From an uncultured Sphingomonadaceae bacterium (GTDB lineage Bacteria; Pseudomonadota; Alphaproteobacteria; Sphingomonadales; Sphingomonadaceae), in the NCBI GenBank assembly GCA_937873035.1, contig CALMVA010000068.1, positions 1 through 64,000 of the forward strand: 64,000 nt of DNA, written 5' to 3'. Of this stretch, positions 1 to 64,000 are shown in pieces; within the stretch, counting starts at the first letter, position 1, and the number at the start of each line of letters is the position of its first letter. The translations under genes and the position numbers were made by a program. Below the pieces are notes generated by a model. That model was not told the origin of the DNA and made no database searches. It worked only from the letters and a program-made list of their open reading frames with translations.

Positions 1-19
1 GCCAAAACCTCCTCCCGTC

Positions 20-81
20 ATGCCAGCGAAGGCTGGCATCTCATGCACCCAACCCGACCAGACCCCAGCCTGCGCTGGGGT
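20..81. repeat. Dispersed palindromic repeat pair (family A)
   Basis: Two short hairpins lie close together. The first has arms ATGCCAGC and GCTGGCAT around GAAG at 20-39. The second has arms ACCCCAGC and GCTGGGGT around CTGC at 62-81. Related pairs occur at 24410-24582, 46246-46411 and 60189-60275, always between genes. The paired arrangement resembles REP/REPIN elements. No transposase is present in the window. Confidence 0.8.
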
Positions 82-168
82 GACGCGATGTGTGAGGACG
101 GCCCGAATACGGCGCTCTGAACACCGCGCCCGAAGCGTGCCGCAGGGCAGGCATCACGCACGACAGAC

Positions 169-204
169 AAAAAAAAAAAACCCCGGTGCATATTTGCACC
201 GGGG
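169..204 (-). terminator. Rho-independent terminator of the TonB receptor gene
   Basis: A perfect 10-bp stem (CCCCGGTGCA and TGCACCGGGG, loop TATT) occupies 181-204. A run of 12 A at 169-180 becomes a U tract when read on the minus strand. It sits just past the receptor stop codon at 233 and fits only minus-strand transcription. Confidence 0.9.
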
Positions 205-232
205 CCAGGCAACCTCCCCTTGAGGTTTCGGT

Positions 233-3163
233 TCAGAACTTGAAGCCGGCAGCGATACCGTAGCGGCGCGGTTCAAGCGTGAAGATGTTGGTGAACAGAC
301 CAGAGGACTGGTCGGTCACATACAAACCCGTGATCGAGCTGCTGTTGAAGATGTTCTGAATGTAACCACGGACGAACCAGCGATCATCACGGCCATTCAA
401 CTGGACCTGGGCATTCGCTTGCGAATAGCCGTTGATCTTGTTGACGCGGCTGTTGAAGATATTGCCGTAGCTGTCACCCGTGTAGGTCAGGTCGACACGC
501 GGAACCACACTCATGCCGTTCGACAGTTCAGCGGTATACTGGGTGCCGATCGAGAACTTGTAGTTCGGGGCCTGCGGAAGCGCATTGCCCTTCACATTGA
601 CGGGAACACCCGCGTTCAGAACCGAGATGCCGCCAAAGGCAGTGCCGACCGGGCCGGCAGCCTGAGCCGCAAGCACCGAGCAGATGCCGAATGCGCCATT
701 CGCGCTCAGACCGCTGTTCGGGCCGAAGCTCGTCGGCCCTTGGAGGCCCAGCGATGGGTTGATTGCCGCGACAAAGCCGTTGACGCCAGCAACGCTGCCT
801 GAGTTGGAGACAACCGCGCAGTTCGAGCCGTTGGTGATGTCCTTGATGATGACAGCATCCGCACGGCCGCCCGACGGATCACGCGGGTTGGTGAGGCGAT
901 CACCCGAGTCGCCAGCCTTGGTCTTGAGATAGCTGGCACCCATGTTGATAGCCCATTCACGCGTCGGGCGAATGATGCTTTCAAGTTCGATGCCGTAGAT
1001 GGTCGCATCGATATTGTCGTTGACCGAGGTGCGGGCGACGATGCGGCTCAGCTGAAGGCTCGAATAGCTGTAGTAGAAAGCCGTAGCGTTGAACGTGAAC
1101 TTGCCATTGGCGAACACATTCTTCGAGCCGATTTCATAAGCATCAACCGATTCCGGGGCGAAGGCTTCCGACACCGAGAAGACCGGGCTGAGCGGCGGGT
1201 TGATACCGCCCGACTTGTAGCCGCGCGAGTAGGAGGCATAGATCAGATTGTCTTCGCTCAGCTTCCAGTCGAGCACAGCGCGACCGGTGAACTTGTGGAA
1301 GCCAACATTGCGCTCCTGCCACAGTTGATTACCCGCAATGCCCGGGTCGGCATCAAAGCTGCCGACATAAGGCGACGAGAAGGCGTCAGTTGAGGTATAG
1401 GGCGTGAGGAAGCTGGCCAGCGTGGTGCGCGCGCGGACGAACTTTTTGTCGTTATTGTAGCGCAGACCCAAGGTCAGCTTCACGCTGTCGCTGAACTCGT
1501 AATAGGCTTCACCGAAAAGGCCATAGGACTTGACGCGCAGATAGTCTGAATTGTTCCGGTAGAACGGCGTGCCGAGATAGGATGGCGGAATGTCATTGGC
1601 GGTGCTGGCGTCGGTGCGCGTGCCGAAGCTGGTGAACGAACCGAGGATGCCCGTGACATAGTCGATGCCGAACGAGTTAATGAAATAGCTGTTTTCGGTC
1701 AGCTTCGAGTCGACATAGATGCCGCCGAGCAGGAAGTTGAACTTGCCGTCCAGATCTGAGGTGATGATCGCCTCTGCCGACCAGTCTTTGCTGTACGAGG
1801 TCGAACGGTCAAAGTCTTGCGGCGTGGCCGAGCAAACCTTGTGCCCGCCATAAGAACCCGTACCGGTATATTCGGCGAGCGAGGTGCAGAGATTGCCTGT
1901 CGGGCCATTGGGCATGATCGCCGCCGCCATTGGCGACAGATACGACGCAAGCAGCGCGCCGCCGGCGCCACCGGCGAGAGCCGCGAGCGTGTTGAGGCCT
2001 GTTGCATAGCCCGCGCGGTTCTGGACCGAGAGGTTATAATCCTGCGAGGAATCAACCTTGGCGGTGTGATAGAAGCCGGTCAGCTGAACGTTGATCTTGC
2101 CCAGCTCCTGGTTGATGCGCGCCTGATATTGCGATTCCGACGTGAAATAGGTCGGCATATGATCGGTGTTTACGACGCGCGGATCGGCCGGGTTCACAAC
2201 GCCCGAATAAGCGTCGGGACCGTAGAGGCTGCCAAGGCCAAGGCCGCTGGGGATGCCGTTTACGGTGAGGAATTCACGCGAGCTGAGCGTGCCGACAAAG
2301 GTCGAGTTGGCATTGGTCATGCCATATTCGCGCGCATTGGGCAGACAGCCGAGAACCCCGGTGGGGTCGCGTTGGCACATCTGCTTCTGGATGCGCATAC
2401 GGTTGTCGTTTTCGCGGAAATAATAGGCCGACAAATCAACCGTGGTGCTGTCGGTCGGCTCCCAGCGCAACGAACCGCGGACCGCATACATATCGCGGTC
2501 ATCCATCTTGGTGTTGTTATAAACGTTGGTCGTGTAGCCGTCGCGCTTCATGTAGAAGCCCGCGACACGCGCGGCCAGCGTAGAGCCAATCGGCACATTG
2601 ACCATGCCCTTGGCTTTGATCTGGTTATAGTTGCCGTAATCGACTTCACCCGACGCCTTGAAGGCAGTCATGTCGGGGCGAACGGGAATGAAGTTGACCA
2701 CGCCCGACGTCGCGTTGCGACCAAAGAGCGTGCCCTGCGGGCCGCGCAGAACTTCCACGCGTTCAAGATCGAAGAACTCGGTTTCGAACAGGCGGGTGCC
2801 GAGAAGCGGCGTGCCATCGAGGTGGATTGCGGTTGCGCTGTCGCACGACACGCCGACGCAAAGGTCGCCGATACCGCGGATGGTGAAGCTGGAGCTGGTG
2901 AAGTTGCCCATGGTGAAGGTGACGTTCGGCAGGGTGAGCTGAAGATCGCTCGAATTCTTGATCTGCTGCTTTTCAAGCGATTCCGCGGAGAAGGCCGAAA
3001 CCGCGATCGGAACCTCTTGCAGGCTCTGCGCCTGACGTTGGGCGGTAACGATGATTTCATCGTTGTTGACCGCATTGTCGTCCGCCTGCGCGGTCTGTGC
3101 CAGGGCCGGCGATGCCATCAACATGGCAAAAGCAGAGACACCCGTGACGTAGAATTGCTTCAT
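233..3163 (-). CDS. TonB-dependent outer membrane receptor
   Basis: This is a 976-residue outer membrane beta-barrel that would take up a ligand using TonB/ExbBD energy. A signal peptide of about 22 residues ends at ALA-Q, followed by a TonB-box-like segment (EIIVTAQR, about 36-43). The plug domain has the family motif RGPQGTLFGRNATSG near 130-144, and the chain ends in Phe as outer membrane barrels do. I chose the ATG at 3163 because GGGGA lies just upstream and the signal peptide follows at once; 48 bases of open frame lie further upstream. The gene stands alone with its own terminator. The ligand cannot be read from the sequence. The plug pattern is that of the broad sphingomonad receptor group used for organic substrates as often as for iron. 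Confidence 0.93.
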   Translation of the reverse strand: MKQFYVTGVSAFAMLMASPALAQTAQADDNAVNNDEIIVTAQRQAQSLQEVPIAVSAFSAESLEKQQIKNSSDLQLTLPNVTFTMGNFTSSSFTIRGIGDLCVGVSCDSATAIHLDGTPLLGTRLFETEFFDLERVEVLRGPQGTLFGRNATSGVVNFIPVRPDMTAFKASGEVDYGNYNQIKAKGMVNVPIGSTLAARVAGFYMKRDGYTTNVYNNTKMDDRDMYAVRGSLRWEPTDSTTVDLSAYYFRENDNRMRIQKQMCQRDPTGVLGCLPNAREYGMTNANSTFVGTLSSREFLTVNGIPSGLGLGSLYGPDAYSGVVNPADPRVVNTDHMPTYFTSESQYQARINQELGKINVQLTGFYHTAKVDSSQDYNLSVQNRAGYATGLNTLAALAGGAGGALLASYLSPMAAAIMPNGPTGNLCTSLAEYTGTGSYGGHKVCSATPQDFDRSTSYSKDWSAEAIITSDLDGKFNFLLGGIYVDSKLTENSYFINSFGIDYVTGILGSFTSFGTRTDASTANDIPPSYLGTPFYRNNSDYLRVKSYGLFGEAYYEFSDSVKLTLGLRYNNDKKFVRARTTLASFLTPYTSTDAFSSPYVGSFDADPGIAGNQLWQERNVGFHKFTGRAVLDWKLSEDNLIYASYSRGYKSGGINPPLSPVFSVSEAFAPESVDAYEIGSKNVFANGKFTFNATAFYYSYSSLQLSRIVARTSVNDNIDATIYGIELESIIRPTREWAINMGASYLKTKAGDSGDRLTNPRDPSGGRADAVIIKDITNGSNCAVVSNSGSVAGVNGFVAAINPSLGLQGPTSFGPNSGLSANGAFGICSVLAAQAAGPVGTAFGGISVLNAGVPVNVKGNALPQAPNYKFSIGTQYTAELSNGMSVVPRVDLTYTGDSYGNIFNSRVNKINGYSQANAQVQLNGRDDRWFVRGYIQNIFNSSSITGLYVTDQSSGLFTNIFTLEPRRYGIAAGFKF

Positions 3164-3298
3164 ATTCCCCATCTCCCATACATAATGCCGGTTTGCCGGC
3201 TTCTCGCGCAATTTACGCTTGTCGGTCGCATCGTGCGTTACGATTCGCAGTCCGTCAATGGCCGAAATCGCAGCAAATCAGCGCGCTTGGCGCTTCTG

Positions 3299-3331
3299 GT
3301 TGACGTTCAGGTCAACTTTTCACCAGTTGAC
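3299..3331. promoter_or_regulatory. Possible operator: three GTTGAC half-sites
   Basis: In the 293-bp gap between the divergent receptor and folE genes, GTTGAC (3299-3304) and GTCAAC (3311-3316) form an inverted repeat with a 6-base spacer. A third GTTGAC follows at 3326-3331. This could be a binding site for a regulator of either gene. The arms are short, so chance is not excluded. The rest of the gap shows no clear gene. Confidence 0.35.
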
Positions 3332-3456
3332 GCAAGGGAAACCGCGCCTCGCGCACCCGTGTTGCGATTTTGCACCACCAAAGAAAGGATTTGCCGCACC
3401 TCACGCGCACACGCTGTATGGCCCTTGGAACAAACATCGCGTAGGGGAGCGCCGTT

Positions 3457-4038
3457 ATGGCTGACGACAACAAGATTCCGGTGCCCGATGAAGTGGCAGC
3501 CGCAATTCGCACGCTCATCACCTGGTCGGGCGACGATCCTGATCGTGAGGGTCTTCTCGACACCCCCAAGCGCGTGGCGCGGGCGTGGAAGGAATATTGC
3601 GCAGGCTATGGCGAAGACCCGGCGCTCCATTTGTCGCGTACCTTTGAAGAGGTTGGCGGCTATGATGAAGTCGTTGTTCTGAAGGACATTCCCTTTCAGT
3701 CGCACTGCGAGCACCATATGGCGCCCATCGTCGGCAAGGCCTCGATCGCCTATTTGCCGCGTGATCGCGTTGTCGGCATCTCGAAGCTGGCGCGCGTGCT
3801 CCATGGCTTTGCCCGCCGCCTTCAGGTGCAGGAACGGCTAACCGCAGAAGTCGCCAAATGCATCTGGGACAATCTCCACCCGCATGGCGTGGCGGTGGTC
3901 ATCGAAGCGACGCATGGCTGCATGACCGGACGCGGCGTGCGCACGCCGGGTGTCGCCATGACGACGAGCCGCCTGCACGGCTGCTTCCTTGATGACCCGC
4001 GCAGCCGCAAGGAAGTGATGAGCCTGATGGGCTATTAA
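3457..4038 (+). CDS. folE: GTP cyclohydrolase I
   Basis: This enzyme converts GTP to 7,8-dihydroneopterin triphosphate, the first step of tetrahydrofolate synthesis. The 193-residue protein has the HCEHHM motif at 83-88 and THGCMTGRG near 152-160. Cys84, His87 and Cys155 match the zinc ligands of the family. Length is normal for a bacterial type IA enzyme. GGGGAG upstream supports the ATG. It is transcribed alone, divergent from the TonB receptor and convergent with the MarR-like gene. Confidence 0.97.
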   Translation: MADDNKIPVPDEVAAAIRTLITWSGDDPDREGLLDTPKRVARAWKEYCAGYGEDPALHLSRTFEEVGGYDEVVVLKDIPFQSHCEHHMAPIVGKASIAYLPRDRVVGISKLARVLHGFARRLQVQERLTAEVAKCIWDNLHPHGVAVVIEATHGCMTGRGVRTPGVAMTTSRLHGCFLDDPRSRKEVMSLMGY

Positions 4039-4055
4039 GCCCTGCACACCCGGCT

Positions 4056-4511
4056 CTAGCGATCGGGCAGATTGTCGAGCGTGCGGCGAATTTCCTGCAC
4101 GACGCGCAGCGTCGTGCGCAAATCTTCCATGCCGATGCCTTCGATGAACTGCTCCACCTCCGGCTTGATCTCGGCAAGCGCCTGTGCGTGCGCCTCGCGC
4201 CCCACATCCGTGATTTCAACCCAGTGGTCGTCATTCGTGTCAACGACAGGCGTAGTCGAGAGCATATCACGAGCAACGAGCGTCGACACTTTTTCCGCCA
4301 TATACTCATCGCTGTCCTGAAACGCCCAGGCGAGCAGCGACAACCGCTCGCGCGGCACGCCATTGCGGATGAAATGCCCCAGCAGTCCGAACTGGCCGGT
4401 TGTCATGCCCGCAGGGGTCGCCCGGTCATAACGGTTGCGCAACAGATGCTCGACAATCGCCATCTCGGTAAAGAGATGCAGGACCGTGCGTTCATCATTG
4501 GGCGTATTCAT
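4056..4511 (-). CDS. MarR-like winged-helix transcriptional regulator
   Basis: The 151-residue protein has the layout of a small MarR regulator. An N-terminal helix is followed by a stretch around TTGQFGLLGHFIRNG and a recognition region near EKVSTLVARDMLS. A wing (TPVVDTNDDHWVEITDVGREA) and a long C-terminal dimerisation helix complete it. No ligand or target can be named. It lies 66 bp upstream of a hydrolase gene on the same strand, so the two may be co-transcribed. The match to MarR is by overall pattern only. Confidence 0.72.
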   Translation of the reverse strand: MNTPNDERTVLHLFTEMAIVEHLLRNRYDRATPAGMTTGQFGLLGHFIRNGVPRERLSLLAWAFQDSDEYMAEKVSTLVARDMLSTTPVVDTNDDHWVEITDVGREAHAQALAEIKPEVEQFIEGIGMEDLRTTLRVVQEIRRTLDNLPDR

Positions 4512-4577
4512 CGCGTGCTCTTGATCCCCTAATCGTCGACGCCGCTTTGCCCGGTTGGGCCGTTGTCGGCCGAGCTG

Positions 4578-5234
4578 CTACCGAATGGTGCAGGCCGGAT
4601 CGAGACGGAAGTCGAGATATTTGTCGACCGACCCCATAAGGTCCGTCATCTCATTCTCGAAAAAGTGATTTGCGCCCTTAATCTCATCATGATGGATCGT
4701 GATGTGGCGCTGCGTGCGCAGCTTATCGACCAGCTTCTGGACGGCGCCCGCCGTTACCACTTCGTCCGACGTGCCCTGAATGAGGATGCCCGATGAAGGG
4801 CATGGCGCGAGGAAGCTGAAATCATACATATTCGCCGGCGGCGCAATTGAGATGAAACCACGAATCTCCGGGCGACGCATCAGCAACTGCATCCCGATGA
4901 GCGCACCAAAACTGTAGCCCGCCACCCAGGTCTGCTGCGCTTCGGGATGGATGGACTGCACCCAGTCAAGCGCCGCTGCCGCGTCAGACAGTTCGCCAAT
5001 CGCATTGTCGAACGTGCCTTCGCTGCGGCCAACGCCACGGAAGTTGAAGCGCAGCGTGGCAAAACCGCGCCGCACGAACGTCTGGTAGAGCGCCTGCACG
5101 ATACGGTTGTTCATCGTCCCGCCCGCTTTGGGGTGGGGGTGAAGGATCATCGCAACGGGTGCGCGGGGGCGCGGTCCGGGGTTGAAGCGGCCTTCAAGAC
5201 GGCCTTCGGGTCCGGGAAAAATGACTTCAGGCAT
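4578..5234 (-). CDS. Alpha/beta hydrolase, possible serine esterase
   Basis: This cytoplasmic protein of 218 residues has an alpha/beta hydrolase core. Ser108 in GYSFG is the nucleophile elbow, and Asp157 (GTSDEVV) and His190 (GANHFF) complete a plausible triad. The HPHP motif near residue 32 and the FRGVGRSEG segment near 65-73 are typical of a conserved proteobacterial group usually annotated only as alpha/beta hydrolase. The substrate is unknown. It is divergent from the cysteine desulfurase operon. Confidence 0.85.
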   Translation of the reverse strand: MPEVIFPGPEGRLEGRFNPGPRPRAPVAMILHPHPKAGGTMNNRIVQALYQTFVRRGFATLRFNFRGVGRSEGTFDNAIGELSDAAAALDWVQSIHPEAQQTWVAGYSFGALIGMQLLMRRPEIRGFISIAPPANMYDFSFLAPCPSSGILIQGTSDEVVTAGAVQKLVDKLRTQRHITIHHDEIKGANHFFENEMTDLMGSVDKYLDFRLDPACTIR

Positions 5235-5339
5235 AGGTCTCGCACAAGAAAAACGTGAATGGGAGCGGCGCAGGCTTTGCGCCTTGGTCGCGGCCTATAT
5301 AGGAAGAGGGACCGATTTCGCAATCTTTTGGGTGGGACC

Positions 5340-6395
5340 GTGCCGGAACGCCTCTATCTCGACCATGCCGCGACCACGCCGATGCTGCGCGTGGCCCGCG
5401 ATGCCGTGGCCAGCGCGATGGAAAACTGGGCCAACCCCTCCTCGCCCCATGCCGAAGGACGCGCGGCGCGTGCGGCGCTTGAAGAGGCGCGTGCGCGGAT
5501 CAAGGCGGCGCTCGGCTGGACGCATGAGCTGATCTTCACGAGCGGGGCGAGCGAGGCGATTTCCATCGCCCTTGCGCGCACCACGGGCGATGCAACGCTC
5601 GTTTCCGCCGTTGAACATGATGCCGTCCACCGGGTCGCGCCTGAGGCTTATGCGCTGCCCGTATCAGCCGACGGGCTGGTTGCGCGCGATGCGCTCTATG
5701 GCAGACTATCAGCACTGGGCGCGCGCCGCCCGCTTGTTGCCATCCAACACGCCAACAATGAAACCGGCGTCCTCCAGCCGCTCGACACATTGGGGCAAGC
5801 GGTGCGCGACAAGCACGGCATCTTCTTTGCCGATTGCGCACAAACGGCGGGCAAGCTGCCCTTGCCCGACGCAGACCTGATCGCGGTTTCAGCCCATAAG
5901 CTGGGCGGGCCACCGGGCATAGGCGCGCTTCTGGTGCGCGACCTTGGCACGATCACGCCATCAGGCGGGCAGGAAAAAGGCTATCGCCCCGGCACCGAGA
6001 ATCTGCCCGGCGCGATTGGCTTTGCAGCCGCCGTGGAAGCCGGGCGCGGCTGGATGTCGCGCGCAGCGGACCTGCGCCAGCATCTTGACGCCGCGATTGA
6101 GGCCGCAGGCGGTCAGGTGGTGGCCAAAGGCGCAGAGCGCATCCCCACCATTGCCAGCTATCAGATGCCCGGCAAGGCGGCGTCGGTACAGCTTATCCAG
6201 TTCGACATGGCGGGCATTGCGGTATCGGCCGGCAGCGCCTGTTCTTCGGGCACGCTCAAGACAAGCAGGGTGCTGGGCGCCATGGGCCGCGACGTGCAGG
6301 AGGCCGCCGAAGTGATCCGCGTCAGCTTTGGCCCCGAAACGAGCCGCGCCGACATTTACCGCTTCATCGAGACATGGCAGCGCATCCGGGGATGA
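5340..6395 (+). CDS. Cysteine desulfurase-family aminotransferase (first of two)
   Basis: This is a PLP-dependent class V aminotransferase of the NifS/IscS family, which removes sulfur from cysteine as an enzyme-bound persulfide. YLDHAATTP opens the fold, SAHKLGG carries the PLP lysine (Lys187), and AGSACSSGT holds the persulfide cysteine (Cys301). I favour the GTG at 5340 (351 residues) over the ATG at 5259, because the family fold begins right after it and GGGTGGGA lies just upstream. The next gene overlaps its stop codon (ATGA), so this is the first gene of a desulfurase-desulfurase-ferredoxin operon. Which paralog feeds Fe-S assembly and which serves another sulfur sink cannot be told from sequence. 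Confidence 0.9.
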   Translation: MPERLYLDHAATTPMLRVARDAVASAMENWANPSSPHAEGRAARAALEEARARIKAALGWTHELIFTSGASEAISIALARTTGDATLVSAVEHDAVHRVAPEAYALPVSADGLVARDALYGRLSALGARRPLVAIQHANNETGVLQPLDTLGQAVRDKHGIFFADCAQTAGKLPLPDADLIAVSAHKLGGPPGIGALLVRDLGTITPSGGQEKGYRPGTENLPGAIGFAAAVEAGRGWMSRAADLRQHLDAAIEAAGGQVVAKGAERIPTIASYQMPGKAASVQLIQFDMAGIAVSAGSACSSGTLKTSRVLGAMGRDVQEAAEVIRVSFGPETSRADIYRFIETWQRIRG

Positions 6396-7483
6396 GCGTT
6401 TATCTCGACTATCAGGCGACGACCCCGCTCGCCCCTGAGGCGCTGGCGGCGATGCAGCCCTGGCTGGCAGACAAATTCGCCAACCCCCATTCTCCGCACC
6501 GTCCCGGCAGAGAGGCCGCCGCCGCGGTGGAAGTGGCGCGCGAGGCGGTGGCGGCACTGCTCCCGCCGGGCGGCCGCGTTTATTTTACCAGCGGCGCAAC
6601 CGAGGCGCTCAACTGGGCATTGCGCTGCGCCGGGCATGGCGGCGGCATTTCCCTTCCAGAAACAGAACACGCCGCCGTGCGCGATACAGCACTTTGGCTG
6701 GGCACTCAGGGCCGCAAGGTCGCGCTTCTGGGCGTTGATGCCGAAGGGCTTGCCTCCCCGCATCCGCCGCTCGCGCCGGGCACAGCCATGGTCGCCGCGA
6801 TGCTCGTCAACAACGAGATTGGCGTCATCCAGCCCATCGCCGGGCTGGCAGAACAGGCGCACGCGGCAGGCGCGCTCTTTTTGTGCGATGCCGTGCAGGG
6901 TTTTGGCCGGATGCCCATTCCCGATGGGCCAGACCTGATTGCGGTGAGCGCACATAAGATCCACGGCCCCAAGGGCATCGGCGCGCTCTGGGTGCGCGAG
7001 GGCGTCTCGATTGAACCGCTGCTCCACGGCGGCGGACAGGAAGGCGGCCTGCGATCTGGCACGCTCTCCCCCGCGCTGTGCGCAGGCTTTGGTGCCGCCG
7101 CCCGGCTGGCAGCCGCGCGCATGGCCGATGAGGCCGCACACGTCGAAAAACTATGGGCCATCGCCAATGCCGAACTGCCGACGGGCTGGGCGATCAACGG
7201 CTCCACCACGCACCGCTACCTCGGCAATTTCAACATCCGGCATGATGGCGTCGATGTTGCCCGGTTGATCTCGGACTTGCGCGACATTGCCTTTTCCGCG
7301 GGCTCGGCCTGTGCCAGCGGATCGGGCCGCCCCAGCCATGTGCTGCGCGCACTTGGCCTGAGCGATGCGCAAGCCCGCTCTTCCATCCGCATCGGCTTTG
7401 GCCGCTACACGACCGAAGACGCGTTGCGCCGCGCGCTCCAGCGGATATTCCAGTCGGCACAACAACAACGGACGATGGCATGA
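6392..7483 (+). CDS. Cysteine desulfurase (second of two)
   Basis: This second NifS/IscS-family protein has 363 residues. YLDYQATTP lies at the N-terminus, the PLP lysine is Lys189 in SAHKIHG, and the catalytic cysteine is Cys307 in AGSACASGS. The ATG at 6392 overlaps the previous stop as ATGA and puts the fold at the very N-terminus. An ATG at 6374 would add six residues. It differs clearly from its upstream neighbour, so this is an old paralog pair and not a recent duplication. The ferredoxin gene overlaps its 3' end, which suggests a shared role in Fe-S cluster supply. Confidence 0.93.
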   Translation: MSVYLDYQATTPLAPEALAAMQPWLADKFANPHSPHRPGREAAAAVEVAREAVAALLPPGGRVYFTSGATEALNWALRCAGHGGGISLPETEHAAVRDTALWLGTQGRKVALLGVDAEGLASPHPPLAPGTAMVAAMLVNNEIGVIQPIAGLAEQAHAAGALFLCDAVQGFGRMPIPDGPDLIAVSAHKIHGPKGIGALWVREGVSIEPLLHGGGQEGGLRSGTLSPALCAGFGAAARLAAARMADEAAHVEKLWAIANAELPTGWAINGSTTHRYLGNFNIRHDGVDVARLISDLRDIAFSAGSACASGSGRPSHVLRALGLSDAQARSSIRIGFGRYTTEDALRRALQRIFQSAQQQRTMA

Positions 7484-7815
7484 TTCGGATACGCTTCATC
7501 GGCGCGGACGGCGAGAAGGTGACGGAGGCACAGGCCCCGGCAGGCCAGTCGCTGCTGGAAGCAGGCCAGGCCTGCGGCCAGCCGCTGGAAGGCACGTGCG
7601 AGGGCCAGATGGCCTGCTCCACCTGCCATGTCATCGTCGAGGCGGATTGGTTCGACAAGCTCGCCCGCGCGACCGAGGACGAGGAAGATATGCTCGATCT
7701 GGCGGCCCATGCCACGCGCCACAGCCGCCTTGCCTGCCAGATCCTGCTCGATGAGACGCTCGACGGGCTCACCGTGCGCATCCCGCCTGAAAGCCGGAAT
7801 ATGCAGGGCCGCTAG
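7480..7815 (+). CDS. 2Fe-2S ferredoxin, adrenodoxin type
   Basis: This 111-residue electron carrier has cluster cysteines in the adrenodoxin/ISC-ferredoxin spacing: Cys40-x5-Cys46-x2-Cys49 and Cys86. It starts inside the previous gene (ATGA overlap). The family supplies electrons for Fe-S cluster assembly or to P450s. Coupling to two cysteine desulfurases favours the first role. No iscU, hscA or hscB is present nearby. Confidence 0.93.
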   Translation: MIRIRFIGADGEKVTEAQAPAGQSLLEAGQACGQPLEGTCEGQMACSTCHVIVEADWFDKLARATEDEEDMLDLAAHATRHSRLACQILLDETLDGLTVRIPPESRNMQGR

Positions 7816-7856
7816 CGCCGCCCCCCTTGCCCTTTAGGCCAAGCATCGCCATATGC

Positions 7857-7960
7857 GCGGCGGGAGTCGGGCGGACGAGGTCTTCGCCAACCTGGTCAGG
7901 TCCGGAAGGAAGCAGCCACAACGAATTCGCCGCGGGTCGTTCCGGCTCCCACCATCGCGG
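7857..7960 (+). ncRNA. ffs: Signal recognition particle RNA (small, 4.5S type)
   Basis: The SRP apical core GGTCAGGTCCGGAAGGAAGC lies at 7894-7913. The flanks form a long helix: GGAGTCGG (from about 7863) pairs with CCGGCTCC (to about 7951) with one G-U pair, and ACGA pairs with TCGT inside it. The RNA joins Ffh to guide membrane proteins to the translocon. It lies between the ferredoxin gene and dnaX, a common alphaproteobacterial position. The exact ends are estimated from the helix. Confidence 0.93.
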
Positions 7961-8009
7961 CATGACTATCCCTTCGACAATCGCCGCCACCGCGCCTATC
8001 AGTGCGCTC

Positions 8010-9713
8010 ATGTCCGACGACACCGAAATGCACGACGACGAAGGCCCCGGCTTCGACATGGGTGAACCGCCGCAGCCCGCCAAAGCGCAACCGCAAGCGG
8101 CGCAGGCCTATCGCGTGCTGGCGCGCAAATATCGTCCGCAACGCTTTTCCGAGTTGATCGGGCAGGATGCAATGGTGACGACGCTTGGCAACGCCATCAA
8201 GCGCGGGCGGCTGGCCCATGCCTTTTTGCTGACCGGGGTGCGCGGCGTCGGCAAGACATCGACCGCGCGGCTCATCGCCAAGGCATTGAACTGCGTCGGC
8301 CCCGATGGACAGGGCGGCCCGACGATTGACCCCTGCGGCGTGTGCGAGCCGTGCCGGGCGATTGCAGAAGGCCGCCATATCGACGTGATCGAGATGGACG
8401 CCGCCTCCAATACCGGCGTCGATGATGTGCGCGAAATTATCGAGGCGGTGCGCTACGCCGCCGTTTCGGCGCGCTACAAGGTCTACATCATCGACGAAGT
8501 CCATATGCTGACCAAGAACGCGTTCAACGCGCTTTTGAAGACGCTTGAGGAACCGCCGCCGCACGTGAAGTTCCTCTTTGCGACCACCGAAATCCAGAAG
8601 GTGCCCGTCACCGTGCTGTCGCGCTGCCAGCGTTTCGACCTGCGCCGGATCCCGGCCGACCTGCTCGCCAGCCATTTTGCAAAAGTGTGCGCAGCCGAAG
8701 AGGTTTCGGCAGAGCCTGAAGCGCTCGCGCTTGTGGCGCGCGCGGCGGAAGGATCGGTGCGCGATGGCCTGTCGATCCTCGATCAGGCCATCGCCCATGC
8801 CGATATGGAAGGCGCGGGGCTTGTTTCGGGCGATCAGGTGCGCGCGATGCTGGGCCTGTCAGACCGGGGGGCAGTGCGCCGCCTGTTCGGCTTGTTGCTC
8901 GCTGGTGATGCGCAGGCGGCGCTCGCTGCACTGCGTGACCAGCATGATCTCGGCGTCGAGCCTGCCGCGATCTTCAAGGGTCTGCTCGAAACCTGCCACG
9001 GCACCACGCTTGCCAAGGTTGGCGCACCCGCCGACCCTGCGCAGTCGGTGGAAGAGCGCGCCGATTATGATCGCTGGTCAGCGGACCTCAGCTTCCAGCT
9101 GCTCCACCGCATCTGGCAATTGCTGCTCAAAGGCCATGATGAAATCGCGCGCGCGGTTGATCCGTCCGAAGCCGCCGACATGGCGGTGCTGCGCATCATC
9201 CACGCCAGCCAGATGCCCGATCCGGGAGAACTTGCGCGGCGACTTGCCAGCGGTGCGCCGCTGGCCATGGCAGCGCCTTCAGCGCAGGCTCCCGCCGCGT
9301 CAGATGCGGCGCCTGCGGCGATCCTGCCCGCCGACTATTCGGCGATGATCGAGCATCTGGCGCAAAATGGCCGCGCCCATATGGCGCAGCAACTGCATGA
9401 TTATGCGGGGCTGGTGAGCTTTGCGCCGGGCGCGCTCGCCATCCGCCCGGTCAAGCCGCTGCCAAGCGATTTCGCGCGGGATTTGGCGGCGGCCCTCAAG
9501 GCGCTGTCGGGGATCATATGGGAAGTCTCGATCAGCGATGGCGAGGCCGCGCCATCGTTGCTCCAGCAAGAGCACGCCCGCGAAGCTGCGACAAAAGAGC
9601 GTATTCTTGCGACACCGCTCGTCCGCGCCGCGTTCGAAGCCTTTCCCGAAGCCGAGCTTATCGACTATGAGGCCGCCCAACCCGGCACCGAATTGCGGAG
9701 CATTGCATCATGA
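8010..9713 (+). CDS. dnaX: DNA polymerase III subunits gamma/tau
   Basis: This is the clamp-loader ATPase of the replicative polymerase, about 567 residues. From the chosen start it has RVLARKYRPQRF near 35-45, Walker A GVRGVGKTS near 76-84, a zinc module with Cys95, Cys109, Cys112 and Cys115, and the DEVH box near 162-165. The sensor SRCQRFD follows. The start is uncertain. No Shine-Dalgarno is obvious at 8010 or at the earlier ATG 7962; anything further upstream would run into the SRP RNA. I prefer 8010 because MSDD begins an acidic, variable leader. The YbaB gene overlaps the stop by ATGA, the usual dnaX-ybaB pairing. Confidence 0.95.
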   Translation: MSDDTEMHDDEGPGFDMGEPPQPAKAQPQAAQAYRVLARKYRPQRFSELIGQDAMVTTLGNAIKRGRLAHAFLLTGVRGVGKTSTARLIAKALNCVGPDGQGGPTIDPCGVCEPCRAIAEGRHIDVIEMDAASNTGVDDVREIIEAVRYAAVSARYKVYIIDEVHMLTKNAFNALLKTLEEPPPHVKFLFATTEIQKVPVTVLSRCQRFDLRRIPADLLASHFAKVCAAEEVSAEPEALALVARAAEGSVRDGLSILDQAIAHADMEGAGLVSGDQVRAMLGLSDRGAVRRLFGLLLAGDAQAALAALRDQHDLGVEPAAIFKGLLETCHGTTLAKVGAPADPAQSVEERADYDRWSADLSFQLLHRIWQLLLKGHDEIARAVDPSEAADMAVLRIIHASQMPDPGELARRLASGAPLAMAAPSAQAPAASDAAPAAILPADYSAMIEHLAQNGRAHMAQQLHDYAGLVSFAPGALAIRPVKPLPSDFARDLAAALKALSGIIWEVSISDGEAAPSLLQQEHAREAATKERILATPLVRAAFEAFPEAELIDYEAAQPGTELRSIAS

Positions 9714-10033
9714 AGTCGATCGATGAAATTCTGAAGATGGCCCAGAATGTTCAGACCGAGCTTGAAAAGGCGCAGGCCAATCTCGATTCCATCGAGGTCG
9801 AGGGCGCCTCAGGCGGCGGGCTGGTAAAGGTTCGCGCAAGCGCCAAGGGCCGCATCATTGGCGTCTCGATAGACGACAGCCTGATGAACCCTTCCGAAAA
9901 GCAGATGCTGGAAGATCTGGTGGCCGCCGCCTTCAATGATGCGCGGACCAAGGCCGACGCTGTCTCGTCCGAAGAAATGGGCAAGATGAAAGGCAGCATC
10001 CCGCTGCCGCCGGGCTTCAAGCTGCCGTTCTAG
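9710..10033 (+). CDS. YbaB/EbfC-family nucleoid-associated protein
   Basis: This small DNA-binding protein of 107 residues belongs to the YbaB/EbfC family. These dimers bind the nucleoid and are commonly encoded after dnaX and before recR. It has an amphipathic N-terminal helix (KMAQNVQTELEKAQ) and the family end KGSIPLPPGFKLPF. It overlaps dnaX by ATGA. No recR follows. The stop codon runs directly into a repeat cluster and a bidirectional terminator. Confidence 0.95.
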   Translation: MKSIDEILKMAQNVQTELEKAQANLDSIEVEGASGGGLVKVRASAKGRIIGVSIDDSLMNPSEKQMLEDLVAAAFNDARTKADAVSSEEMGKMKGSIPLPPGFKLPF

Positions 10034-10191
10034 GCGTGTTCGGTTTTGAGGGACTCAAAACCACGCTCCAGAATGTCTGTCTTCCGCGATTTCCGAGCCG
10101 TTCGGTGTTTCCACCTCACTCGAAATCGCTCTGGGCGTGTTCGGTTTTGAGGGACTCAAAACCACGCTCCAGAATGTCTGTCTTCCGCGAT
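10033..10191. repeat. Tandem family C repeat cluster after ybaB
   Basis: An exact direct repeat of about 58 bases occurs at 10033-10090 and 10134-10191. Each copy contains a perfect hairpin, GGTTTTGAG and CTCAAAACC around GGA. Between them (10085-10130) lies a second unit, GCGATTTCCGAG to CTCGAAATCGC, which can also fold back with one bulged base. Close relatives of both units occur at 35520-35697. The first copy begins at the stop codon of the YbaB gene. Confidence 0.85.
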
Positions 10192-10203
10192 CGGCCCACC
10201 ACC

Positions 10204-10246
10204 AAATAAAAAGGGCGGCCCGGACGAACCGGACCGCCCCTTTTTT
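10204..10246. terminator. Bidirectional rho-independent terminator
   Basis: The stem GGGCGGCCCGG (10213-10223) pairs with CCGGACCGCCC (10229-10239) around ACGAA. An A-rich run lies on the left (10204-10212) and six T on the right (10241-10246). It can end the dnaX-ybaB transcript and the convergent PEPxxWA-CTERM gene. Confidence 0.9.
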
Positions 10247-10263
10247 GTGCCTCTGCGCAGCGA

Positions 10264-10908
10264 TTATGCGTAGGTCACAGCCACATTGGCGCGGCGGCGG
10301 CGCATTGCCGAGCCGACCAGGCCGAAGCCACCGAGCATCATCGCCCAGGCAGCCGGTTCCGGCACGCCATTGGGCGTGGGCGTGAAGGTGCGGATCACGA
10401 ACTGCGCCGCATCGCTATTGCCCTGAACGGCTTCAAACACGCCGAGGCCGCGCAGGCCATTGCTGAAATCAGCATAGCCGGTCGAGCCGATCAACTCATC
10501 GCCATAGACCGTTGCGACATTGGGCCGATCAACGTCGATGAGCCACACGAAGCTCTTGCCAACGCCGAAATCGTTGAAGGTAAAGGCAATTGAGGTCGAG
10601 CCATCGGAAAACGCAGCAGGCCCGGTATAGCCTGTTGCAGCGGCAGACCCGCCCTGCGGGGCAAAAGCCGTGGAGTTATCAACCCCGAAGCCGCCATTCA
10701 CCGTGTCGAAGCCGAACGGCGACTTGAGCGAAACGCCAAAGCCCGTCACCTTTTCACCAGCCGTCGAGGTGTTGGTGATGGTGAACGGCAGGCTGAAGGT
10801 ATCGCCGTCGATCAGGAAGGTCAGGCCACCATCGGCGTGCGCCGGAGCGGCGACAGCAAGGGCGGAGAGGATGCTGGCGCTGGCCAGCGTTTTCATCATG
10901 GTTTTCAT
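10264..10908 (-). CDS. PEPxxWA-CTERM sorting-domain exported protein
   Basis: This 214-residue protein has a signal peptide ending at APAHA (about residues 1-25) and a Gly/Ser/Thr-rich beta-type body. Its C-terminal sorting signal is VPEPAAWAMMLGGFGLVG followed by an Arg cluster. The family is anchored or processed at the envelope by an exosortase-type enzyme, here not encoded nearby. The body resembles no enzyme I know. A weak GGGAG lies about 10 bases before the ATG. Its tail is nearly the same as that of the protein at 25904-26626, while the bodies differ. Confidence 0.88.
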   Translation of the reverse strand: MKTMMKTLASASILSALAVAAPAHADGGLTFLIDGDTFSLPFTITNTSTAGEKVTGFGVSLKSPFGFDTVNGGFGVDNSTAFAPQGGSAAATGYTGPAAFSDGSTSIAFTFNDFGVGKSFVWLIDVDRPNVATVYGDELIGSTGYADFSNGLRGLGVFEAVQGNSDAAQFVIRTFTPTPNGVPEPAAWAMMLGGFGLVGSAMRRRRANVAVTYA

Positions 10909-11062
10909 TGTAATGCAGCTCCCAGACTGAAAGTCAGTTTTTGCTGCGACCCGTGCGTCTTTTATATTTTGACTTGCACATCAGTCTTTTAGACGGAGGT
11001 TAAGACGGCAGAAAGTATAAAAACTGGCATCAATCGACTAAAACGCCCAATTTTGGCACAGT

Positions 11063-11764
11063 TTACCGCAAACAGGCGTCCAGCCGGTCCCGCTTTACAA
11101 CGCCGATATTGGCGGCGATTCGATTGCCATGCCGACGCGTGAAGCCGCCGGGGTCGCTCGCTTCGCGCTTTTTGGGCAGCGGCAAGACGGCGGCGATGCG
11201 CGCGGCCTCAACCGGCGTCAGCCTTGAGGCATCATGGTTGAAATAACGCTGCGCGCCCGCATTGGCGCCATAGGTGCCAATGCCCGTTTCAGCGATGTTG
11301 AGATAAACCTCCATGATGCGGCGCTTGCCCCAGATATTCTCAATGAGGACCGTAAACCACGCCTCCAGCCCTTTGCGGAAATAACCGCCCCCTTGCCAGA
11401 GAAACGCATTCTTGGCGGTCTGCTGGCTGATCGTCGAGCCGCCCCGGATGCGCCCGCCGCGCTGGTTGCGCGCGAAGGCCTTTTCAATCGCTTCGCGGTC
11501 AAAGCCGTCATGCGTGCAGAATTTGCCATCCTCACCCGCAATCGCGGCACGCGCCATGTCCGGGTCCATGTCGGACAGGCTCATCCAGTCCTTGGTGAGG
11601 CCACGCCCGGCGACGACATCGCCCAGCATCGTCGCGGTAACAGGTGGCGGCACGAAGCGATAAAGGACAACCCAGACAACCGACAGGATGATGAAGCCAA
11701 GCACAGCCTTGCCAACCAGTGCGCCAATGCGGGGAAGCGAAAATGCGGAACCTTTTTGAGCCAT
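11063..11764 (-). CDS. mtgA: Monofunctional peptidoglycan transglycosylase
   Basis: This is a membrane-anchored GT51 glycosyltransferase that polymerises lipid II into glycan strands. It has one transmembrane segment near 16-38 and then the GT51 motifs: EDGKFCTHDGFD with catalytic Glu78, RGGSTISQQ near 107-115, KNAFLW, and EVYLNIAE. There is no transpeptidase domain, which separates it from class A penicillin-binding proteins. I took the ATG at 11764 (233 residues). An upstream in-frame ATG at 11851 would add a Cys/Arg-rich stretch that does not look like coding sequence. It is divergent from argS. Confidence 0.94.
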   Translation of the reverse strand: MAQKGSAFSLPRIGALVGKAVLGFIILSVVWVVLYRFVPPPVTATMLGDVVAGRGLTKDWMSLSDMDPDMARAAIAGEDGKFCTHDGFDREAIEKAFARNQRGGRIRGGSTISQQTAKNAFLWQGGGYFRKGLEAWFTVLIENIWGKRRIMEVYLNIAETGIGTYGANAGAQRYFNHDASRLTPVEAARIAAVLPLPKKREASDPGGFTRRHGNRIAANIGVVKRDRLDACLR

Positions 11765-11898
11765 GGCATGAGCGTTTAACGGCTTGGCGCAGCCGGGCAA
11801 GAGACGCACTCGGCATGGCCGCGCCGCCTGCGCCATTGCCCCTTGGCCCAAGCGCGGCTAAAGCCCCCGCTTTCCCGTAGCTTTGGAAGTTGTTTGCC

Positions 11899-13626
11899 GT
11901 GACCACGCTTTACGCCCGCTTTGCCGCGCACATCGATGCCGCGCTCGACGCTCTTGAGGCGGAGGGCATCCTTGCCGCTGGCGTCGATCGCCGAAATGTG
12001 ACGGTTGAGCCGCCGCGCGATGCCAGCCATGGCGATCTGGCAACCAACGCCGCGATGGTGCTGGCAAAGCCTGCGGGCATGAACCCGCGCGTGCTGGCAG
12101 ACGCACTCACAGCAAAGCTTGGCGCGCTCGATGAGGTGTCATCGGTCGATGTCGCTGGCCCCGGCTTCATCAATATGCGGCTCAGCGAAGATGCCTGGCG
12201 CAGCGAAGTCCGCATGATCGCCGACGCGGCGGACAATTATGGCCGCTCGACCATGGGCGCGGGCAAGACGGTGAACGTCGAATATGTTTCAGCCAATCCC
12301 ACCGGCCCGATGCACATGGGGCATTGCCGTGGAGCCGTCGTCGGCGACGCACTTGCCTCGTTGCTTCAATATGCAGGCAACAAGGTCATCCGCGAATATT
12401 ATGTGAACGACGCGGGCGGTCAGGTCGATGTGCTCGCCCGCTCGGTCCATCTGCGCTACCGCGAGGCGCTGGGCGAAGACATTGGCGAGATTCCAGAAGG
12501 ACTGTATCCGGGCGCCTATCTCGTCCCCGTCGGTCACAAGCTTGCGACGCACCATGGCGACAAGTTCGTCACCGCGCCCGAAAGCGACTGGCTGGTGCTG
12601 TTCCGCGAAACGGCGGTTGCCGACATGATGGACATGATCCGCGCAGACCTGGCGCTACTCGGCATCCATCATGACGTGTTCTCGTCCGAAGCGGTCGTCC
12701 AGCGTGAAAAGAAGCCCGAAGCCGCCGAAGCCTTTCTGCGCGAGCGCGGGCTGGTTTACGATGGCGAGCTGGAAGCCCCCAAGGGCGAGGTCGATCCCGA
12801 TTGGGAGCCGGTCACGCTGCCGCTCTTCCGCTCGACGCAGTTCGGCGACGATCAGGACCGGCCGATCAGGAAGTCGAACGGCAGCTGGACCTATTTCGGC
12901 GCCGACATGGCCTATCACTTCCAGAAGGCACAAAATGCCGACGCGCTCATCGACATCTGGGGGGCCGACCATGCCGGCACCGTCAAGCGCATCAAGGCCG
13001 CGGTCGAGGCGCTGACCGGCGGCACCAAGCCGTTCGACGTCAAGCTTGTCCAGATGGTCCGCCTGCTGCGCGGCGGCGAACCCGTGAAGATGTCCAAGCG
13101 CGCGGGCAATTTCGTGACGCTGGCCGATGTCGTGCGCGAAGTGGGCAAGGATGTCGTCCGCTTCACCATGCTCACCCGCAAGGCCGATGCGCAGATGGAC
13201 TTCGACTTTGCCAAGGTTGTCGAAGCCTCGAAGGACAATCCCGTATTCTACGTGCAATATGCCCATGCACGCATCTGCTCGTTGAAGCGCAAGGTGGCCG
13301 AAGCGGGGATCGACGCGGGCACGCCCGATCTCTCGCTGCTCGACGCGACCGATCTTCAGCTGGCGCAGCTTGCCGCGCAGTTCCCGCGAATCGTCGAATC
13401 GGCGGCTGTGGCGCGCGAGCCGCACCGCATTGCCTTCTATCTTTATGACCTTGCTGCGGCGTTCCACGCCTATTGGAACGCAGGCAATGACGATCCAGAA
13501 CGGCGGATATTTTTGGTTAATTCGGCACAAACCACTTCTGCCCGCCTTTTCTTGGCTTCCGCGATCGGGCAAGTAATCGCCAACGGCCTGTCGATCATGG
13601 GGGTGGCAGCCGCTCAGGAGATGTAA
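11899..13626 (+). CDS. argS: Arginyl-tRNA synthetase
   Basis: This class I synthetase of 575 residues charges tRNA-Arg. It has the N-terminal Add-1 domain, the HIGH-type motif HMGH at 139-142 within ANPTGPMHMGHCRGA, the KMSK motif at 397-400, and the C-terminal anticodon-binding helical domain. The GTG at 11899 is preferred because GGAAG lies 9 bases upstream; a TTG at 11890 is also in frame. It heads a run of same-strand genes (SPOR protein, nagZ, scpA, scpB, tatABC) that is conserved in sphingomonads. Confidence 0.97.
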   Translation: MTTLYARFAAHIDAALDALEAEGILAAGVDRRNVTVEPPRDASHGDLATNAAMVLAKPAGMNPRVLADALTAKLGALDEVSSVDVAGPGFINMRLSEDAWRSEVRMIADAADNYGRSTMGAGKTVNVEYVSANPTGPMHMGHCRGAVVGDALASLLQYAGNKVIREYYVNDAGGQVDVLARSVHLRYREALGEDIGEIPEGLYPGAYLVPVGHKLATHHGDKFVTAPESDWLVLFRETAVADMMDMIRADLALLGIHHDVFSSEAVVQREKKPEAAEAFLRERGLVYDGELEAPKGEVDPDWEPVTLPLFRSTQFGDDQDRPIRKSNGSWTYFGADMAYHFQKAQNADALIDIWGADHAGTVKRIKAAVEALTGGTKPFDVKLVQMVRLLRGGEPVKMSKRAGNFVTLADVVREVGKDVVRFTMLTRKADAQMDFDFAKVVEASKDNPVFYVQYAHARICSLKRKVAEAGIDAGTPDLSLLDATDLQLAQLAAQFPRIVESAAVAREPHRIAFYLYDLAAAFHAYWNAGNDDPERRIFLVNSAQTTSARLFLASAIGQVIANGLSIMGVAAAQEM

Positions 13627-13631
13627 CGCGT

Positions 13632-14375
13632 ATGTCGGACAACGATCAGGAACTGTCGTTGGGGGATGAAGATCGTCTGCCGTGGCTTGAGGCCGTGGAG
13701 AGCGATGACGAAGAGCCCAAGGTTGATACCGGCAAGATCGTCGGCTTTGTGGTCGCCGCACTGCTGGCGCTTGGCATCGTCGTGGGCGGCATCTGGTGGC
13801 TGCGCAGTCAGGAACAGACACCCGAAGGCGATGGCAAGCTGATTGCCGCGCAGGAAGGCGATTACAAGGTCAAGCCCGATGAAACCGGCGGCATGAAGGT
13901 GGAAGGCCAGGGCGATGCCGCCTTTGCCGCCTCCGAAGGCGCTGACGCCAATGGCAAGCTTGATCTTGGTGCGCAAACAGAAGCCCCCGTCGCTGGACAT
14001 CGCGTGGCAGAGGCAAAGCCCGCAGCACCCGTGGCCATGGGCCAGAAGGCCAGTGCTGCCGTTACTTCGGGCGGCAAGCTCGTAGCGCCCAAGCCAAGCG
14101 TTCCCGCCCCGCGTCCGGTGGCACAGGCGGCCGCTGCGACCCCCGGCACGGGCCTTGTCCAGCTTGGTGCCTATGGCTCGGAAGCAACGGCCAATCAGGC
14201 GTGGAATGCACTTGCCCAGCGTTATGCCTTCCTTGGCACAATGCCCAAATCGGTGGTGCAGGCCTCGGTTGGTGGCACGACCTTCTATCGCCTGCGCGTT
14301 TCGGCAGGCGCTCAAGCCGATGACACCTGCGCCAAGCTGAAGGCAGGCGGCGCAAACTGCATCGTCGTCAAGTAA
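13632..14375 (+). CDS. SPOR-domain inner membrane protein
   Basis: This 247-residue protein has an acidic cytoplasmic tail, one membrane helix near 35-57, a Pro/Ala-rich periplasmic linker and a C-terminal SPOR domain near 170-246 (GTGLVQLGAYGS to NCIVVK). SPOR domains bind denuded glycan strands at the division septum. It starts five bases after argS. This placement suggests a division or peptidoglycan-surveillance role beside nagZ. The linker is not conserved enough to name a subfamily. Confidence 0.9.
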   Translation: MSDNDQELSLGDEDRLPWLEAVESDDEEPKVDTGKIVGFVVAALLALGIVVGGIWWLRSQEQTPEGDGKLIAAQEGDYKVKPDETGGMKVEGQGDAAFAASEGADANGKLDLGAQTEAPVAGHRVAEAKPAAPVAMGQKASAAVTSGGKLVAPKPSVPAPRPVAQAAAATPGTGLVQLGAYGSEATANQAWNALAQRYAFLGTMPKSVVQASVGGTTFYRLRVSAGAQADDTCAKLKAGGANCIVVK

Positions 14376-14445
14376 TCCCCAATTATCGGGACAAGCGGCG
14401 GCCCCGCCTTCGACAACGGGGCCGCCGTCGCCTAAAGACATTTGC

Positions 14446-15456
14446 ATGAAACCCGTCATCTTCGGCCTGTCCGGTGATCGCGTAACCGATGACGAGCGCG
14501 CCTTTTTCCGCGACGCCGACCCTGCCGGTTATATCCTGTTCAAACGCAACATCGTGGACCGCGCCCAGCTGCGCGCGCTGACCGACGATCTGCGCGCCAT
14601 TGCGGGGCGCGATGATCTGGCGATCCTCATCGATCAGGAAGGGGGCCGCGTCTCGCGGATGCAGCCGCCCGAATGGCCTGCTTTTCCGCCCGGCGGCGTC
14701 TTTGGCGCGCTTTATGACATCGCCCCCATGTCCGCCATCGAAGCCGCGCGCGCCAATGCCGAAGCCATAGGCCTGATGCTGGCCGAAGTCGGCATCACCG
14801 TCGATTGCCTGCCGCTGCTCGACGTGCGCGTGCCCGAAACGCATGACGCGATCGGCGACCGCGCCTTTGGCAGCGATCCGATGCGCGTGGCCGCCCTTGG
14901 CCGCGCGGTGATAGACGGGCTGCGCGCAGGCGGCGGCGTCGGCATCGTCAAGCATATGCCGGGTCAGGGCCGTGCGGTGGTGGACAGCCATCTCGAACTG
15001 CCGACCGTGACAGCGGGCGAGGACGATCTGGCGCAGGACCTTGCGCCCTTTGCAGCCCTCAAGGATGCGCCGATGGGGATGACGGGCCACATCGTCTTCA
15101 CCGCGTGGGACAAGGACCGCTGCGCCACCATGTCGCCCATCGTGCTCGATGAGATCATCCGCAAGCGCATTGGCTTTACCGGGCTTCTCATGAGCGACGA
15201 TCTCGACATGAAGGCATTGAAGGGAGATGTGCCCCAGCGCGCCGCCGATTGCGTGGCCGCCGGCTGCGACGTGGCGCTCAATTGCTGGGGCCGCTTTGAC
15301 GAAATGGTCGCCATCGCCAATCTTCTGCCAGAGATCACGCCCGATGCCCGCACGCGCCTTGATGCCGCGATGGCGACGATCAAGCCCGTCGCGCATTTTG
15401 AACGGATCGCAGAGCTTGCCGCCAAGCGTGATGCGCTTCTGGCGCTCGCCGCATGA
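14446..15456 (+). CDS. nagZ: Beta-N-acetylhexosaminidase
   Basis: This cytoplasmic GH3 enzyme removes N-acetylglucosamine from recycled muropeptides. The 336-residue single-domain protein has LIDQEGGRVSR near 61-71, KHMPGQGRAVVDSH at 169-182 and the nucleophile region MSDDLDM (Asp251). The Asp180-Ser-His182 general acid/base dyad is present. The usual PGHG is PGQG here (Gln174). It lies between the SPOR protein and scpA, the usual alphaproteobacterial position. Confidence 0.95.
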   Translation: MKPVIFGLSGDRVTDDERAFFRDADPAGYILFKRNIVDRAQLRALTDDLRAIAGRDDLAILIDQEGGRVSRMQPPEWPAFPPGGVFGALYDIAPMSAIEAARANAEAIGLMLAEVGITVDCLPLLDVRVPETHDAIGDRAFGSDPMRVAALGRAVIDGLRAGGGVGIVKHMPGQGRAVVDSHLELPTVTAGEDDLAQDLAPFAALKDAPMGMTGHIVFTAWDKDRCATMSPIVLDEIIRKRIGFTGLLMSDDLDMKALKGDVPQRAADCVAAGCDVALNCWGRFDEMVAIANLLPEITPDARTRLDAAMATIKPVAHFERIAELAAKRDALLALAA

Positions 15457-15466
15457 GAGGCGCGCC

Positions 15467-16237
15467 GTGACAGCCGAACAGCTCGTTCTCGATGATTTCG
15501 ATATGCCGCCCCCGGCAGACGAAGAACGGCTGAATGTGGAGCTGGGCAGCTGGGAAGGCCCGCTTGATCTGCTGCTGACGCTGGCGCGCACACAAAAGGT
15601 GGACCTGCGCGAAATCTCGATCCTCGCGCTCGTTGACCAGTATCTGGCCTATATCAACGACGCCAAGGCGCTGAAGCTGGAAGTCGCCGCCGATTATCTG
15701 GTGATGGCGGCGTGGCTTGCCTATCTCAAATCCGGCCTACTGCTCCCCAAGGACCCTGAGATCGAGCCCAGCCCGGAAGAGCTGGCGCTGCGCCTGCAAC
15801 TCCGGCTTGAGCGCCTCAATGCGATGCGCGAGGCGGGCGCGCGGCTCATGGCGCGCGACCGGCTGGGACGCGATGTGTTTGCCCGCTCCGCGCCGGAAGG
15901 GCTGCGCGTTGTGCGCAAGGCGTTGTGGGATGCCAGCCTGTTTGAACTCATCCAGGCTTATGGCCACGTAAAGGCGCGTGCCGAGCCGCCGCTCCATATC
16001 GTCCACCAGCGCAATGTGCTGACGCTGGAAGAGGCGATCGAGCGCGTCTCGAAGCTCGTCGGTTCGCTGGTCGAGTGGACGGTCATCCAGCGTTTTCTGC
16101 CCGACAGCGATGATCCGCAGTTTCGCAAGTCGGCGCTTGCCTCCAGCTTTCTCGCCACGCTGGAACTGGCGCGACAGGGCCGCATCGCGCTGCGGCAGGA
16201 AGAAGCCTTTGCCCCGCTTTATGTGCGTGCCGCATGA
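15467..16237 (+). CDS. scpA: Segregation and condensation protein A (kleisin)
   Basis: ScpA is the kleisin that bridges SMC heads and, with ScpB, compacts and segregates the chromosome. The 256-residue protein has the family opening LGSWEGPLDLLLTLARTQKV and the DLREISILALVDQYL segment, with a C-terminal winged-helix part. The GTG at 15467 has GAGAGG just upstream and lies 10 bases after nagZ; an ATG at 15503 is the alternative. scpB overlaps its stop by ATGA. Confidence 0.94.
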   Translation: MTAEQLVLDDFDMPPPADEERLNVELGSWEGPLDLLLTLARTQKVDLREISILALVDQYLAYINDAKALKLEVAADYLVMAAWLAYLKSGLLLPKDPEIEPSPEELALRLQLRLERLNAMREAGARLMARDRLGRDVFARSAPEGLRVVRKALWDASLFELIQAYGHVKARAEPPLHIVHQRNVLTLEEAIERVSKLVGSLVEWTVIQRFLPDSDDPQFRKSALASSFLATLELARQGRIALRQEEAFAPLYVRAA

Positions 16238-16860
16238 CGGGCGCGCCGCTTGACCCTGCCGCCGATGTGACCCGCGCGGTTGAGGCGACGCTCTTTGCCG
16301 CCGCCGAGCCGATGAGCCCGCAAGACATTGCCGCCTATGTCGGCCCCGATGTTGATGTGCGTGCGGCGTTGCGGTCTTTGGTTGAGCTTTATGCCACGCG
16401 CGGCGTCAATCTCGTCGAGCGCGGCGGCAAATGGCATTTCCAGACAGCGCCTGATCTGGCCCATATCCTGCGCCGCGAGCGCGAGGAAAACCGCAAGCTG
16501 AGCCGCGCCGCCATCGAGACGCTGGCGATCATCGCCTATCACGAACCGGTGAGCCGCGCCGAAATCGAATCGATCCGCGGGGTTCAGATTTCAAAAGGCA
16601 CGCTCGACGTGCTGATGGAAGCGGGCTGGGTGCGCCCCGCCGGTCGCCGTGAGACGCCGGGCCGCCCGCTCACCTTTGCGACCACACCCGCCTTCCTTGC
16701 CCATTTCGGCCTCGCCACACGGCGCGACCTGCCGGGCATCGAGGATTTGCGGGCTGCCGGGCTGCTTGACCCCGTCGATCTGGCATTTGATGCCATGGAA
16801 GTTCAGGTTCGCGCCGAAGAGGTTGACGACAATCTGGAAAGCGATGGTGAAAACGCCTAG
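16234..16860 (+). CDS. scpB: Segregation and condensation protein B
   Basis: ScpB is a dimer of tandem winged-helix domains and partner of ScpA in the SMC complex. The 208-residue protein has [14 protein letters not shown] at the start and the signature [20 protein letters not shown] near 97-116. The [12 protein letters not shown] stretch near 138-149 is also diagnostic. It overlaps scpA. The tat genes follow after 62 bp. Confidence 0.95.
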
Positions 16861-16922
16861 ATTGGCACTGTCCGGTCTGGCGCAGTTCGTATAGGGCGTC
16901 CGGGTCGCCGAGGAGAAATTTG

Positions 16923-17147
16923 ATGGGTAGCTTCAGTATCTGGCATTGGCTCGTGGTCGGCATCCTTGTGATGCTGCTGTTCGGCAAGGGCCGTTTTTCC
17001 GATATGATGGGTGACGTTGCCAAAGGCATAAAGGCCTTCAAGAAAGGCATGGCTGAAGACGAAGCGCCCAAACCCGCGGCGCGCATCGACGCCGCCCCCG
17101 CGCCCACCGCGCTGGAAGCCGAAAAGCAGGCCGACAAGCAAGCCTGA
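16923..17147 (+). CDS. tatA: Twin-arginine translocase subunit TatA
   Basis: TatA forms the oligomeric pore for export of folded proteins. The 74-residue protein has a short N-terminal helix ([16 protein letters not shown]), the hinge GKGRF, then an amphipathic helix containing [19 protein letters not shown] lies 7 bases upstream of the ATG at 16923. It starts a tatABC operon. The PhoD protein at 47023 is a likely Tat substrate in this window. Confidence 0.96.
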
Positions 17148-17158
17148 TCGCGCGATAG

Positions 17159-17476
17159 ATGTTCGACGTCGCGCCCACGGAATTGATGCTGGTGGCAGTG
17201 ATCGCGCTTATCGTGATCGGCCCCAAGGATTTGCCGCGCGTCATGCGGGCGGTGGGCCATTGGGTTGGCCGCGCGCGCGGCGTCGCCCGCCAGTTCCGCG
17301 CCGGATTTGATGAAATGGTGCGCGAATCCGAACTGCGCGAGATGGAACGCAAATGGCAGGAAGAAAATGAGCGCATCATGCGCGAGCATCCCGCCATTCC
17401 GCCGCCGCTTCCGGCAGACGGCCCGGCAACTGATACGCCGCCGCCAGAAGCGCCGCCGGGCACGTCTGCGCAATGA
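17159..17476 (+). CDS. tatB: Twin-arginine translocase subunit TatB
   Basis: TatB works with TatC as the receptor for twin-arginine signal peptides. The 105-residue protein has one N-terminal membrane helix followed by the family motif VIGPKDLPRVMRAVG, an amphipathic helix, and a Pro-rich C-terminal tail. It lies 11 bases after tatA and overlaps tatC by ATGA. Confidence 0.96.
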   Translation: MFDVAPTELMLVAVIALIVIGPKDLPRVMRAVGHWVGRARGVARQFRAGFDEMVRESELREMERKWQEENERIMREHPAIPPPLPADGPATDTPPPEAPPGTSAQ

Positions 17477-18249
17477 GCGAGCTTGATGAAACCAAGATGC
17501 CGCTCCTCGATCATCTGATCGAGCTGCGCAATCGGCTTTTGTGGTGCGTTTTTGCGCTGGCGATCGCCTTTGGCGTCTGCCTTTATTTTGCAAAGCCGAT
17601 CTTTGCGTTCCTTGTTCAGCCGCTGCTCGCGGCGGGGCACGGCAAGCTTATCTACACCGATATTTTCGAGGCGTTTTTCGTCGAAATCAAAGTCGCGTTC
17701 TTTGCAGCGACGATGGTCGCCTTTCCGGTGATCGCAACGCAAATCTGGCGGTTCGTCGCCCCCGGCCTTTATGCGCAGGAAAAGCGGGCGTTTCTCCCCT
17801 TTTTGCTGATGACGCCGGTTCTGTTCACAGCCGGTGCGGCGCTCGCTTACTATATGGCGATGCCCGTCGCGCTCAAATTTCTGCTGGGCTATTCGGGCAA
17901 TGTCGGCGGTATCCAGCAAGAAGCTTTGCCCGGCGTCGGCAATTATCTCAGCTTTGCGACCAAATTTCTGTTCGGCTTTGGCGTCGCCTTTCTGCTGCCG
18001 GTTTTGCTGATGCTGCTGGAGCGGGTTGGTATTGTCACATTGGCGCAGCTCAAGGCGGGCAGGCGCTATGCGGTGGTCGGCATCGCTGCCATTGCCGCCG
18101 TGCTGACACCGCCCGATCTGATGTCGCAGATCCTGCTGCTCGTGCCGATGTATATGCTCTATGAGCTGGCGATCATCGCCATCATGATAACCGGCAGGAA
18201 GCGCCGACAGCCGGAAGACGCGCCCGCTGCCGAACAAAGCCGAATTTAG
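17473..18249 (+). CDS. tatC: Twin-arginine translocase subunit TatC
   Basis: This 258-residue six-helix membrane protein recognises the RR motif of Tat substrates. It shows MPLLDHLIELRNRLL near 9-23, a conserved glutamate in the periplasmic loop region (FFVEIKVAFFAA), and FVAPGLYAQEKR, all diagnostic for TatC. It is the last gene of the operon. The convergent entericidin-like gene ends three bases after its stop. Confidence 0.97.
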   Translation: MSELDETKMPLLDHLIELRNRLLWCVFALAIAFGVCLYFAKPIFAFLVQPLLAAGHGKLIYTDIFEAFFVEIKVAFFAATMVAFPVIATQIWRFVAPGLYAQEKRAFLPFLLMTPVLFTAGAALAYYMAMPVALKFLLGYSGNVGGIQQEALPGVGNYLSFATKFLFGFGVAFLLPVLLMLLERVGIVTLAQLKAGRRYAVVGIAAIAAVLTPPDLMSQILLLVPMYMLYELAIIAIMITGRKRRQPEDAPAAEQSRI

Positions 18250-18252
18250 CGG

Positions 18253-18384
18253 TTATTTGTTGATTGCCTTGTCGCCCGCGTCGCCGACTGATTCGATGTC
18301 GCGGCCAAGGCCCTTCACCGTATTGCAGCCCGTAACGAGCAATGCCGTGGCGGCAACGGCCAGAACGGCCCATTTGCGGATCAT
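18253..18384 (-). CDS. Entericidin-like small lipoprotein
   Basis: This 43-residue open frame begins MIRKWAVLAVAATALLVTGC and ends GDAGDKAINK. A lipobox-like VTGC places the lipidated cysteine at residue 20. The rest (NTVKGLGRDIESVGDAG) closely follows the entericidin A/B pattern. AAGGAG lies 6 bases before the ATG. Entericidins are small outer or inner membrane lipoproteins linked to stress and cell lysis in other bacteria; the function here is not known. It sits between convergent tatC and divergent glnE. Confidence 0.88.
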   Translation of the reverse strand: MIRKWAVLAVAATALLVTGCNTVKGLGRDIESVGDAGDKAINK

Positions 18385-18428
18385 GTCGAACTCCTTGGCA
18401 GATATGTTCAATGGTCTATGGGACTAGC

Positions 18429-21116
18429 ATGGCGGATCAGTCTTTCAAGAAGCTGAACGACGCGCTTGAGCGCGCGGAACGGCACTCCCCCCATTTGCGG
18501 CTGCTGATGCAGAAGCACCCCGATGTGCGCGACGCGCTGGCGGCGGGCGATCTGGAGCGCGCAATCGCCTTCCACAACGCGCCGCTTGATCCCGCAGCGC
18601 CGGTCGGGGCCGCCCTTCGCCGCGCCAAGGGGCAATTGGCGCTGGCCGTTGCTGTGGGCGATCTGGCCGGGCTGCTTGATCTTGAATCCGTAACGGGCAC
18701 GCTTTCACGCTTTGCAGATTTCGCGCTCGACCAGGCGATTCGCGCCGCCATCGAGCAATATCGCCCCGGCGCCGAGCCACGCGGGCTGGCCGCCATCGCG
18801 CTGGGCAAGCATGGCAGCCATGAGCTGAACTATTCATCGGACATCGACCCGATATTGCTGTTCGATCCCGCAACGCTGCCCTGCCGCGAGCGCGACGAGC
18901 CGGTGGAAGCCGCCGTGCGCATCGGCCGCCGCGTGGTTGAGCTGATGCAGGCGCGCGACGAGCATGGCTATGTCTTCCGCATCGACCTGCGGCTGCGCCC
19001 GACGCCCGAAGTGACACCCATCGTCATGCCCGTGGAAGCGGCGATCACCTATTATGAATCGCAGGCCGTCGCGTGGGAGCGCGCCGCCTTCATCCGCTCG
19101 CGCGCCTGTTCGGGCGATATGGAGCTGGGGCAATATTTCACCAATGCGCTGCGTCCTTTTGTCTGGCGGCGCGGGCTGGATTTTGGCGCGATCAAGGAAA
19201 TCCGCTCCATCTCGCACCGCATCCGCGATCATTATGCCAGCGGCCAGTCCTTCGGGCCGGGCTTTGACCTGAAGCGCGGGCGCGGCGGCATCCGCGAGTG
19301 TGAGTTCTTCGCGCAGATCCATCAGCTGATCCACGGCGGGCGCGACCCCAGCCTGCGCGTGCCAGCGACAATGGACGCGCTCGCCGCACTCGCCCAGGCC
19401 GGACATATCGCCGAGGAAGACGCCCGCACGCTCTCTGGCGCCTATCGGCTTTACCGCGCCGTCGAGCATCGCCTCCAGATGGTCGATGACCAGCAGACGC
19501 ACAGCTTCCCGAAAAGCGAGGAGGCGCTGGAAAATGTGGCGCTTCTTTCGGGCGAAGAGAGCGCCGCTGCCCTGTTTGCGCGGCTTACCCCGCACATCAC
19601 GGCCGTCAGCAAGCTTTATGATGGGCTGGATGGCAGCAACTCCGATGCGCTCCCGGTGGCAGAAGAAAGCCTTGAAGCCGCGCTTCGGGCGGCAGGCTTT
19701 CCCGATCCCGTCGCCGCCATGCAGCGCGTGACGCATTGGCGCAGCGGGGCGGTGCGTGCGGTGCGCACCCCCGCTGCACGCGATGCGCTGGAAGCCGTGC
19801 TTCCCCGGCTGGTGGAAGGGCTGGGCAAGGCCCCCGACCCGACAACCGCGATCAACCAGTTCTCAACGATCGTCGAGCGGTTGCCGAGCGCGATCAACCT
19901 GTTCCGCCTGCTCGAAGCCCGGCCCGGCCTGCTCGCGCTGCTCGCCGACATTCTCTGCCACGCGCCGACGCTGGCCGAGCAACTTGGCCGCCGCCCCGAT
20001 ATGCTCGACCGGCTGATCGACGCCTCCGCCTTCGATCCGCCCGGCAGCATTGAAGAGATCGCCGCACAATTGCACGGCGGCGAAACGCTGGAAGACCTGC
20101 TCGATCATGTCCGCCGGGTGGTGGGCGAAATGCGCTTTGCGCTGGGCGTCCAGCTGATTGGCGGCGCGCGCGATCCGCTGGAGGTCGCGTCCGGCTATGC
20201 GCGGATTGCCGAAGCCGCGATCTGCGTGGTCACCGACGCGACGATTGCCGAATATGAGCGCATCCATGGCCGCGTGCCAGGTGGGGAGCTGGTCATCCTC
20301 GCGCTGGGCCGGATGGGCGGTGCAGAACTGACGCACGCGTCCGACCTTGATCTCATCTACCTTTTCACCGGAGACTTTGCGGCGGACTCGGATGGCGCAA
20401 AGCCCTTGGGCGCGGTCCATTATTTCAACCGCCTCAGCCAGCGCGTCACCAATGGCCTCTCGGTGGCGACCGCCGCCGGGCCGCTTTACGAAGTCGATAC
20501 CCGGCTGCGCCCGTCGGGTGCCGACGGCCCCTTGTCGGTCTCGCTTGAAGGCTTTGCCCGCTATCAAAAGGAAGATGCGTGGACATGGGAGCATATGGCG
20601 CTGACACGCGCGCGGCCCGTTTATGGCTCCCCCCAGGCCCGCGCCGCGACACAGGCGATCATCGACGAGGTGCTCCACGCCCCGCGTGACGCCGCCCAAT
20701 TGCGCGCCGATGCCGTCAAGATGCGGGTGGATATGGCCGCGCACAAGCCGCCCAAGGGCGTGCTCGACGTGAAGCTGGCAAGCGGTGGCCTTGTCGATCT
20801 TGAATTCGTGACGCACGTCACCCAGTTGCGCAGCGGACAAGGGCTGACGCCCCGCCTGTGCGACGCGATCCGGCAACTGGCAGACACAGGCCTGATCGGC
20901 CCGGAGATGCAGGACGCGCACGCGCTGCTGACGCGCACGCTCGTCGCCGTGCGGCTGATGGCTCCCTCGCTTGATCTGCCGCCAGATGTGACGCGCCCGG
21001 TGATCGCACGGGCGTGCGGCGCTGCCGACTGGGCAGACCTGCTTGCAAGGCTGGAAACCACGCGGCACAGCGTTGCGCAGGAATGGGCCGCCATCAGCGA
21101 CACCAAGGGAGATTGA
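18429..21116 (+). CDS. glnE: Glutamine synthetase adenylyltransferase/deadenylase
   Basis: This bifunctional enzyme adds AMP to, or removes it from, a tyrosine of glutamine synthetase under PII control. The 895-residue protein has two nucleotidyltransferase halves. The deadenylase half shows KHGSHELNYSSDIDP near 126-140 and the adenylase half shows GRMGGAELTHASDLDL near 627-642. I chose the ATG at 18429 (MADQSF); upstream in-frame codons overlap the entericidin-like gene and do not look coding. The downstream peroxiredoxin gene follows after four bases. Confidence 0.95.
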   Translation: MADQSFKKLNDALERAERHSPHLRLLMQKHPDVRDALAAGDLERAIAFHNAPLDPAAPVGAALRRAKGQLALAVAVGDLAGLLDLESVTGTLSRFADFALDQAIRAAIEQYRPGAEPRGLAAIALGKHGSHELNYSSDIDPILLFDPATLPCRERDEPVEAAVRIGRRVVELMQARDEHGYVFRIDLRLRPTPEVTPIVMPVEAAITYYESQAVAWERAAFIRSRACSGDMELGQYFTNALRPFVWRRGLDFGAIKEIRSISHRIRDHYASGQSFGPGFDLKRGRGGIRECEFFAQIHQLIHGGRDPSLRVPATMDALAALAQAGHIAEEDARTLSGAYRLYRAVEHRLQMVDDQQTHSFPKSEEALENVALLSGEESAAALFARLTPHITAVSKLYDGLDGSNSDALPVAEESLEAALRAAGFPDPVAAMQRVTHWRSGAVRAVRTPAARDALEAVLPRLVEGLGKAPDPTTAINQFSTIVERLPSAINLFRLLEARPGLLALLADILCHAPTLAEQLGRRPDMLDRLIDASAFDPPGSIEEIAAQLHGGETLEDLLDHVRRVVGEMRFALGVQLIGGARDPLEVASGYARIAEAAICVVTDATIAEYERIHGRVPGGELVILALGRMGGAELTHASDLDLIYLFTGDFAADSDGAKPLGAVHYFNRLSQRVTNGLSVATAAGPLYEVDTRLRPSGADGPLSVSLEGFARYQKEDAWTWEHMALTRARPVYGSPQARAATQAIIDEVLHAPRDAAQLRADAVKMRVDMAAHKPPKGVLDVKLASGGLVDLEFVTHVTQLRSGQGLTPRLCDAIRQLADTGLIGPEMQDAHALLTRTLVAVRLMAPSLDLPPDVTRPVIARACGAADWADLLARLETTRHSVAQEWAAISDTKGD

Positions 21117-21120
21117 AACC

Positions 21121-21579
21121 ATGCTCAATGTCGGCGACGCCGCCCCCAGCACCAGCTTTGCGACTTCCAGCGGCCCGGCTTCGGCGGCGGACTATAAGGG
21201 CCGCAAGCTCGTGATCTATTTCTACCCCAAGGACGATACATCAGGCTGCACCAAGGAAGCGCAGGAGTTCACCGCCCTTGTCGGCGATTTCGACGCGGCG
21301 GACACTGCCATTGTCGGCATCTCGAAGGATACGCTCGCCAAGCATGACAAGTTCACGGCGAAATATGACCTCAAGCTCACGCTCGGCAGCGATCTGGAAG
21401 GCGCGGTGTGCGAAGCCTTCGGAACATGGGTCGAAAAGTCGCTTTATGGCCGCAAATATATGGGCATTGAGCGCGCGACCTTCCTGATCGACGCCCATGG
21501 CAAAATCGCGCGTATCTGGCGCAAGGTGAAGGTCGCAGGCCACGCCGCCGAAGTTCTGGAGGCAGCCAGAACGCTTTGA
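21121..21579 (+). CDS. bcp: Thioredoxin-dependent peroxiredoxin, Bcp/PrxQ type
   Basis: This thiol peroxidase reduces hydroperoxides. The 152-residue protein has YPKDDTSGCTKEA with peroxidatic Cys43 and the family segment TWVEKSLYGRKYMGIERATFLID. The resolving cysteine found five residues later in E. coli Bcp is replaced (TKEAQ). The only other cysteine is Cys97, so it may resolve differently or act as a 1-Cys enzyme. GGGAG lies upstream. It is part of a tight run glnE-bcp-TSUP-DUF455. Confidence 0.94.
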   Translation: MLNVGDAAPSTSFATSSGPASAADYKGRKLVIYFYPKDDTSGCTKEAQEFTALVGDFDAADTAIVGISKDTLAKHDKFTAKYDLKLTLGSDLEGAVCEAFGTWVEKSLYGRKYMGIERATFLIDAHGKIARIWRKVKVAGHAAEVLEAARTL

Positions 21580-22328
21580 TGAACGCGGGCATCGCTGCAT
21601 TTCTGGTCGCCACCGCGTTCCTGACGGCCACGCTTTCCGGCATTTTCGGCATGGCGGGCGGGCTGGTGCTGATGGGCGCGCTCGCCTTTGTGCTGCCTGT
21701 GTCCGCCGCCTTTGTGACGCATGGCATCCTCCAGCTTGTCGCCAATGGCTGGCGCGCGGTGCTGCACCGCCAGCACATCGCCTGGCCCATTCTCCTCAAC
21801 TATGCGCTCGCATCCGCGGCAGCGGCAGGCGTTGTCGCGCTCATCGCCTTTGCGCCGTCGCGGCCCCTGCTCTTCCTGCTGCTCGGCCTTGTGCCGATGC
21901 TCGTCTGGCTGCCGCGCAACTGGCTTCAACTCGATGCTGCACGCCCGCCGCACGCACTCATTTCAGGCTTTCTCGTCACCGCGCTCAACCTCACCGCCGG
22001 GGTGGCGGGGCCGTTGCTCGACATCTTCTTCGTGCGCACCCCGCTCACCCGTCACCAGATTGTGGCGACCAAGGCGGCGACGCAGGTGTTCAGCCATCTG
22101 GCAAAGATCATCGTCTATGGTGCGCCGCTTCTCGCCCATGCCTCCGGCGGTGGACTTCCGCCCATCTGGCTCTTCGCGCTCGCCATCCCCGTCTCGATGC
22201 TCGGCACGGCGACCGGCGGCTGGGTGCTCGACCGGATGAGCGACGCCAATTTCAAACGCTGGACGGCGTGGATCGTCACCGCCATCGGCATTTTTTATCT
22301 CATCAAGGCAGCCCAGCTCTGGTCATGA
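21579..22328 (+). CDS. TSUP-family (TauE/SafE-like) membrane permease
   Basis: This 249-residue inner membrane protein has about seven to eight hydrophobic helices and the TSUP start pattern (TATLSGIFGMAGGLVLMGAL). The family exports or imports sulfur-containing or organic anions; the substrate is not evident. The ATG at 21579 overlaps the stop of the peroxiredoxin gene, and the next gene overlaps its own stop. A second TSUP protein at 49913-50671 lies in a sulfur context, but this one does not. Confidence 0.85.
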   Translation: MNAGIAAFLVATAFLTATLSGIFGMAGGLVLMGALAFVLPVSAAFVTHGILQLVANGWRAVLHRQHIAWPILLNYALASAAAAGVVALIAFAPSRPLLFLLLGLVPMLVWLPRNWLQLDAARPPHALISGFLVTALNLTAGVAGPLLDIFFVRTPLTRHQIVATKAATQVFSHLAKIIVYGAPLLAHASGGGLPPIWLFALAIPVSMLGTATGGWVLDRMSDANFKRWTAWIVTAIGIFYLIKAAQLWS

Positions 22329-23116
22329 CAAGCATCGCGCGTGCCATCCGCACGGTATTGGAGGCCGATACCCCGCGCGACAAGGTGATGCGCGCGCGCA
22401 AGGTGGCGCGTGACTGGCGTCTGGGGCGGCTCGATCATGTCTTCGACGTCGTCATGCCGGATCGGCCGGGTCGCCCCGAAGCACCGGAGCTTCTTGCACC
22501 CAACAAAATGCCCGCGCGCAGGCGGGCCGGGTCCGTCGCCGGGCGCGTGGCGATGCTCCATGCTTTTGCGCATATCGAGTTCGTCGCCATCGATCTTGCC
22601 TTCGACATTGCCGGGCGCTTCGGCGACGGACTGCCGCCCGCCTTTATCGACGACTGGCTGTCGGTCGGCGCCGATGAGGCGATGCATTTCATGCTGCTGG
22701 AGCGGCGTCTGCACGCCTTTGGCAGCCATTATGGTGCTTTGCCGGCGCATGACGGGTTGTGGGAGGCCGCAGCGGAAACGTCCGGCAGCGTGCTTGCCCG
22801 AATCGCCATTGTGCCAATGGTGCTTGAAGCGCGCGGGCTGGATGTCAGCCCGGCGACGATAGAACGCCTGTCGACCATGGGAGATGCGCGCAGTTCCGCC
22901 ATTCTTGCGCGCATTTACCGTGACGAGATCCGCCATGTCGGCTTCGGCTCCAAATGGTTCCGGATCATATGCGAATCATACGGATTCGACGCCCCCGCCC
23001 ATTGGAAATCGCTGGTCAAAACGCATTTTCGGGGGCCGCTTAAGCCCCCATTCAACGACTCGGCGCGCCTCCATGCCGGTCTGACGCGGGAATATTACGC
23101 CGATCTTGCGGGATAG
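22325..23116 (+). CDS. DUF455 ferritin-like domain protein
   Basis: This 263-residue protein matches the DUF455 pattern: HAFAHIEFVAIDLAFD near 77-92, DEAMHF near 117-122, EARGLD and DEIRHVGFG. The spaced Glu and His residues (AHIE, EAMH, DEIRH) fit a ferritin-like four-helix bundle binding two metals. The family has distant similarity to tRNA-modifying di-iron enzymes of the MiaE type, but its reaction is not established. It overlaps the TSUP gene by ATGA, in one transcript with a peroxiredoxin. Confidence 0.85.
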   Translation: MTSIARAIRTVLEADTPRDKVMRARKVARDWRLGRLDHVFDVVMPDRPGRPEAPELLAPNKMPARRRAGSVAGRVAMLHAFAHIEFVAIDLAFDIAGRFGDGLPPAFIDDWLSVGADEAMHFMLLERRLHAFGSHYGALPAHDGLWEAAAETSGSVLARIAIVPMVLEARGLDVSPATIERLSTMGDARSSAILARIYRDEIRHVGFGSKWFRIICESYGFDAPAHWKSLVKTHFRGPLKPPFNDSARLHAGLTREYYADLAG

Positions 23117-23207
23117 GATTCGCTTGCGCATTGAGCGTCCCAACAAATTGTCCGTCGCACAACCGAAGGCGTCAGGACCGGGTCGAAATGTTTGGGGGTC
23201 GTCATCA

Positions 23208-24392
23208 ATGGCGTTCGTTTCGTTCACGGCAGCGGCCGGAGCATGGGATCGCGTTCGTGGATTCTTCAAGCCGAAAGAGCTTTTCTATCATGACGGCAAA
23301 GCCATGCGCCGCCTGACTGTGAGCACGCGCACGCAGATCATGGCTGCCGCTGGTGTCGCGCTGTGCGCAACCTCAGGCCTCGCCGGGGCTGCTGGCGTCG
23401 CCATCAGCGCGCCGGGCGTGACCGCCACCATCAACAACTATGCCGATAGCACGGCGCAGGTTTCGGCCATGGAAACGCGCGTTGCGCAGCTCCAGTCCGA
23501 AGTCGATACGATCCGCCGTGATGCCCGCGCCCATGCGCAGCGCCTTGAAAAGCGCCAAGCCTTTCTTGCCAGCGTGATGGCGGGCAAGGGCAATGCCAAG
23601 ACGCTCGCACAGCTCGTTCCGGCGCAGACACAGGCATCGCCGCAATCAGCCGATATTCTGGCAGCCTTCGCCCCGGTTGAAGCCAAGCAGGGTGTGATCG
23701 CCACCAAGCTGCTGAGCGCGACCGAAAGTGAATATCGCACCAAGGCCGCCGCCGTTTCCAAGCTGGGCCTTAACCCCAAGCGCCTTCACCTCGCCATGGG
23801 CGGCCCTTATGAGCCGGTGACGGCGGCCGATCTCAAGTCCACGACTGGCGACAAGGCCGACCCGCAGTTCCGCGCTCTGTTCAACAGCTGGAAGCGCCTT
23901 GACCAGCTTCAGCAGGCGATGGTTTCCATCCCCTCGGCCAAGCCCGTCAGCAGCGCAGTGTCGCTCACCAGCGGCTTTGGCGTCCGCTCTGATCCGTTCC
24001 GCGGCGGTGCTGCCATGCATGGCGGCGTCGACATCCCCGGCCCGATCGGCACGCCGATCTACGCAACTGCCGATGGCGTTGTTGGCCGCACCGGCTGGGT
24101 GGGCGGCTATGGCAACATGGTTGAGCTGGAACATGGTCGCGGCATCGAAACCCGCTATGGCCACCTCTCGTCGATCATCGCAACGCCCGGCACCCGCGTG
24201 AAGCGCGGTCAGCTGATCGGCCTGATGGGCTCGACGGGTCGTTCAACGGGCAGCCACCTGCACTATGAAGTGCGCCTCGATGGCCGCGCCGTAAACCCGA
24301 CGCCCTTCCTGCGCACCGATGGCTATCTGCTGGCCATGGAACGCCGCTCGGCAGGCAATGTCGCGCTCGGCGGCCCGGCCAAGGCTGACTGA
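23208..24392 (+). CDS. M23 family metallopeptidase with coiled coil
   Basis: This 394-residue envelope protein has one membrane anchor (IMAAAGVALCATSGLAGAAGVA, about 44-65) and a coiled coil with METRVAQLQSEVDTIRRD. The C-terminal LytM domain has zinc residues His271 and Asp275 in HGGVDIP and the HLH pair at 350 and 352. Such proteins cut peptide crosslinks or activate amidases. The ATG at 23208 is supported by GGGGG nearby; earlier codons read as non-coding. A second M23 protein is encoded at 35692-37191. Confidence 0.88.
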   Translation: MAFVSFTAAAGAWDRVRGFFKPKELFYHDGKAMRRLTVSTRTQIMAAAGVALCATSGLAGAAGVAISAPGVTATINNYADSTAQVSAMETRVAQLQSEVDTIRRDARAHAQRLEKRQAFLASVMAGKGNAKTLAQLVPAQTQASPQSADILAAFAPVEAKQGVIATKLLSATESEYRTKAAAVSKLGLNPKRLHLAMGGPYEPVTAADLKSTTGDKADPQFRALFNSWKRLDQLQQAMVSIPSAKPVSSAVSLTSGFGVRSDPFRGGAAMHGGVDIPGPIGTPIYATADGVVGRTGWVGGYGNMVELEHGRGIETRYGHLSSIIATPGTRVKRGQLIGLMGSTGRSTGSHLHYEVRLDGRAVNPTPFLRTDGYLLAMERRSAGNVALGGPAKAD

Positions 24393-24409
24393 GTCTCACC
24401 TCTAAGTTC

Positions 24410-24582
24410 GTCACCCCAGTGCAAGCTGGAGTCTCTTTCCCGAAAGATGCCAGCCTGCGCTGACATGACGGCCCTGGATGGGCAGGCAGACCCTCACCGA
24501 CAACGCCGCAAGGCAAACCCGTCACTCCAGCGAAGGCTGGAGTCTCCCCTCCCGCACGACAGATGCCAGCCTGCGCTGGCAT
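24410..24582. repeat. Family A palindromic repeat cluster
   Basis: At least four hairpin-forming units of the CCAGC-NNNN-GCTGG kind sit between the M23 gene and the ErpA-like gene. They include ATGCCAGC-CTGC-GCTGGCAT at 24563-24582, an ACTCCAGC/GCTGGAGT copy near 24523, and two decayed copies near 24414 and 24456. They lie in alternating orientation. No gene is seen in this gap. Confidence 0.8.
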
Positions 24583-24641
24583 GGTGCCTCATGGACAGTC
24601 CGTGCCTTGCCGCCTCTCGCTCCTGCGCCTATCTAGGCTTC

Positions 24642-24968
24642 ATGCAACACGTTGACCTGACCGAGAGCGCCGCCGCGCGCGTTGCCTTTATTGCGAACAA
24701 GCAGGGCAAGCCCGCCATTCTTCGCCTCTCGGTCGATGGTGGCGGCTGCTCTGGCTTTCAATATCGCTTTGGCCTTGCCGAAACGGTTGATGCCGATGAT
24801 CTCGTTTCCGAAACCGCAGGGGTGAAACTTGTCGTCGATCCGGTCAGCCTTGATCTGCTCGATGGCTCGGCAGTCGACTATGTCGAGGATCTTGGCGGGT
24901 CAGCGTTCCGCGTGACCAACCCCAATGCCGCGTCCGGTTGCGGCTGCGGCGCCAGTTTCTCGGTTTGA
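24642..24968 (+). CDS. Iron-sulfur cluster insertion protein (ErpA/IscA type)
   Basis: This A-type carrier of 108 residues delivers Fe-S clusters to target enzymes. The three cluster cysteines are Cys36 (GGGCSGFQY), Cys100 and Cys102 (GCGCGASF). Open frame extends upstream into a repeat cluster, so the first plausible ATG after the repeats (24642) is used. The exonuclease III gene starts 11 bases after its stop. ErpA versus IscA cannot be settled by eye. Confidence 0.93.
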   Translation: MQHVDLTESAAARVAFIANKQGKPAILRLSVDGGGCSGFQYRFGLAETVDADDLVSETAGVKLVVDPVSLDLLDGSAVDYVEDLGGSAFRVTNPNAASGCGCGASFSV

Positions 24969-24979
24969 CGCGCCAGCCG

Positions 24980-25750
24980 ATGCGGATCGCCACCTATAAC
25001 GTCAACGGCATCAAGGCCCGTCTGCCGCGTCTCATCGAATGGCTGGATGAACAAAAGCCCGACATCGTCTGTCTTCAGGAACTGAAATCGAGCGACGAGA
25101 CACTGCCCATCGCCGACATTGAGGCGGCGGGATATAAGGGTGTCTGGCACGGACAGAAGGGCTTTAATGGCGTCGCCATCCTCGCGCGCGGCGAAACGCC
25201 CGTCGAGGTTCAGAAGGGCCTTGGCGGGGAACCGGAAGATGAGCATAGCCGCTATATCGAGGCCGATATTTTCGGCATCCGCGTCGCTTCCATCTATCTG
25301 CCCAATGGCAATCCGCAGCCGGGACCGAAATTCGATTACAAGCTGCGTTGGTTTGAGCGGCTGACGGCGCGCGCCGCCGAATTGATGGCGCTCGAAATCC
25401 CCGTGGTGCTCGCAGGCGATTACAATGTCATCCCGACCGATGACGACATCGCAAACCCCAAGGCCATGGCGGACGATGCGCTGATGCAGCCCGAAAGCCG
25501 CGCGGCATTTCGCAAGCTCGCCGCACTTGGCCTCACCGATGCGCTTGAGGCGCGGCACCCCAAGGGGCGGCTGTGGACCTTCTGGGACTATCAGGCCGGT
25601 GCATGGCAGCGCGATGCCGGCTTTCGCATCGACCATCTGATGCTTTCACCTGAAGCTGCCGACCGGCTTGTCGCCGCCGGCGTCGACAAAGAGTATCGCG
25701 GGCGTGAAAAGGCAAGCGACCACGCCGCCACATGGATCGAGCTCGATTGA
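24980..25750 (+). CDS. xthA: Exodeoxyribonuclease III
   Basis: This AP endonuclease and 3' exonuclease of base excision repair has 256 residues. It has MRIATYNVNGIKARL at the N-terminus, CLQELKSSD with the metal-binding Glu, and LAGDYNVIPTDDD. The ending SDHAATW carries the catalytic His and Asp. The ATG at 24980 places the fold at residue 1. It is 11 bases from the ErpA-like gene, so the two may be co-transcribed. Confidence 0.95.
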   Translation: MRIATYNVNGIKARLPRLIEWLDEQKPDIVCLQELKSSDETLPIADIEAAGYKGVWHGQKGFNGVAILARGETPVEVQKGLGGEPEDEHSRYIEADIFGIRVASIYLPNGNPQPGPKFDYKLRWFERLTARAAELMALEIPVVLAGDYNVIPTDDDIANPKAMADDALMQPESRAAFRKLAALGLTDALEARHPKGRLWTFWDYQAGAWQRDAGFRIDHLMLSPEAADRLVAAGVDKEYRGREKASDHAATWIELD

Positions 25751-25903
25751 ACAAGGTCTGCGTCCCGTATCGGGACAAATCTTGCAAAGCTGATGGTTAG
25801 CAATTGCTTGACTCTGATCGCCATCAGGGTCTTACTTTCCCCAAGGTCGCAAGAAGCAGGGCACAACAGCCCGCTCGGTTCCAATCTTTTTGGGGGCATT
25901 GAT

Positions 25904-26626
25904 ATGCGATCAAAATCTATCCTTCTTGCTGCTTCGGCGTTTGCGCTGTTTGCTGTTTCTCCGGCCAACGCCGCTCTGACGCTGTATCAGGGCACCGACC
26001 AGAGTCCTGCACAGGGCGGGCCGTGGACCAATTCGGACGCCGCGGCCGCCGCCTTTGATGCGGCCGCCGCGCCGACCACCAAGGTCACGTTCGAAAGCCA
26101 GTCCGTTGGTTCCTTCTCGTCGCTTAGCCCTGCAGCAGGCCTGACGATCACTGGTGTAGACTATAATGGTGCAAATCAGAGCATCGCGAATGCGCCGCTG
26201 TGCACCTATTCGCTGTGCGGCGGCAACATAACGTCAGGAGGTGCCAACTTCCTGTCGCTCTATGGCGGCCAGGCAACCTTCTCCTTCTCGTCAGCCGTTC
26301 GTGCCTTTGGTATGTATGTCGGCGGGCAGCAGATTTCGTCGATCAACGTTGCCTTCAACAACGGCACCGACCAGACGATCTTCCTCGATCCCAATAGCTA
26401 TATCGGCCAATTGGGCTTTATCGGTTTTACCGACACCTCAAACCTCATCGCATCGGTTCGCCTCAACGCCGAGAACGACATTCTCGCCGTTGACGATGTG
26501 CGCTTTGCGGTCGGCAGAGGTGGCGGCGTTCCTGAACCCGCCGCCTGGGCACTGATGCTTTCGGGCTTCGGGCTGGTTGGGAGCGCGATGCGCCGTCGTC
26601 GTGCGCTTGAGGTCACCTACGCCTAA
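25904..26626 (+). CDS. PEPxxWA-CTERM sorting-domain exported protein
   Basis: This 240-residue protein has a signal peptide ending at SPANA (about 1-24) and a beta-rich Gly/Ser/Asn body. The C-terminal signal is VPEPAAWALMLSGFGLVG followed by MRRRR. GGGGG lies 7 bases before the ATG at 25904. The body resembles a carbohydrate-binding-like sandwich, but I cannot name a family. It has its own promoter region of about 150 bp and a strong terminator after it. Confidence 0.87.
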   Translation: MRSKSILLAASAFALFAVSPANAALTLYQGTDQSPAQGGPWTNSDAAAAAFDAAAAPTTKVTFESQSVGSFSSLSPAAGLTITGVDYNGANQSIANAPLCTYSLCGGNITSGGANFLSLYGGQATFSFSSAVRAFGMYVGGQQISSINVAFNNGTDQTIFLDPNSYIGQLGFIGFTDTSNLIASVRLNAENDILAVDDVRFAVGRGGGVPEPAAWALMLSGFGLVGSAMRRRRALEVTYA

Positions 26627-26644
26627 GCCAAATCGGCTTCAGAC

Positions 26645-26683
26645 AAAGGGCCTCGTCCGCTCGCCGGGCGGGGCCTTTTGCTG
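26645..26683 (+). terminator. Rho-independent terminator after the PEPxxWA-CTERM gene
   Basis: AAAGGGCCTCGTCCG (26645-26659) can pair, with a few G-U pairs, with CGGGCGGGGCCTTTT (26664-26678). The right arm ends in T residues. A weaker A/T-flanked hairpin (AAAAGCGG and CCGCTTTT) follows at 26717-26744, before dctA. Confidence 0.85.
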
Positions 26684-26798
26684 ATACGCTGGCGCATAAA
26701 GGTGAAATAGCCTCCCAAAAGCGGCGCTTGCGCGTCCCGCTTTTCGTGCCTCCCCGTTTATGGCAGGACGCGTGCCGTCGCACAGCGGGGGAAAGAAT

Positions 26799-28130
26799 AT
26801 GCGCACAACCGAAATCATCGCAGTTGCGGTTCCACCACGGCGGCCCTTTTACCGGCATCTCTATGTGCAGGTGCTGGCGGCGATCCTTGCAGGCGTCCTC
26901 GTCGGTCATTTCGCGTCGGCAACGGGCGAGGCGCTGAAGCCCGTGGGCGATGCCTTCATCAAGCTGGTGAAGATGGTGATCGCGCCCGTCATCTTCCTTA
27001 CCATCGTCACCGGCATTGCCGGGATGCGCGATTTGGGAACGGTCGGCCGGGTCGCGGCCAAGGCCTTTGCCTATTTCCTGTTCTTCTCCACGCTCGCGCT
27101 TATCGTCGGTCTGATCGTCGCCAATCTCGTCCAGCCCGGCGCAGGGCTGAATATCGACCCTGCGACGCTCGATGCCAGCAAGGTGAGCGACTATGCTGCC
27201 AAGGCGCATGACACGACGCTCACAGGCTTTCTGCTCGCCATCATCCCCGACACCTTTCTGGCCGCCGTGAGCGAAGGCAATCTGCTTCAGGTTCTGTTCG
27301 TCTCGGTGCTGTTCGGCATTGCGCTTGCGATGATCGGCGAACGCGGTCGCCATGTGTTCGACCTGCTCGAAGACCTCTCGATCGCCTTCTTCAAGCTCGT
27401 CTCGATCGTAATGAAGGCGGCACCCATCGGCGCCTTTGGCGCGATGGCTTTCACCATCGGCAAATATGGCGTCGGCAGCCTTGCCAATCTCGCGGAACTG
27501 GTGGCGACCTTCTACCTTACCTCGCTCTTGTTCGTGCTTGTCGTGCTGGGCAGCGCCGCGCGGTTGGCGGGCTTCTCGATCTTCAAGCTGATCGCCTATC
27601 TGAAGGCAGAGCTGCTGCTCGTGCTCGGCACATCCTCCTCCGAAAGCGCGCTGCCCGCGCTGATCGAAAAGATGGAGCGCGCGGGATGCCCCAAAACCAT
27701 TGTGGGGCTGGTCGTGCCGACCGGCTACAGCTTCAACCTCGATGGCACCAACATCTATATGACGCTCGCTGCGCTCTTCATCGCGCAGGCCTGCAATATC
27801 GAGCTGACGCTTGGCCAGCAGGTGCTGCTGCTCGGCGTTGCGATGATCTCGTCCAAGGGCGCCGCAGGCGTCACCGGTGCGGGTTTCATCACGCTGGCCG
27901 CCACACTCTCGATCGTGCCGTCGATCCCCGTCGCCGGCATTGCGCTCATCCTCGGCATAGACCGCTTCATGTCCGAATGTCGCAGCCTCACCAATTTCAT
28001 CGGCAATGCGGTGGCGACGGTAATCGTCAGCCGCTGGGAAAGCGCACTCGACCGACCGCAATTCGAGGCCGCGCTTGCCGGGCTGTTGCCGCCGGTCGAG
28101 GAGTTGCCCGAAGGTGTCGTTTCCGCCTGA
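26799..28130 (+). CDS. dctA: C4-dicarboxylate:cation symporter
   Basis: This 443-residue inner membrane symporter imports succinate, fumarate and malate with protons or sodium. It has [20 protein letters not shown], the serine-rich reentrant loop [18 protein letters not shown], and [16 protein letters not shown], all diagnostic of the DctA branch of the DAACS family. GGGGGAAAG precedes the ATG at 26799. No DctB/DctD two-component pair is present in the window. Confidence 0.95.
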
Positions 28131-28141
28131 TTGACGGCGGA

Positions 28142-29299
28142 TTACAGCGCCTTTTCGTAAACCCGGTAGATCTTGTTGACCTCGCCACCCACGGCTTCGC
28201 CCACCGAGCGCATCGGGCCGTTGGAGGCGAGCACCCAGCCGAAATCGCCCTGTGTTGCGCCGAACTTTCCAACGGCGTCACGGCGGATATATTCGATCAT
28301 CATCATGGCAAGCTGGCTGGCAAGGCGGCTGCCCTGATGCTTTTTCAGCACGCCCATCAGCGGCACGCGCATCGTGCGCACCTTGGGCGCGCGAAGCCAC
28401 CACAACAGCTTGGCCCAGTTGAACGGGAAGAGCGCGCCATTAAAGCCCTTCAGCTTCTCGTTGATGTCGGGGATCGTCATCATGAAGGCAACCGGCTCTC
28501 CATCCACCTCCGCAACGCGGATCAGGTCTTCATAGACGAGCGGCTTGAGCTTCTTGCCCGCATAGGCAATTTCAGCCGGGGTGAAGGGCACGAAGCCCCA
28601 ATTGTCTGACCAGGCATCATTCAATATGCCGATGATGAGCGCGGCTTCTTCATTGAAGCGGCTCTTGTTGACGCGGCGGATGCGGATGCGCTCGCTCTTG
28701 TCGCCCATCGCCACGATGCGGTTGACGAGCTCAGGAAAACCGTCCGCAATCGGCACGGCATAGGTGAAGAGATCCTGCACGCCGCCATAGCCAGCGCCTT
28801 CGATCCAGGGCTGGTAGCGCGCGCTGTTGAAGCCCATCATCGCCACCGGCGGCTCTTCAAAGCCTTCAACGAGCAGGCCGATTTCATCCCAATAGGAAAA
28901 GCTCAGCGGGCCCATCGCCCGGTTCATGCCCTTGGCGCGAAGCCAGTCCGCTGCGGCCTCCAGCAGCCCGCGGCCCGCCTCTTCATCCTCGGCCTCGAAA
29001 AAGCCCCAGAAGCCGACACTCGGCCCCATGCCCTGTTCGGGCGGCTGGGTCAGCGCGAGCTGATCGATATGTGCCGAAATGCGCCCCACCACCGTGCCAC
29101 CACGTTCCGCGAGGAAGAGCTGCGCCTCGCCATGCTCGAACCACGGATTTTTGCCGGGCGTGATAAGGCCAAACACCTCATCCTTGAGCGGCGGCACCCA
29201 ATTGGGATCATTGGCATAAAGACGAAAGGGCAGGTCGACAAAGGCCGCTCTATCGGCCTTGGTTGCAACCGGACGAATGTTCAAACTGATCTGGGTCAA
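28142..29299 (-). CDS. GNAT-like acyltransferase; candidate ceramide synthase
   Basis: The 385-residue cytosolic protein has the pattern of a large GNAT-fold family often mislabelled dATP pyrophosphohydrolase. It begins with IRPVATKADRAAF and FRLYANDPNWVPPLKDEVF near 23-41. EAQLFLAERGGTVVGRISA and GPLSFSYWDEIGLLVEGF follow. From memory, the Caulobacter bacterial ceramide synthase belongs to a GNAT-like acyltransferase group. Since serine palmitoyltransferase lies 12 kb away, this is a candidate for that step, as inference only. It begins with TTG (29297-29299) preceded by AGGGAAG; no ATG is available near the fold start. It is divergent from a desaturase gene. Confidence 0.7.
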   Translation of the reverse strand: MTQISLNIRPVATKADRAAFVDLPFRLYANDPNWVPPLKDEVFGLITPGKNPWFEHGEAQLFLAERGGTVVGRISAHIDQLALTQPPEQGMGPSVGFWGFFEAEDEEAGRGLLEAAADWLRAKGMNRAMGPLSFSYWDEIGLLVEGFEEPPVAMMGFNSARYQPWIEGAGYGGVQDLFTYAVPIADGFPELVNRIVAMGDKSERIRIRRVNKSRFNEEAALIIGILNDAWSDNWGFVPFTPAEIAYAGKKLKPLVYEDLIRVAEVDGEPVAFMMTIPDINEKLKGFNGALFPFNWAKLLWWLRAPKVRTMRVPLMGVLKKHQGSRLASQLAMMMIEYIRRDAVGKFGATQGDFGWVLASNGPMRSVGEAVGGEVNKIYRVYEKAL

Positions 29300-29452
29300 T
29301 GCTGTCTTCCCTTTTTCGTCCGATGACCATGCGGCAAGTCCTGCCTTCTTGAAGCGATGTCAAGGCGCGCCATATGCAACCCGTCGCCATGGCATCGCCA
29401 TCATCCTGCCATTATGATCGGCTTTAGACCAAGGCGAAGAAATGGAATGCCC

Positions 29453-30586
29453 ATGAACAGCTCGCTTCTCTCCGCTGACGATCTTCCCGGCAACCCCGAC
29501 GCTGGCAGCGGCAAAATTCCGCTCGCGCGCCACCCCGATGACGCCGCGATGATCCGCGCCGCAGCAGAACTGACGCGCGACCTGACGACAGCGCGGCCCG
29601 AAATCTACTGGCCCGATTTTCTGGCCTGCACGATCACCGGCTATGGCGCGCTGGCGCTCGCCATCATGGCGACGTCCACCGCCGCGATGCTCGGCTGGGC
29701 GGTGCTTGCGATGCTGACGCTCTACCGCGCCGGGCTGTTTATCCATGAACTCACGCACATCCGCCCGACAGCACTTCCCGGCTTCCGCTTTGCGTGGAAC
29801 GCGCTCGTCGGCGTGCCGCTGCTGGTGCCGTCTTTCATGTATGAAGGCGTACACAGCCTGCACCACGCGCGCACGCGCTATGGCACCAACGAAGACCCTG
29901 AATATCTGCCGCTCGCGCTGATGAAACCGTGGACGGTGCCATTGTTCGTGCTGGTCGCGGTTTTGGGGCCGGTGGCGGTGCTCTTGCGCTTTGCCGTGCT
30001 CTCGCCGCTCTCTCTGCTTTCAAAGTCGCTGCGCCGGACCATCGTCGAGCGTTACTCAAGCCTGTCGATCAACCCCGATTTCCGCCGCCGGATGCCCGAA
30101 GGCGCTTTCCGCCGGATGTGGATTGCGCAGGAGGCCGCCGCGAGTTTGTGGGCCATCACCGTCATCGCGCTGGTCGCGACCGGCGTCATCCCGCTCCACG
30201 CCTTTCTCATCGCGCTGGGCGTTCATTCGGGCGTTGTCGTCGTCAATCAGTTCCGCACGCTGGTCGCGCACCTCTGGGCGAATGAGGGCGAAGTGATGAG
30301 CGTGACCGGCCAGTATCTCGACAGCGTCAACGTGCCGCCGCCGGGCTTTTTGCCCGCGCTCTGGGCGCCCGTGGGGCTACGCTACCATGCGCTTCACCAT
30401 CTGCTGCCCGGTCTGCCCTATCATGCGCTCGGAGAAGCGCATCGCCGCCTCGTCAAGGCACTGCCGGAAAGCTCCAACTATCACGAAGCCAGCTATGATG
30501 GGCTTCCGGGGCTGGTCTTCAGGCTTGTCAAAAGCACGTTCCATGCTTCGGCCAACCCCGCGACCGAAACCCCTGCCCCGCGCTGA
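29453..30586 (+). CDS. Membrane fatty acid desaturase/hydroxylase-like protein
   Basis: This integral membrane di-iron enzyme has 377 residues and three histidine boxes: HELTH at 98-102, HSLHH at 134-138 and HALHH at 312-316. The last continues as LLPGLPYHAL. Hydrophobic pairs lie before and after the second box. Members insert double bonds or hydroxyl groups into acyl chains; the exact substrate is unknown. The start is 29453 (or ATG 29447). It is divergent from the GNAT-like gene and convergent with lptG, so a lipid role is favoured by context. Confidence 0.85.
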   Translation: MNSSLLSADDLPGNPDAGSGKIPLARHPDDAAMIRAAAELTRDLTTARPEIYWPDFLACTITGYGALALAIMATSTAAMLGWAVLAMLTLYRAGLFIHELTHIRPTALPGFRFAWNALVGVPLLVPSFMYEGVHSLHHARTRYGTNEDPEYLPLALMKPWTVPLFVLVAVLGPVAVLLRFAVLSPLSLLSKSLRRTIVERYSSLSINPDFRRRMPEGAFRRMWIAQEAAASLWAITVIALVATGVIPLHAFLIALGVHSGVVVVNQFRTLVAHLWANEGEVMSVTGQYLDSVNVPPPGFLPALWAPVGLRYHALHHLLPGLPYHALGEAHRRLVKALPESSNYHEASYDGLPGLVFRLVKSTFHASANPATETPAPR

Positions 30587-31681
30587 TTATTCCTCGGTTT
30601 TGACGAGGACGAATTCACCGATCAGCAGGAAGAGGAAAAACGGCCCCCATGCCGCGAGCAGCGGCGGGTAGGCCCCCAGCCCACCCATGGCGAGGCCGAA
30701 ATTATCGGCCACGAAATAGGCAAAGCCCAGCCCCATGCCAATAACTGCGCGCACGAACAGCTTGCCTGATCGTGCAACGCCAAAGGCGGCAACCGCGGCC
30801 AGCAGCGGCATGAGCACGGTTGAAAGCGGGCCGGAAATCTTGTGCCACAGCGACGCGCGCAACGATTGCGTCGGGCGGCCCGCCGCCTCAAGATCGCCAA
30901 TCGCATCCCATAATTTCATGAAAGACAGGCCATCGGGATCAACGCTTGCCAGCGTGAACTGATCGGGCCGAACGCCAACCCCAATCGTGACTGTGCCCAG
31001 CTTGTCAGTCACGCCGCGCGCCACATCAAAGCGCGTCGCCTCGGTGAGCGCCCAGCCCGTTCCGGCAGGCTTCGCCGACTTTCCACGCACGATGGAACTC
31101 AACTCGCCGCCTGACCGATCATAGATCGTCACGTCAGACAGGCGTGTCGCGGGTCCGCGCCCTTCCACCGATCCCGCATTGATGAGGTTGGTCCCGTCGC
31201 GGACCCAGATGTCAGACTGGGTCCGGCTGTCCATCGGGATGCGGGCATATTCCACCTTTTGCCAGCGATTGAGCGTGGCCGTTGCGCGGCTGACGATCCG
31301 CTCGTTAAAGGTGAAGGACACCACCGCCACACCGAGGCTTGCGAGGATGAGCGGTGCCAGCACCTGATGCGCCGACAATCCCGATGCCTTCATCGAAACG
31401 ACTTCGCTGTTCTGGTTGAGCGTCACCATGGTGATAAGCGTGCCCAGCAGCACCGAAAAGGGCAGGAAGCGCGCCGCGATCTGTGGCGTGCGCATCGACA
31501 CGTAGCGCCACAAATCGCCATTATCATTACCTGCGACGCCAAGAATCTTGTCTGACTCCCCCAGCAGATCAAGCGCCTGCAACACGATGACAAGCGCCGC
31601 CAGAACCGCAAGGCTGCGGATCAGGAACATCTTGGCCATGTAGCGCGCCATGGTTCGTGAGGGGAAGAACTGCGTCTGCAT
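30587..31681 (-). CDS. lptG: LPS export ABC transporter permease LptG
   Basis: LptG is one of two permeases that, with LptB2, extract lipopolysaccharide from the inner membrane. The 364-residue protein has six membrane helices split by a periplasmic beta-jellyroll (about 130-260). The ATG overlaps the lptF stop as ATGA, giving the usual lptF-lptG order. It retains the segments GTLITMVTLNQNSEVVSMKA and VLMPLLAAVAAFGVA. Sphingomonads with sphingolipids may still carry lptFG; this one does. Confidence 0.92.
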   Translation of the reverse strand: MQTQFFPSRTMARYMAKMFLIRSLAVLAALVIVLQALDLLGESDKILGVAGNDNGDLWRYVSMRTPQIAARFLPFSVLLGTLITMVTLNQNSEVVSMKASGLSAHQVLAPLILASLGVAVVSFTFNERIVSRATATLNRWQKVEYARIPMDSRTQSDIWVRDGTNLINAGSVEGRGPATRLSDVTIYDRSGGELSSIVRGKSAKPAGTGWALTEATRFDVARGVTDKLGTVTIGVGVRPDQFTLASVDPDGLSFMKLWDAIGDLEAAGRPTQSLRASLWHKISGPLSTVLMPLLAAVAAFGVARSGKLFVRAVIGMGLGFAYFVADNFGLAMGGLGAYPPLLAAWGPFFLFLLIGEFVLVKTEE

Positions 31682-32883
31682 CAGGCGGAGGCCGCTTTCG
31701 GCTGGTTGCGGGTCAGGAGTTTGCGGATTGACTTGCCGATAGCCTCAAAGCCCTTTTCAAGCGCACCGATGGGCTGGCCACCCGGCTTGTGTGCGAGCGT
31801 CCAATACATCCAGCAAATAAGCGCCGCAAACAGCGCAAACGGCGTCCACAAGGCAAAGAGCGGATCCACAAGGCCCAAAGACCCCATGCCCTCCGCATAT
31901 TCATTGATCTTGTGATAGGTGACGACCATCACGATGGAGATGAACACGCCCAAGGCTGAGGAAGAACGCTTGGGCGGCACGGCAAGCGCCACGGCGAGCA
32001 GCGGCAAAAGCAGCATCATCGCGACCTCGACCAGCCGGAAGTGGAAGTTCGCCTCGCTTTGATAGCGGACTTCCGCCGTCGCCGTCTTATCGTAGCTCAC
32101 CTGCACCAGCTCCGGGATCGTCAACTCCCGGTTCTTGTCTCCTCGCCCACGGAACGCCTCGATCTTCGGCAGATCGATCGGCAAATCATGCGCGGTGAAA
32201 GAGAGCACGCGGGGCTGCTTATAATTTGGCGCATCATGCACGAGCACGCCGTTTGACAGGCGCAGGATGATGACATCAGGATCGTCTGTCGCCAAAAAGG
32301 TGCCCTGCTCCGCCGTGACCGACAGCGACTTGTTGTCCTTGGAAACGGCGCGCACGAAAATGCCGTGGAGCGATTTTCCGCCATCCTCGCTTCGCTCTAT
32401 CCGCATTGTCATGCGCTTGCCGAAGCGGGCGAACTCACCCACCTTGATCGACGCGCCCAGCGCGCCAGAGCGCAGCTCGAAGCGCAGCCCTTCATAGGCA
32501 TAGCGTGAATAGGGCTGGACATAGCCGACAATGCCAAGGTTAACGAGCGCCAGCAAAATCGCGTAAATATAGGGCACGCGCAGCAACCGTCCATAGCTCA
32601 TGCCGACCGCGCGGAACACGTCCAGCTCGGATGACATCGCGATTTTGCGGAAGGCCAGCAAAATGCCCAGCATCAGCCCGATGGGGATGCCGAGCGAGAG
32701 ATATTCCGGGATGAGATTGGCAAGCATCCGCCACACCACGCTCACCGGCCCGCCTTCCTGCGCCACGAAATCAAAAAGCCGCAGCATTTTGTCGAGCACA
32801 AGCAGCATCGCCGCGATGACGAGAGTCGAAAAGAGCGGCAGGGCAATCAGGCGGCCAAGGTATCGATCGGTCGAAGTCAGCAT
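31681..32883 (-). CDS. lptF: LPS export ABC transporter permease LptF
   Basis: LptF is the partner of LptG in the LPS extraction complex. The 400-residue protein has LDRYLGRL-like start (TSTDRYLGRLIALP), two early membrane helices, a large periplasmic region, and the conserved cytoplasmic stretch AFRKIAMSSELDVFRAVGMS near 99-118. The ATG at 32883 is preferred. Open frame runs further upstream, but that stretch has no family similarity. No lptC/lptA/lptB is nearby. Confidence 0.93.
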   Translation of the reverse strand: MLTSTDRYLGRLIALPLFSTLVIAAMLLVLDKMLRLFDFVAQEGGPVSVVWRMLANLIPEYLSLGIPIGLMLGILLAFRKIAMSSELDVFRAVGMSYGRLLRVPYIYAILLALVNLGIVGYVQPYSRYAYEGLRFELRSGALGASIKVGEFARFGKRMTMRIERSEDGGKSLHGIFVRAVSKDNKSLSVTAEQGTFLATDDPDVIILRLSNGVLVHDAPNYKQPRVLSFTAHDLPIDLPKIEAFRGRGDKNRELTIPELVQVSYDKTATAEVRYQSEANFHFRLVEVAMMLLLPLLAVALAVPPKRSSSALGVFISIVMVVTYHKINEYAEGMGSLGLVDPLFALWTPFALFAALICWMYWTLAHKPGGQPIGALEKGFEAIGKSIRKLLTRNQPKAASA

Positions 32884-33015
32884 CTTGTTTCTGATTTGGG
32901 TCGATTCCTGACCATGATTTGGCCGCAAATGGAGTCCAGAGAGATCGTGCCAACGTGGATTAGGTGAGTCCGGGCGCGAGTGCAAACGGCCGGAGACATT
33001 TTTCAAGGTGGTAGG

Positions 33016-33507
33016 ATGATTTCAAAACTGCGTCGTTCACTATTGGGACTTTCAGCCGCCGCTCTGGCGCTGCCCGCTTTCGGGTCTGCGGCGGCATTGG
33101 GGCCAAACCCTTCGCTGTGCGCGCAAGGCAATGATCCCTCGATTCTCGTCCATGTGTCGGGCCTGAAGGACCGTGCGGGCAAGATCCGCGTGCGCACCTT
33201 TACCGGCAACCCTGACACTTATTTCAACAAGAAATTTGCGCAGCTTCGCGTTGAATATACGGTGCCGAGCGTCGGCCCGGTCGATATTTGCGTGCCCGTG
33301 CCGGGCCCCGGCACCTACGCCGTTGATGTGCGGCACGATGCCAATAACAATGGCGATACAGACCGCTCGGATGGCGTTGGCGCATCGGGCAATCCCAAAT
33401 TTTCGCTGTTCAACATTCTGTTCGGCAAAAAGCCGCCTGCGCGCGAGGTGCAGGTATCGGTCGGCAATGGCACCACAATTGTGCCCATCATTGTGCGGTA
33501 TCTCTAG
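33016..33507 (+). CDS. DUF2141-domain exported protein
   Basis: This 163-residue protein has a signal peptide (SLLGLSAAALALPAFGSAAA, about 7-26) and a C-terminal beta sandwich of the DUF2141 type. The motif DVRHDANNNGDTDRSDG resembles a Ca-binding-like loop and is shared by DUF2141 proteins. Function is unknown. AAGGTGG precedes the ATG. It is 3 bases from the diacylglycerol-kinase-like gene, so one transcript is likely. Confidence 0.85.
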   Translation: MISKLRRSLLGLSAAALALPAFGSAAALGPNPSLCAQGNDPSILVHVSGLKDRAGKIRVRTFTGNPDTYFNKKFAQLRVEYTVPSVGPVDICVPVPGPGTYAVDVRHDANNNGDTDRSDGVGASGNPKFSLFNILFGKKPPAREVQVSVGNGTTIVPIIVRYL

Positions 33508-33510
33508 ATC

Positions 33511-34479
33511 ATGACGCTGGTTGCCCTTCTTTCCAACCCCAACTCGACGGGCAACCGGGCTATCCTGCCGCGCATCCGCTGTTTTTGCGCGCAGCACCCG
33601 GAGATTTTCCATTATGAGGTGGAAGATGCCGGGCAGATTGGTGAGGCGCTGACCTCCATCGCCCGCGTCAAGCCGCGCGTGCTTGTCGTCAATGGCGGCG
33701 ATGGCACGGTGCAGGCCGCGCTCACCGAGCTTTATCACGGCGGCCAGTTCGGCACGGATTTTCCGCCCGTCGCGGTTTTGCCCAATGGCAAGACCAACCT
33801 GATCGCGCTTGATCTGGGGGCTGATGGCGATCCCATCGGCACGCTGGAACGGATCGTCGAAATCGCGCAGGGCAGCCTTAACGACCATGTCGTCGAGCGC
33901 GAGTTGATCGCCCTCACTGAAGGTGAGCAGGGCAACCGCCCCGTGCTGGGGATGTTTCTGGGCGGCGCCGGGCTCGCCGATACGATCCTTTTCTGCCGCG
34001 AAAAACTTTATCCGCTCGGCCTGCCCAATGGTCTGTGCCACGTGCTCGCCGGAATCGCCGCGATTTTCGCCATGCTGACGGGCATCCGCGGCCGCCTGCT
34101 GCCGCCACAACCCAACCCGGTTTCCGTCTCGCTCATCCGCGATGGTGAAGCGACGCGCCGCTTTTCCTTTCTGATCGTCACCACGCTTGAAAAGCTGCTG
34201 ATTACCGGACGGGCCGAACGCAAGGGGCTGATGGGGCTGAAACTGCTGGCCGTCGAGCAATCGGGCCGCGCGCTGACCCGCGCGTTCATGGCCGCGATCG
34301 CAGGCAAGCTTGGGCGCGAAGATGTAGCGGGCGTCCATGTGCAGCATGGCGATGTGATCCGCATCGAAAGCGACAATACCAGCGTGATTCTGGACGGCGA
34401 GACCTTCCACGCCACGCGGGGACGCCCGATTGTGCTGCGGTCAACGCCGCCCCTGCCTTTCCTCAAGATCGCGGCGTGA
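33511..34479 (+). CDS. Diacylglycerol-kinase-fold lipid kinase
   Basis: The 322-residue protein has the DAGK catalytic fold: SNPNSTGNR near 8-16, the nucleotide loop NGGDGTV at 61-67, and VILDGETFH near the C-terminus. The usual GTAN stretch reads LPNGKTNLIA. The family phosphorylates diacylglycerol, sphingosine or ceramide. A Tam41-like nucleotidyltransferase overlaps its stop, which favours diacylglycerol to phosphatidate, but a sphingoid base cannot be excluded in this organism. Confidence 0.85.
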   Translation: MTLVALLSNPNSTGNRAILPRIRCFCAQHPEIFHYEVEDAGQIGEALTSIARVKPRVLVVNGGDGTVQAALTELYHGGQFGTDFPPVAVLPNGKTNLIALDLGADGDPIGTLERIVEIAQGSLNDHVVERELIALTEGEQGNRPVLGMFLGGAGLADTILFCREKLYPLGLPNGLCHVLAGIAAIFAMLTGIRGRLLPPQPNPVSVSLIRDGEATRRFSFLIVTTLEKLLITGRAERKGLMGLKLLAVEQSGRALTRAFMAAIAGKLGREDVAGVHVQHGDVIRIESDNTSVILDGETFHATRGRPIVLRSTPPLPFLKIAA

Positions 34480-35345
34480 CCGCGCTCAAGGCGCTGGTCG
34501 CAGCCGAGCTTGCCCAGCCCGTTCAGCCCCGCATTTCCGAAATGGCCGCCGCCATCGCCGCAGAATATGGCGCAGCCGCCCGCGCGGTGCTCTTTTACGG
34601 CTCATGCCTGCGCGAGCAGCAGCTCGATGGGCTGATGCTCGATTTTTACCTGATCGTCTCCGACTATGACGCCGCTTATCCCAATAGCTGGCTGGCGCGC
34701 GCCAACCGGCTTATTCCGCCCAACGTCTTTCCCTTCACGCGCGATGGTCTGGCCAGCAAATATGCCGTTTTGAGCGAGGCGGACTTTGCCACGCTCAACA
34801 GTGCAGACGCCTCCACCGTTTCGGTCTGGGCACGTTTTGCCCAGCCTGCCCGGCTTGTCTGGTCGGCTGATGAAGAGGCATCCAACCGCGCGATTGATGC
34901 CATCGCGGCAGCCACGCCCACGCTCTTTGCACTGGCACGGCCCATTGCCCCCTCGGCTGCCCCGATGGACATCTGGCGCGCGGGCTTTGCACGGACCTAT
35001 GAATGTGAATTGCGCGCCGAGCGCACGTCCCGCTCAGGATCAATCGTCGATGCAGAGCCGGAACGCTACGCCGCCTTTGGCGCGGCCGTCCCGCTTGAAA
35101 CCACGATGACGCGCCCCGCCGCCGAACGCGCATGGCGGGCGTTGAAACGGCGTGGCAAGCAGATGAGCGTGCTGCGGCTGGCCAAGGCGAGCCTCACCTT
35201 TGCCGGCGGGATCGATTATCTCGCCTGGAAGATCAATCGCCATGCGGGGACGCAAATCGTCATCAAGCCGTGGCAACGGCGCTTTCCGCTGGTTGCCGCC
35301 CTCTTCCTTGTGCCGCAGCTGCTGCGTCAGGGCGCCGTGCGCTGA
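34476..35345 (+). CDS. Tam41-like nucleotidyltransferase, candidate CDP-DAG synthase
   Basis: Starting with GTG overlapping the previous stop (GTGA), this 289-residue protein resembles the mitochondrial phosphatidate cytidylyltransferase Tam41. It has a nucleotidyltransferase loop FYGSCLRE at 40-47 with acidic residues in LMLDFYLIV near 53-61. ASKYAVLSEADF recalls the KYGVVS element of Tam41, and the ending RLAKASLTFAGGIDYLAWK recalls its C-terminus. Tam41 makes CDP-diacylglycerol from phosphatidate and CTP. The comparison is from memory and unverified. The neighbour would supply phosphatidate. Confidence 0.65.
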   Translation: MTALKALVAAELAQPVQPRISEMAAAIAAEYGAAARAVLFYGSCLREQQLDGLMLDFYLIVSDYDAAYPNSWLARANRLIPPNVFPFTRDGLASKYAVLSEADFATLNSADASTVSVWARFAQPARLVWSADEEASNRAIDAIAAATPTLFALARPIAPSAAPMDIWRAGFARTYECELRAERTSRSGSIVDAEPERYAAFGAAVPLETTMTRPAAERAWRALKRRGKQMSVLRLAKASLTFAGGIDYLAWKINRHAGTQIVIKPWQRRFPLVAALFLVPQLLRQGAVR

Positions 35346-35357
35346 GGCGTTTGCCCG

Positions 35358-35395
35358 AAAAAAGACGATCCGGCAGGGATAGTTGCCGGATCGTC
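35358..35395 (-). terminator. Minus-strand rho-independent terminator
   Basis: A perfect 12-bp inverted repeat (GACGATCCGGCA and TGCCGGATCGTC, 35364-35395) has a run of A on its left flank, which reads as a U tract on the minus strand. There is no T run on the right. It therefore fits the minus-strand M23 peptidase gene, 300 bp upstream in that direction. Confidence 0.75.
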
Positions 35396-35519
35396 TAGGA
35401 GGGGGCGCCCCCTCAAATGACCGAAAAGGGAAGCGCCTTGGGTCGCATCCCCTCTCTAGATACAAAGTTCCGATTCGCCGTGTGATCCACGTCACACATA
35501 CGTTAATTCTGGAAAGCCG

Positions 35520-35697
35520 CGCTCCCGGAGCGGGTTCGGGTTTGCTGCACTCAAAACTGCGCTCCAGATCGTCTGTTTTTTCGCGATTTCCGAGCCGGTC
35601 GGTGTTTCCACCTCACTCGAAATCGCTCCAGATTGTCTGTTTTTCCGCGATTTCCGAGACGGTCGGTGTTTCCACCTCACTCGAAATCGCTCTAGCG
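35520..35697. repeat. Tandem family C repeat cluster after the M23 gene
   Basis: Two copies of a 64-base unit, starting at 35561 and 35625, each run from GCTCCAGAT through GCGATTTCCGAG to CTCACTCGAAATC. They are nearly identical (C/A and T/C differences). A degenerate copy of the first unit type of the 10 kb cluster precedes them at about 35531-35560. The last copy runs into the stop codon of the M23 gene (35692-35694). The rest of the 346-base gap holds only the terminator. Confidence 0.85.
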
Positions 35698-37191
35698 CTG
35701 GCCGACACCCGCAACCGGCGTTGCAAGGATGCCCCGCAACCGCGCGCGGAACGCATCAAGCTCGCGGCCAGACAAAAGTGAAGTCGATTCAAAGAGAACT
35801 GAACCGGGGCTCACGGCCACGCCGTTGCGATACACCTCAAAATGCAGGTGCGGCCCGGTGGAAAGCCCCGTGCTGCCCACATAGCCGATAATCTGGCCCT
35901 GCGTGACTGTCTGGCCAGAGCGCACCAGGATGCGGCTCATATGCGCATAACCGCTGCCAAGGCCGCGCCCGTGCGCCAGCTTGACCATATTGCCATAGCC
36001 GCCGCCCCAGCCCGCCATCTGCACCGTGCCATCCGTCACCGCGTGAATCGGCGTGCCGGTGACCGCCGCATAGTCTGTGCCCTTGTGGAAGCGTGAATAG
36101 CCAAGCAGCGGATGGAAGCGCATCCCGAAGCCAGAGGAGACGCGCGATGCCGTGACCGGGCGGACCATGCCCGCACGGCGCTGGCCGACGCCTGCGGCAT
36201 CATACCAATCCGTCGCGCCGCCAATCTTCCAGGGCAGCATCCGCAACGTGCGGCCATTACGGTCCAGCCCGATATAAAGCAGGTTTCCGGTCTGCGTTTC
36301 CCCGGTTTCGGCGCGCTTGTGCTCCACGATCACATCGAAGCGCGCATTGGCGGGAAGATCGCTATCAAAATCAACCTTGGGCGAAAGCGCGCGGATCAGC
36401 GATTGCACCGTTGTTGCCGGAACGCCCGCCGCGCGCGCCGACCGATAAAGACTGTCCCCCACTTGCCCGACGACACGCAGAGGCGTGCTATCCACCTGCA
36501 CCGGCATCTGCACCATCTGCAAATGCCCGCCTGCACTGCTGATGCGAACCTTGAGATCAAACCGCGCGCGCACATCAAGCGACTGAAGCGGGCGGGCCAC
36601 ACGCTGGCTGGCGCGCGGGCCAAGCACAATCGACATCACCGTGCCGGGTTCAATCGACGACAAGGGCGTGACGCTTGCCACCATGCCCGCCGCGCGGCTG
36701 GCCTCTCCCGGTGAGACCCCGGCGCGCTCCAGCACGCGGGCAAAGCCATCGCCTTGTCCGATGGTCGCCGTCAGATCGATAGTGGGGCGCTCCGGCGCGC
36801 CATCAATGGGCGTGGCGAGATCAGTCGCGGCCATGCGCTTGCCCGTATTTGCGCCATAAGCGAGCGGCGCGATGGACTGGGCTCGGTTTTCATCAAGCGC
36901 GCGACCTTCCAGCGGGGTGGGCACGCGCCCGATGAGCGGATGGATGCCGGGTGCCAGCGCCACTGTCGTGCCGCACAGGGCAATGCAGGTCGCCAGCCCG
37001 CGAAACCATTGCGCGGTGCCAATGTCAGTGCCCAGATCAGGCACGAGATCGAGCTGATGGGCGCGATCAAACGCATAAGCCGCGCGTCCCCGCCATGTCG
37101 ACAGGTCGTGCGGAACAGGCAGGCTCTGGTCGAGCGAGAGCGCCACCGTCGCCCCAAAGGCGCCGAAACCCTGTTCGTTGCGCTGAAACAA
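35692..37191 (-). CDS. M23 family metallopeptidase, large periplasmic form
   Basis: The 499-residue protein has an N-terminal membrane anchor (GLATCIALCGTTVALAP, about 66-82), a long central region and a C-terminal LytM domain. HKGTDYA carries His369 and Asp373, and HLH is at 448-450. It likely trims peptidoglycan crosslinks during growth or division. The start is TTG at 37191, preceded by AGGGGG. Longer frames overlap the divergent helicase gene, so they are not preferred. The stop codon is fused to a repeat unit. Confidence 0.87.
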   Translation of the reverse strand: MFQRNEQGFGAFGATVALSLDQSLPVPHDLSTWRGRAAYAFDRAHQLDLVPDLGTDIGTAQWFRGLATCIALCGTTVALAPGIHPLIGRVPTPLEGRALDENRAQSIAPLAYGANTGKRMAATDLATPIDGAPERPTIDLTATIGQGDGFARVLERAGVSPGEASRAAGMVASVTPLSSIEPGTVMSIVLGPRASQRVARPLQSLDVRARFDLKVRISSAGGHLQMVQMPVQVDSTPLRVVGQVGDSLYRSARAAGVPATTVQSLIRALSPKVDFDSDLPANARFDVIVEHKRAETGETQTGNLLYIGLDRNGRTLRMLPWKIGGATDWYDAAGVGQRRAGMVRPVTASRVSSGFGMRFHPLLGYSRFHKGTDYAAVTGTPIHAVTDGTVQMAGWGGGYGNMVKLAHGRGLGSGYAHMSRILVRSGQTVTQGQIIGYVGSTGLSTGPHLHFEVYRNGVAVSPGSVLFESTSLLSGRELDAFRARLRGILATPVAGVGQR

Positions 37192-37369
37192 ACCTGCTTG
37201 CCCCCTTTTGGACCGCGACCCTGTGACACGCTCCTGTAAACGGCAATGGTTAATGTCAAACTGACAAAGCCTCCGCTGTGCGCACATCGCGCCGGGCCGT
37301 GCGAAATAATGGTGGACGCGCGGGCGGATGCCTCTTGCGAAGCGCCCCGCAAAGGGCAATCTACCTCCA

Positions 37370-39877
37370 ATGAGCGAATATGCGCGTTCGGCGATTACGG
37401 CGGTGCTTGGGCCGACCAATACGGGCAAGACGCATCTCGCGGTGGAGCGGCTTTGTGCTTATTCCAGCGGCATCATGGGCTTTCCGCTCCGCCTGCTCGC
37501 ACGCGAGGTGTATGATCGCGTTGTCCGCATAAAAGGCGAAAAATCGGTTGGGCTGATTACCGGCGAAGAGAAGATATTACCGCCCGACGCCCGCTGGCTG
37601 CTCTGCACGGCAGAATCGATGCCAACCGACCGCGATGCCGCCTTTGTCGCGCTTGATGAGGCGCAACTGGGCATGGATGCGGAACGCGGCCATGTGTTTA
37701 CAGACCGGCTGCTCCACGCCCGTGGGCGCGAAGAAACGATGATCTTGGGTTCAGAAAGCCTGAAGCCGCTCGTCCGCGCACTGGTGCCAGAGGCTGAAAT
37801 CACCACCCGCCCACGCTTTTCGCAGCTGAGCTATGCTGGCCCCAAGAAGCTCTCACGCCTGCCCAAGCGCACCGCCATCGTCGCCTTTTCCGCCGAACAC
37901 GTCTATGCGGTCGCCGAGATGCTGCGCCGCACGCGTGGCGGTGCTGCGGTCGTGATGGGGGCGCTTTCCCCCGCCACGCGCAACGCGCAAGTCGCGATGT
38001 ATCAGGCAGGCGAGGTCGATTATCTCGTCGCGACCGACGCCATCGGCATGGGGCTGAACATGGATGTCGGCCATGTCGCCTTTGCGAGCCTCACCAAGTT
38101 TGACGGCAAGCGCCAGCGGCGGCTGCATCTGGCGGAAATGGCGCAGATCGCAGGGCGCGCGGGGCGGCACCAGCGCGATGGCACGTTCGGCACGCTTGCG
38201 GGCGGGCCGGATGAGGCGATCTTCACCGACACCGAAATCGAGCGCATCGAAGAGCATCGCTTCGCCCCGCTCGATCATCTGATGTGGCGCAATATCGCGC
38301 TTGATTTCCGCTCGATCGACACACTCATCGCCTCGCTGGAGGAAAAGCCCGATAATCCGCTGCTGCGCGCGGCCCCCGAAGCCATCGACCTGGCTGTGCT
38401 GCGCATCCTTTCTGCCGACCGACAGGTGCACGACCGCGCCCGGTCTCCCCGGATGGTCGCCCGGCTCTGGAGCGTCTGCGGACTTCCCGATTTCCGCAAG
38501 GTCGGGCCAGAGCATCACGCCCGGCTTATCGCGGTGCTGTTCGGCTTTTTGTCGGAAGGCAACGGCACCATTCCTGCCGCATGGTTCGCAAACGAAATCG
38601 CGCGGCTCGACAGCATTCAGGGCGATGTCGAAACCGTGGCGGCACGCATCGCTGCCGTGCGGACATGGGCCTATGTCGCGCACCGGGCCGACTGGCTGGC
38701 AGACCCCGCGCACTGGGCGGGGCGGACGCGCGCGCTGGAACTCAAACTTTCCGACGCGCTCCACCAAAAGCTCACCGAACGCTTTGTCGACCGGCGAACA
38801 TCGGTGCTGATGAAGGCAGTGGGCAACGACCCCGCATTGCTCGACGTGCAGGTGGATGAGGCCGGTTCCGTTCTCGTCGATGGCGAGATGATCGGCACGC
38901 TCGCGGGCTTCACCTTCGCGCCCGATGCCGCCGCACGGGGGCAGGATCATAAAAGGCTGCTCGCCGCTGCCGAACTCCATTTGCCGCGCGAACTTGCCCG
39001 CCGCGCACAGCTGCTGGCAGAGGCCGCAGACCACGCCTTTGCGCTTGTGACCGAGGCCGGCCAGCCCATCCACATCGCCTGGACGGGGATGCGCGTTGCG
39101 CATTTGAAGCCCGGCAAGACGCTGACCACGCCCCGGATTACGCTTGAGGCCAGCATCGCCCGGCTTGACCCCGCCAGCCGTGGCCGCATCGAAACCCGGC
39201 TGGCGCACTGGTTTGCGCGCGCGGTGGCGGGCAAGGTCGCCGCATTGCACCGGCTGGCCGACGCCGCTGCCCGCAAGGAAACGGTGCCCGCGCTGCGCGG
39301 TATATTGGCGCAGGTGGCTGCACATGGTGGAATTCTTGATCGCGCCGAAGTTCATGAGCCGCTGGCCGGGCTGGATCGCAAGGATCGGCAGGCGCTCCAG
39401 AAGCTGGGCGTGATGATCGGTTCGCTCGATCTGTTCGTGCCCGTGCTGCTCAAGCCGGAGGCGACGCGGCTGCGCCTTGCCCTGTGCGCGGTGCGCGATG
39501 GCGCGCCCATGCCGCCGCTGCCGCTCGCCGGGCTGGGCCTGCTCGACAAGCCAGCCGCCGCGCTGGCCGCTGCCGCGCAGCAGGCAGGTTTCCGGCGCTT
39601 TGGAGATCAGATGCTGCGGATCGACCTTGTCGAGCGCATCGCCCGCGCCGCGCACGACGCGCGCGGCAAGGAGCGGACAGCGACGCTTGATCCAGCCCTT
39701 GCCGTCTCGCTCGGCATCGGCACGGAAACGCTCGCGCGGATCATGCGGGCGCTGGGCTTCCTGCCCGCAGGCGAGGCGCTTTCCGGCCAATGGCGCTGGC
39801 GCGGGCGACCGCGCCGGGTGGTGCGCGAAGCGCCCATCAACGCGGCCTTCGCCGCTCTTGGTCAACTCAGGCGATAG
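37370..39877 (+). CDS. SUV3-like DExH-box RNA helicase
   Basis: The 835-residue protein is a helicase of the SUV3 kind found in alphaproteobacteria. Walker A is GPTNTGKT at 14-21, motif II DEAQ at 96-99, and motif VI QIAGRAGR at 259-266. A long C-terminal region ends in an Arg-rich tail. SUV3 unwinds RNA in mitochondria; the role here is probably RNA turnover. I took the ATG at 37370 (MSEYAR) because the helicase fold begins at once. It is followed by an S4 protein and FdxA, a conserved alphaproteobacterial order. Confidence 0.88.
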   Translation: MSEYARSAITAVLGPTNTGKTHLAVERLCAYSSGIMGFPLRLLAREVYDRVVRIKGEKSVGLITGEEKILPPDARWLLCTAESMPTDRDAAFVALDEAQLGMDAERGHVFTDRLLHARGREETMILGSESLKPLVRALVPEAEITTRPRFSQLSYAGPKKLSRLPKRTAIVAFSAEHVYAVAEMLRRTRGGAAVVMGALSPATRNAQVAMYQAGEVDYLVATDAIGMGLNMDVGHVAFASLTKFDGKRQRRLHLAEMAQIAGRAGRHQRDGTFGTLAGGPDEAIFTDTEIERIEEHRFAPLDHLMWRNIALDFRSIDTLIASLEEKPDNPLLRAAPEAIDLAVLRILSADRQVHDRARSPRMVARLWSVCGLPDFRKVGPEHHARLIAVLFGFLSEGNGTIPAAWFANEIARLDSIQGDVETVAARIAAVRTWAYVAHRADWLADPAHWAGRTRALELKLSDALHQKLTERFVDRRTSVLMKAVGNDPALLDVQVDEAGSVLVDGEMIGTLAGFTFAPDAAARGQDHKRLLAAAELHLPRELARRAQLLAEAADHAFALVTEAGQPIHIAWTGMRVAHLKPGKTLTTPRITLEASIARLDPASRGRIETRLAHWFARAVAGKVAALHRLADAAARKETVPALRGILAQVAAHGGILDRAEVHEPLAGLDRKDRQALQKLGVMIGSLDLFVPVLLKPEATRLRLALCAVRDGAPMPPLPLAGLGLLDKPAAALAAAAQQAGFRRFGDQMLRIDLVERIARAAHDARGKERTATLDPALAVSLGIGTETLARIMRALGFLPAGEALSGQWRWRGRPRRVVREAPINAAFAALGQLRR

Positions 39878-39883
39878 GCATCC

Positions 39884-40168
39884 ATGCGGCTCGACAAGTT
39901 CCTGTTCTTCGCGCGCCTCACCAAAACCCGCAGCCTTGCCCAGAAAATAGTGCGCGGCGGGCATATTCGCCTCAACGGTCAGCCCGTTTCAAACAACCAT
40001 GCCGATGTTGCGCCCGGCAGTGTCATCACGCTTCCACTGCACGGCGCGGTGCACGTGATCCGCGTGGAAGCCATTCCCAATCGCCGGGGGCCTGCCGCCG
40101 AGGCGCGCGAACATTACCGTGAATTGACGACGCCACAGCCGATTGACGGCGCGAGCGCCACATTCTAA
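39884..40168 (+). CDS. S4-domain RNA-binding protein
   Basis: This small protein of 94 residues has an S4 fold: MRLDKFLFFARLTKTRSLAQ, then VRGGHIRLNGQPV. Members of the HslR type bind ribosomal RNA or tRNA on stalled ribosomes. It begins 6 bases after the helicase stop, and FdxA follows in 33 bases. Confidence 0.92.
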   Translation: MRLDKFLFFARLTKTRSLAQKIVRGGHIRLNGQPVSNNHADVAPGSVITLPLHGAVHVIRVEAIPNRRGPAAEAREHYRELTTPQPIDGASATF

Positions 40169-40201
40169 CGAACCGGACAAAGAACCACCGGAGGACCTGA
40201 G

Positions 40202-40543
40202 ATGACCTATGTCGTGACCGAAGCCTGCATCAAGTGCAAGTACATGGATTGCGTCGAAGTCTGTCCTGTCGATTGCTTCTATGAAGGCGAGAATATGCTC
40301 GTCATCAACCCCAATGAATGTATTGATTGCGGCGTTTGCGAACCGGAATGTCCGGCCGAAGCCATTCTGCCCGATACCGAGAGCGGCCTTGAAAAGTGGC
40401 TGGAACTCAACAACAACTTCTCGGCCCAGTGGCCCAACGTGACCCGCAAGGCTGACCAGACCCCCGCCGATGCCGATACGCACAAGGGCGAAGAAGGCAA
40501 ATACGACAAGTATTTCTCGGAAAATCCGGGTCAGGGCGACTAA
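40202..40543 (+). CDS. fdxA: Ferredoxin FdxA, 7Fe type
   Basis: This 113-residue ferredoxin carries one 3Fe-4S and one 4Fe-4S cluster. Cysteines at 9, 17 and 50 and at 21, 40, 43 and 46 match the seven-iron pattern; Cys12 and Cys25 are the usual extra residues. GGAGG lies just before the ATG. In many alphaproteobacteria a CarD gene follows fdxA. Here an acyl carrier protein and serine palmitoyltransferase follow, which is notable. Confidence 0.94.
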
Positions 40544-40666
40544 TCAAAATCCGGCATCTCATGCCAGTTGCGCGCACATCATGCGGGAGCGTTCTGCGTT
40601 TCCGCATCTTGCCGCGTTTGCGCCGCAATCGCTTGGCATAAGCCGCCAACGCGTTAAGGAAGACAT

Positions 40667-40909
40667 ATGACCGATCGCCAAGCCGTTTATGACGAGGTCG
40701 CGGGCCTCATCGACCCGTTCAACAAAAAGGGCGTCGCCCTTTCCGAAGCCACCACCTTCCAGCATGATCTGGAATGGGACAGCCTGACCGTGATGGATTT
40801 CGTCGCCGCCGTCGAAGATGAGTTCGACATCATCATCACGATGAATATGCAGGCCGAGATTGAAACCGTTGGCCAGCTTGTCGATGCGGTCATCAAGCTC
40901 AAGGCTTGA
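40667..40909 (+). CDS. Acyl carrier protein, dedicated to sphingolipid synthesis
   Basis: This 80-residue acyl carrier protein has the phosphopantetheine serine Ser39 in EWDSLTVMDFV. The housekeeping ACP usually reads GADSLD, so this is a specialised copy. It sits 90 bp before the serine palmitoyltransferase gene. In Caulobacter an ACP next to spt (AcpR) feeds the acyl chain to the enzyme, so the same role is likely here. AAGGAAG precedes the ATG. Confidence 0.88.
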   Translation: MTDRQAVYDEVAGLIDPFNKKGVALSEATTFQHDLEWDSLTVMDFVAAVEDEFDIIITMNMQAEIETVGQLVDAVIKLKA

Positions 40910-40999
40910 GCGAAACTCTGTCGCCGGTCGGAATGAACGTCCGGGCGGCACGGGTCCGGTGGCAGGCGTTGGGCGCGACGCAACGGGAAGACTGAAAAA

Positions 41000-42205
41000 A
41001 TGACCGATCTTTTCTCCAAGTTCGATCCGCTGATCCAGCAGCGCGAAGGCCTGCTCGCTACCGGCGTGCGTGACCCCTTCTCGCTGGTCATGGAAGAGGT
41101 GAAGTCTCCCACGGTTGCCATGTGCAATGGCCGCGAGACCATTCTCCTTGGTACCTACAACTATATGGGCATGACCTTTGATCCCGACGTGATCCACGCG
41201 GGCAAGGACGCACTCGACCGCTTTGGCGCGGGCACCACGGGCAGCCGGGTGCTCAATGGCACCTATCAGGGGCATCGCGAAGTTGAAGAGGCGCTCAAGG
41301 AATTTTACGCCATGGATCACGCCATGGTGTTCTCGACCGGCTATCAGGCCAATCTCGGTATCATCTCAACGGTTGCGGGCAAGGGTGATTACATCATCCT
41401 CGACATCGACAGCCACGCCTCCATCTGGGATGGCTGCAAGATGGGCGATGCCGAAGTCGTCCCCTTCAAGCACAATGACATCGAAGCGCTTGAAAAGCGG
41501 CTGAAGCGGCTGCCGGCCGATGCGGGCAAGCTCGTGGTGCTTGAAGGTGTCTATTCGATGCTGGGCGACATCGCGCCCTTGAAGGAGATGATCCGCGTCT
41601 CCAAGGAAAATGGCGCGATGGTGCTGGTCGATGAAGCGCACTCGATGGGCTTTATCGGCCCCAATGGCCGCGGCGTCGCCGAAGAACAGGGTGTTCTGGA
41701 TGATGTCGATTTCGTCATCGGCACCTTTTCCAAGAGCGTCGGCACGGTGGGTGGCTTCTGCGTTTCGAACCACCCGAAGTTTGAGATTTTGCGCCTTGTC
41801 TGCCGCCCCTATGTCTTCACGGCGTCGCTGCCGCCAAGCGTGGTGGCAACCGCTGCCACATCGATCCGCAAGCTGATGCACGCAGACAACAAGCGCGCCC
41901 ATCTGTGGGAAAATTCGCGCCGTCTGCATGGGGGGCTGAAAGAACTCGGCTTCCAGCTTGGCACCGAAACGCCGCAAAGCGCCATCATTGCGGTCATCAT
42001 GCCCGACCTCGAACGCGGCGCGATGATGTGGGAAGCTCTGCTCGACAACGGCCTGTATGTGAATCTCGCCCGTCCGCCAGCGACGCCTGCGGGGATGACG
42101 CTGCTGCGCTGCTCGCTCTGTGCTGAACACTCGGCGGAACAGGTGGAGGATATTCTCACGCGGTTTGCAGCGGCGGGCCGGGCAACGGGCATCATCGCGG
42201 GATGA
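41000..42205 (+). CDS. spt: Serine palmitoyltransferase
   Basis: This soluble PLP enzyme condenses serine with an acyl thioester to 3-ketosphinganine, the first committed step of sphingolipids. The 401-residue sequence agrees over most of its length with the Sphingomonas paucimobilis enzyme as I recall it. Shared stretches include TILLGTYNYMGMTFDPDV, GVYSMLGDIAPLKEM and VDEAHSMGF. The PLP lysine is Lys245 in GTFSKSVGT. GGGAAGA precedes the ATG. A response regulator gene overlaps its stop by ATGA. Confidence 0.97.
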   Translation: MTDLFSKFDPLIQQREGLLATGVRDPFSLVMEEVKSPTVAMCNGRETILLGTYNYMGMTFDPDVIHAGKDALDRFGAGTTGSRVLNGTYQGHREVEEALKEFYAMDHAMVFSTGYQANLGIISTVAGKGDYIILDIDSHASIWDGCKMGDAEVVPFKHNDIEALEKRLKRLPADAGKLVVLEGVYSMLGDIAPLKEMIRVSKENGAMVLVDEAHSMGFIGPNGRGVAEEQGVLDDVDFVIGTFSKSVGTVGGFCVSNHPKFEILRLVCRPYVFTASLPPSVVATAATSIRKLMHADNKRAHLWENSRRLHGGLKELGFQLGTETPQSAIIAVIMPDLERGAMMWEALLDNGLYVNLARPPATPAGMTLLRCSLCAEHSAEQVEDILTRFAAAGRATGIIAG

Positions 42206-42549
42206 TCCTTGTCGTCGATGACGATGCCCGCATCCGGCGCGCAACGGCGGGCGCGCTTTCGGCACTGGGGCATGAGGTCGTGTCCGCATCCGGCGGTGCC
42301 GAAGCACTCGGCCTGTGCGCTGACCGGCCCGAAATCAGTCTTGTCGTCACCGATGTGCTGATGCCGGGGATGCGCGGGCCGGAGCTTGTCTCCAAAGCTC
42401 GCGCCCTCCGCCCCGACCTGCGCTTCATCTATATCAGCGGCGATATTGGCGATACGCCGCCCGACGCCTTTGGCGGCTGGCCGCTCCTGCCCAAGCCGTT
42501 CACCGCAGCTTCGCTCAGCGAAGTTGTGGGTCAGGCCCTGGCGGGGTAG
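42202..42549 (+). CDS. Stand-alone response regulator receiver protein
   Basis: This 115-residue single receiver domain has the acidic pocket DDD at 6-8, the phospho-acceptor Asp51 in VTDVLMPG, Ser79 and Lys98 in LPKPF. It has no output domain. The gene overlaps the spt stop codon by ATGA, so it is translated from the same message. No histidine kinase is nearby. Its partner and target are unknown; the coupling to a sphingolipid gene is unusual. Confidence 0.9.
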   Translation: MILVVDDDARIRRATAGALSALGHEVVSASGGAEALGLCADRPEISLVVTDVLMPGMRGPELVSKARALRPDLRFIYISGDIGDTPPDAFGGWPLLPKPFTAASLSEVVGQALAG

Positions 42550-42570
42550 AACAGCGCACGCCTCCTCAAT

Positions 42571-42657
42571 CCGTTCGCGCTGAGCCTGTCGAAGCGTTGT
42601 CCTTCACCTGTTCGCCAAAGGAAAAGAACGGGGCTTCGACAAGCCCAGCCCAAACGG
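42571..42657. repeat. Inverted repeat (family B), copy 1
   Basis: CTGAGCCTGTCGAAGC (42580-42595) faces GCTTCGACAAGCCCAGC (42633-42649), with CCGTT and AACGG extending the arms. A sister element at 44306-44414 lies on the other side of the oxidoreductase gene. GCTTCGACAGGCTCAGC-type repeats are common between genes in many proteobacteria. Confidence 0.75.
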
Positions 42658-42670
42658 GCCTTGTCGCATA

Positions 42671-44278
42671 TCACCGCCGGATGAGCCGCCCGAAGAAGGA
42701 GCGGTCCGCCAGGACTTCCTGCGCGCAATTATGCCCCGGCGCGCCTGTGACGCCACCGCCCGGATGCGTGCCCGCACCACACATATAAAGCCCGTCCAGC
42801 GGCCCGCGATAGGCACCATTGCCCAGCACCGGGCGCGCCGACCACAATTGGTCGAGCGACATATTGCCGTGCATAATGTCGCCACCCACAAGCCCGAAAC
42901 GACGCTCCAGACCTTTGGGGCTGAGGATCTGCCGCCCAAGGATCGACGCGCGGAAGCCCGGCGCATAGGCCTCAACCGTGTCGATGATCGTCTCTGCCGC
43001 CTTGCCTTCCTCGGTGTCCCAGTCCCGCCCGTCAGGAAGCTCAGGCGCGAATTGCTGGCAGAAGAGCGAAGCGACGTGCTGGCCGTCAGGCGCAAGGCTA
43101 TCATCCACCGTTGAGGGAATGAGCATTTCGACAATCGGCTTTTGGGACCAGCCCTGCGCCTTGGCGTCGATGAATGCCTGATCCATATAGTCGAGCGTCG
43201 GCGCGATGATGATGCCCGACTGGTGGTGCTCGCCCGCCTCCGGCAGGCAGGTGAACCTGGGCAATTCAGACAGCGCCACATTCATGCGGAACGTGCCGGA
43301 ACCGACCTTGAAGGCCTTGATGCGGCGGCGGAATTCGGGTGCAAGGTCGCCTTCGGCAAACATCCGTTCGTAAAGCAGCTTGGGCCCGACATTGGCGATG
43401 ACGCGATCCGCGATCACTTCCTCTCCGCTTTCAAGCTTCACCCCGGCAACCTTGCCGCCATTGACGAGCACGCGCGACACCGGCGCTTCAAGGCTGATCT
43501 CGACGCCGAGCGCCGTCACGACGCGCGCCATGGCCTGCGTGATCGCGCCCATGCCGCCCACGCTATGGCCCCACGCGCCCTTTTTGCCATTCACCTCGCC
43601 AAAAACGTGGTGGAGCAGCACATAGGCGCTGCCCGGCGTATCGGGCGAGGCATAATTGCCGACCACGGCATCAAAACCGAACGCGGCCTTCACCGCCTCG
43701 CTTTCAAACCAGCTATCCAGCAGCGTGCGTGCCGACTTGGTGAACAGGTCAAGCACGTCACGCTGCCGGTCGATGGTCAGTCCAGCAAGCTTGCGACCCT
43801 GAAGGGCGCCATCGATAAGCGTTTTAAGGCCACCGCCCAGATTGGGCGGGGTCTTCATCGCGAGATCACGCAGCACATCGGCCACGCCTTCAAGCGAGTC
43901 ATAATATTCGGGAAGAATATTGGCATCATGCGCCGAAAAGCGACGGAACTCCGCCTGTGTGCGCTCCATGCCGCCACCGAGCTTGAGATAGCCGCCATCT
44001 TCTTGCGGCAGGAAGTTGGAGATGGGCCGCTCGATCACGCGATAGCCCTCATCTTCCAGCTTCATATCGCGGATGACCTGCGGCTGGAGCAGGCTGACCG
44101 TGTAGCTCGCCACCGAATTGCGAAATCCCGGATGAAACTCCTCGGTAACCGCCGCCCCACCCACGACATCGCGCCGTTCGACAAGGCGAACCTTCAGCCC
44201 CGCGCGCGCAAGGTAAAAGGCGCAGACAAGACCATTATGGCCTGCACCGATGATGACGGCATCGTATTTCTTGGTCAT
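42671..44278 (-). CDS. FAD-dependent oxidoreductase, PYROXD2-like
   Basis: This 535-residue protein is an FAD-dependent oxidoreductase of the phytoene-desaturase-like group that includes mammalian PYROXD2. The FAD loop is VIIGAGHNGLVCA at 8-20. CGAGTHPGGGVTGAPGHN near the C-terminus is the family signature. The substrate is unknown. The ATG at 44278 has GGAGGAAG just upstream. Inverted repeats of family B flank the gene on both sides. The Rieske gene lies upstream on the same strand. Confidence 0.88.
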   Translation of the reverse strand: MTKKYDAVIIGAGHNGLVCAFYLARAGLKVRLVERRDVVGGAAVTEEFHPGFRNSVASYTVSLLQPQVIRDMKLEDEGYRVIERPISNFLPQEDGGYLKLGGGMERTQAEFRRFSAHDANILPEYYDSLEGVADVLRDLAMKTPPNLGGGLKTLIDGALQGRKLAGLTIDRQRDVLDLFTKSARTLLDSWFESEAVKAAFGFDAVVGNYASPDTPGSAYVLLHHVFGEVNGKKGAWGHSVGGMGAITQAMARVVTALGVEISLEAPVSRVLVNGGKVAGVKLESGEEVIADRVIANVGPKLLYERMFAEGDLAPEFRRRIKAFKVGSGTFRMNVALSELPRFTCLPEAGEHHQSGIIIAPTLDYMDQAFIDAKAQGWSQKPIVEMLIPSTVDDSLAPDGQHVASLFCQQFAPELPDGRDWDTEEGKAAETIIDTVEAYAPGFRASILGRQILSPKGLERRFGLVGGDIMHGNMSLDQLWSARPVLGNGAYRGPLDGLYMCGAGTHPGGGVTGAPGHNCAQEVLADRSFFGRLIRR

Positions 44279-44305
44279 GCTTCCTCCTGAACTGTATCTC
44301 CCTCC

Positions 44306-44414
44306 CGTTTGGGCTGAGCCTGTCGAAGCCCTGTCCTTCTTGCCCGGCAAACAGGCAAGGACAGCCGTTGATGCTCCGCATCGCCTTCGGCCCCGACAAA
44401 GCTCAGCCCAAATG
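44306..44414. repeat. Inverted repeat (family B), copy 2
   Basis: TTTGGGCTGAGCCTGTCG (44308-44325) faces a matching arm ending in CTCAGCCCAAA (44402-44412). Inside is a further inverted pair CTGTCCTT and AAGGACAG. It lies between the PYROXD2-like and Rieske genes. Compare 42571-42657. Confidence 0.75.
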
Positions 44415-44428
44415 GAGGGTGCTCTTTT

Positions 44429-45607
44429 CTATCTCTTGCTCCACCCGGCCGCCGGGCGCTCTTCCTGCCGCGCTTCGGGGATGATCTCGCGCATCTTGCG
44501 GCAGAAGCTTTTCAGGCAGACTTCCTTGTCTGACAGCGGCCCCATAGAGAAGCTGCGGCTCGCCATGCCTTCCTGCACGCGCGTGATGAGGGCTGTGTCT
44601 TCCAGATTGACCTGCCGGTTGATCCGCCAGTTGAGGTAGCGCGCGGCGCGCATTTCTCGGCGCCAAGGATCATCAGGGGCATCGGGCAGCACATAGCTGA
44701 TCTCGCGGATAAGGCAGGTGGTGGGGCCGGTTGGCAGCCACTGCATGAAATCCACCTGATCGGGGTAGATGTCGAACGCGACCGTGGGCCACAGCTTGAA
44801 ATAGAGCCAGTGTCGCTGGCTGGCCTCCGGTAGATGCGGCACGGGCGGCAGCAGCTTCTGGTAGAGCCGCTCGGACCAGTTGGCCGACGGCCGGTCTTCC
44901 AGATCGCCCCACATCCGGTCCACATGGTCTTGCGCCTCGATGCCATAGCTCTTGCCAAACAGGCGCGTCAGGCCGGGGTGCGACACGGGGATGTGCAGCC
45001 CGTCTGAATAATTGTCGCCCACATTCTTCCAGTTGACGGTGCGTGCGCGCATCGTGACGCGGCCAAGCGCCGTCAACTCCTCAAAGCGATAGGGCGCGAC
45101 CATCGCTTCATAAGGCGCCATCATCTCGGCCACCGAAGGCCCGCCGCCTTCGAGCCGAACGAAGATGAAACCGCGCCAGATTTCACACTCGACCGGAGCC
45201 AGCCCCGCCTTGCCCTTGTCGAGCGTGGGGTAAGAGGCGCTATCGGGCACACCGGTCAACCGGCCATCCAGCTCATAGACCCAGGCGTGATAGGGGCAGA
45301 CGAGCTTTTTGGCGCAGCCATGCGCCCCATCGACCAGACGGCTGCCGCGATGGCGGCAGACATTGGTGAAGGCGCGCACATCGCCATCGGCCCCACGCAC
45401 CACGATGACGCTTTCCCCAATATAATCGAGGCTGTGCCAATCCCCCGTATTGGGCACGTCGTTCACATGGCACACCACCTGCCAACTGGGGCGGAAGACG
45501 CGATCTTCCTCGACACCCGCAAATTCAGGGTCATGATAGGTCCAGGCCGGCAGGCTCCAGCCTTCCAGCGGATCCGTCTCAATGGAGTTGACGCTACCCA
45601 ATGCCAT
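44429..45607 (-). CDS. Rieske non-heme iron oxygenase, large subunit
   Basis: This is the catalytic subunit of a ring-hydroxylating or N-demethylating oxygenase, 392 residues. The Rieske 2Fe-2S ligands are Cys84-x-His86 (NVCRHRG) and Cys104-x2-His107 (CPYHAWVY). The catalytic iron site is in NVGDNYSDGLHIPVSH, with His205 and His210. The ATG at 45607 is just inside the regulator region. The divergent regulator looks like BetI, so a quaternary amine substrate, as in GbcA-type enzymes, is possible. No reductase subunit is adjacent. Confidence 0.88.
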   Translation of the reverse strand: MALGSVNSIETDPLEGWSLPAWTYHDPEFAGVEEDRVFRPSWQVVCHVNDVPNTGDWHSLDYIGESVIVVRGADGDVRAFTNVCRHRGSRLVDGAHGCAKKLVCPYHAWVYELDGRLTGVPDSASYPTLDKGKAGLAPVECEIWRGFIFVRLEGGGPSVAEMMAPYEAMVAPYRFEELTALGRVTMRARTVNWKNVGDNYSDGLHIPVSHPGLTRLFGKSYGIEAQDHVDRMWGDLEDRPSANWSERLYQKLLPPVPHLPEASQRHWLYFKLWPTVAFDIYPDQVDFMQWLPTGPTTCLIREISYVLPDAPDDPWRREMRAARYLNWRINRQVNLEDTALITRVQEGMASRSFSMGPLSDKEVCLKSFCRKMREIIPEARQEERPAAGWSKR

Positions 45608-45618
45608 GCCTTGATTCC

Positions 45619-45640
45619 TTGTTATACACTCGTATAACAA
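45619..45640. promoter_or_regulatory. Perfect palindromic operator between Rieske and TetR genes
   Basis: Arms TTGTTATAC and GTATAACAA flank ACTC with no mismatch. The palindrome fills the middle of a 37-bp gap between the two divergent start codons. It is the obvious site for the adjacent TetR regulator and would control both genes. It is AT-rich against a GC-rich background. Confidence 0.88.
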
Positions 45641-45644
45641 TCTC

Positions 45645-46244
45645 ATGAGCGCACGACAAGCCTTTCGCCGCGCCGAGCCGGACGCGCGCCGCCAGAGCCT
45701 GATCGACGCCTGCGCGCACACATTGGCGCATAAGGGCGCGCATGGCGCCTCAGTGCGCGCGATTTGCACCGAGGCCGGTGTTTCCGCCGGATTGCTCCGA
45801 CATTATTTCGCCGGGATTGATGATCTGGTGGCAGAAACTTACCGCGTGGTGGGCGCACGGGTGCAAGCAGCACTGGACGATGCAGTCGCCTCGGCAGAAC
45901 AGACGCCGGAGGCGCGTCTGATTGCCTATCTCGCCGCCAGCTTTGCGCCTCCCATTGCCGACCCGGACCTGCTGTCCACCTGGCTCGCTTTCTGGAGCCT
46001 GACGCGCACCGACAGCACCGTCGCCCAGCTCCACAGCGAAATCTACGCCGACAATCGCCGCGCGCTGGAGGCGCTGCTTGATGCCCATGCACCGGGCAAG
46101 AACCATCGTCTGACGGCGGTTGCGTTGACGGCGCTGGTCGATGGTCTCTGGCTTGAACTCAGCCTTGGCAACGCGCCCTTCACGCCCGAAGAGGCGACCG
46201 CACTCACGCGGCGGTGGCTGAATGGGCTATTGCCGCTCCAATAA
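45645..46244 (+). CDS. TetR-family regulator, BetI-like
   Basis: The 199-residue protein has an N-terminal TetR helix-turn-helix (SVRAICTEAGVSAGLLRHYF, about 36-55). Its C-terminal ligand domain has WLAFWSLTRTDS and GLWLEL segments that recall the choline-responsive BetI repressor. It most likely represses itself and the divergent Rieske gene through the palindrome just upstream. The ligand is unproven; no betAB genes are in the window. Confidence 0.87.
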   Translation: MSARQAFRRAEPDARRQSLIDACAHTLAHKGAHGASVRAICTEAGVSAGLLRHYFAGIDDLVAETYRVVGARVQAALDDAVASAEQTPEARLIAYLAASFAPPIADPDLLSTWLAFWSLTRTDSTVAQLHSEIYADNRRALEALLDAHAPGKNHRLTAVALTALVDGLWLELSLGNAPFTPEEATALTRRWLNGLLPLQ

Positions 46245-46245
46245 T

Positions 46246-46411
46246 CCGTCAGGCCAGCGCAAGCTGGCATCTCGTGCGCCTCACCCTTGAGACCCCAGCC
46301 TTCGCTGGGGCGACGCGTGGCGGCAGGCGCCTCCCCTCTCCCGTCATGCCAGCGCAGGCTGGCATCTCCGGTGCCCAACCTGGGAGACCCCAGCCTCCGC
46401 CAGCGTGACGC
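46246..46411. repeat. Family A palindromic repeat cluster
   Basis: This stretch holds four units of the CCAGC/GCTGG type, including ATGCCAGC-GCAG-GCTGGCAT near 46346 and ACCCCAGC-CTTC-GCTGGGG near 46292. Two others are decayed. They fill most of the gap between the TetR and haemoglobin genes. No gene is seen. Confidence 0.8.
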
Positions 46412-46434
46412 GTGGTGGCGACCGCGCGGTCGCT

Positions 46435-46875
46435 TCAGGCCAGCCGCCCGTCGCGGTGGATGCGGATGCCGGTCAACAGGCTGTCGGCGATCTGCCGGGC
46501 GCGCGCGGCGACCATCGAGGATGCTTCGGGGGATGGTTCAATGGCTTTGAGCGTCTCGTCAAACAGCATCAGCCAGCGCTCGAACTCGGCCTGTTCAATG
46601 CCGGGAATCGCAATATGCTTGGCCATGGGGTTGCCCGAAAAGCTACCGCTGGCATGGAGGACCGACGCCCAGAAATGCTTCATCTGAGTGAGGTGTGTCG
46701 GCCAATCATGGATGCGCGCCTCAAAGATCGGCCCCAGCGCCTCATCCGCACGGACGCGATCATAAAAGCTGTCCACGAGCCGCGCGATATAGGGCGCATC
46801 AACGCCTGCCGCTTCGGCTTCGGCTCTGCGCGCCTCACGCGCGGCGATTGCGGGTCGAACCTGATCCATGCCCAT
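46435..46875 (-). CDS. Group III truncated haemoglobin
   Basis: This 146-residue two-on-two globin fits the group III pattern. FYDRVRADEALGPIF forms the first helices, then DWPTHLTQMKHFWASVL and the haem region NPMAKHIAIPGIEQAEFERWL, with a proximal histidine near residue 86. Such globins bind oxygen or nitric oxide. The gene is alone and convergent with the TetR gene. The start could be 46875 or 46869. Confidence 0.88.
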   Translation of the reverse strand: MGMDQVRPAIAAREARRAEAEAAGVDAPYIARLVDSFYDRVRADEALGPIFEARIHDWPTHLTQMKHFWASVLHASGSFSGNPMAKHIAIPGIEQAEFERWLMLFDETLKAIEPSPEASSMVAARARQIADSLLTGIRIHRDGRLA

Positions 46876-47022
46876 TATTTAGGGGCCGCAGCCCCAATCA
46901 CCAAGCCTTGCATCACTAACCCACGAGGTTGCACGCGCCATTGTCATTATCATGTCGCACAGGGTGTTGACCCTTGGCAGTGGCTGGTCGCAAAGTGACG
47001 CCAGACAAAAGGGGTTTTTGAA

Positions 47023-48648
47023 ATGACATTTCGCATCAACCGCCGCGCGCTTATCACCACGGCGGGCTATGGCATTGGCGGGCTGTTGCTGCCCGGTGGC
47101 CAGCTTGTCGCGCAGACGCTGCTGGGGCTGACGGGCTTTACGCACAGCGTGGCGAGCGGCGAGCCTGGGCCGGATTCCACGTTGCTCTGGACGCGCTTCG
47201 TGCCGACGGCGGGCGGGCCAGCCAAGGTGCGCGTCGAAGTGGCGGACAGCCGGGACTTTATCAAAATCGTGGGCGGCGGCCAGATGATTACCGGCCCGTG
47301 GCGCGACCATACGGTGAAGATCACAGTCGATGGTCTCCAGCCCGGCCGCTTCTACTGGTATCGCTTCATCGGCCCCGATGGCGCCATTTCGCCCATTGGT
47401 CGCACCAAGACGCTGCCTGTGGGAAAGGTTGGCAAGTTCAACATCGCGATCTTTTCCTGCGCGAATATCGGCTTTGGCGAGTTCAACGCTTATGGCCATG
47501 CTGCCGCGCGCGACGACATTGATCTGACGCTGCACATGGGCGACTATATCTATGAATATGGGCGCGGCGGCTATGATGGCGGCCCCAAATTCTCCAGCCG
47601 CCTGTTCCCCGCAGGTGAGCTTTATTCGCTCGCCGATTATCGCCTGCGCTACGCCAGTTATCGCGCCGATCCGCAGCTTCAGGCGTTGCACGCCAACTTT
47701 CCGATGATCCCCAATACCGACGACCATGAAGGCGGGAATGACAGCTGGGAGGGCGGCGCCCAAAACCACACGCCCGATGAAGGCGACTGGTCGGTCCGCC
47801 GCAATGCCGCAATGCAGGCGTGGCGTGAATGGCTGCCGGTGGGAGAACAGCCGTGGAAGACCTATGAGATTGGCGATCTCGCCACCTATTTCCGCACCGA
47901 TACGCGGATGGTTGCGCGCTCCAAGCCCGCCTGGGCCGGAGATTTGATGCGCGCGCCCGACACCGCCAAGGCCTTTGCCGAATTCCGCGATGGCGCATGG
48001 CGTGATCCCTCGTCCACCATGTTCGGCACCGAGCAGGAAAGCTGGCTGTTCCACCAGTTCGCCCGCAGCCGCGCAACATGGTCCGTGCTGGGTGTTGGCA
48101 CCAATATGGGCTATAATTACACGCCGGATGAGGCGCTCAACTGGTTCGGCCCGGATGTGCCCGATTATCGCAAGAACTTCATGCGGCAGGGCATTGCCGC
48201 AGCGAAGGCGGGTCTGCCCTATAATTTCGACAATTGGGGCGGCTATCCCGTCGCGCGCAGCCGCGTATTTGCGGCAGCCCAGAAGAATGACCTCAATCTC
48301 GTCGTCGTGTCAGGTGACAGCCATAACAGCTGGGCCTTCGACCTGCCCGAAGACGGCCGGCCCGCAGGCGTCGAGTTTGGCGGGCAGAGCGTCTCCTCAC
48401 CGGGCATCGAATCGGCGACGGTCGGCATTGATCCCGCGCGCATCGCCAAGGATATTCTCGCACGCAACACGCAGGAACTACGCTGGGTCGACACCTCGAA
48501 CCGTGGCTATATGCACCTGTCGCTCAGCCCCAAGGCCGCGACCAACGAATGGGTCTTCATGGACACAGTGAAGGAAGTTTCGTCCAAGACCAAACCGAGC
48601 CAGCGGATGCAGGTGCGCCCCGGCCGCAAGGTGCTTGAGCAAGCATGA
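47023..48648 (+). CDS. phoD: PhoD-family alkaline phosphatase
   Basis: This 541-residue exported phosphodiesterase/phosphatase has a Tat-type signal (RINRRALITTAGYG) and a VASGEPGPDSTLLWTRF start of the PhoD N-terminal domain. The metal site segments LHMGDYIYEYG and NTDDHEGGNDSW follow. VVSGDSHNSWAFDL lies nearer the C-terminus. It needs calcium and iron in characterised members and releases phosphate from esters. AAGGGG lies before the ATG. The amidohydrolase gene overlaps its stop. Confidence 0.93.
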   Translation: MTFRINRRALITTAGYGIGGLLLPGGQLVAQTLLGLTGFTHSVASGEPGPDSTLLWTRFVPTAGGPAKVRVEVADSRDFIKIVGGGQMITGPWRDHTVKITVDGLQPGRFYWYRFIGPDGAISPIGRTKTLPVGKVGKFNIAIFSCANIGFGEFNAYGHAAARDDIDLTLHMGDYIYEYGRGGYDGGPKFSSRLFPAGELYSLADYRLRYASYRADPQLQALHANFPMIPNTDDHEGGNDSWEGGAQNHTPDEGDWSVRRNAAMQAWREWLPVGEQPWKTYEIGDLATYFRTDTRMVARSKPAWAGDLMRAPDTAKAFAEFRDGAWRDPSSTMFGTEQESWLFHQFARSRATWSVLGVGTNMGYNYTPDEALNWFGPDVPDYRKNFMRQGIAAAKAGLPYNFDNWGGYPVARSRVFAAAQKNDLNLVVVSGDSHNSWAFDLPEDGRPAGVEFGGQSVSSPGIESATVGIDPARIAKDILARNTQELRWVDTSNRGYMHLSLSPKAATNEWVFMDTVKEVSSKTKPSQRMQVRPGRKVLEQA

Positions 48649-49916
48649 TCGTGCGCGCACTCGCCTCGCTCCTCGCGCTTGCCGCAGCATCCGGGGCGAG
48701 TGCCGCGACGACTTATGTGCGCGCAGGCAAGCTCGTTGATGTGGACGTCGGCAGCGTTCGCACCAACCAGTGCGTGACCATTACCGACCAGCGAATCACC
48801 GCTATTGGCCGATGCACCACGCCGCCCAAGGGCGCGACGGTCATCGACTGGCGCAAATATACGGTCCTTCCGGGCCTGATCGACCTGCACACCCATCTCG
48901 CCGATGTCGGGCAAGGCGCGGACGTTGCCGAGCCGATCAAGACCGGGCCTGCCGAAAGCGCCTTTATCGGCGCACGCAATGCGCGAAACACGCTGATGGC
49001 GGGCTTCACCACGGTCCGCGATGTCGGCACCTTCCGCGTCTTTTCAGACGTGAAGCTGCGCGATGCCATCGACAAGGGGCTGATCCCCGGTCCGCGCATG
49101 GCGGTGGTCGGCACCTATCTCACCATCCCCGGCGGTGGCGGTGAGATCAATGGGCTGCCTGCGGGCACCGTCCCGCCCGAAATGCGCTTTGGCGTTGTCA
49201 CCACCCCCGCCGAAGCGCGCGACAAGGCCGAGGCGCTTTTCAGGGGCGGCGCTGATTTCCTGAAGCTTATCGCCACCGGCGCTGTGCTGGCCATCGGCAC
49301 CGAACCCGGCCAGCCCGAACTGACCGAAGATGAGATGCGCGCCGCAGTTGACGTGGCGAAGGCCCATGGCAGCTACGCAACCGCCCACGCGCATGGGGCC
49401 GCAGGGATCAAGGCCGCCATTCGCGCGGGCGTCCGCTCGATCGAGCACGCAAGCCTTATCGACGAAGAAGGGCTGGCGATGGCCAAAGCGAACGGCGTCT
49501 GGCTCGTGATGGACATCTTCAACGGCGATTATATCGACGAGGTCGGCACCAAAGAGGGCTGGCCTGCCGAATATCTGCGCAAGAACCGCGAGACGACCAA
49601 CATTCAGCGCCAGATGTTCCGAAAAGGCGTGGCGATGGGCGTGCCGATTGCCTTCGGGTCCGACAGCGGCGTTTATCCGCATGGGCTGAACGGGCGGCAA
49701 TTCGCCTATATGGTCCGCTTCGGGATGACGCCGATGCAGGCCATCCAGTCCGCCACGCGCGATGCCGCTCTCGTGATGATGCGCGAGAAGGATGTCGGGG
49801 CGATTTCGGTTGGCCGCTTTGGCGACATGATCGCCGTGAAGGGTGACCCGCTGACGAACATCCGCACGCTGGAGAGTGTGAAAGGCGTCATCAAGGGCGG
49901 CGAACAGGTCCGCTAA
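48645..49916 (+). CDS. Exported amidohydrolase-family protein
   Basis: This 423-residue metal-dependent hydrolase has a cleavable signal peptide (LLALAAASGASA, about 9-20). The first metal pair is in LIDLHTHLADVG (His82, His84), then YATAHAHGAAG, SIEHASLID and FGSDSGVYPHG complete the amidohydrolase barrel. The group includes peptidases that cleave Xaa-Pro and other dipeptides. It overlaps the PhoD stop by ATGA, though its substrate cannot be inferred from that. Confidence 0.85.
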   Translation: MIVRALASLLALAAASGASAATTYVRAGKLVDVDVGSVRTNQCVTITDQRITAIGRCTTPPKGATVIDWRKYTVLPGLIDLHTHLADVGQGADVAEPIKTGPAESAFIGARNARNTLMAGFTTVRDVGTFRVFSDVKLRDAIDKGLIPGPRMAVVGTYLTIPGGGGEINGLPAGTVPPEMRFGVVTTPAEARDKAEALFRGGADFLKLIATGAVLAIGTEPGQPELTEDEMRAAVDVAKAHGSYATAHAHGAAGIKAAIRAGVRSIEHASLIDEEGLAMAKANGVWLVMDIFNGDYIDEVGTKEGWPAEYLRKNRETTNIQRQMFRKGVAMGVPIAFGSDSGVYPHGLNGRQFAYMVRFGMTPMQAIQSATRDAALVMMREKDVGAISVGRFGDMIAVKGDPLTNIRTLESVKGVIKGGEQVR

Positions 49917-50671
49917 CGCAGCAGGATGTAGATCGCGACGGCGACCACAAACCCCGCAAAGCCGAAGCGCGCCACTGCAATGCGGCTGGCGAGCCAGCGC
50001 GAGACCGGAGCACCAAAGAGCGCACCAATTGCGCCGCCTGCCACGAGAGCGGCAAACAGGGCCCAATCCACTTGACCCGACAGCGCATAGGAAGTGCTTG
50101 TCGCGCCGCCAAAGAGCGTGACCGAAACAAGTGACGAGGCGGCGGCATTGGCAAGCGTCATCCCCGTCGAGGCCATCAACCCCGGCGCGATGAGGAAGCC
50201 GCCGCCGATCCCGAAGAAACCGGCGGCGAGCCCCGCGACCAGACCCACAGGGGCCAGCTTTAAAACCATGTCAGGCTGGAGATGGACCGATGGATCGCCT
50301 TCCGACTTGCGCGGAATGACCATCGAAATCGCAATCGCGATCATCGCAATGGCAAACCATTTGACGAGATGCGCACCATCCATCTGCTTGCCGAAATGCG
50401 CACCGATGAGCGATCCGGCCAGCCCTGCCACCGCAAAAACCGTGGCGCATGGCCATTTGACGCGCCCTGCGCGCGCCTGCACCGCAAGCCCGGTCGCTGC
50501 GTTGACGGCCACAGCCGCAGCCGAAGTGCCGATGGCGATATGCGCATCCGCCACGCCCACCGCATAGAGCAGCCACGGCGTCGCGAGCACCGATCCTCCG
50601 CCACCGAAGACCGTCAGCAGCAGCCCCACGATGACACCGCCCAGCGCCGTGATAAGGAGCGTTTCAGCCAT
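49913..50671 (-). CDS. TSUP-family permease (TauE/SafE-like)
   Basis: This 252-residue inner membrane protein has two similar halves, each with GVIVGLLLTVFGGGGSVLATP- or GLVAGLAAGFFGIGGGFLIAP-type repeats. This is the classic TauE/SafE arrangement. It is encoded last in the minus-strand group with a rhodanese and an ArsR sensor, so export of sulfite or thiosulfate, or uptake of sulfur anions, is likely. Its stop overlaps the end of the convergent amidohydrolase gene by four bases. Confidence 0.9.
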   Translation of the reverse strand: MAETLLITALGGVIVGLLLTVFGGGGSVLATPWLLYAVGVADAHIAIGTSAAAVAVNAATGLAVQARAGRVKWPCATVFAVAGLAGSLIGAHFGKQMDGAHLVKWFAIAMIAIAISMVIPRKSEGDPSVHLQPDMVLKLAPVGLVAGLAAGFFGIGGGFLIAPGLMASTGMTLANAAASSLVSVTLFGGATSTSYALSGQVDWALFAALVAGGAIGALFGAPVSRWLASRIAVARFGFAGFVVAVAIYILLR

Positions 50672-50672
50672 G

Positions 50673-51209
50673 TCAGGCGGAAATTGCTCGGCGGTTCCAT
50701 GGCGCCAGCATCAAGAGCCGCGCCATGCCGCAAAAGCCAGTGGCCCCCGCAAAGACAAGCCCCGCGCCAACAAAGACCGAAATCCCGAAAAACGCGGGTG
50801 CGACGGCAAAGCCAAGGAGGATGCCCAGAAGAACAAGTGAGCCTGCTGCAATCTGCACCTGCCGCATGATTTCCAGCGGCGCACTGGCGTTGGTCATAAC
50901 GGGAAGCCCCGCCTTCACCCAGCCATCAAGGCCACCAGCAAGCACATAAGCCTCACCTGCGACGCGCGCCGCCAGCCGATCACACGCGCCCGCGGTGCGC
51001 GCTCCCGACCGGCAGGTAAAGATAACATCGGCCTCCGGGTCGACCTTCAGATGCGCGGCTTCCCACACCGAAAGCGGCTGCGATTGCGCGCCAGGCACAT
51101 GGCTGCGTGCAAACTCATCGGGTTCGCGGATGTCGATAAGGACGGCCCGTCCCGCATCGAGCCGCGCCTTCACATCGGCGGGAGAAAGAGAGGTGATCCG
51201 GGCAGTCAT
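50673..51209 (-). CDS. Rhodanese with membrane-anchored C-terminal domain
   Basis: This 178-residue protein has an N-terminal rhodanese domain with the active loop CRSGART (Cys66) and a C-terminal two-helix membrane part of the DUF2892 type. Such fusions move sulfane sulfur at the membrane. It begins one base after the stop codon of the ArsR regulator, in the same direction, and the TSUP permease follows in two bases. Confidence 0.92.
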   Translation of the reverse strand: MTARITSLSPADVKARLDAGRAVLIDIREPDEFARSHVPGAQSQPLSVWEAAHLKVDPEADVIFTCRSGARTAGACDRLAARVAGEAYVLAGGLDGWVKAGLPVMTNASAPLEIMRQVQIAAGSLVLLGILLGFAVAPAFFGISVFVGAGLVFAGATGFCGMARLLMLAPWNRRAISA

Positions 51210-51210
51210 G

Positions 51211-51540
51211 TCAGTTGGTTCTCGCTTCAGGAGGGCAGAAAAGATCAGCCAGCGTTTCAAGCACCCGCAGCACGGCAGGATCGGCGACGCGATAATAGAT
51301 CACCTGCCCGTCGCGCCGCGTGGAAACGGCGCCTTCCTCGCGCAACAGGGCAAGGTGCTGCGACAGCGCCGATTGCGAGAGGCCGATGCGCGGCTGCAAT
51401 TCGCCCACCGACAATTCGCCTTCCAGCAACTGGCACAGAATCATCAGTCGCCGCTCATTGCCGAGAAGACGCATGAGCGAGGCCGCCCGCGCGGCGCTCT
51501 CTTCAAACAGCGAAAGCTCGAAACGTGTCAGATCAAACAT
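51211..51540 (-). CDS. ArsR-family regulator, BigR/SqrR-like persulfide sensor
   Basis: The 109-residue winged-helix repressor has the helix-turn-helix SVGELQPRIGLSQSALSQHL near 44-63 and wing RRDGQVIYYRV. Its only two cysteines are Cys36 and Cys102, 66 residues apart. The same spacing occurs in BigR (42/108) and SqrR (41/107), where the pair senses persulfide. It likely represses itself with the rhodanese and TSUP genes and the divergent hydrolase gene. Confidence 0.9.
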   Translation of the reverse strand: MFDLTRFELSLFEESAARAASLMRLLGNERRLMILCQLLEGELSVGELQPRIGLSQSALSQHLALLREEGAVSTRRDGQVIYYRVADPAVLRVLETLADLFCPPEARTN

Positions 51541-51617
51541 GATCGAAATATATCAGTTGATTCTAATTTAGCAATATCTAATATTATACCATGAATGAAA
51601 TTATGGAGTCGGTTTTC
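51541..51617. promoter_or_regulatory. AT-rich divergent promoter/operator region
   Basis: The gap between the ArsR and metallo-hydrolase genes is very AT-rich, with TCTAATTTAG and CAATATCTAATATTATA (51560-51588). TCTAAT occurs twice. Both promoters and the regulator's operator must lie here. No perfect palindrome is evident by eye. Confidence 0.55.
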
Positions 51618-52478
51618 ATGCAGCCTCATGTCCACGGTATTTTCGACGCCGCTACCAACACCGTCACCTATGTGGTGCACGATCCCGTCAGCAAGGCGGC
51701 GGCAATCATTGATCCGGTGCTCGACTTCACGCCGCGCAATGCCCGCATCTCCACCGCCTCGGCAGATGCGCTGCTGGACCATGTGGCCGCAGCCGGGCTC
51801 GACCTGCGCTACATCCTCGAAACACACGCCCATGCCGACCATCTGTCTGCCGCGCACCATCTGCGTGAAAAGACGGGCGCGCCGGTCGTCATCGGCGCGC
51901 ATATCACGCAGGTGCAGGCGATTTTCGCCGATCTGTTCGAGGCGGAAGACGTTGCTCGCGATGGCTCTGCCTTCGATATTCTCGTGGGCGAAGGTGATGT
52001 GTTGCCGCTCGGCAATCTTGCAATCCGCGTGATGCACACGCCCGGACACACGCCCGCCTGCGTCACCTATGTCATCGGCGATGCAGCCTTTGTGGGTGAT
52101 ACCGTCTTCATGCCAGACTATGGCACCGCGCGGACCGATTTTCCGGGTGGCAATGCGACGGCACTCTACCGCTCGATCCGTCGCATCCTCGATCTGCCGG
52201 CTGACGTCCGCATCTTCACCGGGCATGATTATCCGCCTGAAGGACGCGCCGCACCGGCATGGGAAGCCTCGGTCGCAGCGCACCGCGCGGCGAACATTCA
52301 TATGCACGATGGCGTGACCGAAGCGGACTTTGTCGCCATGCGTGAAGCCCGCGACAAGACGCTGGCTGCCCCGCTCCTCATCCTGCCTTCATTGCAGGTG
52401 AACATCCGGGCGGGCCAGCTGCCGCCCGCCTCGCCGCAAGGCCATGTCTATCTGCGCCTGCCGGTCAATGCGATCTGA
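51618..52478 (+). CDS. MBL-fold hydrolase, persulfide dioxygenase-like
   Basis: This 286-residue metallo-beta-lactamase-fold enzyme resembles ETHE1/BLH persulfide dioxygenases, which oxidise glutathione persulfide to sulfite. The metal motif THAHADH gives His70, His72, Asp74 and His75, followed by HTPGHTPACVTYVIGD and GTARTDFPGG. The ATG at 51618 is preferred because GGAG lies 9 bases upstream; ATGs at 51591 and 51603 are alternatives. It is divergent from the ArsR sensor and precedes a SulP permease. Confidence 0.87.
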   Translation: MQPHVHGIFDAATNTVTYVVHDPVSKAAAIIDPVLDFTPRNARISTASADALLDHVAAAGLDLRYILETHAHADHLSAAHHLREKTGAPVVIGAHITQVQAIFADLFEAEDVARDGSAFDILVGEGDVLPLGNLAIRVMHTPGHTPACVTYVIGDAAFVGDTVFMPDYGTARTDFPGGNATALYRSIRRILDLPADVRIFTGHDYPPEGRAAPAWEASVAAHRAANIHMHDGVTEADFVAMREARDKTLAAPLLILPSLQVNIRAGQLPPASPQGHVYLRLPVNAI

Positions 52479-52517
52479 GCTGTTGCGGGCCGTGCGCGCG
52501 AGGCCTAGCGTCTGGCC

Positions 52518-53774
52518 ATGAAGCCCAAGCTGCTGACGACGCTGCCTGCTTATTCCGCCGATGCTTTCCGGGCGGACGTGGTGGCGGGAACGACCGTCGC
52601 GATGGTCGCGATCCCGCTCAGCATCGCGATTGCCATCGCCTCAGGCACCGAGCCCGCCAAGGGACTGGTGACGGCGATCATCGGCGGCTTCCTGATCTCG
52701 CTGCTCGGCGGAAGCCGCGTGCAGATTGGCGGGCCAACGGGCGCGTTCATCGTCGTCGTGTACGGCGTCATCGCCCGGCATGGCTATGACGGGTTGGTGC
52801 TCGCAACGCTGATGGCCGGCGTGATCCTCGTTGTCGCGGGGCTGCTGCGCGCGGGTTCGCTTATCGAATATGTGCCCGAAGCCGTCATTTCCGGCTTCAC
52901 AATCGGCATTGGCATCATCATCGGGTCGAGCCAGTTGAAGGATTTTCTGGGATTGAAGCTGGCGAGCCTTCCTGCCGACTTCCTGCCCAAGATGACGGCT
53001 CTCTGGTCGGCGCGCGGCAGCCTCAGCCCGGCCGCGCTCGGCATTGGCCTCGTCACCATATTGCTCATCGTCGGCCTTCGCCGCGCAGCGCCCAGGCTGC
53101 CCGGCCTCATCGTCGCGGTGGCGCTTGCCTCGGCGCTGGCGATTGCCTTTCCCGTCGATACCATCAGCGCGCGCTATGGCGATCTGCCGTCAGGGCTGCC
53201 TTTCCCCACGCTTCCGGGGCTTTCAGTCAGCAGGATGATCGAGCTGCTGCCTTCGGCGTTCGTCATCGCCTTTTTGGCCGGCGTTGAATCGCTCCTCTCC
53301 GCCATCGTCGCCGACCGGATGATCGAAGGCGCACACCGCCCCAATGCCGAGGTGCTGGCGCAGGGATTTGCCAATATCGGCTCCGCCCTGTTTGGCGGGC
53401 TTCCGGCAACGGGCGCGATTGCCCGTACCGCAACGAACATCCGCGCGGGCGCGCAGACGCCCATTGCAGGGCTGGTCCATGCCGCGACCATCCTTGTCGT
53501 GATGCTTGCCTTTTCCGGCCTTGCCGGGCGGCTCGCCATGCCCGCGCTGGCAGCCCTTCTGCTGGTGACGGCGTGGAACATGATGGAGGCGCATCGCTGG
53601 CGCAGTTTCCTTGCGCTACCAAAGGACGAGTTTGCGCTGCTGCTGCTGACATTGGTGCTGACGGTGCTTGCCGATCTCACCATCGCCATCGGCACCGGTG
53701 TGGCGCTGGGGCTTATCCTGCACCGTGTGAAGGGCCGCCATGCTGCCGAAGGCTGGACCACGCCGGATCGCTGA
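52518..53774 (+). CDS. SulP-family sulfate permease lacking a STAS domain
   Basis: This 418-residue protein has about ten to twelve helices and the SulP core (VAGTTVAMVAIPLSIAIAIA, then GSRVQIGGPTGAFIVVV). It ends after the membrane domain; the STAS domain usual in longer members is absent. It lies 39 bases after the hydrolase gene, so it is probably in the same transcript. It may move sulfate or sulfite out or in, or another anion. Confidence 0.9.
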   Translation: MKPKLLTTLPAYSADAFRADVVAGTTVAMVAIPLSIAIAIASGTEPAKGLVTAIIGGFLISLLGGSRVQIGGPTGAFIVVVYGVIARHGYDGLVLATLMAGVILVVAGLLRAGSLIEYVPEAVISGFTIGIGIIIGSSQLKDFLGLKLASLPADFLPKMTALWSARGSLSPAALGIGLVTILLIVGLRRAAPRLPGLIVAVALASALAIAFPVDTISARYGDLPSGLPFPTLPGLSVSRMIELLPSAFVIAFLAGVESLLSAIVADRMIEGAHRPNAEVLAQGFANIGSALFGGLPATGAIARTATNIRAGAQTPIAGLVHAATILVVMLAFSGLAGRLAMPALAALLLVTAWNMMEAHRWRSFLALPKDEFALLLLTLVLTVLADLTIAIGTGVALGLILHRVKGRHAAEGWTTPDR

Positions 53775-53820
53775 TTTTTAAGCGGTTGCAATCCGCAACC
53801 GACACGCCATTCTGCGCGGC

Positions 53821-55194
53821 ATGACCAAATCAATCGCCAAGCCCACCGTGTGCATCATCGGTGCCGGATGCTCCGGCTTCACCACCGCCAAACGCCTTCA
53901 GGACTATGATATTCCCTTCGAGATTTTCGAGGCGTCGAACAACATTGGCGGCAACTGGTATTATGACAATCCCAACGGGATGTCGGCCTGCTACAAGAGC
54001 CTGCATATCGACACGTCCAAATGGCGGCTGGCCTTTGAGGACTATCCCGTGCCCGATCACTGGCCGGATTATCCGCACCACGCGCAGTTGCTCCAATATT
54101 TCCATGACTATGTCGACCATTTCGACCTGAGAAAACACATTCGCTTCAACACACGCGTCGAAAAGGCGGAGCGCAAGTCCGGCGGCGGCTGGACGGTGAC
54201 GCTCTCAACGGGCGAGGTGCGCGATTATGACGCGCTCGCCGTGTGCAACGGGCATCATTGGGCTGCCCGCATCCCCGACTATCCCGGCAACTTTTCCGGG
54301 CCGCAAATCCACTCGCACAATTACCGCAGCCCATTCGAGCCGATTGACTGCGTCGGCAAGCGCGTGCTGGTGGTGGGCATGGGCAATTCGGCGATGGACA
54401 TCGCGTCAGAGCTGTCACAGCGCCCGATTGCCGACAAGCTCTTCGTCTCCACACGGCGCGGCGTCTGGGTCTTCCCGAAATATTATAAGGGCCAGCCGCT
54501 CGACAAGAACCCCGCGCCCGCCTGGATGCCCAAATGGCTGCGCCAGAAGCTTGGCGAGAAGATGATCAAGAATCTCGTCGGCAAGATGAGCGACTATGGC
54601 CTGCCCGAACCTGACATCAGCCCGTTTGAAAGCCACGGCACCGTTTCAGGCGAATTCCTGCTGCGCGCGGGCTCTGGCGACATCACGATGAAGCCGGGGA
54701 TTGACCGGCTCGATGGCGATGGCGTGATCTTCACCGATGGCAGCCGCGAGCAGATCGACGCGATTGTCTGGGCGACGGGTTATGACATCAAATTCCCGTT
54801 CTTCGATGATCCGGGCCTGCTGGCCGATGCCGAAAATCGCCCGCCTGCGCTCTACAAGCGCATCATGAAACCGGGCGTGCCCGACCTGTTCTACATGGGG
54901 CTGGCGCAGCCGCTGCCGACGCTCGTCAACTTTGCAGAGCAGCAGTCCAAGCTCGTCGGCGCCTATCTCGCCGGGGAGTATCTGCCGCCCGCCGAAGCCG
55001 AGATGCAGCGCATCATCACCGCCGACGAAGATTATTATACCGGCCAATATTATGCGGCGCGCCGCCACACGATCCAGCTTGATTTCGATCATTATTGCCG
55101 TGCGCTGAAGAAGGAACTGGCGCAAGGCGCAAAGCGAGCGGCAGCGAAGGGCAATGCCCTGCCTGTCGCCGGAAAGGCGAAGATCGCGGCATGA
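53821..55194 (+). CDS. Flavin-containing monooxygenase
   Basis: This 457-residue FMO uses NADPH and oxygen to oxidise soft nucleophiles (N or S). The FAD loop is IIGAGCSG at 12-19 and the NADP loop VVGMGNSAMD lies near 182-191. The family fingerprint GPQIHSHNYRS lies between the two loops. The substrate is not evident. It shares a stop overlap (ATGA) with the next small exported protein gene. Confidence 0.92.
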   Translation: MTKSIAKPTVCIIGAGCSGFTTAKRLQDYDIPFEIFEASNNIGGNWYYDNPNGMSACYKSLHIDTSKWRLAFEDYPVPDHWPDYPHHAQLLQYFHDYVDHFDLRKHIRFNTRVEKAERKSGGGWTVTLSTGEVRDYDALAVCNGHHWAARIPDYPGNFSGPQIHSHNYRSPFEPIDCVGKRVLVVGMGNSAMDIASELSQRPIADKLFVSTRRGVWVFPKYYKGQPLDKNPAPAWMPKWLRQKLGEKMIKNLVGKMSDYGLPEPDISPFESHGTVSGEFLLRAGSGDITMKPGIDRLDGDGVIFTDGSREQIDAIVWATGYDIKFPFFDDPGLLADAENRPPALYKRIMKPGVPDLFYMGLAQPLPTLVNFAEQQSKLVGAYLAGEYLPPAEAEMQRIITADEDYYTGQYYAARRHTIQLDFDHYCRALKKELAQGAKRAAAKGNALPVAGKAKIAA

Positions 55195-55673
55195 AGGCGG
55201 CCTTGTTCGGACTGATCGTCGCGGGGCTTGCGGCACCGGCGTCAGCACAGGCGCTTGTCGTGCTGGGCGAGAATTCGGGCGGCCGCCAGATCCTTGTCGA
55301 CGTGACGAGCCTTTCGTCGTCCGCGCCCATCTTTAGCCTGCGCGATTTTCCTGCGATGCAGGTGACGGCGGAACTACGTTCCAGCGCGGGCAAAGGCTCG
55401 GTGGAGCGCGTGCGCTACAGCTTCAACTGTGCCGCGAAGTCCATGGCGACGATCGCTTATCAGCGCATCGCGGGCGGCAAGCAATCGCACGACTGGAAGG
55501 GTGCCGACATCGCGCTCAAATATGATCCAGTTGGCCCCGGCACACTTGCCGAGATGGCGATGACCTATGCGTGCAACGGCGGCAAGCTGCCCAAAAAGCC
55601 CGTCCAGCCAACGGTGCCCGTCACCGGCGACACCAATGACAGCGACGCCGCCAGGGACGGCGACAGCAGCTAA
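55191..55673 (+). CDS. Small exported protein of unknown function
   Basis: This 160-residue protein has a signal peptide (LFGLIVAGLAAPASA, about 5-19). A beta-rich body contains the segments VDVTSLSSSAPIFSLRDFPAM and RVRYSFNCAAKSM with two cysteines. The tail is acidic and Asp-rich. I do not recognise the family. It overlaps the FMO stop by ATGA. Confidence 0.8.
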   Translation: MKAALFGLIVAGLAAPASAQALVVLGENSGGRQILVDVTSLSSSAPIFSLRDFPAMQVTAELRSSAGKGSVERVRYSFNCAAKSMATIAYQRIAGGKQSHDWKGADIALKYDPVGPGTLAEMAMTYACNGGKLPKKPVQPTVPVTGDTNDSDAARDGDSS

Positions 55674-55873
55674 AAGCACGGCTCAGGGGGAGGTGCGTCA
55701 TGTACACACTCATCGGCGCGCTATGCGGCGCTTGATGCAGCGGCACGCATCGCCATCGATCCGTTGCTTGAAGAAAGCGGCTGCCTGGAAACCCTTCGGC
55801 AACCAGCAGGCTGAGGCCGTGTTCATTTTCTTCCCGTTGGCATCCCCGCCCGCAACCTGCTAGCGCAGTCATT
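55674..55873. other. Intergenic stretch with a possible broken short ORF
   Basis: GGGGGAGG precedes an ATG at 55700 that reads MYTLIGALCGA and then stops. Another frame reads on as ARYAALDAAARIAIDPLLEE and ends near 55812. A frameshifted remnant of a small gene is possible, but no homolog comes to mind. No promoter or hairpin is evident before ptsP. Confidence 0.35.
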
Positions 55874-58147
55874 ATGCCAGAAAGTGCTGCGTCAGCTTCA
55901 AGAGAAATCCTGACCCGCCTCCACGAGGTGATGGCGGCGCGCACCAGCGCGCAGGCGAAATTGAACCGCGTCGTCCAGATCATCGCCGATGTGCTCGCAA
56001 GCGAAGTCTGCTCCATCTATCTGCGGCGCGACGGGCAGCTTGAACTCTTCGCCACCAAGGGGCTGAAGCAGGAGGCCGTCCACGTCACCAAGCTCGCGCT
56101 GGGCGAAGGGCTTGTCGGCACGATCGCCGAACAGGTCGCCACGCTCAATCTTGATGAAGCAACGAGCCACCCGGACTTTGCCTATAAGCCGGAAACGGGC
56201 GAAGACCTGTTCCACAGCTTTGCAGGCGTGCCCATCATCCGCAAGGAAGATGCGGTTGGCGTGCTCTGCGTCCAGCACGTTGAATCACGCAAATATGAAG
56301 AGCTGGAGATCGAGGCGCTCCAGACGGTCGCCATGGTGCTCTCGGAACTCATCGCCAATGCCGGGCTGATCGACAATGAACAGCGGCGCGGCAGCCGCGT
56401 GGCGGACACCTCGGCACAGCGGATGACGGGCCTCAAGCTCGTTGATGGGATGGCCTCTGGCTATGCGGTGTTCCACCAGCCACGTGTCAACATCGAGCAT
56501 ACTGTTGCCGAAGACATCGAGGCCGAGCGTCACCGCGTCTATGCCGCGTTCGACAAGATGCGCGAGCAGATCGAGCGGATGGCGAGCGAGGCCGAATTCG
56601 GCGTCGAGGGCGAGCATCGCGAGGTGCTCGAAATGTATAAGATGTTCGCCTATGATGAAGGCTGGCGTCGGCGCATCAACGAAGCCATCGACAGTGGGCT
56701 GACGGCAGAAGCCGCCATTGAGCGCGTCCAGCAGCGCACGCGGATGCGGATGCGCCAGATCGACGATCCTCTGCTGGCAGACCGGATGCACGATCTGGAA
56801 GATATGTCGAACCGGCTCCAGCGCATCGTTTCGGGCCAGCTCGGCTCAGCGGCGCAGGCCGGGCTGCGGCAGGACACAATCCTCATCGCGCGCAACCTCG
56901 GTCCGGCCGAACTGCTCGAATATGATCGTCGTCGCCTGAAGGGCGTCGTGCTTGAGGAAGGCTCTCTGACCGCGCACGTCACCATCGTCGCGCGCGCCAT
57001 GGGTGTGCCGGTGCTGGGGCGCGTCAAGGGCGTGCGCCGGATGATCGGCGAAGGCGATCTCGTCCTGCTCGATGTCGGCCAGGCCTCCGCCTTTGTCCGG
57101 CCCAATCCGGCGATGGAAGAGGCGTTCGACTCGCGCCTGTCCGCCTCGCAAAAGAAGCGCGCGGCCTATGCGGCGATGAAGGCGCAGCCGCCCATTACCA
57201 AGGACGACGTGCGCGTCACGCTGATGGTCAATGCCGGGCTGCGCGACGATGTGGCGCAGCTCGACATTACAGGGGCTGATGGCATCGGCCTGTTCCGCAC
57301 CGAATTCCAGTTCCTCGTTTCAGCCACCATGCCCCAGCGCGAGCGCCAGCAGCGGCTTTACCGCGATGTGATGGATGCGGCGGGCGAACGCCCGGTCGTC
57401 TTCCGCACTGTCGACATCGGTGGCGACAAGGCCCTGCCCTATCTGCGCTTTGACGGTCAGGAAGAAGAAAACCCCGCCATGGGCTGGCGCGCGCTGCGGC
57501 TTGCGCTGGAGCGTGACGGGCTGATGAAGGCGCAGGCCCGCGCGCTGATCGAGGCTGCCGCCGGGCGCACGCTCCATGTCATGTTCCCGATGGTGTCAGA
57601 ACCGTGGGAGTTTGACGAGGCCAAGGCGATTTTTGAAAAGCAGCGCGCCTGGGTTGCCAAGCAAGGCCGCCAGACGCCCTCGCGCATCCGCTATGGCACC
57701 ATGCTCGAAGTGCCAGCCCTTGCCGAAACGCTTGATCTCATCCTGCCCAAGATCGACTTCATGTCGATCGGCACCAATGATCTGACGCAGTTCCTGTTTG
57801 CAGCAGACCGCGCCAACCCCAAGCTGGCGGAACGCTATGACTGGCTGTCGCCTGCCATATTGCGCTTTATTCGACGGATCGCAGCCGCCTGCCATGAGGC
57901 CGATGTGCCTGTGACCATCTGCGGTGAAATGGGTGGGCGTCCGCTTGAAGCCATGGCGTTGCTCGCGCTTGGCATTGAGCGATTGTCGATCACCCCGGCG
58001 GCCATCGCGCCCGTCAAGGCGATGGTCCGCTCGCTTGATGTTGGCGCGGCCCGCACGATGATGGCCGACCTGCTGGCAAAACCGCCCGCCAATATCCGCG
58101 CGACGCTGGCCGACTGGGCGCGGGAACAGAATGTCGATGTGAATTGA
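55874..58147 (+). CDS. ptsP: PTS-Ntr phosphoenolpyruvate-protein phosphotransferase
   Basis: EI-Ntr moves phosphate from PEP to NPr in the nitrogen-related phosphotransfer system, which affects stress, potassium and carbon-nitrogen balance. The 757-residue protein has an N-terminal GAF domain (about 20-165), then the EI fold. The phospho-histidine is His368 in SLTAHVTIVARAMGVPVLG. DIGGDKALPYLRF and GTNDLTQF follow. The phospho-histidine loop reads LTAHVT where others read TSHVAI. Many relatives pair ptsP with lysC; that is not the case here. Confidence 0.95.
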   Translation: MPESAASASREILTRLHEVMAARTSAQAKLNRVVQIIADVLASEVCSIYLRRDGQLELFATKGLKQEAVHVTKLALGEGLVGTIAEQVATLNLDEATSHPDFAYKPETGEDLFHSFAGVPIIRKEDAVGVLCVQHVESRKYEELEIEALQTVAMVLSELIANAGLIDNEQRRGSRVADTSAQRMTGLKLVDGMASGYAVFHQPRVNIEHTVAEDIEAERHRVYAAFDKMREQIERMASEAEFGVEGEHREVLEMYKMFAYDEGWRRRINEAIDSGLTAEAAIERVQQRTRMRMRQIDDPLLADRMHDLEDMSNRLQRIVSGQLGSAAQAGLRQDTILIARNLGPAELLEYDRRRLKGVVLEEGSLTAHVTIVARAMGVPVLGRVKGVRRMIGEGDLVLLDVGQASAFVRPNPAMEEAFDSRLSASQKKRAAYAAMKAQPPITKDDVRVTLMVNAGLRDDVAQLDITGADGIGLFRTEFQFLVSATMPQRERQQRLYRDVMDAAGERPVVFRTVDIGGDKALPYLRFDGQEEENPAMGWRALRLALERDGLMKAQARALIEAAAGRTLHVMFPMVSEPWEFDEAKAIFEKQRAWVAKQGRQTPSRIRYGTMLEVPALAETLDLILPKIDFMSIGTNDLTQFLFAADRANPKLAERYDWLSPAILRFIRRIAAACHEADVPVTICGEMGGRPLEAMALLALGIERLSITPAAIAPVKAMVRSLDVGAARTMMADLLAKPPANIRATLADWAREQNVDVN

Positions 58148-58230
58148 TCCAATGTGGCAGGGGCATTGACACTGACTTCCAAGCTTGGGAAAGCTGGCAA
58201 TGTGGGGCCTGCGTAGTTGGGGAGTGACAA

Positions 58231-59046
58231 ATGACCGATACTGGGAGTGCCGAAGCGGCGCTCTTTCCTGAGCGTGTAGGTGACAAGCTCCGCGCCGCGC
58301 GCACAGCAGCGGGCTATGATCTTTCAGATATTGCGACGCGCACCCGCATCCCGCTGCGCCATCTGGAAGCTATTGAGAGTGGCAATTATTCTGAGCTCCC
58401 GTCGATCACTTATGCCGTGGGCTTTGTGAAAGCCTATGCCCGCACCGTGGGCGGAGACGAGGTGGAGCTTGCAAAGACGCTGCGCAGCGAGCTTGGTCAG
58501 GAGATCGCAAGCCAGTCTTTCGATGCCGATGATGAAGTGGCTGATCCTGCCCGAATTCCGCCAAAATGGCTCGCTTGGACGGCCATCCTGATCGTCCTGC
58601 TGTTCGCCGGCGGCTATGGCCTGTGGCGCAATGGCAGCTTTGATGGCGGCACATCGCCAGTTGCCGAAACACAGCCAGCGCCCGTCAAAAAGGTTGCGGT
58701 CGCGCTTCCCGCGGCAAAGCCTGCCGCCGCCGGACCCGTCATCCTCACCGCGCGCGACGATGTGTGGTTCCGCGTTTACGACAAAAACGACAAGGTGCTG
58801 TTTGAAGGCGTGAAGAAGAAGGGCGAGGCCTATACCGTGCCCGCCGACGCCGACACACCGATGATCCGCACCGGCCGCGCAGACCAGATCGCCGTCACGA
58901 TTGGCGGCGCACAAGTGGCAGCACTTGGCCCTGCGGAAACCACGGTGAAGGATATCGGCATCAGTGCCGCCGCACTCGCCGCGCGCAATGCACCGCCTGT
59001 CCCGCCACAGGCAGCTCCGGCAGCGACGCCAACGGCACGGCCTTGA
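58231..59046 (+). CDS. RodZ-like membrane protein with helix-turn-helix
   Basis: This 271-residue protein has a cytoplasmic helix-turn-helix (about 16-73; LSDIATRTRIPLRHLEAIESG), one membrane helix near 113-132, and a periplasmic beta domain of the DUF4115 type. The layout fits RodZ, which links MreB to the cell-shape machinery. It follows ptsP after 83 bases. GGGGAG precedes the ATG. Confidence 0.88.
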   Translation: MTDTGSAEAALFPERVGDKLRAARTAAGYDLSDIATRTRIPLRHLEAIESGNYSELPSITYAVGFVKAYARTVGGDEVELAKTLRSELGQEIASQSFDADDEVADPARIPPKWLAWTAILIVLLFAGGYGLWRNGSFDGGTSPVAETQPAPVKKVAVALPAAKPAAAGPVILTARDDVWFRVYDKNDKVLFEGVKKKGEAYTVPADADTPMIRTGRADQIAVTIGGAQVAALGPAETTVKDIGISAAALAARNAPPVPPQAAPAATPTARP

Positions 59047-59107
59047 TCGTCGGGCCGCTCTGGTCCAGATCACCAACAAAATCGGGTTGCGAGGGGAAGT
59101 TCAAATC

Positions 59108-60130
59108 ATGCGTCATGCCCTGATCTCGGTCGCGCTGCTGTCTGCGGTTGCTGCAACACCACTTGCTGCACAGCAAACCGGCACCATCGACCTGCGCGTC
59201 AACAAGCTTGAAAAGGAAATGAAGGCCGTCCAGCGCAAGGTGTTTCCGGGCGGGCCAGAAGTTCAGCCGGAAATCGGGCCGCTCGACACGGGCGACGCAG
59301 GCGCAGCCCCGGCCTCTGCCCCCCTCACCGACCTCACCTCACGCGTCGATGCGCTTGAGGCGCAATTGAAGATGCTCACCGGACAGGTTGAGACCGACAG
59401 TAACCGCCTGCGCAAGCTGGAAGACGCACTGAAGGTTTTTCAGGACAAGACCGACACGCGTCTGAAGTTGCTTGAGCCGACCCCGCCTGCCACTGCGGCG
59501 GCAAATGAGGGCACGGCGACCACGCCCGCTGCGGCACTTGCACCTGCCCCCAGGCCCGTGACGCCCGCCGCCACGACGACGGATGCGCCCAAGCCTGCCG
59601 CCCCCAAGCCGGTGGAGGCCAAGCCCGCCACAGCCAAGCCGACACCGACGACGACTGCCACCAAACCGACCACGCCCGCCAAGGACGATCCCAAGCGCAA
59701 GGCGCTGGTCGATGCGGTTGAAATTCCGGCAACAGGCGATGGCGGGGAAGATGCCTATACCTATGGCTTCCGCCTGTGGCAGGCAAAGCTCTACCCTGAA
59801 GCGCAGGTCAAGCTGAAGGAATTCGGCGCGAAATACCCCAAGCACAAGCGCGCGAGCTATGCGCAGAACCTTTTGGGTCGTGCCTATCTGGATGAAGGCA
59901 AGCCCGCGCTCGCCTCGGTCTCATTCTACGACAATTACACCAAGAACCCCAAGGGCGAGCGTGCGTCAGAAAGCCTCTATTATCTTGGCGTTTCACTCAC
60001 CAAGCTCAAAAAGCTGCCCGATGCCTGCAAGGTGTATGACGAGTTTGACGATGTGTATGGCGCAAGCGCGGGTGCCGATCTCAAGGGGCGCGTGGCAAAG
60101 GGGCGTGTCGACGCCAAGTGCGGCGGGTAG
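59108..60130 (+). CDS. cpoB: Tol-Pal-associated protein CpoB/YbgF
   Basis: This 340-residue periplasmic protein has a signal peptide (LISVALLSAVAATPLAA, about 5-21), a coiled coil, a Pro/Ala/Thr-rich linker of about 80 residues, and C-terminal TPR repeats (DAYTYGFRLWQAKLYPEAQ onward). CpoB coordinates peptidoglycan synthesis with Tol-Pal constriction. GAGGGGAAG lies before the ATG. No tolQRAB-pal genes are nearby. Confidence 0.93.
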   Translation: MRHALISVALLSAVAATPLAAQQTGTIDLRVNKLEKEMKAVQRKVFPGGPEVQPEIGPLDTGDAGAAPASAPLTDLTSRVDALEAQLKMLTGQVETDSNRLRKLEDALKVFQDKTDTRLKLLEPTPPATAAANEGTATTPAAALAPAPRPVTPAATTTDAPKPAAPKPVEAKPATAKPTPTTTATKPTTPAKDDPKRKALVDAVEIPATGDGGEDAYTYGFRLWQAKLYPEAQVKLKEFGAKYPKHKRASYAQNLLGRAYLDEGKPALASVSFYDNYTKNPKGERASESLYYLGVSLTKLKKLPDACKVYDEFDDVYGASAGADLKGRVAKGRVDAKCGG

Positions 60131-60188
60131 GATATTGCGAACCGTTGAGGCGGTTCATCCGTCATCACCCTGACAACCATCCCGCGTC

Positions 60189-60275
60189 ATGCCAGCGCAG
60201 GCTGGCATCTCGATGAGCCTTTTCCGCAGCTGCCGCAGCCTGCCCCGAATGTGAGATGCCAGCCTGCGCTGGCAT
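60189..60275. repeat. Family A palindromic repeat pair
   Basis: Two perfect hairpins, ATGCCAGC-GCAG-GCTGGCAT at 60189-60208 and ATGCCAGC-CTGC-GCTGGCAT at 60256-60275, lie 47 bases apart in inverted orientation. The gap between cpoB and tilS holds nothing else that I recognise. Confidence 0.85.
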
Positions 60276-60343
60276 GACGGGTGCGGCGGTGCGTGAATTA
60301 GGGCCGTGACAATCACCGGCCCGGCGCGGCATGATGCACACGC

Positions 60344-61294
60344 ATGACTCGCGTCCACACTCTCGATCAGGCCAGTGCCGACCGCTTTCGCCGCGATTTC
60401 GCGCTGGTCAGCCGGCAGCGCAAAGGCAAGGCAGCACTTGCCGTTTCCGGCGGACCTGACAGTCTGGCCCTGCTGCTTCTCGCACGCGCGACGCTCGATG
60501 ATGTCGAGGCGGCAACCGTCGACCATGGCCTGCGCCCCGAAGCCGCCTCTGAAGCCCGCTTTGTGGGCGATGTCTGCCGCAAGCTTGGTATCCGCCATTC
60601 AATCCTGACGCTGCCAGAACCGCCCAAGGGCAATAAATCCGCATGGGCGCGGCGACGGCGCTATGAAGTGCTCGAACATTGGGCAAACCAGATCGGGGCC
60701 ACCACAATCTCGACCGCGCACCACGCCGATGACCAGCTTGAGACCATGCTCATGCGGCTCAACCGTGGCGCGGGCGTGGGCGGCATGGCGGGCATCCGCC
60801 CGTGGCGGGGGCGGATCATCCGCCCGCTGCTCACCTGGCGCAAGGAAGAGTTGGAGCAGATCGTGCGCGAGGCCGGGATTGCGCCGGTTGATGATCCGTC
60901 CAACCATGATGATCGCTATGATCGCGCTCGCCTGCGCAAGGAACTGCGCCACGCAACCTGGCTCAGCCCGGCAGGCGCGGTGCGCGCAGGGCTTGCGCTC
61001 GCCTCGGCAGACAGCGCACTGGAATGGGCCGCCCTCGACTATATGTCGCGGCGCGCAGCGCAGGCAGGCGGCATTATTTCGCTCGACCCCAAAGGCCTGC
61101 CCGGCGAAATCCTGCGCCGCATTTTGCTGGAGTGCCTGCGCCGCATCGTTCCCGATGCCGCCCCCCGCGCCGATGAGATTGACCGGCTTCTCACCTCGCT
61201 GCGCGCAGGCAAGACCGCGACGCTCGCCGAGGTGAAATGCGCAGGTGGAGATTTCTGGACTTTCCAGAAGGCACCACCCCGTCGGAATATCTGA
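60344..61294 (+). CDS. tilS: tRNA(Ile)-lysidine synthetase
   Basis: TilS converts the wobble cytidine of tRNA-Ile(CAU) to lysidine so that it reads AUA. The 316-residue protein has the ATP-binding P-loop SGGPDS at 35-40 and TAHHADDQLETMLMRLNRGAG. It lacks the extra C-terminal domain of the E. coli enzyme, as usual in alphaproteobacteria. ftsH follows after 75 bases, the common pair. Confidence 0.95.
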   Translation: MTRVHTLDQASADRFRRDFALVSRQRKGKAALAVSGGPDSLALLLLARATLDDVEAATVDHGLRPEAASEARFVGDVCRKLGIRHSILTLPEPPKGNKSAWARRRRYEVLEHWANQIGATTISTAHHADDQLETMLMRLNRGAGVGGMAGIRPWRGRIIRPLLTWRKEELEQIVREAGIAPVDDPSNHDDRYDRARLRKELRHATWLSPAGAVRAGLALASADSALEWAALDYMSRRAAQAGGIISLDPKGLPGEILRRILLECLRRIVPDAAPRADEIDRLLTSLRAGKTATLAEVKCAGGDFWTFQKAPPRRNI

Positions 61295-61369
61295 CAGATT
61301 TGTCGATTCATTGCATTGTTATTAAGGTTGCCATGCCTATCTTGATCGCTTGAAAGGCGGAATTGACCA

Positions 61370-63316
61370 ATGGACGAAGACAAGGGCCCCAATATGTCCC
61401 CATGGATGCGCAGCCTCGCAATCTGGGTTGCGATTCTAGCGGCGCTTGCCCTGTTCGTATCGATTTTTGAAGGCCGCGGCACCACCGCGACCGGCACGAC
61501 CATCGCCTATTCGGACTTTGTGTCGCGCGTGGAGCAGGGGTCGGTCAAATCGGTCGTGCAGGCTGGTGATCTCGTCACCGGCAAGCTCAAAAATGGTGAG
61601 AGCTTCAAGACCTATGCCGTGCCGGACCCGCAGTTCGCACAGCGCATGATCCAGGCGGGGGTGGAATTTACCGGCAAGCCGGAAGAAAGCCCAAGCTTCC
61701 TCCAGTTCCTTCTTTATCAGTCACTGCCGATTCTCCTTTTCCTCGGCATTGGCTATCTCATCATGCGCCAGATGCAGAAGGGCGCAGGCTCCGGCGCGAT
61801 GGGCTTTGGCAAGTCGCGCGCGAAGATGCTGACCGAAAAGCAGGGCCGCGTCACTTTTGACGATGTGGCGGGCATTGATGAGGCGCGCGAGGAATTGCAG
61901 GAAATCGTCGATTTCCTCAAAGACCCCGGCAAATTCTCGAAGCTCGGCGGCAAAATCCCCAAGGGCGCGCTGCTCGTGGGTAGCCCCGGCACCGGCAAGA
62001 CGCTGCTCGCCCGCGCAATCGCGGGGGAAGCCAACGTCCCCTTCTTCACCATTTCCGGCTCCGACTTTGTCGAAATGTTCGTGGGCGTCGGCGCAAGCCG
62101 CGTGCGCGATATGTTTGAACAGGCCAAGAAATCAGCCCCCTGCATCGTCTTTATCGACGAAATCGACGCCGTTGGCCGCCATCGCGGTGCTGGCCTTGGC
62201 AATGGCAATGACGAGCGTGAGCAGACGCTCAACCAGCTTCTTGTCGAAATGGATGGCTTTGAGGCGAGCGAAGGCATTATCATCGTCGCGGCCACCAACC
62301 GGCCCGACGTGCTTGACCCCGCCCTTCTGCGCCCCGGTCGCTTCGACCGTCAGGTCGTGGTGCCGCGCCCCGACATTGAAGGCCGCGAAAAGATTTTGGC
62401 CGTCCATATGAAAAAAGTGCCGCTGGCCCCCGATGTCGATGCCCGCGTCATCGCGCGCGGCACGCCCGGCTTTTCAGGGGCTGACCTTGCCAATCTGGTG
62501 AACGAAGCCGCGCTGATGGCGGCCCGCAAGGGCAAGCGCCTTGTCGCCATGGCCGAGTTTGAGGAAGCCAAGGACAAGGTGATGATGGGCGCCGAGCGCA
62601 AGTCCATGGTGATGACCGAGGATGAAAAGCGCATGACCGCCTATCACGAGGCGGGCCATGCGATCGTTTCCGTCCATGAGCCTGCCTCTGACCCGATCCA
62701 CAAGGCAACCATCATCCCGCGCGGTCGCGCGCTGGGTATGGTGATGCGCCTGCCGGAACGCGACAATTACAGCTACCACCGCGACAAGATGTATGCGAAC
62801 CTCTCTGTTTCCATGGGGGGCCGCGTCGCCGAAGAGCTGATCTTTGGCTATGACAAGGTGTCTTCCGGCGCTTCGTCCGACATCCAATATGCGACCAACC
62901 TCGCGCGCGACATGGTGACGCGCTGGGGGATGTCCGACCTGCTTGGCCCGCTGCAATATGCCGAAGCCGATGAGGAAGTGTTCCTCGGCTATTCGATGAA
63001 CCGCAGCCGCCAGATGTCAAACGAAACCGCCGTGCTCATCGATCAGGAGATCAAACGCATCGTGGAAGGCGGGCACACGCGCGCCAAGCAGCTTTTGACC
63101 AAGCACAAGAAGCAGCTTCACGCACTGGCTGAGGCGCTGCTTGAATATGAGACGCTGTCGGGTGATGAAATCACGGCGCTGCTCGATGATGGCACGCCGC
63201 CCGATCGTTCAGGCACGAGCAAAGGCGCGCCCAAGCCGATCAAGGCCGGGGGCACCTCCATCCCCAAAACGCGTCGGCGCTCCAACGTCGGCGGACCTGC
63301 GGCCGAAGGCGCGTAA
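61370..63316 (+). CDS. ftsH: ATP-dependent zinc metalloprotease
   Basis: This membrane AAA protease degrades misfolded and regulatory membrane and soluble proteins. The 648-residue protein has helices at about 15-33 and 108-128, Walker A GSPGTGKT near 204-211, and the AAA second region of homology ([20 protein letters not shown]). The zinc motif HEAGH is at 426-430. A basic tail ends the chain. It is the essential core of the tilS-ftsH pair. Confidence 0.97.
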
Positions 63317-63324
63317 GCGCGTTC

Positions 63325-63951
63325 GTGCACATCTATTGCGATGAATCGGGCGGGGTCGGCCGCGGTGTCATGACACTGGCCGCCCTGTCGATCACCGAAA
63401 TGGAGGCAGAGGCGATCATCCATCGCTTTCGCGCCGTGACCGGCATCAGCGGTGAGATCAAGGGCAGCCGGATTGATCTTGGCGAACGCGCACTGCTGTT
63501 CGAACTGCTCGAAAAGTCACACGCAACGGCCACGGTCGGGGTTGCGCTTTCAGTAACACGCCCTGCGCCCGGCGAAGATCGCGGCGACCATGATGTGCAG
63601 ATCTACACGGCCTTGCTGGAAGATGTGCTGGGCGCGATCATCCCGACCATGCCTGCCTGCAATGCCGTGGTGATAGATGATGGCCGCTATTCAGACGCGA
63701 CGCTCGCCGACATTCGCACGCGCGTGGGCAAGCTGGTTGGCCCCTTTGGCACGGCACAGCTTGAATTGAGCCATCGCGCTGCGGGCCTGCAACTGGCAGA
63801 CATCATTGCCAACACCTTTTTCACGCGCGCGCTGCCCGGTGATCGTCAGGGCCGGATGTCGGCCATCGCCACGCCGCTCATGGCAAGCGGTCGGCTCACA
63901 ATGCGCGTGTTAATGCGCCAGCCCCAGCGTGAGCACGAGCGCCCCGAATAG
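63325..63951 (+). CDS. DUF3800-domain protein
   Basis: This 208-residue protein starts with GTG and shows the DUF3800 pattern: MHIYCDESGG at the N-terminus and AAGLQLADIIANTFF near the C-terminus. The Asp residues suggest an RNase H-like fold. The function is unknown; many members lie near mobile or defence genes, but this one follows ftsH after 8 bases. Confidence 0.85.
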   Translation: MHIYCDESGGVGRGVMTLAALSITEMEAEAIIHRFRAVTGISGEIKGSRIDLGERALLFELLEKSHATATVGVALSVTRPAPGEDRGDHDVQIYTALLEDVLGAIIPTMPACNAVVIDDGRYSDATLADIRTRVGKLVGPFGTAQLELSHRAAGLQLADIIANTFFTRALPGDRQGRMSAIATPLMASGRLTMRVLMRQPQREHERPE

Positions 63952-64000
63952 CGCGAGCGCCGTGACCGAAAATGTCGCAAGAAAGACCGTGCGCCAGGCA
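63910..64000 (-). CDS. C-terminal end of a membrane protein (partial)
   Basis: The minus strand reads a 30-residue hydrophobic end (TVFLATFSVTALALFGALV to LAH) stopping at 63910. It overlaps the DUF3800 gene by 42 bases. A gene is plausible because the stretch is a good membrane helix. The start lies beyond the window, so the call is weak. Confidence 0.45.
   Translation of the reverse strand, partial: AWRTVFLATFSVTALALFGALVLTLGLAH

Follow-up and report, generated by a model that had tools for sequence, protein, structure and literature searches.

The window analyzed here, a 64,000-nucleotide stretch of contig C68 from a 2.77 Mb draft genome (G000) in the genus of Chakrabartia godavariana, carries acpR, spt, and a receiver gene as three consecutive genes (Table 1). 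By its Pfam match, the 80-aa acpR product falls in the phosphopantetheine family; its phosphopantetheine-site serine lies in a DSL motif, and the gene adjoins spt in nearly all family genomes surveyed. The 401-aa Spt, whose PLP lysine lies within TFSKS, matches a solved serine palmitoyltransferase and exceeds the cut-off of the curated alphaproteobacterial model NCBIfam NF047603 (813 vs 670 bits), and was thus identified as an alphaproteobacterial serine palmitoyltransferase. For the third gene, PF00072 was the sole domain detected (49.4 bits, cut-off 30.2). With one receiver domain, a complete acceptor pocket (D6/D7, D51, S79, and K98), and no output domain, its 115-aa product has the make-up of a single-domain response regulator. 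The first-pass annotation had described the ACP, spt, and the single-domain receiver as consecutive and linked by an ATGA overlap; the coordinates, reading frames, and overlap were all confirmed, as were the family identities of the three products through matches to Pfam, NF047603, PDB 2x8u, and PF00072.

Table 1 Features of the acpR–spt–receiver locus and of nearby genes in the window.
Feature	Position	Strand	Description	Evidence
acpR	40667..40909	+	Specialised acyl carrier protein, sphingolipid synthesis; phosphopantetheine site S39	Pfam PP-binding 1.2e-08
spt	41000..42205	+	Serine palmitoyltransferase; PLP lysine K245	NF047603 813 bits; PDB 2x8u 4.5e-212
Single-domain receiver	42202..42549	+	115 aa, D51; start overlaps spt stop by 4 nt	PF00072
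Downstream gene pair	42671..45595	-	Phytoene-desaturase-like FAD oxidoreductase and Rieske ring-hydroxylating oxygenase	
Lipid kinase gene pair	33511..35345		DAGK-type lipid kinase (322 aa) adjoining a 289-aa protein; overlap 4 nt	PF00781 (kinase)

The receiver ATG (42202–42204) lies across the spt stop TGA (42203–42205). Four-base gene overlaps are common in bacteria, so that the ATGA overlap by itself indicates just a probable co-expression of spt and the receiver. A promoter and terminator scan returned nothing above chance. Among the surrounding genes, the order of the phytoene-desaturase-like and Rieske oxygenase genes is conserved in three other loci (L048, L051, and L053). The DAGK-type lipid kinase, which possibly represents a putative ceramide kinase step, adjoins a 289-aa protein for which Pfam gave no match; in many relatives, these two genes immediately follow spt (or the hybrid kinase) on the opposite strand, which points to a local rearrangement in the window's genus.

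The receiver gene within one genus

The position after spt could be read in 11 of the 13 genomes of the window's genus, and the lone receiver adjoined spt in eight of these (G000, its congener G001, G003, G005, G008, G009, G010, and G011), a count that includes G005, whose spt is interrupted by a contig break, and G011, where the end of spt alone is present. In each of the eight, the start codon of the receiver gene meets or overlaps the stop codon of spt, as ATGA, TAATG, or GTGA where the bases could be read. This start–stop contact means that the pairing of spt and receiver in the genus exceeds chance, and, judging from the sequences, the coupling is kept while the overlap itself changes.

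The three remaining readable genomes (G004, G006, and G012) have no lone receiver. In G006, the SPT is 91% identical to the window's, yet the next gene, on the minus strand, ends ~30 nt past spt and the receiver gene is missing altogether, which indicates that the receiver is dispensable. The first-pass annotation had made its proposed regulatory link depend on the receiver being found beside spt in close relatives, and that link, in its lone-receiver form, is weakened by G006. One further case stands apart (L234 of G003, and L016): G003 is placed in the same genus, while its SPT is just 72–73% identical to the window's. Despite this divergent SPT, the lone receiver of G003 groups with the others in one clade, and the operon may have been exchanged.

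All eight copies of the lone receiver retain the acceptor-pocket residues and intact reading frames. In pairwise comparisons across five species, dN/dS ranged from 0.05 to 0.38 for the receiver, while the same genome pairs gave 0.03 to 0.12 for spt, making the receiver values ~1.4- to 8-fold those of spt. At the level of codon substitutions, these values show a receiver under purifying selection. An AlphaFold model of the protein (mean pLDDT 94.9) displays a receiver fold in which alpha4 spans four residues (87–90), and fold searches with this model retrieved ordinary receivers, reflecting the common receiver fold and nothing more specific.

A hybrid histidine kinase behind spt in relatives

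We then surveyed 149 family genomes, 147 of which carried spt. In 36 of these 147, distributed across 25 genera, spt is immediately followed by the gene of a hybrid histidine kinase (CHASE3-HisKA-HATPase-REC) in the same orientation, with 49–247 nt between aligned ends. In named relatives (Sphingopyxis, Sphingobium, and Sphingomonas sp. LaA6.9), for instance, the gene after spt encodes a protein of 656–674 aa that combines CHASE3, HisKA, and HATPase_c domains with a receiver at its C-terminus. The kinase search scored eight candidates per genome, and the 36 best full-length matches across the 149 genomes were all located immediately downstream of spt, with the next three found elsewhere in their genomes. 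When the downstream flanks of the remaining spt genomes were read, three carried a lone receiver (all from the window's genus), 106 carried neither form, and two ended too soon. With tblastn, which a strongly diverged receiver could escape, no lone receiver was found outside the window's genus in the readable genomes among the 147. Accordingly, we rejected the lone receiver as a general sphingomonad feature: a downstream receiver gene beside spt, suggested earlier as a pattern to look for across sphingomonads, holds within the genus (8 of 11 genomes) and fails elsewhere in the family.

The hybrid kinase itself has no detectable ortholog of its kinase part in G000. A relocation elsewhere in the window genome was considered and rejected, the best match being a CckA-like kinase encoded by a separate gene on another contig (C64). 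No kinase gene adjoins the window receiver, although 17 places in the genome score over the HisKA family cut-off and could include a phosphate donor. Of the curated families, CckA ranks among the nearest to the core of the spt-linked kinase (334 bits for the copy at L049 and 278 bits for that at L054) and also to the lone receiver, for which the NCBIfam CckA model yields 69.1 bits against a cut-off of 1000 by matching the receiver only, the kinase core being absent. Unlike CckA, the spt-linked kinase falls below the curated 1000-bit cut-off, has a CHASE3 sensor domain, and has a receiver that forms a separate clade. The two-component link to spt proposed in the first-pass annotation is supported by conservation, mainly in the form of the hybrid kinase, whereas the lone form is confined to a single genus. 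A more fitting description of the finding would be a hybrid histidine kinase linked to spt in sphingomonads and probably reduced to its receiver in one genus.

Origin of the lone receiver

To place the lone receivers, we compared six of them with HMMs of spt-kinase receivers, CckA receivers, and receivers of other hybrid kinases. Five of the six scored 101–107 bits with the spt-kinase model, against 75–83 bits with the CckA model, while the divergent G003 copy scored 89 and 46 bits, respectively, so that the spt-kinase model led the CckA model by 21–43 bits. The other-hybrid-kinase model, built from a small set of five sequences, gave 86–90 bits, including 87.6 for G003, near-equal to its spt-kinase score. 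The lone and spt-kinase receivers also have in common an AFGG/AFGDH-x-x-L-x-KPF stretch and, by alignment, a similarly short alpha4 region.

Earlier trees, with their distant paralogs and overlong branches, were replaced by a trimmed one. Here, all eight lone receivers cluster together (support 98/90); this clade groups with the spt-kinase receivers (91/88), is nested among them (92/84), and stays separate from CckA (100/99). An earlier tree likewise joined lone and spt-kinase receivers (90/81), with the lone clade as their sister rather than nested inside. In the SPT tree, the lone-receiver genomes appear at three places with weak support; their receivers, by contrast, form one clade. In AU tests, neither a grouping of the lone receivers with CckA (p 0.19) nor a clade made up of the spt-kinase receivers alone (p 0.20) was rejected, and the grouping of lone receivers with other kinases obtained p 0.06. 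Since genomic position, HMM scores, and tree placement agree, a common origin of the lone and spt-kinase receivers is likely.

Two other histories have to be weighed against this picture. The receiver might have been captured independently from CckA or another kinase and have landed beside spt by chance, as could be suspected from CckA being its closest receiver within the window genome (38% identity), from the CckA receiver 6tne being the nearest solved structure by sequence (~40% identical), and from the AU result for the CckA grouping. A chance landing would have to match the very position occupied by the spt-linked kinase in relatives, and the higher HMM scores and the tree placement both lie with the spt-kinase receiver, which makes such a capture distinctly unlikely in our view. 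Alternatively, the order of events may have been reversed, with an ancestral lone receiver and a sensor kinase later inserted between spt and the receiver. The sister position in the earlier tree and the AU value for spt-kinase receivers forming a clade of their own would fit this order, but the best tree nests the lone clade among the spt-kinase receivers, and we regard this history as very unlikely. The kinase form occurs in 25 genera, against a single genus for the lone form, a distribution that favors loss of the kinase part as the direction of change.

Candidate roles and comparison with known systems

Taken together, we consider it probable, with some reserve, that the lone receiver descends from the receiver domain of an ancestral spt-linked hybrid kinase and still works as a single-domain regulator, phosphorylated by another protein. 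In the ancestor, a hybrid histidine kinase with a CHASE3 sensor, HisKA, HATPase, and REC would have been encoded directly after acpR–spt. The sensor and kinase parts would then have been lost in the window's genus, leaving the C-terminal receiver as a short gene translationally coupled to spt. Produced in step with Spt, this receiver could obtain phosphate on D51 from another histidine kinase or a phosphotransfer protein, and may act through contact with a partner protein or by accepting phosphate within a circuit related to the envelope or to sphingolipids.

The first-pass annotation had instead suggested control of the enzyme or a partner through phosphorylation, read here as a receiver that, once phosphorylated, sets enzyme activity directly by binding to Spt or AcpR. 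The tight coupling to spt is consistent with such a role, and a precedent exists in Myxococcus xanthus, where the single-domain receiver EpsW activates a biosynthetic enzyme, the glycosyl transferase EpsZ, by contact (PMC12802240). Like the window receiver, EpsW is a receiver-only protein linked with a biosynthetic enzyme; the described target of EpsW~P, however, is a phosphoglycosyl transferase within the Dif system, whereas contact of the window receiver with Spt or AcpR is a prediction. Direct control of SPT or AcpR is thus possible, but most relatives with the same Spt and AcpR lack the receiver, and 36 genomes have the related receiver built into a membrane kinase, so that this model appears unlikely. 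We gave a similarly low probability to a dedicated sphingomonad circuit, in which a CHASE3 kinase co-made with SPT would sense the envelope and its phosphorylated receiver would adjust SPT or AcpR directly, the window's genus using the receiver alone with a different kinase. In alphaproteobacteria, single-domain receivers also serve as shuttles or sinks for phosphate (PMC5964349). For a receiver excised from a hybrid kinase, such a function is no less fitting than direct Spt control. The receiver could also be a neutral or decaying remnant that hitch-hikes behind spt without a present role and is soon lost, as in G006. Its absence from G004 and G012 as well and its faster evolution relative to Spt, with dN/dS reaching 0.38, would agree with decay. 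We nevertheless hold this improbable, because the frame is intact and the acceptor pocket full in every copy, dN/dS stays well below 1, and the start–stop coupling persists although the overlap sequence has changed.

Phosphosphingolipid genes and clusters have been described (PMC11324152), as has an acpR–spt operon in Rhodobacteria (PMC9386255). In the operons reported for Caulobacter and Sphingomonas wittichii (PMC9386255, PMC11324152), AcpR likewise directly precedes spt and the enzyme families are the same; unlike the window, the main text of these two papers includes no histidine kinase or response regulator. More broadly, no relevant paper linking spt or sphingolipids to a histidine kinase or response regulator was found in the open-access literature searched, and the novelty of the spt-linked kinase is accordingly provisional. 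The earlier statement that no case of this kind had been described needs to be divided: control of a biosynthetic enzyme by a single-domain receiver does have a precedent in EpsW–EpsZ (PMC12802240), while for spt-linked signaling no description was found. The same literature yielded no description of a regulator of the first committed sphingolipid step. Sphingolipids seem essential in some LPS-lacking bacteria, e.g., Sphingomonas koreensis (PMC11324152). A hybrid kinase retained directly behind spt in 25 genera represents a testable candidate regulator of sphingolipid synthesis, which may here be tied to a signaling system without a description in the literature searched. The lone receiver would be a natural kinase-less version of it, separating the role of the receiver from that of the sensor.

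Two other types of receiver were compared with the window receiver. SdrG/MrrA of the general stress response are also receiver-only alphaproteobacterial proteins; an assignment to this type was rejected, as the PFxFATG(G/Y) motif (PMC5964349) is absent and the window protein reads PKPFTAASL. The receivers encoded upstream of acpR in Novosphingobium-type genomes were likewise rejected as orthologs, being DivK (PDB 1m5t, 1.2e-36). At 60 of the 130 loci examined, of Novosphingobium and Erythrobacteraceae type, the same-strand gene upstream of acpR is DivK (e.g., L091:3156-3533). This cell-division single-domain regulator, often 45–160 nt from acpR, is a second, different receiver gene beside acpR–spt.
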